Of a DNA stretch of 23,971 nucleotides, positions 1-23,971 are shown one piece after another. Source of the stretch: a virus; IMG/VR virus record IMGVR_UViG_3300037585_000005, positions 1 to 23,971 of that record, one strand, 5' to 3'. Below the pieces are notes generated by a model. The model saw only the letters and a program-made list of their open reading frames with translations. It was not told the DNA's origin and searched no databases. Position numbers and translations under genes: made by a program. Positions within the stretch are counted from its first letter, which is position 1; each line of letters begins with the position of its first letter.

Positions 1-574
1 CCCTCCCTTCTTCGCTTTGTCCGACAACTCTTCCTTCTTCCTCACTTGGTTTATCCTTAGTCCGTCCATTGACTGTGGTGTCGCCCACATTTTTTCCGAG
101 GATCCAGATTCTATCTCTTTTGTGGGGAGCTTCGACACCGCAAGCTGGAATAATAAACGATTGCGTGGCGTAACCTTCGGTTTCCAAGTCAAGACACACA
201 TCATCGAGTGCCACGTTGACGAAGCCACCAACGTTTTCGACAATGACCCAAGTGGGTTTTTTGTGCTTAATAATTTCATACATGTACGGCCAGAGGTGTC
301 TGTCGTCTTCCTTGCCTTTTTGCTTCCCGGCGAGGGAGAACGGCTGACAGGGGATGCCTCCACAGATGAGGTCGAATTCTTGAATAAGTCTTGTTGGTTC
401 ATTTCCAATCTCCTTTAGGTCTTTATATATTGGCACATCAGGCCAATGTTTGTTTAATACTTTACGACAGAACTCATCATACTCACAAAAGGCTACAGTA
501 TCAAAACCACCTGTAGCTTCTAGTCCAAGGCTGAATCCTCCTATCCCGGAACACACATCTAATATCTTAATCAT
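1..574 (-). CDS. C5-cytosine DNA methyltransferase, partial (3' end cut by window edge)
   Basis: This gene transfers a methyl group from S-adenosylmethionine to carbon 5 of cytosine in a DNA target. About 191 residues are visible, starting at the ATG at 574-572. The SAM-binding motif I (DVCSGIGGFSLGLE) lies at residues 6-19. The catalytic motif IV (GGIPCQPFS, nucleophile Cys76) is at 72-80, motif VI (ENVGG) at 113-117 and motif VIII (HKRDRIW) at 151-157. The target-recognition domain and motifs IX-X lie beyond the left edge. The start overlaps the upstream methyltransferase by 8 bp, so translation is probably coupled. Base composition is odd: positions 1-360 are about 50% GC by hand count, whereas the 5' part of the gene and its neighbours are clearly AT-richer. 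This suggests a mosaic or acquired gene. The family assignment is secure; the target sequence cannot be read from the fragment. Confidence 0.93.
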   Translation of the reverse strand, partial: MIKILDVCSGIGGFSLGLEATGGFDTVAFCEYDEFCRKVLNKHWPDVPIYKDLKEIGNEPTRLIQEFDLICGGIPCQPFSLAGKQKGKEDDRHLWPYMYEIIKHKKPTWVIVENVGGFVNVALDDVCLDLETEGYATQSFIIPACGVEAPHKRDRIWILGKNVGDTTVNGRTKDKPSEEEGRVVGQSEEGR

Positions 575-1523
575 CTTTAATCTCAATCTTATTAAAAAGA
601 TCAGTGCCAACACCTAATCTTTTCTTTGCTATCTCTATGTATTCCTCGTTAATTTCAATCAATACAGCATCTCTATTATGTCCATTGGCTACTAAAGCCG
701 TAGTTCCACTACCACCAAAGGGATCTAAAACCGTACCACCTTCAGGACAACCTGCTAACACGCATGGCTCTATTAAATCCATAGGGAAGGTTGCAAAGTG
801 TGCTCCTTTAAATGGTTTGGTGGTGACTGTCCAAACTGAGCGTTTGTTTGCACCTTTAATTTCTTTATAATTTCTTTTTTCCATATTATGTTTATTTTTC
901 CCGCCTAAAGCTCCTTGTGCGGTTCTTGCCCTAGCCATAATAAATCCTTTATTAGATTCTTTTATTGGCTCTCTAATAGATTCCATATCGCAATAATATT
1001 TACGACTCTTACTCAATAAAAATATATATTCATGTGCTTTTGTGCATCTATCTTTAACACTTTCTGGCATGGGATTAGGCTTGTGCCAAATAATATCCTG
1101 TCTTAAATACCAACCATCAGCTTGTAAGGCAAACGCTACTCGCCAAGGTATTCCAACTAAATTTTTAGGTGGTAAATTTGTTTTTACTTCAATATTTCCT
1201 TGTCTTTCTTGAAGTTCTTTTCTTCTGCTTACAACGTAACCTTCTTTTGAATTTGCGTTAAATCCTTTGCCTTTTTGTTGTCCGTAACTATCACCAAGAT
1301 TTAACCAAACTGTGCCATCATCTCGCAACACTCGTTTTACTTCTCTAAACACTTCAACTAAGTTATTAACAAATTCTTCAGGTGTTTCTTCTAAACCTAA
1401 CTGTTTGCCTTCGCCATAGTCTCTCAACCCCCAATAAGGCGGAGAGGTAATACAAGTATTAATAGATTGATCTTCTAGATCTTTAAGTCTGTCTAAACAA
1501 CTACCATGTAATATCTTAATCAT
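567..1523 (-). CDS. Site-specific DNA methyltransferase, SPPY type (N4-cytosine or N6-adenine)
   Basis: This is an amino-methyltransferase of the beta-class order, with the catalytic motif near the N-terminus and the SAM-binding motif near the C-terminus. The catalytic motif SPPYWGLRDYG starts at residue 27, and DPFGGSGTT is at about residues 267-275 of 318. SPPY is more typical of N4-cytosine enzymes than the DPPY/DPPW of N6-adenine enzymes, but the target base cannot be settled from sequence alone. The reading frame is open further upstream (to 1574), but I chose the ATG at 1523-1521. It overlaps the preceding stop by 8 bp and starts with MIKIL, as the next gene does; the extra upstream residues would only duplicate coding sequence of the neighbour. 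No restriction endonuclease gene is adjacent, so it is probably an orphan, anti-restriction methyltransferase. Confidence 0.9.
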   Translation of the reverse strand: MIKILHGSCLDRLKDLEDQSINTCITSPPYWGLRDYGEGKQLGLEETPEEFVNNLVEVFREVKRVLRDDGTVWLNLGDSYGQQKGKGFNANSKEGYVVSRRKELQERQGNIEVKTNLPPKNLVGIPWRVAFALQADGWYLRQDIIWHKPNPMPESVKDRCTKAHEYIFLLSKSRKYYCDMESIREPIKESNKGFIMARARTAQGALGGKNKHNMEKRNYKEIKGANKRSVWTVTTKPFKGAHFATFPMDLIEPCVLAGCPEGGTVLDPFGGSGTTALVANGHNRDAVLIEINEEYIEIAKKRLGVGTDLFNKIEIKDD

Positions 1524-2070
1524 CACTAACCTCATTACCCCATACATCCCAACCATCTCTTTCATTTCTAGCAAACATTTCTAAATAATTATCAGGCGAC
1601 ATATCTTCTACCAAATCAAAAAATTCTTGTGGTTTTGTTGAGTGTGGTTTTTGACTAGGGCAAATTATATGATTAAGTTTTGCCATACTTTTAAACTTCT
1701 GCATTGGTTTTTTGTAAAAGCCTAATAAGCAAAATTCTGTAGCAAACTTATATCCAAAACAAGGCATCATGCCATTTGGTTTATTCCAAACCATAGTTAA
1801 ATGATAATTAACATCCCAAGACTTTAATACATCAAAGGTATGTGGAAGCATTTTATTAGTAGTCCAAGTGTAAACATGACAACCTAAATTTGCTATATCT
1901 CCTATTGGTAATGCCTTTATTTCTTCAATAGTCATTGTTGGATAATCTAATTTTGTTTTTCTGTTTTTTCTTGTTTTAACCAAACCTGTCATTGATATAT
2001 CCCAAGGCGGATCAAGAACTATTGTGTTATATTTTTTGTTTGGTAGTTGAATGTCTATGTTGTTACTCAT
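1516..2070 (-). CDS. MT-A70 family adenine methyltransferase (third tandem copy)
   Basis: A 184-aa protein of the MT-A70 family (N6-adenine methyltransferases). The catalytic motif DPPW is at residues 20-23, preceded by the LPNKKY segment shared with its two upstream paralogues. A degenerate HSTKP motif and a YLEMFAR segment near the C-terminus correspond to HSQKP and RIELFAR in the paralogues. It ends in DGWDVWGNEVSDD. It is the most divergent of the three copies: the segment after DPPW differs and one of the shared motifs is changed, so its target may differ. The ATG at 2070 overlaps the upstream TGA by 4 bp. The product presumably methylates phage DNA; no restriction partner is seen. Confidence 0.88.
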   Translation of the reverse strand: MSNNIDIQLPNKKYNTIVLDPPWDISMTGLVKTRKNRKTKLDYPTMTIEEIKALPIGDIANLGCHVYTWTTNKMLPHTFDVLKSWDVNYHLTMVWNKPNGMMPCFGYKFATEFCLLGFYKKPMQKFKSMAKLNHIICPSQKPHSTKPQEFFDLVEDMSPDNYLEMFARNERDGWDVWGNEVSDD

Positions 2071-2600
2071 ACTTCGTTACCCCAACTATCCCAGCCTTCT
2101 GCTCTCTGCCTAGCGAATAGTTCTATGCGTGGAAGATCACCGCTTGAGTTTACAATTAAATCTCTTGTGCTACTTGGTTTTTGGCTATGCAACCTTGGGT
2201 TGACTTCCATAAACATATTTTTGGTTGTTTTATTAGTACACTTCATTTTTCCTTTTACACCAAAAATAATATGTTCGGTGCAACCTCTAAAGTAATAACC
2301 CATACCCATTTCAGGTGTTCCGTCTTTGTAGGTCTTTATCCATGTCAATAGGGTTTTATATTCAAACCCCCATGACTCGCAGACTTCTAAACCTTCTTTA
2401 ATAAACGGATTAGTAACCCATAAATATAGATGTGCTTTATCTTCTGCTATGTCTGCTACAGGCATATTTTTTATATCTTTATTGGTCATGGTGGGATAGG
2501 TGTGTTCATTGCTACCATTTCCCCAACTCTCCTTGTACTTCCAAGGTGGATCAGCATAAATAATACTGTACTTCTTATTAGGTAATTTAATCAACTTCAT
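2067..2600 (-). CDS. MT-A70 family adenine methyltransferase (second tandem copy)
   Basis: A 177-aa MT-A70 family protein with ADPPW at about residues 16-20 (the catalytic DPPW of N6-adenine methyltransferases), a PRLHSQKP motif, a PRIELFAR segment and a terminal GWDSWGNEV. I chose the ATG at 2600-2598, giving MKLIKLPNKKY, rather than an upstream in-frame start at 2621, because its N-terminus then aligns with both paralogues. The chosen start overlaps the upstream gene by 14 bp. The GGGG within the upstream gene's conserved WGNEV codons lies just ahead, so translation is probably coupled. Inferred role: methylation of phage DNA to evade host restriction. Confidence 0.9.
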   Translation of the reverse strand: MKLIKLPNKKYSIIYADPPWKYKESWGNGSNEHTYPTMTNKDIKNMPVADIAEDKAHLYLWVTNPFIKEGLEVCESWGFEYKTLLTWIKTYKDGTPEMGMGYYFRGCTEHIIFGVKGKMKCTNKTTKNMFMEVNPRLHSQKPSSTRDLIVNSSGDLPRIELFARQRAEGWDSWGNEV

Positions 2601-3129
2601 TACCCCAACTATCCCAACCATCTACTGTTTCTCTTGCGAACAGTTCTATGCGTGGTAGGTCTCCAACCAGTTCTACAATTTTATCTCTTACTACATCTGG
2701 TTTTTGTGAGTGTTTTCTTATTCTATCGTCAACTATTTGATGTACTGATTTTGATACCCTTTTGGGTTTACCTTTAGTTGCCAATAAACATATCTCATTA
2801 TTCGCTCTGGTCCAATGTCCTAATCCCCAAAACCAACTGTTAGCTTTCTTGTTTCTTTTTACCCAACTAAATCCACAAGTCTTGTAAGTAAATCCCCATT
2901 CTTCTATTGTTTCCAACCCTTCTTTTAATAAAGGATATGTAACCCACAATAAAAGAACACAATTATCATCTGCAATATCTTGTACTGGTAAATTATATAT
3001 ATCTTCTATATCCATACAGTCATAATGATTTTCAGCAGATTTTTTTTCTTTACCCTTGCCTGACCAAACTTTATAAGTCCAAGGCGGATCAGCATAGATA
3101 ATGTTGTATTTTTTATTTGGAAGAGTCAT
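2587..3129 (-). CDS. MT-A70 family adenine methyltransferase (first tandem copy)
   Basis: A 180-aa MT-A70 family N6-adenine methyltransferase. ADPPW is at residues 13-17 after LPNKKYNIIY; a KHSQKP motif, a PRIELFAR segment and a terminal GWDSWGNEVD follow. It resembles the downstream copy most closely in its N- and C-terminal motifs, but the middle third (after HYDCMD) is clearly different. That is the part likely to decide specificity. The ATG at 3129 overlaps the end of the primase-helicase gene by 17 bp. It is preceded by GGGGTAAAA, a plausible ribosome binding site. The family call is secure; the methylated sequence is unknown. Confidence 0.9.
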   Translation of the reverse strand: MTLPNKKYNIIYADPPWTYKVWSGKGKEKKSAENHYDCMDIEDIYNLPVQDIADDNCVLLLWVTYPLLKEGLETIEEWGFTYKTCGFSWVKRNKKANSWFWGLGHWTRANNEICLLATKGKPKRVSKSVHQIVDDRIRKHSQKPDVVRDKIVELVGDLPRIELFARETVDGWDSWGNEVD

Positions 3130-5134
3130 TTTTACCCCAAGGTTTCTCCATTTGATTATCTTCTAAGTAATACCAAGTGTTCTTGCCTGGTACGCTATGT
3201 GTTTTTACCTTATCTCCAAGATACTTTTGAACATGTGATACACCATATCTTGCTGCTCTTTCTCCTGAAGCTAAGTCTTTCTCTTTCAATGCAGTTCTAG
3301 CCAGTAGCTCTAGGTCTTGCCTTGTATAGAACTTATACGAACTCATTGCTCCAGCTATGACTCTAGCTATCTCTACTTCATCAGGACTGTCTTGTGCATC
3401 CACAATCCTGAAGAAGCCACGTTCAAAGTCAAAGTAAGCTAGATGTTGATCAGGTTCTCTTGCATTTCTTGCTTCGTAGAACAATGAAACGTTAGGCTTT
3501 GTACCTGACAGCTTGATACCTGAATCCATCCAACCAGCAAAGGCACTACCACCACGAGCTGACATGAACGACAGATCGTCTGCCCTTTCTTTACCTGTGT
3601 GATGAGCAATGATGACTGCTACTTTGAATAAATCTATTAACTTATCTATCCTAGATAACATCTCATGAATCTCTGAGTTAGAGTTTTCTTCACCACTAAA
3701 GAAGTTAATAATAGGATCAATCATTAATAGGTCAGGCTTATGATACTCAATACTTTCTGCTATAGCATCCATATCACTGTCCCTCATAATGTTTTTTCTA
3801 AGTCTGCCTGATGCTATCAGGTTTGACTTGCCCAAGTTATATAGTTCTGGGTCATGATGAAAAGGTTTGTAATACATTTCTATTCTCTTCTTTAAGAACT
3901 CATGAATAATCTCTGCCTGTAGCCACATGACTTTAAGAGGTCTAGAGAATTGTGTTCCCATAAACTCTGTGCCTGTCGTGGCAGATGCAGCAAATGCCCC
4001 TAACCAATGAGACTTACCTATCTTTGGCTTACCTAACAATAAGACTCTTGATTGTTCAAATATAAATGCATCTCCCCAAAACTGTTCGATGCGACTTGAG
4101 TCCATCGTATCCCAGAAAGGATCATTAAAAGGTTTCAAACCTAATGGATCTCTTTCAACTGTTGTTTTTTTCTTTTGCTGATCAATAGGATCTTCTTGAT
4201 CCATGATCTCTTTAAGTTCATCTGATAAAGGTATTTGCCATTGACTTGTGTTCCATTTAAGTATGCCTACATCAGTATGATCCTGGTTTCTTTTTAAATG
4301 GCCTGTGCAAATACTATTGGTTGTATGCAATACCTCTTGCACACTCATAGGTGGGTTGTTGGTTTGATTCCAATCTAATGCTTTGATAAGAACTTCACGC
4401 ATTCCCCAGCCTTCCAAGATCCACTTGCCTACCAATCTTGCAAGCGTGTCATTACGCATTCCAGATTGCACACCATCTAGGGATAAAGGTGTCTTGCTAT
4501 CTAAAATAATCTTTCCATCATTATTAAAGTCATAGATAACATTCATGTCTTGACTGTTAAGAATTGGAAGATCGTCTATTGAATCTATAATCATGTTATC
4601 AACTGTTTCAAACATATACTTATTAGAAGGACTGACCATGACATAGCCACCCTCTCCTCTAATATCTAATCGTCCTGTTGTATTTCGTATCGTAAGATTT
4701 GGATTGATTGCGTAGAAGTAATGATAGCCACCACGAGGAGTCTTTTGTTTGAGTGTAGTCCTTGTGATCTTTCCAGATTCTACAAAGTCACAAGCTTCTT
4801 GTGAGTCTGCATCTAATACAACAAAGGTAATGCCTGTTACCACTGCCCAATTGCATTTAGGAAATTGTTTATACCAATTCCCTATATCGTTTTTGCTAGG
4901 TTGATTTGTAATGTAGTCAGACCATTTGACTCTTGGTGTCTTGGACCATCGCTTTATTAAAACATCTTCTTCTTCGTTGGGATGTCTTGCTTTAAAGTAA
5001 TCTGGGATTACATCGTCTCGTGAGCCACAAGGTATTAGATGAAAGTTGTTTTCATAATATGAAGCCAACATATCTTTTCGTGACCTATCATCGATCTCGT
5101 CTCCAACAAGATTGAATTGTAAATCGAGAGACAT
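3113..5134 (-). CDS. Primase-helicase: PrimPol domain fused to RecA-like (RepA-type) ATPase
   Basis: A 673-aa replication protein. The N-terminal third looks like a bifunctional primase/polymerase domain of the archaeo-eukaryotic primase superfamily. The visible signs are NWAVVTG followed by VVLDADS (acidic metal-binding pair), then PRGGYHYFY, IRNTTGRLDIRGEGGYV and PSNKY. The second half is a RecA/RepA-like ATPase with Walker A GKPKIGKS at residues 368-375, Walker B LLMIDPI near 472 and AHHTGK after it. The C-terminal tail may be a winged-helix region. The protein most likely primes and unwinds DNA at the phage origin. It starts 1 bp after the repressor stop, with GAGGGG just upstream as ribosome binding site. 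No separate DNA polymerase is in the window, so synthesis may rely on a host enzyme or one encoded elsewhere. Confidence 0.87.
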   Translation of the reverse strand: MSLDLQFNLVGDEIDDRSRKDMLASYYENNFHLIPCGSRDDVIPDYFKARHPNEEEDVLIKRWSKTPRVKWSDYITNQPSKNDIGNWYKQFPKCNWAVVTGITFVVLDADSQEACDFVESGKITRTTLKQKTPRGGYHYFYAINPNLTIRNTTGRLDIRGEGGYVMVSPSNKYMFETVDNMIIDSIDDLPILNSQDMNVIYDFNNDGKIILDSKTPLSLDGVQSGMRNDTLARLVGKWILEGWGMREVLIKALDWNQTNNPPMSVQEVLHTTNSICTGHLKRNQDHTDVGILKWNTSQWQIPLSDELKEIMDQEDPIDQQKKKTTVERDPLGLKPFNDPFWDTMDSSRIEQFWGDAFIFEQSRVLLLGKPKIGKSHWLGAFAASATTGTEFMGTQFSRPLKVMWLQAEIIHEFLKKRIEMYYKPFHHDPELYNLGKSNLIASGRLRKNIMRDSDMDAIAESIEYHKPDLLMIDPIINFFSGEENSNSEIHEMLSRIDKLIDLFKVAVIIAHHTGKERADDLSFMSARGGSAFAGWMDSGIKLSGTKPNVSLFYEARNAREPDQHLAYFDFERGFFRIVDAQDSPDEVEIARVIAGAMSSYKFYTRQDLELLARTALKEKDLASGERAARYGVSHVQKYLGDKVKTHSVPGKNTWYYLEDNQMEKPWGKNDSSK

Positions 5135-5135
5135 A

Positions 5136-5327
5136 CTACCCCTCTATAGATCCATAGATGCCTTCCCAATCCAAAGCATGCCCGGTTAACTTAATAAGTT
5201 TCTTTGCCTGATTTACAGAGGGTTGCCTATTGCCATACCTCCAAGACTTGATTGTATCAACAGATACACCTAGCTCTTTAGCTAAAGGTTCTTCACCCCT
5301 CTTTTCTATATAATCTTTTAAATTCAT
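5136..5327 (-). CDS. Cro/YdaS-like helix-turn-helix repressor
   Basis: A 63-aa DNA-binding protein. The helix-turn-helix covers about residues 13-34: EPLAKELGVS, then VDTIKSWRYGNRQPS, the classic pattern of Cro/CI-type and YdaS-like regulators. It is first in the leftward operon and borders the only intergenic control region of the window, which carries inverted repeats. This is the expected position for an autoregulating early repressor. A strong AGGAG lies just ahead of the ATG. The small size, without an oligomerisation or cleavage domain, argues for a Cro-type regulator rather than a CI-type lysogeny repressor. No CI-like partner or integrase is visible here. Confidence 0.82.
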   Translation of the reverse strand: MNLKDYIEKRGEEPLAKELGVSVDTIKSWRYGNRQPSVNQAKKLIKLTGHALDWEGIYGSIEG

Positions 5328-5349
5328 GTCTCTCCTGTTTTAATAAAGT

Positions 5350-5411
5350 GACACGCTTCAAGTTTATGTGGATACTTTGTCTAGGGTGGCAAAGTATTTT
5401 TGAAACGTGTC
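5350..5411. promoter_or_regulatory. Nested inverted repeats, candidate repressor operators
   Basis: The outer arms are GACACGCTTCAA (5350-5361) and TTGAAACGTGTC (5400-5411), complementary at 11 of 12 positions. Inside them is a perfect 8-bp inverted repeat, ATACTTTG (5372-5379) and CAAAGTAT (5390-5397), with a 10-bp spacer. The arms are not placed symmetrically, which fits separate protein-binding sites better than a single hairpin. The site lies directly upstream of the helix-turn-helix gene in the divergent control region, so it is a likely operator for that protein. This is inference from position and symmetry. Confidence 0.6.
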
Positions 5412-5442
5412 GTGCTTTCCACAAAGCTTCTTTATAATAATT

Positions 5443-5466
5443 CTTTACTGACAAATTGTAAAGTAT
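5443..5466. promoter_or_regulatory. Inverted repeat with third AAAGTAT copy, next to the rightward -35 box
   Basis: CTTTAC (5443-5448) and GTAAAG (5458-5463) form a 6-bp inverted repeat with a 9-bp spacer. AAAGTAT at 5460-5466 repeats the core of the inner inverted repeat at 5372-5397. It ends 4 bp before the TTGACA at 5471. A protein bound here would cover the rightward promoter. Candidate operator, inferred. Confidence 0.45.
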
Positions 5467-5470
5467 TCTC

Positions 5471-5501
5471 TTGACAACAAATTTAATATCATTAATATAA
5501 A
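5471..5501 (+). promoter_or_regulatory. Sigma70-like promoter of the rightward early operon
   Basis: A perfect -35 box TTGACA is at 5471-5476. A -10 candidate TAATAT is at 5493-5498 (16-bp spacer), and an overlapping TATAAA at 5496-5501 would give 19 bp. The first rightward gene starts at 5527 behind GGAG. No equally good promoter was found for the leftward operon. Confidence 0.65.
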
Positions 5502-5526
5502 GGTATTAAAAGTTTGGAGACTGATA

Positions 5527-5979
5527 ATGAAAAAGAAAAATCTTAGTATTCTCTGCCTTGCAGATTTGTTAAAAGAAAAGAAAAAGAATTTAACAATGCA
5601 AGCTGATTTAAAAAAAGCCAGTGCAGAGCTGGATAACGAAATTGCTTCTCGTCCTGAGATACAAAAGCATATCAAGAAACTTTCTAATACTGGTGGATCT
5701 ACCAGGGTCCCTTTGGACAATGTGATTCCATTAGATATTAGAGTGCAATACAGAGTTACAAGATCCTGGGATCAAGACTTTCTTTGTAAGGTAAAGAAAG
5801 AACTACCTAAGAGTATGTTCCCTTTTAAGATTCAATACGTAGAAGATACAGTTAAATCAAAAAAGATTGCAGAAGAGAATCAAGATGTATACGACAAGAT
5901 ACAAGAGGGATTGCAAACCAAGATTAATGAAAGGCCTTACATACAATTCATAGATCCATTGAAGGGAGATAAGAAATGA
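5527..5979 (+). CDS. Hypothetical protein, first gene of rightward early operon
   Basis: A 150-aa protein I do not recognise. The N-terminal 55 residues are lysine-rich and probably helical (ADLLKEKKKNLTMQADLKKA, then IQKHIKKL). A mixed alpha/beta part follows, containing IPLDIRVQYRVTRSW and MFPFKIQYVED. There is no signal peptide or membrane segment. The ATG is preceded by GGAG at 7-bp spacing and sits about 25 bp after the promoter -10 box. It is followed with a 4-bp overlap by another small unknown and then a Sak4-like recombinase, so a role at the start of replication, recombination or host takeover is plausible but unproven. Confidence 0.8.
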   Translation: MKKKNLSILCLADLLKEKKKNLTMQADLKKASAELDNEIASRPEIQKHIKKLSNTGGSTRVPLDNVIPLDIRVQYRVTRSWDQDFLCKVKKELPKSMFPFKIQYVEDTVKSKKIAEENQDVYDKIQEGLQTKINERPYIQFIDPLKGDKK

Positions 5980-6206
5980 GTACAATCCCAAGACCATCCG
6001 CAAGAAAAATATTAGAACAGCTACATGAAGATGACCAATCTTTAATTTGGTATTTATTGGTAGCTGCCTACGCAATTAAAACAGGTGACATACCTAAGTC
6101 ATATAAAACCACACCGAGAGGTTATGAATTTTCCGCTTATGATTTTGATATTGATCATTTAGAAAAGAAAAAAATTAGAAGTTTACTTAGGAGGATAGAT
6201 AAATGA
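5976..6206 (+). CDS. Hypothetical small protein
   Basis: A 76-aa protein of unknown function. The visible segments are RPSARKILEQLHEDDQSLIWY near the N-terminus and a basic C-terminus (EKKKIRSLLRRIDK). The central LIWYLLVAAYAI is hydrophobic but short and flanked by acidic residues; it looks more like a buried helix than a membrane span. The start overlaps the upstream stop by 4 bp and the end overlaps the next gene by 4 bp. A GGGAG ribosome binding site is present. The tight coupling supports a real gene. Confidence 0.75.
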   Translation: MSTIPRPSARKILEQLHEDDQSLIWYLLVAAYAIKTGDIPKSYKTTPRGYEFSAYDFDIDHLEKKKIRSLLRRIDK

Positions 6207-6970
6207 GTTTATTAGAAACAGTAGAGAGAGGAATCAAAGTGCCTACGCTAAAAATCAATGTGTCTGGAACTAATGGCATTGGTAAAAGCACCTTTGCTTC
6301 ACAAGCACCTAGACCAATATTTATTAAGACAGAAGATGGAACAAACTTTATTGACGTGCCATCTTTTCCTTTGTGCCAGGCTTATGATGATGTATTAAAA
6401 CAAATTTCTACATTGTTGCATGAAGAACACGATTACAAGACCCTAGTCTTTGATACGACTGATTGGGCTGAGAAACTGATACATCAGAAGGTGTGCCAGA
6501 ATCATTCAGTCAAATCAATTGAAGCTCTAGGTTTTGGTAAAGGATACACAGAAGCATCAGAACTATATCGTTCATTACTAGCTATGTTTGATGATCTGGG
6601 AAAGAAGAAGAAGATGAACATCGTCTTACTATCACATGTATCCATAAGAACTTTTAACGATCCTGAGAGAGAACCTTATGATCGTTGGGAATTGAATCTA
6701 CACAAGAAAGTATCAGCAATGATAAAAGAATGGGTAGATTTTAATCTGTTTGCGAACTACGAGGTAACAACTCGTACAAGTGGACAGGGCTTTAAAGAAA
6801 CTACTAGAGGCGTGTCTTATGGCAAGCGAAAGTTGTTTCATAAGTATGCAGCTTCGTTTGACGCTAAGTCTAGAGTTGATTTGGGGAGTGCCCCTTTAGA
6901 ACTAGAGTGGAGTGCCTTCATGACTGCTTTGAAAGAATCATTAAAATCTAAAACAGGAGTAAAAAAATGA
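6203..6970 (+). CDS. Sak4-like RecA-fold ATPase, phage recombinase
   Basis: A 255-aa P-loop ATPase of the kind found in phage recombination modules (Sak4/AAA_24-like). Walker A GTNGIGKST is at residues 22-30 and Walker B TLVFDTTDW at 80-88. A beta strand ending in LLSHVSIRTF follows, as expected for the sensor strand of a RecA core. Such proteins anneal or pair single-stranded DNA with the help of an SSB. The next gene encodes a DUF669 SSB-like protein, the usual partner, with a 4-bp overlap. A strong GGAGG precedes the start. There is no RecA-like C-terminal domain, consistent with Sak4-type minimal recombinases. The subfamily call rests on motifs and context. Confidence 0.82.
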   Translation: MSLLETVERGIKVPTLKINVSGTNGIGKSTFASQAPRPIFIKTEDGTNFIDVPSFPLCQAYDDVLKQISTLLHEEHDYKTLVFDTTDWAEKLIHQKVCQNHSVKSIEALGFGKGYTEASELYRSLLAMFDDLGKKKKMNIVLLSHVSIRTFNDPEREPYDRWELNLHKKVSAMIKEWVDFNLFANYEVTTRTSGQGFKETTRGVSYGKRKLFHKYAASFDAKSRVDLGSAPLELEWSAFMTALKESLKSKTGVKK

Positions 6971-7494
6971 GTGATTTTGAAATTAATTTAACTGATGTTG
7001 AAGAACTTGATACGAGTTCAATAGGACCTATGCCAGCTGGAGATTACGAATTAGTTGGACAAACCTGGGAAGCTAGGAAAAGCAAAGCCAACAACCATAG
7101 GATGATCAATATAACTTTTGAAGTTGTTGGTCCTCAATACGCTGGCAGAAAAGTTTGGGAAAACTTTATGCTAGAAGGTAATGGCCTGAATGTATCTAAA
7201 GGAAAGATTCGTAATTGGAGAAAAGCTATGGGCTTAAATCCTGACGTTGAAAACTTCAACCTTGAAGCTCTTGAGAGCATGATGAACGTTCCTTTTGATG
7301 CCACTCTAAAGATAGAGGTTGGTCAAGATAAAGGCGATGGAACTAAATGGGATGACAAAAACGTTATCGCCAAGTTCAATCCTAAAGCTGAATCAAAACC
7401 AGCACCTCAACAATCAGCACCTGCCCCAGAAACACCTGTCGAAGCTGTCGCATCTACTGATGACGATGACGATGGGTTTGATTGGGACAAGTAA
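6967..7494 (+). CDS. DUF669-like, SSB-type single-stranded DNA-binding protein
   Basis: A 175-aa protein resembling the DUF669 family, found beside Sak4-type recombinases and thought to act as single-strand binding protein. The conserved N-terminal block PAGDYELVGQTWE, then RMINITFEVVGPQYAGRKVWENFML, covers about residues 23-70. It is followed by a proline/alanine-rich linker (PKAESKPAPQQSAPAPETP) and an acidic tail DDDDDGFDWDK. That layout matches bacterial SSB (core, disordered linker, acidic tip for partner binding), although the tip is not the canonical DDIPF. It overlaps the recombinase gene by 4 bp. The last 13 bp also encode the start of the next gene. Confidence 0.8.
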   Translation: MSDFEINLTDVEELDTSSIGPMPAGDYELVGQTWEARKSKANNHRMINITFEVVGPQYAGRKVWENFMLEGNGLNVSKGKIRNWRKAMGLNPDVENFNLEALESMMNVPFDATLKIEVGQDKGDGTKWDDKNVIAKFNPKAESKPAPQQSAPAPETPVEAVASTDDDDDGFDWDK

Positions 7495-7679
7495 AAGAAT
7501 TTCATCGCAGAGTTACATTAACAGGTCACTTTGTTAGGAGAGAGGGACTCTGTGATGAGATAACCGAGCGAGTGGTTGATGCTCTCAATGACCTGAGTAA
7601 TGCTTCAACTGCTCCTCGCCTTCATTATTATAACGTATATGATAATGTGTTAATAATACACAAGGAAAAACATGGATGA
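7482..7679 (+). CDS. Hypothetical small protein (TTG start)
   Basis: A 65-aa open frame beginning with TTG at 7482, inside the codons for the acidic tail of the SSB-like protein. It ends with an 8-bp overlap into the next gene. Visible segments are HRRVTLTGHFVRREGLCDEI and a C-terminal strand-like YYNVYDNVLIIHKEKHG; I do not recognise it. No clear ribosome binding site precedes the TTG, so translation would rely on coupling. The gene is supported mainly because without it a 177-bp hole would interrupt an otherwise seamless operon, and because of the exact stop/start overlap at 7672-7679. Confidence 0.6.
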   Translation: MGQVKEFHRRVTLTGHFVRREGLCDEITERVVDALNDLSNASTAPRLHYYNVYDNVLIIHKEKHG

Positions 7680-7965
7680 AGATTTAATAAAAGTATTAGA
7701 CAAGAGGACATCAGACCTGGTGATGCAAGATCTAACTAATTGCATTGATAAATGGAGCAAGCTTGATTTGGATTCTGAGACGACAGTCGTTACGCTTTTA
7801 CAATTCACTATAGAGTTAATATTAAGACACTCAGATAATACATTTGATGCTATGGGCCTTATATCTGGAGTGCTTCTAGAAAAACTAGAGAATAATGAGA
7901 TTGACCAGGATCTTATGCAAGCTTTCTTTGACTTCAATGAATCTCAAAATGGTTCAGTTCACTAA
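7672..7965 (+). CDS. Hypothetical small acidic protein
   Basis: A 97-aa acidic, probably all-helical protein without recognisable domain, signal peptide or membrane segment. AAGGA precedes the ATG at good spacing. The stop TAA shares its last base with the ATG of the downstream helicase gene, so the two are translated in succession. Its position between the SSB-like protein and an SF2 helicase suggests an accessory role in DNA metabolism; this is inference from context only. Confidence 0.72.
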   Translation: MDEDLIKVLDKRTSDLVMQDLTNCIDKWSKLDLDSETTVVTLLQFTIELILRHSDNTFDAMGLISGVLLEKLENNEIDQDLMQAFFDFNESQNGSVH

Positions 7966-9629
7966 TGAAACTAAGATACTACCAAAGGGATGCAATAGAT
8001 TCCCTACACCATTGGTTTGAAACCAAACCATCTAACGAACATGCTTTAATTGCATTACCTACTGCAGCTGGGAAGACGATTATCTTCTCTCACTTTATTA
8101 AAGAAGTGTTGGCTAAAGACCCTAGAGCTAGGTTTATTGTCTTAGCACACAGAAAAGAATTAGTAGACCAAGCAGAAAAGAAACTTAAATCTGTATGGCC
8201 TGATGCTCCAGTTGGAGTATTAGCAGCAGGAATGAAACGCTTTGAGCATGATGCACAGATACTAATAGCCAGCAGAGATACATTGGCTTCACCCAAAAGA
8301 CTAGCCAAGGTTGGAAAGTTTGACTACATGATTATAGATGAAGCACACAACGTACCGCCTACATCACACACCAGGTATCAAAAGATTATCACTGAGTTAT
8401 CTGATCGTGGAGACATGAAGGTTATGGGTTGCACTGCAACACCCTACAGAATGGGTCAAGGATACATATACGGCAAGCGTAAGGACCATTTCTTTAAAGG
8501 TCTAGCCTACAGTGTATCTATACCAGAATTAATCAGAGAGGGCTATTTATGTAGGCTCTCGGCCTATGCTGTAAATGATAGAGCTATTATTGATGCTGGA
8601 GCTGTTAGTGTTAAGTTTAAAAATGGAGACTTTAGGGAGAAAGAACTAGAAGAAGTAGCTATGGTGGATGAAACCATAGTAGAAGTGGTAAGTGATTGGA
8701 TTGATAACGCTTACACTAAAGGCAGAACTGCTACTGTATTCTTTTGTGTATCAGTCTTACACGCTGAAAAGATGACACAATATTTGAAACAGTATGGTAT
8801 TAGTGCTGCTGTTATAACCGGAGAGACACCTATTAAAGAACGTAATCAAACGCTTGCTGACTTTGAAGCTGGCAAGATTCACGCTCTTTGTAATGTTGGT
8901 GTACTTACAGAAGGATGGGATGCTCCTAGAACAGATTGCATAGCATTACTTAGACCAACACAAAGCGTAGGACTGTATGTCCAGATGTGTGGCAGAGGCA
9001 TGAGAATACACGAAGACAAAACAAACTGCTTGCTTCTAGATTATGGAGAGAACGTTGCTAGACATGGATGTTTAGATGAAGTATCGCCTGGAGAGTCTGA
9101 AGGTAGGTATCGTCCTAAGATTTGTGCATCTTGTAATGCAATCAACTCACCATCAGCTAAAGCATGTGTTGAATGTGGACAAGTCTTTGAGGCAAAACAA
9201 GTTAAATCTTTATGGACTAAGAAAGAAAGAGAGGTAGCAAGAAGGACCAAAGCAGAAAAACAAGCTGTGCTTTCAGACGAAAGAGCTAAATCCAAGCCAG
9301 TCTTTAAACCTGTAACAGACATATTTGCTAAAGTAACTAAATCAAAAAGTGGAAGTGAATACTGTCAGGTAATTTTTACAGTAGGCAATGAGTTCTTTCC
9401 TAAGAAGATGCCTCTTATGTTTGGACATCCCACTGCACACCACATGGCTGTGCGTAAATGGAAGAAGATTACTAACGAATGGGGATCTCCGAAGCAAGCA
9501 TGGATGGCTGCTGAGTTGATAAATAATGGAGCCTTTGACTCTATAGCTGAGATAGTTGTGCAAAAGCAAGGTCAGTATGAGAACGTCATTGGTATTAGAA
9601 ATAAAAATAATGAGAGAATAAAGCTATGA
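7965..9629 (+). CDS. DEAD/DEAH-box SF2 helicase with zinc ribbon
   Basis: A 554-aa superfamily 2 helicase of the UvsW/SSL2-like type. RYYQRDAID at the N-terminus is the Q-like motif. Motif I PTAAGKT is at residues 32-38, motif II DEAH at 125-128, motif III region CTATP at 156-160, GVLTEGWDAP at about 312-321 and motif VI QMCGRGMR at 340-347. A zinc ribbon with CASC and CVEC (Cys387, 390, 401, 404) follows the helicase core, and a roughly 130-residue C-terminal extension contains FTVGNEFFPKKMPLMFG. It likely unwinds or remodels branched DNA during recombination-dependent replication. It has no clear ribosome binding site and overlaps the upstream stop by 1 bp, so its translation is coupled. 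Confidence 0.92.
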   Translation: MKLRYYQRDAIDSLHHWFETKPSNEHALIALPTAAGKTIIFSHFIKEVLAKDPRARFIVLAHRKELVDQAEKKLKSVWPDAPVGVLAAGMKRFEHDAQILIASRDTLASPKRLAKVGKFDYMIIDEAHNVPPTSHTRYQKIITELSDRGDMKVMGCTATPYRMGQGYIYGKRKDHFFKGLAYSVSIPELIREGYLCRLSAYAVNDRAIIDAGAVSVKFKNGDFREKELEEVAMVDETIVEVVSDWIDNAYTKGRTATVFFCVSVLHAEKMTQYLKQYGISAAVITGETPIKERNQTLADFEAGKIHALCNVGVLTEGWDAPRTDCIALLRPTQSVGLYVQMCGRGMRIHEDKTNCLLLDYGENVARHGCLDEVSPGESEGRYRPKICASCNAINSPSAKACVECGQVFEAKQVKSLWTKKEREVARRTKAEKQAVLSDERAKSKPVFKPVTDIFAKVTKSKSGSEYCQVIFTVGNEFFPKKMPLMFGHPTAHHMAVRKWKKITNEWGSPKQAWMAAELINNGAFDSIAEIVVQKQGQYENVIGIRNKNNERIKL

Positions 9630-10714
9630 CAATCGTTCATGATCTATTAGACCAGGTTGAATTAGATGAAAAAAAACATCAAAGGTTTTACTTAGGTATC
9701 AGTGGTATTGGTAATCCTAATCAACGTTTAGTATGGATGCGTTATCGTTGGTTGATGCCAGATGATTGGGAGCCTAGAGTATTGCGTTTGTTAGATCTAG
9801 GTAACGTAGTGGAAGATGATCTCATTAGGAAGCTCAGAAAGATACCTGGTGCAACGATTTATGATGTAGACAAGGATGGGAAGCAGTTTGAAACAAAAGC
9901 TCTAGGAGGGCACGTTAAAGGCCATATAGATGGTGTAGCGAATAATCTTCCGGGTTTGGATCAAGACAACCCATATCTACTAGAGTTCAAGACAGCTAAC
10001 GACAATCGCTTTAACAACCTAAATAAACTAGGTAGCTACTGTGAATGGTCCGATGAATACGCTGCTCAATTGCATTTATACATGGGATTCTTTAAGTTCA
10101 AACATGCTATAGCTATTGTTTATAATAAAAATAACTCAGACTTATATACTGAGATCGTAGAGTTTGATAAAGATCTATTTGATTCTTTAATTGAGAAAGC
10201 TAAAAACGTTCTATTGTCTGAGTCACCACCAGAAAATTACATACCTGAGACTGACTATCGCATTCGCAGTTACATGACTTCAGGGCAACAAGCTTCTTAC
10301 TTAGGCAGAGCTTTGCCTGGCAAAATGCACTGTCGTTCATGTCGGTTTGCAAAAGTAGATATAGATAAGGGAGACGCTCATTGGCATTGCGTTCAACACA
10401 ATCAAAAGATTAGCACTGATCGTCAGACTAAAGGATGTAAGCGTCATAACTATATTCCAGAATTAATACCGGCCACACTTATAGAGAAAGATGAGGACAT
10501 AGTTGTGTATGAGAAAGATGACTTTAGATTTGTTAACGTTCCAGCTGACAAAAGTTCTGAAGATACTAACTTCTACTCTAGTGAAGAGTTGATTCAGGTG
10601 GTTAACTCTGGGTTCCCTATGGATGTATTAGAAAAAGCTGATTGGATTAAGAGGTGTTTAAAAGGAACAATAGTTGAAATCAAGCCTTGGGTTCAGACAG
10701 GGGTTCCATTTTAG
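9626..10714 (+). CDS. PD-(D/E)XK nuclease, RecB/Cas4-like exonuclease
   Basis: A 362-aa nuclease. The PD-(D/E)XK active site is visible as GHIDG (Asp102), LEFKT (Glu120, Lys122) and AAQLHLYMG (Gln148), the order found in RecB/Cas4-type exonucleases. Four cysteines follow at residues 236, 239, 255 and 271 (CRSC, HWHC, KGC). They may hold zinc or an iron-sulphur cluster as in Cas4/AddB relatives. The likely role is resecting DNA ends to provide single strands for the Sak4/DUF669 pair. It starts with a 4-bp overlap behind the helicase. Its last 35 bp are antisense to the end of the RusA gene. The C-terminal 80 residues have no recognised domain. Confidence 0.85.
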   Translation: MTIVHDLLDQVELDEKKHQRFYLGISGIGNPNQRLVWMRYRWLMPDDWEPRVLRLLDLGNVVEDDLIRKLRKIPGATIYDVDKDGKQFETKALGGHVKGHIDGVANNLPGLDQDNPYLLEFKTANDNRFNNLNKLGSYCEWSDEYAAQLHLYMGFFKFKHAIAIVYNKNNSDLYTEIVEFDKDLFDSLIEKAKNVLLSESPPENYIPETDYRIRSYMTSGQQASYLGRALPGKMHCRSCRFAKVDIDKGDAHWHCVQHNQKISTDRQTKGCKRHNYIPELIPATLIEKDEDIVVYEKDDFRFVNVPADKSSEDTNFYSSEELIQVVNSGFPMDVLEKADWIKRCLKGTIVEIKPWVQTGVPF

Positions 10715-11084
10715 TTATTACTAGCTCGCACCTTGGATTGTCTTTGTCCACACCACCGAACTTATACACCACTTCTTTTATCTGATCGAAGCTGTCATCC
10801 TCTAGAATATTAGCTTTTACCAAAGCATCACACGCAAACTTATCTATGATTGAACAAGGATTACTAACATCCAATCTTCTTTTACTTCTAGCGTAGTAAG
10901 TGTAAGTTAAAACTACTGGCTCAGAAAAGCTATCAAAGCCTTCTAGTCTAGGCACAAGGTTATCTGAATAAACTCTTTTAGCTGTGGATAACACCCGGTA
11001 GTGAGCGTTGCGATAGTTGTTTAAGTTGAGAATGAACTTCTTATTCTTTGAGTAGAAGACTTCTAATGGTAAATCTATTTCCAA
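10680..11084 (-). CDS. RusA-like Holliday junction resolvase
   Basis: A 134-aa endonuclease of the RusA family, which cuts four-way DNA junctions. The core RRLDVSN (Asp72), then DKFACDAL (Asp81, Asp86) and ILEDDSFDQI (Asp96, Asp97), matches the acidic catalytic region of RusA. The usual DxDN doublet is DVSN here, so one of the two first Asp positions appears replaced, as in other phage members. It is the last gene of the leftward virion operon, starting 2 bp after the 1310-aa virion gene. It is therefore probably expressed late, when branched replication products must be trimmed before packaging. The 3' end overlaps the convergent nuclease gene by 35 bp. Confidence 0.85.
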   Translation of the reverse strand: MEIDLPLEVFYSKNKKFILNLNNYRNAHYRVLSTAKRVYSDNLVPRLEGFDSFSEPVVLTYTYYARSKRRLDVSNPCSIIDKFACDALVKANILEDDSFDQIKEVVYKFGGVDKDNPRCELVITKMEPLSEPKA

Positions 11085-11086
11085 GT

Positions 11087-14000
11087 TTAAGGTTTTCCTG
11101 TAAGAATTTTATTCAGTTCCTCCTCTCTTAAAACATCTGCTGCTCTTGTTCTTGAAGGACTTGTAGATTTTACACTAGGATCTATAAATTGTCCTTGCAA
11201 ACTTTGTGCAATTAAGTTTGCTCTAGTTGTTCCTAATTTACCTATAGGTAGTGGTTGAGCAGCTTTTCTTTCTGTACCTAGTAAAGCAAAATTCATCATT
11301 TCATCACTGATTTCTATCGGATTAAATAGTCCTGCCATCACCATGTCTCTATTGGCAACTTTTGCTATTTTTAATTGTTTGTCTATTTCATAAGTTTTTA
11401 AACCAAGCTTTCTTGCATCTTCAATAGCTGTATAAAGTGTTCGTAAAGAATTGTACCTAGACTCATTTGAATTTATATAACCTTGAATAAATTCATCTGC
11501 ATCTCTTTTGTTACTAGATCTTAAAAGCCGGTTGTATTCATTGGTTGTTTCTCTGATAGCTCGTTTAGCTTCAGCTGCTTTGTAGTAAAGCGATCTGTCA
11601 AGTTGAGGTTTAATTACTTTAATTCCAGAAAAAGCAGATACCATTGTTTCTGCAACATCAATTGGTTTACCTCTTGGTGAAATTACACCTTTTGTTCCAG
11701 TTGCTAATGATGCTGCTGCAGTAATAAAATCTTTTGGTACAACTTGCACACCATCTGCGTCAGTTTCAAATCTAATAGGAGTTGCAGTTGGAGAAACAGC
11801 ATTAAATGAATGAAGCATTCCCTTCATTACTTTTTCTCCAGGTGAATCTGATTCATTGTAAATAAGTTTACCTGTTGCTGTTTTGCCTTCATATGCTTCT
11901 GCTATAGATGCTGCTCCTAAACTCGGAGAAACAAAAGGATCAATCATTTCACCAACCATTCCGAAGGATGAATCAGTTAATATTCTCATTAAATTTTCTT
12001 CGTTTTTTTCTCCTTCAGCAACAGCATTAAATATAGCTTTAACAGGCCTTTGTAAGAAATCATATGGATTGGTGTAACTAAAGTTATAGAAGCCTGTGAT
12101 GTTACCTGCTTTATCAGTTCCTGTAGGAATTAATGTAGCTGTTTTTTCCCAAGGAGCAGCAAAGGATCTTTTATAAGCATCTATTTTTTCTTCTTCAGCT
12201 CCAGTTAAAGCTACTGCTGTAGCTGTTAGACCAGTAGGTATGCCAACAGTTACTGTCATACCACCAGCTATTCTTCTGGCACCTACTTTTTGCAACTCAA
12301 CACTATTGCTCGCAAGTTCTTTTATGCCTCTAGACATAGTGTTAACTGTATTTCTTATTATTTCAGCAGGGAAAGCTGTAAAGTTACCTATGACTGGTAA
12401 GTATTTTAATTCTTTTACTATCTCTGGAACTCTTGAGTAGGTAGGTGTTACGTTCAATGCTATGTCAGCAGCTTCACCTTTAATAAACTTATCTACAACA
12501 GTATCTCCAGCAGCCTTTAATTCACCCACATTAATAACAGGTTGGCCTTTATCATTTAATTTTATAAGACTTTGAATTTGAGGATCGGACATGTTCTTAC
12601 CAGCAGTTATTGGAAGCACTGTGTCATCTGTAGAATTAACTATAACCTTAGAAAGTTTTGATTGTTCTCCACTCCAGTTAATTAACCTAGCAGCGTTATC
12701 TGATCCTGTGTACGCTCTTTCTGCAATACCAAGCGGTCCTTCTTTTAACCTGGTCATGATTTCACCTATTGGTCTTGCTTTTAATCTTCCTAGAATTTCC
12801 ATGTTATTAGTTGAAAAAGCAGCAACGTCAGCTATTTCTTGTAGTTGAGTTCCTCTACCAACCATCAGATTATATTCAGATGCTTCTTTTATTTGATCAG
12901 CAAGTTTTGCTTTGCCTTTAGGATCAAATATTCCAGCAAAAGCTAACTTAAAATTCTTTGCAAAGTTACCACTCGGTCCCAAGTTACCATTCATCATAGC
13001 CATAAAAGGAACACTGGTATTGTTTCTTATTTGAGCAGTGGGACCAAGAATGGTTTTACCATATTGAGAAATGGCTTTTAAACCTAGAAGTCCTTGATAT
13101 GTTTTTTGTAATGGAGGAGGAACATTTTTTAACCATTGACTTGCAGTTTCATTTAAAGCTTCATGAAAAACTTCTGGTGCAAAAGTATTGTTTAAATGTC
13201 CTGCATCTTCTCCAAATTTAAAATATTGAACTCCATCAATGTAAGGGGCAGGGTCTGTTATCTTGCCATTTGGAAATAATTCTTCAGCTGTTTTTAAAAA
13301 TGTTGTTCTACCAGTTGCTTCAGCTGTGTCGTTTAAAAATCTTATTTCTTCAAAAGCTTTTGATTTTCCAGCTAAAGCTCCAAGCTTAGACATAGTTTCT
13401 GAGGCAGCAACAGATTCGTCTAGTAATGCTTTTTTCCAATCACTAGACTTAGAATAATCAAGTGCAGTAACTTCTCCCATAGCCTTTCTTACTGCTGGTA
13501 AATCTTTTAATGTCTTTCCTTTTAATGAACTAAAATTTATACCTTCCATAAACATCTCTGGAGTTTGAGTTCCTTTAGAGTTGCCAGGATTAACTAACTT
13601 AGAAAAAGCACTTTCAGCAGCATTTTTAGATTCAAGACCTGGTATTTTTTCTCGAATTTCTTTGATGGCTGCTTTTTTAAAATCTTTTGGAACTACATAA
13701 TTAGAATCTATCATGGCTCTGTAGGTAGTCGTTCCATATAATCCAATGTTCTCACCAATGGTTTCTCTTAATTGTTTTGGTATAAATAATCTAGAAATTG
13801 TTCCACTTGCATTTTGTTCACTAAAATCATAAATCAATTGTTGTTCTTGTTTAAATGCTCCTTGATTTCTTTTCAAGATTTTAGATATTTTATTATCTTC
13901 CCCTATTAACTTACCTGTTTTTTTATCTCTTGACATTATACCCAATGCTTCATAATCAATTTTTTTACCAGATCCTTCAAAACTTTTGACAGTTTTCATA

Positions 14001-15019
14001 GCATCGTTTTGATATTGCTTCATCTTAGTTTTCTTCGCTGGACCTACAAGATCAGGAAAATCTCTTTCTACTGCAAGTAATGGAGCACGATAAGTAGCTA
14101 TAGCTTTAGTGAGTTTTAAAGCATCGTCATCATTTAATTTACCACCAGTAGATGCTGCTGACTCTAAAGTATTCCTAATATTTCTCATTGAATCATTAAT
14201 CGGATTAACAAGATTAGATGTGTATAGCATCTTGGCTTGTATAATATCTGCTATAAGTTTGTTATTAGCTTTTGTTTGTTCGTATTTGCCACCATATTGG
14301 AAGAATTTTTTTATGTAATCCCAACTGCTTTTATCTGCTTTAGCAGCCATAGCCACGCCTTGAGATCCGTCTCCTACAGTTGCTTTAGCTAATGCTGACA
14401 TGTAAGGAGCAGCTAAATCTAGACCAGCACCCACACCTTTGACAGCACCTGACACAGCTGCAGGAACTGTATACATAATTGCTGCTGTCTCTCCAAATAC
14501 TTGTAGTCTTTCTGTTAGTCTTGCTAGAGCAGCATCTCTTCCCTGTAAAGTTTTTAATCTTTCTTCATCGCTTTCTTTATCAAACATCATATCTATAATT
14601 GTATCTACATCATCAGTAGCTACTGCTGCATCCATTGCAGCCAAACTTCCTAATTGTTTTAGCTTAGTCATTTTTGATAAAGCACTAACAGCACCTAAAC
14701 CTGGTATGCCAAATTGAGTAATTAATTGTGCTGTCTGTCCAGCTGTGCCCCCTACGTCTGGTTTAATAGCATCAAAGAAGTCATTAACATCGTCTGTTAC
14801 ATCTGTATCAAATAAAAGATCTATACCTGTAGTTGGTATGGTAACGAGTCCTTGAGGTATGGATACAGCACCAGCAACTATGCCTCGGCCTATGTCACCT
14901 ACAAGAGAATCAGAACCTTTTGATTTTTTAATAAAATTTTTACTGACTCGTTCTATTTCCTCTGGATCATTGCTATCAACAAAGACTTTTTGTCCATTTG
15001 GTAAACTAACTAAAGGCAT
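11087..15019 (-). CDS. Large virion protein, candidate internal/ejection protein (1310 aa)
   Basis: A 1310-aa protein, the largest in the window, mostly predicted helical and rich in Ala, Lys, Glu and Thr. The N-terminus (PLVSLPNGQKVFVDS) is followed by a Gly/Ala/Ile-rich, possibly membrane-active segment at about residues 42-68 (GRGIVAGAVSIPQG, then LVTIPTTGIDLL). A second hydrophobic stretch near residues 917-940 contains VTVGIPTGLTATAVALTG. I see no lysozyme, transglycosylase or protease motif. Size, composition and place at the end of the podovirus-like tail/virion cluster fit an internal virion protein that helps eject DNA, as gp15/gp16 do in T7. That assignment is inference; no family was recognised. 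It starts 5 bp after the upstream stop, without a clear ribosome binding site. Confidence 0.7.
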   Translation of the reverse strand: MPLVSLPNGQKVFVDSNDPEEIERVSKNFIKKSKGSDSLVGDIGRGIVAGAVSIPQGLVTIPTTGIDLLFDTDVTDDVNDFFDAIKPDVGGTAGQTAQLITQFGIPGLGAVSALSKMTKLKQLGSLAAMDAAVATDDVDTIIDMMFDKESDEERLKTLQGRDAALARLTERLQVFGETAAIMYTVPAAVSGAVKGVGAGLDLAAPYMSALAKATVGDGSQGVAMAAKADKSSWDYIKKFFQYGGKYEQTKANNKLIADIIQAKMLYTSNLVNPINDSMRNIRNTLESAASTGGKLNDDDALKLTKAIATYRAPLLAVERDFPDLVGPAKKTKMKQYQNDAMKTVKSFEGSGKKIDYEALGIMSRDKKTGKLIGEDNKISKILKRNQGAFKQEQQLIYDFSEQNASGTISRLFIPKQLRETIGENIGLYGTTTYRAMIDSNYVVPKDFKKAAIKEIREKIPGLESKNAAESAFSKLVNPGNSKGTQTPEMFMEGINFSSLKGKTLKDLPAVRKAMGEVTALDYSKSSDWKKALLDESVAASETMSKLGALAGKSKAFEEIRFLNDTAEATGRTTFLKTAEELFPNGKITDPAPYIDGVQYFKFGEDAGHLNNTFAPEVFHEALNETASQWLKNVPPPLQKTYQGLLGLKAISQYGKTILGPTAQIRNNTSVPFMAMMNGNLGPSGNFAKNFKLAFAGIFDPKGKAKLADQIKEASEYNLMVGRGTQLQEIADVAAFSTNNMEILGRLKARPIGEIMTRLKEGPLGIAERAYTGSDNAARLINWSGEQSKLSKVIVNSTDDTVLPITAGKNMSDPQIQSLIKLNDKGQPVINVGELKAAGDTVVDKFIKGEAADIALNVTPTYSRVPEIVKELKYLPVIGNFTAFPAEIIRNTVNTMSRGIKELASNSVELQKVGARRIAGGMTVTVGIPTGLTATAVALTGAEEEKIDAYKRSFAAPWEKTATLIPTGTDKAGNITGFYNFSYTNPYDFLQRPVKAIFNAVAEGEKNEENLMRILTDSSFGMVGEMIDPFVSPSLGAASIAEAYEGKTATGKLIYNESDSPGEKVMKGMLHSFNAVSPTATPIRFETDADGVQVVPKDFITAAASLATGTKGVISPRGKPIDVAETMVSAFSGIKVIKPQLDRSLYYKAAEAKRAIRETTNEYNRLLRSSNKRDADEFIQGYINSNESRYNSLRTLYTAIEDARKLGLKTYEIDKQLKIAKVANRDMVMAGLFNPIEISDEMMNFALLGTERKAAQPLPIGKLGTTRANLIAQSLQGQFIDPSVKSTSPSRTRAADVLREEELNKILTGKP

Positions 15020-15024
15020 TTTTA

Positions 15025-17031
15025 TTATGCTACAGCTGCTAGTCGAGGTAAGATTAAATTGTAGTCGCCACCGGCATCTTTATAAAGTTGTAAAAGCTGA
15101 GTATCAGTTAATGTCTGGTTAGTTGTTGTATCCATAATTCTAGAGTCATCATCGTAGTTACCTTCTCCATAAAGACTTGTTAACAATATTTCTTTAAGAG
15201 CACCTATACGTGTTTGATCAGTTAAAGGATCTGGTGCATCTTGATTTATTAATCTAAAAGCTTTTAGTAAATCTGGATCGTCTTTTAATCTTTCTATTAA
15301 TTGTAACTGATCAGGTATAGCATCTTGTTGTCTGATTCCTTCTGCCATAGCTGCTTCACCAAAATCAACTAATGAATTTCTAGGCACAAATCCTTCTGTT
15401 GGCTTCATCATGGCCATAAATCCTGCCATCATTTGTTTTGCAAACTCAGGATCCTTACCAACCTTTTCAGTATAGCTTCCGGGAAAAGATGCAAGATAGT
15501 CCATAAATGAAGGCTCTGTTCTGCCAGCTGCTGTTGCTCTTTCTAAACTGTTTTGATAAAGAATATCTTTCATTGCATCTGATTCTTCAATTTCAGGAAT
15601 GGTTGCTGCACCTGATCCTGTGCCTGGTGGTTTCTTTTCATCATCACCAAATAAAGCTTTGCCGCCATAAACTGCCCCAGTAATTGCAGGTGCTCCATAA
15701 AACAATGCTCTACCTGCTTGTCTTTTTGGAGTAGGAATCTGTTTTACAAGGTCTGTTGCTTTTCTACCAAACATAGCAATACCTGGTGGTATAAATGAAT
15801 CAACGTCTTTAGGTTTATTCTTTGAACCTTTAGGTCGCCCTGGACCTTTTTTCACTTTAGGTTCAGCTTTCTTTTCTTTAGCTTTAGCTTTTTTTGCTTT
15901 GCTTTCAGCTTTCTTTGCTTTAGTCTCAGCTTCTTTTGCTTTAGCTCTAGCTTTTTTTGCGTCAGCTTTAGCTCTTTCAGTTTTAGATATTCTCTTTCTA
16001 ACCCATTCCGTACCTTTTTTAATCACCTCTTTTCCACGCCCGAACTTAGCTATGCCACCAGCAGCCATCATCATTGGTTCCATAGTAGCTATACCACCAT
16101 TAGCAAAGTTAACGTAGTTACTTTCTACATCTGTTTTAAATTCATCAAAGTCTTTATTAGCATCACGTAAAGCTTCAGGATTGCCTTGTTTAATTTCAGG
16201 AGTATTTACTTTAGCAGAACTTATTGAAAATCCTTGAGTCATCTTAGGAGCATCATCACCCCCCATACCGCTTAACGCAGATCCTAGTTTTGCAAAATCT
16301 ATACCGCCACCTTCTGACATGCCTATTGGAATTATGTTAGCTATACCACCACTTTCATATCTTCTAATCTCTGGAGTGTTAATTGATGTTCCTTCAATCA
16401 TATACCCAGGACTCATTTCCCCAGTTTCTCCTAATGCTCCAAGATCACTTAATGCTTTTCCAATCACTGACCATTTGTTTTCTTCTTCTTGGTCTTCTTG
16501 GTCTTCTTGTTCATTTTCGTTTGCAACTTGAAGATCTTCTTCTGCGTCATCTAATGCATCATTACCTAAAACACTTCTAGCAATAGTTCCAACATCATCT
16601 CTAAACTCTTCATCAGCAGCGAGTGGACCTACAATTGCTGTTGTAGGAACTCCCCATGCAAACGATTTACTGCCAAGTATTTTTTCTATTCCACTTGGTT
16701 TATATCCTTTAGATGCTTTGTTCGCAATTCTTGCAGCCTTAATTCCTCTATTTGCAGCAGCTCCAAATGGACCAGCAGCATACAAAGGTAATGTTGCCCA
16801 CTCATAAGGATCAGTGTAATCAAAGATGTAATCTTTTCCAAAATCATGTGCATCTTTCATTGTTTGTTTAGTTCTTTCAGGATCTCTAGCATATGAAACT
16901 GCTAAATTAAAAGGACTAGATAGAGCACTATATTTTTTAACACCTTGTAAAAAGTTATCAAACATACCTGGTTCTTCAACCAAGTCACCATTAGCGTATC
17001 TTATTGGGGCAAGTCCTGACGTAATACTCAT
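15025..17031 (-). CDS. Virion-associated protein with Lys/Ala heptad repeats and AT-hook-like motif
   Basis: A 668-aa protein of unknown family in the virion cluster. From the N-terminus: a segment beginning with YANGDLV; an acidic run near residue 175 (NENEQEDQEDQEEENK); Gly-rich patches with repeated YESGGIA, FANGGIA and MAAGGIA motifs; six Lys/Ala heptads at residues 354-395; GPGRPKGSKNKPK at 396-408, close to an AT-hook; a short hydrophobic GRALFYGAPAITGAVYGG; and a helical C-terminal third. The basic tract could bind packaged DNA. NTPEI occurs twice (INTPEIRRY and VNTPEIKQG), a sign of an internal duplication. The start shares one base with the upstream stop (TAATG). A role as structural or ejection protein is inferred from position. 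Confidence 0.72.
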   Translation of the reverse strand: MSITSGLAPIRYANGDLVEEPGMFDNFLQGVKKYSALSSPFNLAVSYARDPERTKQTMKDAHDFGKDYIFDYTDPYEWATLPLYAAGPFGAAANRGIKAARIANKASKGYKPSGIEKILGSKSFAWGVPTTAIVGPLAADEEFRDDVGTIARSVLGNDALDDAEEDLQVANENEQEDQEDQEEENKWSVIGKALSDLGALGETGEMSPGYMIEGTSINTPEIRRYESGGIANIIPIGMSEGGGIDFAKLGSALSGMGGDDAPKMTQGFSISSAKVNTPEIKQGNPEALRDANKDFDEFKTDVESNYVNFANGGIATMEPMMMAAGGIAKFGRGKEVIKKGTEWVRKRISKTERAKADAKKARAKAKEAETKAKKAESKAKKAKAKEKKAEPKVKKGPGRPKGSKNKPKDVDSFIPPGIAMFGRKATDLVKQIPTPKRQAGRALFYGAPAITGAVYGGKALFGDDEKKPPGTGSGAATIPEIEESDAMKDILYQNSLERATAAGRTEPSFMDYLASFPGSYTEKVGKDPEFAKQMMAGFMAMMKPTEGFVPRNSLVDFGEAAMAEGIRQQDAIPDQLQLIERLKDDPDLLKAFRLINQDAPDPLTDQTRIGALKEILLTSLYGEGNYDDDSRIMDTTTNQTLTDTQLLQLYKDAGGDYNLILPRLAAVA
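15847..15972 (-). repeat. Six 21-bp repeats encoding Lys/Ala heptads
   Basis: Read on the minus strand, six consecutive 21-bp units encode AKADAKK, ARAKAKE, AETKAKK, AESKAKK, AKAKEKK and AEPKVKK. The heptad starts with Ala and ends with basic residues. The tract leads directly into the AT-hook-like GPGRPKGSKNK. The units are degenerate at the DNA level. Confidence 0.85.
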
Positions 17032-18584
17032 TACATTACCTTGCTGTAATCTACAGCGTAATAGCCATCTTTAACTATTACTGCATCTGGTTTAACTTCT
17101 AGAACTTCTTGAGCTAGTACGCCCTCAGCTGGTTCGCTTTCAGCACCCAGTGCTTTACCTTTTTCGTTCCAATCCCATGTGTACCAATTGATACCTGGCT
17201 CTAGTTCACCGACTTTTTTAATGTTAGTTTTTAACTCTAAGTCAGACATACCAACTATAGTAGCTATAGTTCCTGCGGCACCTAATGCTTTAGAGAAACT
17301 GCTTGGCTCTTGATAAGAACCACGTTGATAAGCACTCGTACCAGTTCCACCAGATATTCCACCCATTGGTGATCCAGCCAGTAACTGTTGACCTTGCATA
17401 AGTCTTTGCATTGGCTCTCCAGCAAGTTGTTGTGCTCCAGTAAATTGTCTTGATAGTGCTGCTTGTTGAGTAGCCTGACCTTGTTGGCCTAATTGATTCA
17501 ACATACCTATTTGTGCGCCTAACTGACTTTGTCCTTGTTGTCCCAATCCAGCAATGCCTTGACCAATCTGGCCATATTGTTGTCCTAACCCAGCTTGCAT
17601 AGATCCTAGTCCACCTAAAGCTTGGCCACCGGCTGCAATGTTAGATCCAAAGCCACCTAATGCTTGGCCTCTAGCTACTTGTTGTGATCCTAAACCAGCC
17701 ATTTGACTACCTAATGCTGCTTGTTGTGCACCTATGGCTGCCTGTTGTCCACCTAATCCTGCTTGCATTGAACCCAAACCAGCTTGTCTGCCTTGTTGTG
17801 ATTCAAATGCTTGTTGTGCAGATCCTAATGATTGACCAAAACCTTGACTTCTTAAAGCACCAATAGCTTCAGCTGCACCTCTACCTGTTTGTCTTGCTAA
17901 TTCCTCTTGCGATATACGTCCTCTTGATCCACCAAAAGCACCTTGACTAATAGCTCTATCACGTAGTCCTATGTCTTGTTGTGCTGATGCTCTGTTAATA
18001 TCTTCTAAAGTTTGTTGAACTACTTGATCTTCATAAGGATCCATAAATCTAGATGCAGACATTGGATCAAACATTTGCGTAGATCCTAAAGCACTTTGTT
18101 CTGCTCTTTGTAATGCACCTATACCGCCAGCTACAGTATCTGCACCTGTGCCTATCATTCTTTCTGCTGCGTCTGAGAACCTTCCAGCTCCTCTAGCTAA
18201 TTGAGATCCTTCTCTCTGAAAGCCCATGCCTTCTTGAATACCAGCTTGAGCCTGTGGTAAGTAACCCATAGCAGTATCTAAATTTTGTTCTTGTTTACCA
18301 AAAAGGCCAGATGCTCTATCTAAACTTGCTTGATAATCTCCTAAACCAGCAGCCTCTTGACGAGCTTGTATTTGTAATGGCGTTAGTCCTGCTGTTTGTT
18401 CTATAGGTATATCTTTAGGTTGAGATATTAATCCTTGATATTCTCCCGGAGATCCAAAGTAAGACGCTAATAGTCTTCTAGAGTAGTCCTCCATGTATGG
18501 AGATACAAAAGAATAACCAGTTTGAGGCGTAGTTATAACGTCTGCTGGTGGACCTTCTTTTGTTTTACTGCTCAATATTCCCAT
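17031..18584 (-). CDS. Virion protein with Gly/Gln heptad repeats and C-terminal peptidase S74 domain
   Basis: A 517-aa protein with three parts. The N-terminal half is helical with conserved blocks such as SRFMDPYEDQVVQQTLED and ISQGAFGGSRGR. The middle (residues 269-352) is made of twelve 7-residue repeats of the type GLGSQQA. The C-terminus, from SDLELKTNIKKV (Ser447), is an S74 intramolecular chaperone autoprocessing domain: WYTWDWNEKG, GVLAQEV and YYAVDYSKV follow. S74 domains assist trimer folding of tail spikes or fibres and then cut themselves off before the Ser. Here the protein ends right at DYSKVM, without the helical tail often following the core. A tail-fibre or tail-tip role is inferred. 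It shares one base with the upstream stop. Confidence 0.8.
   Translation of the reverse strand: MGILSSKTKEGPPADVITTPQTGYSFVSPYMEDYSRRLLASYFGSPGEYQGLISQPKDIPIEQTAGLTPLQIQARQEAAGLGDYQASLDRASGLFGKQEQNLDTAMGYLPQAQAGIQEGMGFQREGSQLARGAGRFSDAAERMIGTGADTVAGGIGALQRAEQSALGSTQMFDPMSASRFMDPYEDQVVQQTLEDINRASAQQDIGLRDRAISQGAFGGSRGRISQEELARQTGRGAAEAIGALRSQGFGQSLGSAQQAFESQQGRQAGLGSMQAGLGGQQAAIGAQQAALGSQMAGLGSQQVARGQALGGFGSNIAAGGQALGGLGSMQAGLGQQYGQIGQGIAGLGQQGQSQLGAQIGMLNQLGQQGQATQQAALSRQFTGAQQLAGEPMQRLMQGQQLLAGSPMGGISGGTGTSAYQRGSYQEPSSFSKALGAAGTIATIVGMSDLELKTNIKKVGELEPGINWYTWDWNEKGKALGAESEPAEGVLAQEVLEVKPDAVIVKDGYYAVDYSKVM
17529..17780 (-). repeat. Twelve 21-bp repeats encoding GLGxQQA-type heptads
   Basis: On the minus strand, in-phase 21-bp units encode GLGSMQA, GLGGQQA, AIGAQQA, ALGSQMA, GLGSQQV, ARGQALG, GFGSNIA, AGGQALG, GLGSMQA, GLGQQYG, QIGQGIA and GLGQQGQ. 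Gly at position 3 is invariant. Units 1 and 9 encode the same peptide but differ at six of 21 bases, so the pattern is kept at protein level. Confidence 0.9.
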
Positions 18585-19720
18585 TACTTATACATTTTAG
18601 CCATTTCTTCGGCTTGTTTTTGAAAATTATACATCTGGCGAGCACCCATTAATCTTTGCTCGTATTCGTCTTCTGGGCTTGCACCAGCCATTATGCCCAT
18701 TCCTCTGACTGCAGCTGAATTAAAAACAAATTCACCATCGCTTAACATAGCTGGTATCTTGTCTCCTCTTTCGCCACCAGGACCAGTAACTAATTCATCT
18801 CTTTCTGGAAAAGCTTCCCCACCTTCAGCCATGTATTTTCTTGAGGCTATTTCTTGCATGCGTCCCACATTTTCATCAAAGATGGCTTGTCTATCTTGAG
18901 TAAAACGAGGAAGTTCCATTCTGCGTGGTGCGTCATCCTCAGTTTCTTCAGTTCCTCCTGCATCTCCTCCGCTTACAGCAGGAGTAGCAGCAACAGGTAC
19001 AGCAGGTGCTTTTCTTTTTCTTTTGTAAGTATCTACATCTAATAAACCTCTAGTAAAATCATCTACACGTCTCATTCCACTAGCAAGTGAACTTATGCCC
19101 CTTCCTATCATTCCAGTCCCTCCAGACATTCTATCTAGTGCATTAATACCCATTCTAATAGGTGCAGTAGGCATTCCATAATATTTCGCATGAATAACAT
19201 CTTTTATAACATCACCTGCATCACCACCAGTATTAACAAAAGTTCCATTTTTAGCATAAAGTTGACTTTGTATACGTCTTGAACCTAAATCATCTACATA
19301 TGTAGCTTCTTTAGGAGGTGAAACTAAAGGTGAGAAAGGAACGCCTTTTGCTTCTGAATATATTTTTGATACTTCGCTTGGATAAAATCTATAGGCAGAT
19401 GGAGTTTCATCTCTTGCGTCAATTGATATTTCTTGACCTGGAGAAACATTTCCATAGTTTAAAGTTTGATATAAAGAACCTCGGCCATCTCCTATTTGTT
19501 CACCACCATAGGCCATAGCAAGACGATCTGATTCAGGTATGTCGTCACCTTCTACATCAGGAATTGTTACACCCAATACATCTCTCATGTAATCAAAGCC
19601 CGGTCTGTTTGCTAACAATCTTTCAATATTGCCAAAACGAGGAATGTATACATCTCCACCCATGTCATACCCTCTAGCCAAAGCTCTTATTCCTTTATTT
19701 CCTTGAGATAAACTGTTCAT
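18584..19720 (-). CDS. Conserved phage virion-cluster protein with SDGEFVF motif
   Basis: A 378-aa protein of unknown function. Short Gly motifs occur at YDMGGDV (18-24), MAYGGEQ and MAEGGEA. The middle has a basic stretch YKRKRKAP followed by an Ala/Pro/Gly linker. The C-terminal region at about 312-331, GPGGERGDKIPAMLSDGEFV, matches a motif often seen in phage structural genes (GPG, then SDxIPAMLSDGEYVxxAxAV). It is therefore probably virion-associated, but its role is not known. The start is preceded only by an A/T-rich 19-bp gap without a clear Shine-Dalgarno sequence. The stop overlaps the next start by one base (TAATG). Confidence 0.72.
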   Translation of the reverse strand: MNSLSQGNKGIRALARGYDMGGDVYIPRFGNIERLLANRPGFDYMRDVLGVTIPDVEGDDIPESDRLAMAYGGEQIGDGRGSLYQTLNYGNVSPGQEISIDARDETPSAYRFYPSEVSKIYSEAKGVPFSPLVSPPKEATYVDDLGSRRIQSQLYAKNGTFVNTGGDAGDVIKDVIHAKYYGMPTAPIRMGINALDRMSGGTGMIGRGISSLASGMRRVDDFTRGLLDVDTYKRKRKAPAVPVAATPAVSGGDAGGTEETEDDAPRRMELPRFTQDRQAIFDENVGRMQEIASRKYMAEGGEAFPERDELVTGPGGERGDKIPAMLSDGEFVFNSAAVRGMGIMAGASPEDEYEQRLMGARQMYNFQKQAEEMAKMYK

Positions 19721-19739
19721 TCTTAATTTTATTATATTA

Positions 19740-20108
19740 TTATGTATACCATTTTTCTATATTCCAATGTTCTTCATTAGAACCAAGGTTTATTGTAGTG
19801 TCTCCTGCTATTTTAACAGTAACAGAACCCACTGATGACTGCAGCTCATAACCCTGTGGATTCACAGGAGTGTGTAACTGTATCCATCGGTTGCCAGTAT
19901 ACACTTGCAATACACCAATAGATGTATTCCATATTACATCACCTTGGTTAAAAGCCAAAGTAGTAATCTTAGAATCATTAAACTGTGGAGTGGAGTTAGG
20001 ATCGAATTGTCCTAAATTAATTTCTAATATTCTAACTAAACGATTAAACGTTTCTGAATCAACGCTGTTTAAGGCTAAAGGCAATCTACTTTCTAAAAGC
20101 TTTGCCAT
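19740..20108 (-). CDS. Small virion-cluster protein
   Basis: A 122-aa protein of unknown family between the gp10-like tail hub gene and the SDGEFVF protein. The N-terminal half is helical (LPLALNSVDSETFNRLVRIL), and the C-terminal half is beta-rich with GDVIWNTSIGVLQVYTGNRW and SSVGSVTVKIAGDTTINLGS. The 'YTGNRWIQL' type of strand is common in phage tail and fibre proteins. The start shares one base with the upstream stop, so both are probably co-translated. A small tail or adaptor component is plausible; evidence is context only. Confidence 0.68.
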   Translation of the reverse strand: MAKLLESRLPLALNSVDSETFNRLVRILEINLGQFDPNSTPQFNDSKITTLAFNQGDVIWNTSIGVLQVYTGNRWIQLHTPVNPQGYELQSSVGSVTVKIAGDTTINLGSNEEHWNIEKWYT

Positions 20109-21988
20109 TACCTCTTTCCATCAGGTCTTATTTCAAATCTGTTTGCTCCAAGTCTCCATTTAAAACCAGTTCTTAAACTTGTATCTGCATCATCATCTGA
20201 TTGTGCTCTGAACACTATTTGTCTAGATCTAGCTCTAATATAGTTTTGTTGTGTGCTACTAGTTACATTATTAGTAGAGTTAGTAGTTAAGTTGTCTCCA
20301 GGGAAGTTTCTTGTTTTTAAAACAAAATTTATTTGGCCACTACTAGAATTAGTTCCAAAGAATTTAACATCTGGAATAATTTTCTTTATGAAACCAAACT
20401 TCTCTCCATCATCAATATCAATATCACCAGATTCTATAAAGACATTATCCATTGGTAAGCCATCTGCATCATCGCTGTTCTCATGTGTATAAAGATAATT
20501 AACAGAACTATCTTTACCTGTTGCTCTTGGTTTCTGGAAGATTCCATCGTCTAACCAAGCTGTACGTGATAGTTCTCCAATGCTCCATGCTTGTTCTAAA
20601 TAATTGTAAGTTACATATCTGTCGTTTTCAGAAGATGATGCTGAAGGATAGAACCAACCTATTTCATTAAATTCTCTATTGGTAAATGCTACAACTTTAA
20701 ATGATTGACTTTCATTAAAATCATCAAGTACATAATTTAAAACAGAACAAGTTAATCTTTGAACAGAACCAGAGTAAGAATAGAATCCATCTCTTGCCAT
20801 CCAATAAACTGAATCAGGTGCATTGATTGCTCCATTAGGAGATATTAATCCTACGTTTTCATTAATAAGATTTACTCCGAAAGTAAATGGAGCACCAACA
20901 AATTGCATACTGTATAAAGCAGTATCGGTCCATATAAGAGTTTCTTGTCTTGATCTTAATCCACCAACAATTTGAGATCCTGCTGATAATCTTAATGATC
21001 CAGCTGTATTTGTAGAATTTGGTTCCCATTCAGTAATACTTTCTTGATCAGAGAAAGCTATTAACAAAGGATCTATCGTACCAGATCTTGAACTACCTGA
21101 TATTGGATCTGCTCCTAAAACAATAACATGACGATCAACATCACTAACGATAGTTTGAATGCCTTTGGTTGGAGCTAAATTTGCTCCAGATAAAGATGTA
21201 ATGTTAACAGCTGCATTAGAAACTCCACTGCTTGCATCCCAATAATATATGCCACCATATCTTGGATTAAAAATTAAATCTTCACCAAATGCATCATGCG
21301 ACCACAACCTTAATTGATCAACTTCAGTTAATTCAGTAGAAGATCCAAAAGTTCCTGAACTCCAAGTTCCTGCGCCCCAACCTGTTGATTCAACGTAAAC
21401 ATCTAAGCCTACATTGATTTGGTAAACGCCATCTACAGCTGACCCACCATTACCACTATCAGAACTATTTGCTGTAACTTCATTGCCATCTGTATCTTTA
21501 GCTAATATTTCATAAGTGTTTGTGCCTGTAACTCTGCTAACTTGATACTCTTGATTTAAAACATTTGCAGTTACTAATCCTCCTAAACTGACAGCACTGC
21601 TAATAGTTACATTGTCATTTGTTACTGCTCCATGACTAGAATCAGTTACAGTAATAGTTGATGATCCATTTGTTGCTGCAAAAGTTATAGAGTTAGTGCT
21701 TGTTTTTCTTGTAGGCGTTATATCATAAAGAACATTACCCTTTTGAATATAATATTTGGTGGTAGTCCCTAAACCTAAATACTTTGTAGAATCAAGAGCA
21801 ACCCATGCTGTTAACGCACGACCTGTGCTTTGATAAGATGAACTAACTGTTTTTTCCCAGCCACCAACTTTTTCTGGCAATCCTTTTCTAAATCTAATTA
21901 AGTTGCCATCAGACCATCCACCTTTATCCATAAGGTCAGTAAATTCTTTATTGATCCCTGGATTAAATACTACTTTAGTTAAAGCCAT
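20108..21988 (-). CDS. P22 gp10-like tail hub / packaged-DNA stabilisation protein
   Basis: A 626-aa beta-rich protein. The N-terminus, with FNPGINKEFTDLMDKGGWSD followed by LIRFRKGLPEKVGGWEK, is the hallmark of the podoviral phage-stabilisation family related to P22 gp10, which closes the portal after packaging and forms the tail hub. Residues about 95-185 (NSITFAATNGSSTITVTDSS onwards) look like an inserted beta-sandwich seen in marine relatives. Later blocks such as TDTALYSMQFVGAP, YWMARDGFYSYSGS and VTYNYLEQAWSIG recur like propeller blades. It overlaps the endolysin gene by 10 bp at the start. It is strong evidence for a short-tailed virion. The length exceeds P22 gp10 (472 aa), consistent with the insertion. 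Confidence 0.8.
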   Translation of the reverse strand: MALTKVVFNPGINKEFTDLMDKGGWSDGNLIRFRKGLPEKVGGWEKTVSSSYQSTGRALTAWVALDSTKYLGLGTTTKYYIQKGNVLYDITPTRKTSTNSITFAATNGSSTITVTDSSHGAVTNDNVTISSAVSLGGLVTANVLNQEYQVSRVTGTNTYEILAKDTDGNEVTANSSDSGNGGSAVDGVYQINVGLDVYVESTGWGAGTWSSGTFGSSTELTEVDQLRLWSHDAFGEDLIFNPRYGGIYYWDASSGVSNAAVNITSLSGANLAPTKGIQTIVSDVDRHVIVLGADPISGSSRSGTIDPLLIAFSDQESITEWEPNSTNTAGSLRLSAGSQIVGGLRSRQETLIWTDTALYSMQFVGAPFTFGVNLINENVGLISPNGAINAPDSVYWMARDGFYSYSGSVQRLTCSVLNYVLDDFNESQSFKVVAFTNREFNEIGWFYPSASSSENDRYVTYNYLEQAWSIGELSRTAWLDDGIFQKPRATGKDSSVNYLYTHENSDDADGLPMDNVFIESGDIDIDDGEKFGFIKKIIPDVKFFGTNSSSGQINFVLKTRNFPGDNLTTNSTNNVTSSTQQNYIRARSRQIVFRAQSDDDADTSLRTGFKWRLGANRFEIRPDGKR

Positions 21989-22416
21989 TCTTTTCCTTCA
22001 AATAGTAAAGCTTCTGCTTCTCTTCTTTTTACTAAACCATCTAAAACTTTTCCTCCAGCTTTGTTCCATCTTTTAATTTGCTGTGGTATTTCATTGTATT
22101 TACTTTCATTCAACAGCGTTAACATTGTTGAAGACATTAGATTGCTTGACCCTAAGTTATAAACCCAAGACGTTAAAGCATCAAACTGATTTTGTTCTAA
22201 AGGAACATCAACCATATCATTTATGTAACCTTCATATTCAATCATCTCTTCTTCTAAAAGATAATTAGCTTCATCTTTATTAATTACATCACCTTCTTTT
22301 ACGTCTTTAGTATGGCCATACCCAATGGTCCACACGCCAGCCGGGCACTTATATGCTTCTAGCTCACAGCCTTCAAACTTTTTAATTAAAGCTATTCCTT
22401 CTTGCGATATTTTCAT
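21979..22416 (-). CDS. Endolysin, GH24 (T4/P22-type) lysozyme
   Basis: A 145-aa muramidase that cleaves the glycan strands of peptidoglycan. The catalytic pattern E-8-C-5-T is complete: Glu15 in FEG, Cys24 in AYKCPAG and Thr30 in WTIGYGHT. Cys at the second position is a known variant of the T4 Asp. An in-frame extension to 22509 exists, but the ATG at 22416, with GGGGG upstream, gives the standard family start. There is no signal peptide or SAR segment, so release must depend on a holin. It follows the SNase gene after 1 bp and overlaps the tail hub gene by 10 bp. Confidence 0.93.
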   Translation of the reverse strand: MKISQEGIALIKKFEGCELEAYKCPAGVWTIGYGHTKDVKEGDVINKDEANYLLEEEMIEYEGYINDMVDVPLEQNQFDALTSWVYNLGSSNLMSSTMLTLLNESKYNEIPQQIKRWNKAGGKVLDGLVKRREAEALLFEGKEWL

Positions 22417-22417
22417 A

Positions 22418-22810
22418 TTACCCCCAAATTTTTGTTTTAGCCCCACCAAAATAAGGCACTGCATGACCTTCTTCAATAAGTTTTTCACAAATATCTTCAC
22501 CATCTTCATTATAAGGTATGCCTAGAATCCTTCCATACTTACCTTTACCTAATGACTTTACTTTAAATGTACCTACACAAAGTTCTTTTAATCTTTCTTT
22601 TGCTTTAAGACCTAAAGCTTTTTCAGAAAGATTTCTAGTACGGCTCTCTGGAGTATCTATACCCGCAAGTCTAACTCTTTGCTTGTGTAATCTTACATCA
22701 AAACCTAGATCTAATACGCAATCAAAAGTATCGCCATCTATAATTCTATCTAATGTTGCTCTATAAACAAACTCATCTGGTGAATTATTAATCTTTTTTT
22801 TCTTCGTCAT
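22418..22810 (-). CDS. SNase-like (thermonuclease-fold) nuclease
   Basis: A 130-aa staphylococcal-nuclease-fold protein. The key residues are present: Asp25/Asp27 in DGDTFD, Arg47 in RVRLAG, Asp52-Thr53-x-Glu55 in GIDTPES and Arg94 in GKYGR. It should therefore be an active calcium-dependent phosphodiesterase. There is no signal peptide, so it acts in the cytoplasm or is released at lysis. I chose the ATG at 22810 over an upstream TTG at 22837. It overlaps the lipoprotein gene by 23 bp and precedes the endolysin by 1 bp, which places a DNase inside the lysis cluster. Possible roles are degrading host DNA or reducing viscosity of the lysate; neither is shown by sequence. Confidence 0.88.
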   Translation of the reverse strand: MTKKKKINNSPDEFVYRATLDRIIDGDTFDCVLDLGFDVRLHKQRVRLAGIDTPESRTRNLSEKALGLKAKERLKELCVGTFKVKSLGKGKYGRILGIPYNEDGEDICEKLIEEGHAVPYFGGAKTKIWG

Positions 22811-23156
22811 TATCGTAATCTCTGTAAAATTTAACAATACCTAATATTTCTTTAATATACCTAGTAATATCTGCTATATCCATACTTAAATGTTCGTATT
22901 CTTTACTGGATAAAGTGTAATACGCTCGCCTGGGGGCTTCGCCTTTTTCAAGATTAGTTAAATATTCTTCCATTCTTTCTGGTGTCATTATTTCCCACTC
23001 AACAGGATCCATCTGCACTTCCATAGGCAATGGTGGATGATACATAGGAGGTCTTTCAGCTATTGTGGTTACTGAAACAGGTTTAGCTTTAGGCTGTATC
23101 ATCGAACAACCAGATGCTATTAGTATACAACTAACTATTATCGCTATCTTTTTCAT
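22788..23156 (-). CDS. Lipoprotein, candidate outer-membrane spanin (o-spanin)
   Basis: A 122-aa lipoprotein. The signal peptide KKIAIIVSCILIASGC carries a lipobox ASGC with the lipidated Cys at residue 17. The mature part is Pro-rich first (ERPPMYHPPLPMEV), then helical with WEIMTPERMEEYLTNL and ADITRYIKEILGIVKFYRDY. The gene starts 26 bp inside the end of the coiled-coil membrane gene, an arrangement typical of i-spanin/o-spanin pairs (Rz/Rz1), which fuse inner and outer membranes at the last step of lysis. The ATG at 23156 is preferred to the TTG one codon upstream. The mature length is longer than most Rz1 proteins, so another periplasmic lipoprotein role is possible. Confidence 0.72.
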   Translation of the reverse strand: MKKIAIIVSCILIASGCSMIQPKAKPVSVTTIAERPPMYHPPLPMEVQMDPVEWEIMTPERMEEYLTNLEKGEAPRRAYYTLSSKEYEHLSMDIADITRYIKEILGIVKFYRDYDNDEEKKD

Positions 23157-23532
23157 CAAATTGGTTTGGGTCTGTTAATTCTTCTAGTTTTTCTAAAACT
23201 CGTTTAGAGGCTTTGTTAATTTTGCCTTCCATAAGCTCTGGTTTTTCTAGTGTTAATTCATCTAAATCGTGTGAAGCAAATGTTTTTCTAAGTTTATTAA
23301 CATCACGCATAGCTTCTTGCTTTTCTTTTTCTAAAACAAGTAATTGATTTTGCGTTTGTTGTTGTTTATTAAGATAATTTTCTATAGCTTCGTTTTGTTC
23401 TTGTATTTTAGTTTCAAGAATAAGCTGATTGCCTTTTAAGGTGCCTATGTCGTCTTGTAGTCTATCTATCCAATAAGCTGAACCAGCAATTGTAGCTAGT
23501 AATAAACCACCCATTATTAAACCAATTTTCAT
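23131..23532 (-). CDS. Candidate inner-membrane spanin (Rz-like)
   Basis: A 133-aa protein with one N-terminal membrane segment (IGLIMGGLLLATIAGSAYW, residues 3-21) followed by a long charged coiled coil up to about residue 85. It ends with HDLDELTLEKPELMEGKINK and then KRVLEKLEELTDP. The latter block is a familiar ending of phage i-spanins (Rz-like, DUF2570 type). It spans the periplasm and would meet the lipoprotein encoded by the overlapping next gene. Its position upstream of nuclease and endolysin genes completes a lysis cluster. Confidence 0.78.
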   Translation of the reverse strand: MKIGLIMGGLLLATIAGSAYWIDRLQDDIGTLKGNQLILETKIQEQNEAIENYLNKQQQTQNQLLVLEKEKQEAMRDVNKLRKTFASHDLDELTLEKPELMEGKINKASKRVLEKLEELTDPNQFDEKDSDNS

Positions 23533-23534
23533 AT

Positions 23535-23879
23535 TTAATTAGCTAAAGGGTTTTTACTATCTTCTAGCTTATCTAACTCAATCCAAATTCTTTCTACATC
23601 ACTAGTTAATGAAGCAACAGAAGCTTGTATATTACTGTTATCAGGAATCTCTATGTTATTTATTTCTTTTTCTAAATACCTAACTTGTGTTTCTATACCA
23701 GCGAAGCGTTCTTCAATAGCTTGTTGTGCATCTTCTGTTTCACCTAGTCCACCTATTTTATTTTCTAAGTTTTCTAGTCTATTAACATACCCAGCTCCAG
23801 CGTACCCGAAACCAGCTAATGTGCTTACAATAGTTGCTAAAGCAATTAATTGACCAGCTTTTGATTTAAACCATTCCAT
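23535..23879 (-). CDS. Single-span membrane protein with coiled coil, possible holin or lysis accessory
   Basis: A 114-aa protein: a short basic start (MEWFKSKAG), one membrane segment at about residues 9-31 (GQLIALATIVSTLAGFGYAG and onwards), then a charged coiled coil (NRLENLENKIGG, ERFAGIETQVRYLEKEIN) to the end. A GGAGAAG ribosome binding site precedes the ATG, and the gene ends 2 bp before the spanin candidate. Since the endolysin has no export signal and no multi-span holin is seen, this is one candidate for a type III-like holin. A structural or accessory membrane protein is equally possible. Confidence 0.62.
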   Translation of the reverse strand: MEWFKSKAGQLIALATIVSTLAGFGYAGAGYVNRLENLENKIGGLGETEDAQQAIEERFAGIETQVRYLEKEINNIEIPDNSNIQASVASLTSDVERIWIELDKLEDSKNPLAN

Positions 23880-23888
23880 ATTCTTCTC

Positions 23889-23971
23889 CTATAAATTGGG
23901 TTGTTGTCCAATCATATTATTCATTAAACTTATATTATTGCTTGCTAAACTATAAAAAGCATTAACATTAT
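23889..23971 (-). CDS. C-terminus of an unknown protein, cut by the right edge
   Basis: An open frame enters from the right edge on the minus strand and ends with TAG at 23889-23891. Its 26 visible residues end in SLMNNMIGQQPNL. The stop codon lies within the ribosome binding site of the next gene, the usual spacing of this operon. The start and function lie outside the window. It is probably another late gene. Confidence 0.6.
   Translation of the reverse strand, partial: NVNAFYSLASNNISLMNNMIGQQPNL

Follow-up and report, generated by a model that had tools for sequence, protein, structure and literature searches.

A strand-specific leader hairpin and a predicted single operator in the divergent control region of a PrimPol-encoding virus

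The gap between the two divergent operons of the virus studied here (positions 5328-5526 of the window, which is the whole 23,971-base virus record IMGVR_UViG_3300037585_000005) appears to carry two layers of early control, a single predicted operator at the repressor's own promoter and an RNA hairpin with which the leftward message is predicted to begin. Our best reading is a divergent promoter pair under autorepression, with the 5' end of the leftward mRNA sequestered. We give it a probability of about 0.55, a joint figure for both layers that also takes in the assignment of the record to a PrimPol-encoding phage related to CRP-901, with 5328-5526 as its divergent early control region. A preliminary description of the same DNA had instead taken the nested inverted repeats and three AAAGTAT words found here as the operators of a compact genetic switch.

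The leftward operon opens with a gene for a 63-aa helix-turn-helix (HTH) protein followed by one for a PrimPol-AAA primase/helicase, and the rightward operon encodes, in order, a 150-aa protein of no known family, a small ORF, a Sak4-like ATPase, a DUF669/SSB-like protein, a helicase, and a Cas4-like nuclease (Table 1). The 150-aa protein had no match in Pfam or PHROG, and a structure search with its model returned no fold match at E below 0.6; it is conserved in relatives at 45-85% identity. Five consecutive leftward ORFs at positions 1-3129 resemble DNA methyltransferases when judged by eye (a C5 type, one dam-like, and three that carry DPPW motifs and are about 180 aa long). Within a leftward methyltransferase gene, 146 bases at 1015-1160 are 84-86% identical to dam of the T4-like cyanophages S-TIM4 and P-RSM4. 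This stretch, the sole megablast match of the window to the phage collection, points to an exchange of genes between phages that are only distantly related.

Table 1. Predicted features of the control region and the adjoining genes
Feature	Position	Strand	Basis
PrimPol-AAA primase/helicase, leftward operon gene 2	3113-5134	-	Pfam Prim-Pol, PriCT_1, AAA_25
63-aa Cro/YdaS-like HTH repressor, leftward operon gene 1	5136-5327	-	Pfam HTH_3, E 3e-5; AlphaFold pLDDT 91; Foldseek
Repressor ribosome-binding site AGGAGA	5331-5336	-	Sequence; stretch conserved in alignment of relatives
Leftward mRNA leader hairpin, outer stem 5400-5411 with 5350-5361	5350-5411	-	Fold z, covariation, G.U strand bias
Inner stem of leader hairpin, 8 bp, C-rich loop CCACCCUAGA	5372-5397	-	Repeat search, folding
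Extra small hairpin GCUUU-GUGG-AAAGC at predicted leftward +1	5414-5427	-	Folding; position
Leftward -10, TATTAT	5434-5439	-	Consensus scan; T-A-n-n-A-T retained across 63 unique regions
Predicted repressor operator, dyad TTTAC-N5-GTAAA	5448-5462		Dyad search with shuffled controls; fixed position in relatives
Leftward -35, TTTACA, overlapping one operator half	5457-5462	-	Consensus scan; spacing in relatives
Rightward promoter, TTGACA-16-TAATAT	5471-5498	+	Consensus scan; relatives
Rightward operon gene 1, 150 aa	5527-5979	+	Model pLDDT 81

Relatives were drawn from IMG/VR in five scans of viral contigs with the repressor, the first rightward gene, and the primase. The repressor was present in 328 of the 334 sequences collected, a count that is partly so by construction since many were fetched with the repressor itself. 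There were 111 unique upstream regions, and a requirement of at least 170 nt of upstream sequence left 104, which are sequences rather than independent lineages. The structure tests were run on 34 clusters at 90% identity and on a PrimPol tree of 46 rows, and conservation was read from an alignment of 63 unique regions. A scan of bacterial genomes with PrimPol found no relative and hence no prophage or host clue.

The inverted repeats of the region very probably act as RNA in the leftward transcript. An outer stem with an inner hairpin lies between the leftward -10 and the repressor gene in 80 of the 104 unique regions (one stem proposed for region L226 was discarded as false). The outer stem of the window contains 11 Watson-Crick pairs and one G.U pair, the latter being the sole mismatch of the 11/12 repeat, and the minus strand of 5345-5415 folded with a z score of -6.2, with none of 200 shuffles as stable. 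Across the 34 clusters, the median fold z was -4.95 in the mRNA sense versus -3.21 in the opposite sense, and the mRNA sense was the lower in 28 of them. The inner stem sequence was not conserved, and a C-rich loop or segment recurred in most, not all, clusters.

Pairing of the outer stem has been maintained while its sequence has changed. The arms differ by clade (GACACG..CGTGTC, GATGCGC..GCGCATC, GGTGTGAG..CTCACACC, GGTATGAG..CTCATACC, GACGCG..CGCGTC, and others), and 302 of the 305 cells of the first nine pairs were pairable in the 34 clusters, compared to a fraction of 0.776 when arms were swapped between clusters. For the whole outer stem, these clusters gave 384 Watson-Crick, 32 G.U, no A.C, and 5 other cells. 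A less strict count over 41 distinct arm pairs, one spurious region included, gave 466, 39, 1, and 10, respectively, and an initial count over 32 arm pairs gave 368, 31, 2, and 7, its A.C cells being traceable to an alternative pairing on the inner side and to an extended flank. On the PrimPol tree, G.U states required 22 changes and A.C states none, and the numbers of changes on the 5' and 3' sides of pairs 2 to 6 were 1/1, 2/2, 5/5, 3/4, and 3/5. The MAFFT alignment of leaders misplaced the inner stems, and only the outer stem was counted from it, for 16 of the 34 clusters; in these 16 aligned leaders, 8 of the 12 pairs had changed on both sides, and the covariation was 0.471, versus 0.258 when shuffled (reached in 0 of 500 shuffles) and at most 0.190 when slid. 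The outer stem thus shows compensatory base changes beyond chance, as in structured cis-regulatory RNAs. Since a G.U pair in the leftward RNA is an A.C pair on the other strand, the excess of G.U marks the leftward transcript as the strand that folds. Comparative sequence analysis showed both the predicted structure's RNA strand and its covariation. No Rfam 15 family matched the window at gathering scores, none matched at E up to 1 in 2 loci, and none matched at E up to 0.5 in 7 loci. Full-text searches of open-licence PMC papers turned up no description of a leader of this kind in the phages concerned. The leader RNA is a well-supported structured element that is apparently undescribed.

The position of the stem was examined relative to the leftward promoter, with every +1 being a prediction from the promoter consensus. 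In 79 of the 80 regions, the invariant first G-C pair falls 7 nt (68 regions) or 8 nt (11 regions) after the -10, and thus the stem begins at or beside the predicted leftward +1, where a 5'-terminal stem-loop is expected. The window is the exception, its main stem beginning 22 nt after the -10. Fifteen extra nucleotides, present only in this phage and its near-identical contig, form the additional small hairpin listed in Table 1, and the first G of this hairpin (5427) is the 7th base after the -10.

Different arrangements were found in other groups of relatives. In the MNLSEY group (contigs L268, L269, L136, L217, and L272), the repressor message is predicted to be leaderless, with the dyad 36 nt from the ATG, and all 5 distinct leaders instead have a 12-bp stem that starts 7 nt downstream of the rightward -10; the departures from Watson-Crick pairing in this stem are exclusively G.U in the rightward sense. 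Neither the MTLKEYII group nor the MNKLQ group has a leader hairpin on the repressor message. Contigs L246 and L247, inside the hairpin clade, also have none and keep the promoter and ribosome-binding site; this is evidently a natural loss within that clade. The leftward hairpin is missing from 24 of the 104 regions, among them those of the sister groups and of L246 and L247, so some relatives can do without it. The PrimPol tree does not separate gain from loss of the hairpin at the deep split.

The best-conserved block of the region, read in the sense of the repressor gene, is the dyad TTTAC-N5-GTAAA, rather than AAAGTAT, and its first half is the leftward -35 (TTTACA). The spacer between this -35 and a -10 of the form nAnnnT was 17 bp in 68 of 80 regions and 18 bp in the other 12. 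Best dyad scores in the 104 regions were 10/10 in 22, 9/10 in 26, 8/10 in 41, and 7/10 in 15, compared to shuffled fractions of 0.0, 0.027, 0.283, and 0.622 for the same scores and 0.068 for 6/10. The dyad of the window itself scored 8/10, being weak on one side (CTGAC). Scores of 7 and 8, that of the window included, are not significant alone and are supported by the fixed place of the dyad relative to the promoters in relatives, which fits an operator at the repressor's own divergent promoter. Seven regions with a best score of 8 hold another equal-scoring dyad elsewhere, such ties are more common where the best score is 7, and in region L144 the best-scoring place is not the operator. No convincing dyad was found in the MNKLQ group. 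The single dyad at 5448-5462 is most likely the operator, the putative site of the repressor.

The rightward -35 was searched for within a range limited to -8 to +45 bp and was TTGACA in every one of the 94 unique regions that do not belong to the MNKLQ group, with a promoter spacer of 16 bp in 75 and 17 bp in 19. The gap from the dyad to this -35 was 7-9 bp in 67 of the 94 and 19-20 bp in 27. These two classes differ by about one helical turn, and the PrimPol tree needs two changes between them, which is a small number of events. The preserved helix face suggests that a bound repressor might touch RNA polymerase. As with the leader, it was comparison across relatives that showed the predicted dyad and promoters, and the geometry suggests self-repression plus some effect on the rightward promoter; a two-state switch did not emerge from the comparison.

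The small repressor itself resembles those of the Cro/YdaS type. Its AlphaFold model has a five-helix fold, and the best Foldseek match of the model was the YdaS N-terminal domain (TM 0.79, with a weak E of 0.009), followed by Xfaso 1 Cro (weak E of 0.045); together with the Pfam HTH_3 match, which was above the cut-off, these results place it in the lambda-repressor-like HTH fold. The recognition-helix region is nearly invariant among the repressors of relatives, and that of the MNKLQ group differs within the helix-turn-helix, with SWYYG or SWLYG versus SWRYG elsewhere. These data bear out the earlier view that the region controls two divergent operons through one small Cro/YdaS-like HTH protein in the window. 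The accompanying statement that CI and integrase are lacking also stood: each of 12 long records, which are fragments, contained exactly one HTH_3 match, and neither tyrosine recombinase (PF00589) nor serine recombinase (PF00239) was found in the 12 records searched for each. The second repressor and integrase of a lysis-lysogeny switch were thus not found in the 12 fragment records of each search. Like Cro/YdaS-type phage repressors, the protein is small and single-domain with a five-helix fold, and its operator probably lies at its own promoter; the present system differs from theirs in that no partner repressor or recombinase was found and one predicted dyad replaces an operator array. The repressor-operator arrangement is ordinary.

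Every repeat named in the preliminary description is present in the window: the outer repeat of 11/12 (5350-5361/5400-5411), the perfect inner repeat of 8 (5372-5379/5390-5397), the CTTTAC/GTAAAG repeat (within 5439-5448/5458-5467, 9/10), AAAGTAT at 5372-5378 (-), 5391-5397 (+), and 5460-5466 (+), and a perfect TTGACA at 5471-5476 with TAATAT at 5493-5498. What did not hold was their interpretation as operators. Comparison with related phages had been proposed as a check. It showed the outer stem to be conserved as a structure, and the leftward -10, the GTAAAG on the right-hand side of the dyad, and the rightward -35 region to be conserved as sequence; the AAAGTAT copies at 5372-5378 and 5391-5397, the perfect 8-mer of the inner repeat, and the CTTTAC arm (5443-5448) were not conserved. 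The window contains 14 AAAGTAT words for an expectation of 7.7, a count reached in 4 of 100 shuffles, so the word is not special window-wide. Of the three local copies, those at 5372-5378 and 5391-5397 are not independent, since they form the two arms of the inner hairpin; the third overlaps the conserved motif. AAAGTAT was dropped as an operator word for lack of conservation. CTTTAC/GTAAAG with its 9-nt gap was also rejected as an operator, as the CTTTAC arm is not conserved and the dyad with the 5-nt gap is perfect in 22 of the 104 regions. A multi-site switch in which all of the repeats are operators of the small repressor accounts for palindromes between divergent promoters beside an HTH gene and for three AAAGTAT words in less than 100 bp, but we consider it improbable. 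The outer stem sequence shifts between clades although the recognition-helix region is nearly invariant, the stem is missing in 24 of 104 regions that retain the repressor, and the departures from Watson-Crick pairing are G.U in one strand only, never A.C, which is not expected of double-stranded DNA. Because the arms covary and depart in this one-sided way, the nested repeat is better explained as RNA than as an operator.

Of the cultured phages that share this layout, CRP-901 and CRP-902 are the nearest. In these, as here, the leftward genes are an HTH gene and then PrimPol, with a methyltransferase further on, the rightward genes encode a hypothetical protein, an ATP-binding protein, and DUF669, and a virion protein is related at 38-39% identity. 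Their control regions contain CTTTACAG and CTGTAAA as inverted arms between the divergent genes (L342:5731-5852 and L344:3092-3201) that resemble the half-sites described here, but the arms are 13 nt apart rather than 5 nt. CRP-901 and CRP-902 have a PrimPol without a significant BLASTP match and an HTH protein only 33% identical over 43 aa; no comparable leader hairpin was seen in them, and the gap in CRP-901 is only 122 bp. No lysogeny genes are reported for CRP-901 and CRP-902 in the paper that describes them (PMC10149686).

We propose that a dimer of the 63-aa HTH protein would bind the one 15-bp dyad and that, because half of this dyad is the leftward -35, the accumulating protein would shut off the repressor-primase-methyltransferase operon. 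Bound on a fixed helix face upstream of the rightward promoter, the same dimer could contact RNA polymerase, and this contact could activate transcription to the right or tune it, with the direction of any such influence conjectural. The leftward mRNA would begin at the base of the long hairpin formed by the nested repeats, and its paired 5' end would most likely shield it from 5'-end-dependent decay of the RppH/RNase E type, giving a durable repressor and primase message from an autorepressed promoter. RppH and RNase E are described as both relying on single-stranded 5' ends (PMC3997798), so a fixed stem start at +1 is what is expected of a stem that hides the 5' end from them. The 5'-terminal stem-loops of ompA and papA of E. 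coli are cited in the same paper as stabilising bacterial mRNAs. As is predicted for the leader here, they begin within 0-2 bases of the transcript start and lie upstream of the ribosome-binding site. The present leader differs in being larger, with an internal hairpin and a C-rich loop, in lying on a phage early operon and covarying across a wide lineage, and in that its protective effect is a prediction.

The +1 position alone does not establish protection, and other functions of the leader are possible. We rank 5'-end protection by itself first, at somewhat under even odds, and translational or protein-binding control second. These odds, like the high probability given above to the repeats acting as leftward RNA, are a matter of judgement rather than calculation. 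The recurrent C-rich elements inside the hairpin exceed the needs of a pure shield and argue for something more; the C-rich loop, together with the CCUCCUU segment of many relatives, may add translational or protein-binding control to protection. Taken as the main function, such control, in which C-rich or CCUCCUU sequences pair with the AGGAG of the repressor or a protein (the repressor, PrimPol, or a host factor) binds the hairpin, is a tentative alternative for which the autogenous translational operators of T4 and RB69 and the lambda N leader are models. Many leaders have CCUCCUU in their single-stranded 3' part and could form duplexes of about -7.6 to -11.6 kcal/mol, given that every ribosome-binding site shown contains AGGAG. 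In 23 of the 34 clusters, the native segments pair better with the Shine-Dalgarno (SD) region than shuffled segments do. Native pairs were, however, no stronger than swapped ones (-6.9 versus -6.96 kcal/mol, permutation p 0.61), CCUCC is absent from several clusters and from the window, where the duplex reaches -3.4, and nothing in such control requires the stem to start at +1. Anti-SD pairing within the leader was rejected as a candidate, there being no co-adaptation over the 34 clusters.

Two further alternatives were weighed against 5'-end protection. It is unlikely that the hairpin works at the DNA level, for instance as a site in single-stranded DNA for a primase or an origin. The PrimPol gene adjoins it, some plasmids of the RSF1010 type have PrimPol-type primases that act at hairpins, and single-stranded DNA of the minus strand would likewise favour G.T over A.C. 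Against this, 79 of 80 regions have the stem in register with the leftward promoter, the stem of the sister group is on the other strand and registered to the rightward promoter, thereby tracking transcripts rather than an origin, and L246 and L247 have PrimPol without the hairpin; GC skew, suggested earlier as a check for an origin in this region, follows gene strand only and speaks neither for nor against the earlier idea that the region holds the origin. We regard as very unlikely an antitermination element acting on RNA polymerase, for which HK022 put is the model: the leader does stand at the start of a long early operon, but no terminator is known downstream, and the stem and most loop sequences are less conserved than an RNA that binds polymerase would be expected to need.

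For palindromes found beside a phage repressor gene, the present results mean that strand-specific G.U covariation should be tested before they are called operators. A broader possibility, offered speculatively and as a whole, is that a widespread uncultured lineage of PrimPol phages employs early control by RNA and repressor together, in which a helix-phased single operator is combined with a mobile "+1 hairpin", a covarying RNA structure anchored at the base where transcription starts, whose C-rich loop binds a regulator; one group would carry the hairpin on its repressor-primase message, and the sister group with the leaderless repressor would carry it on the opposite operon. If our best reading is true, a sealed 5' end on the message would let these phages keep the replication operon productive even as its promoter is under autorepression.
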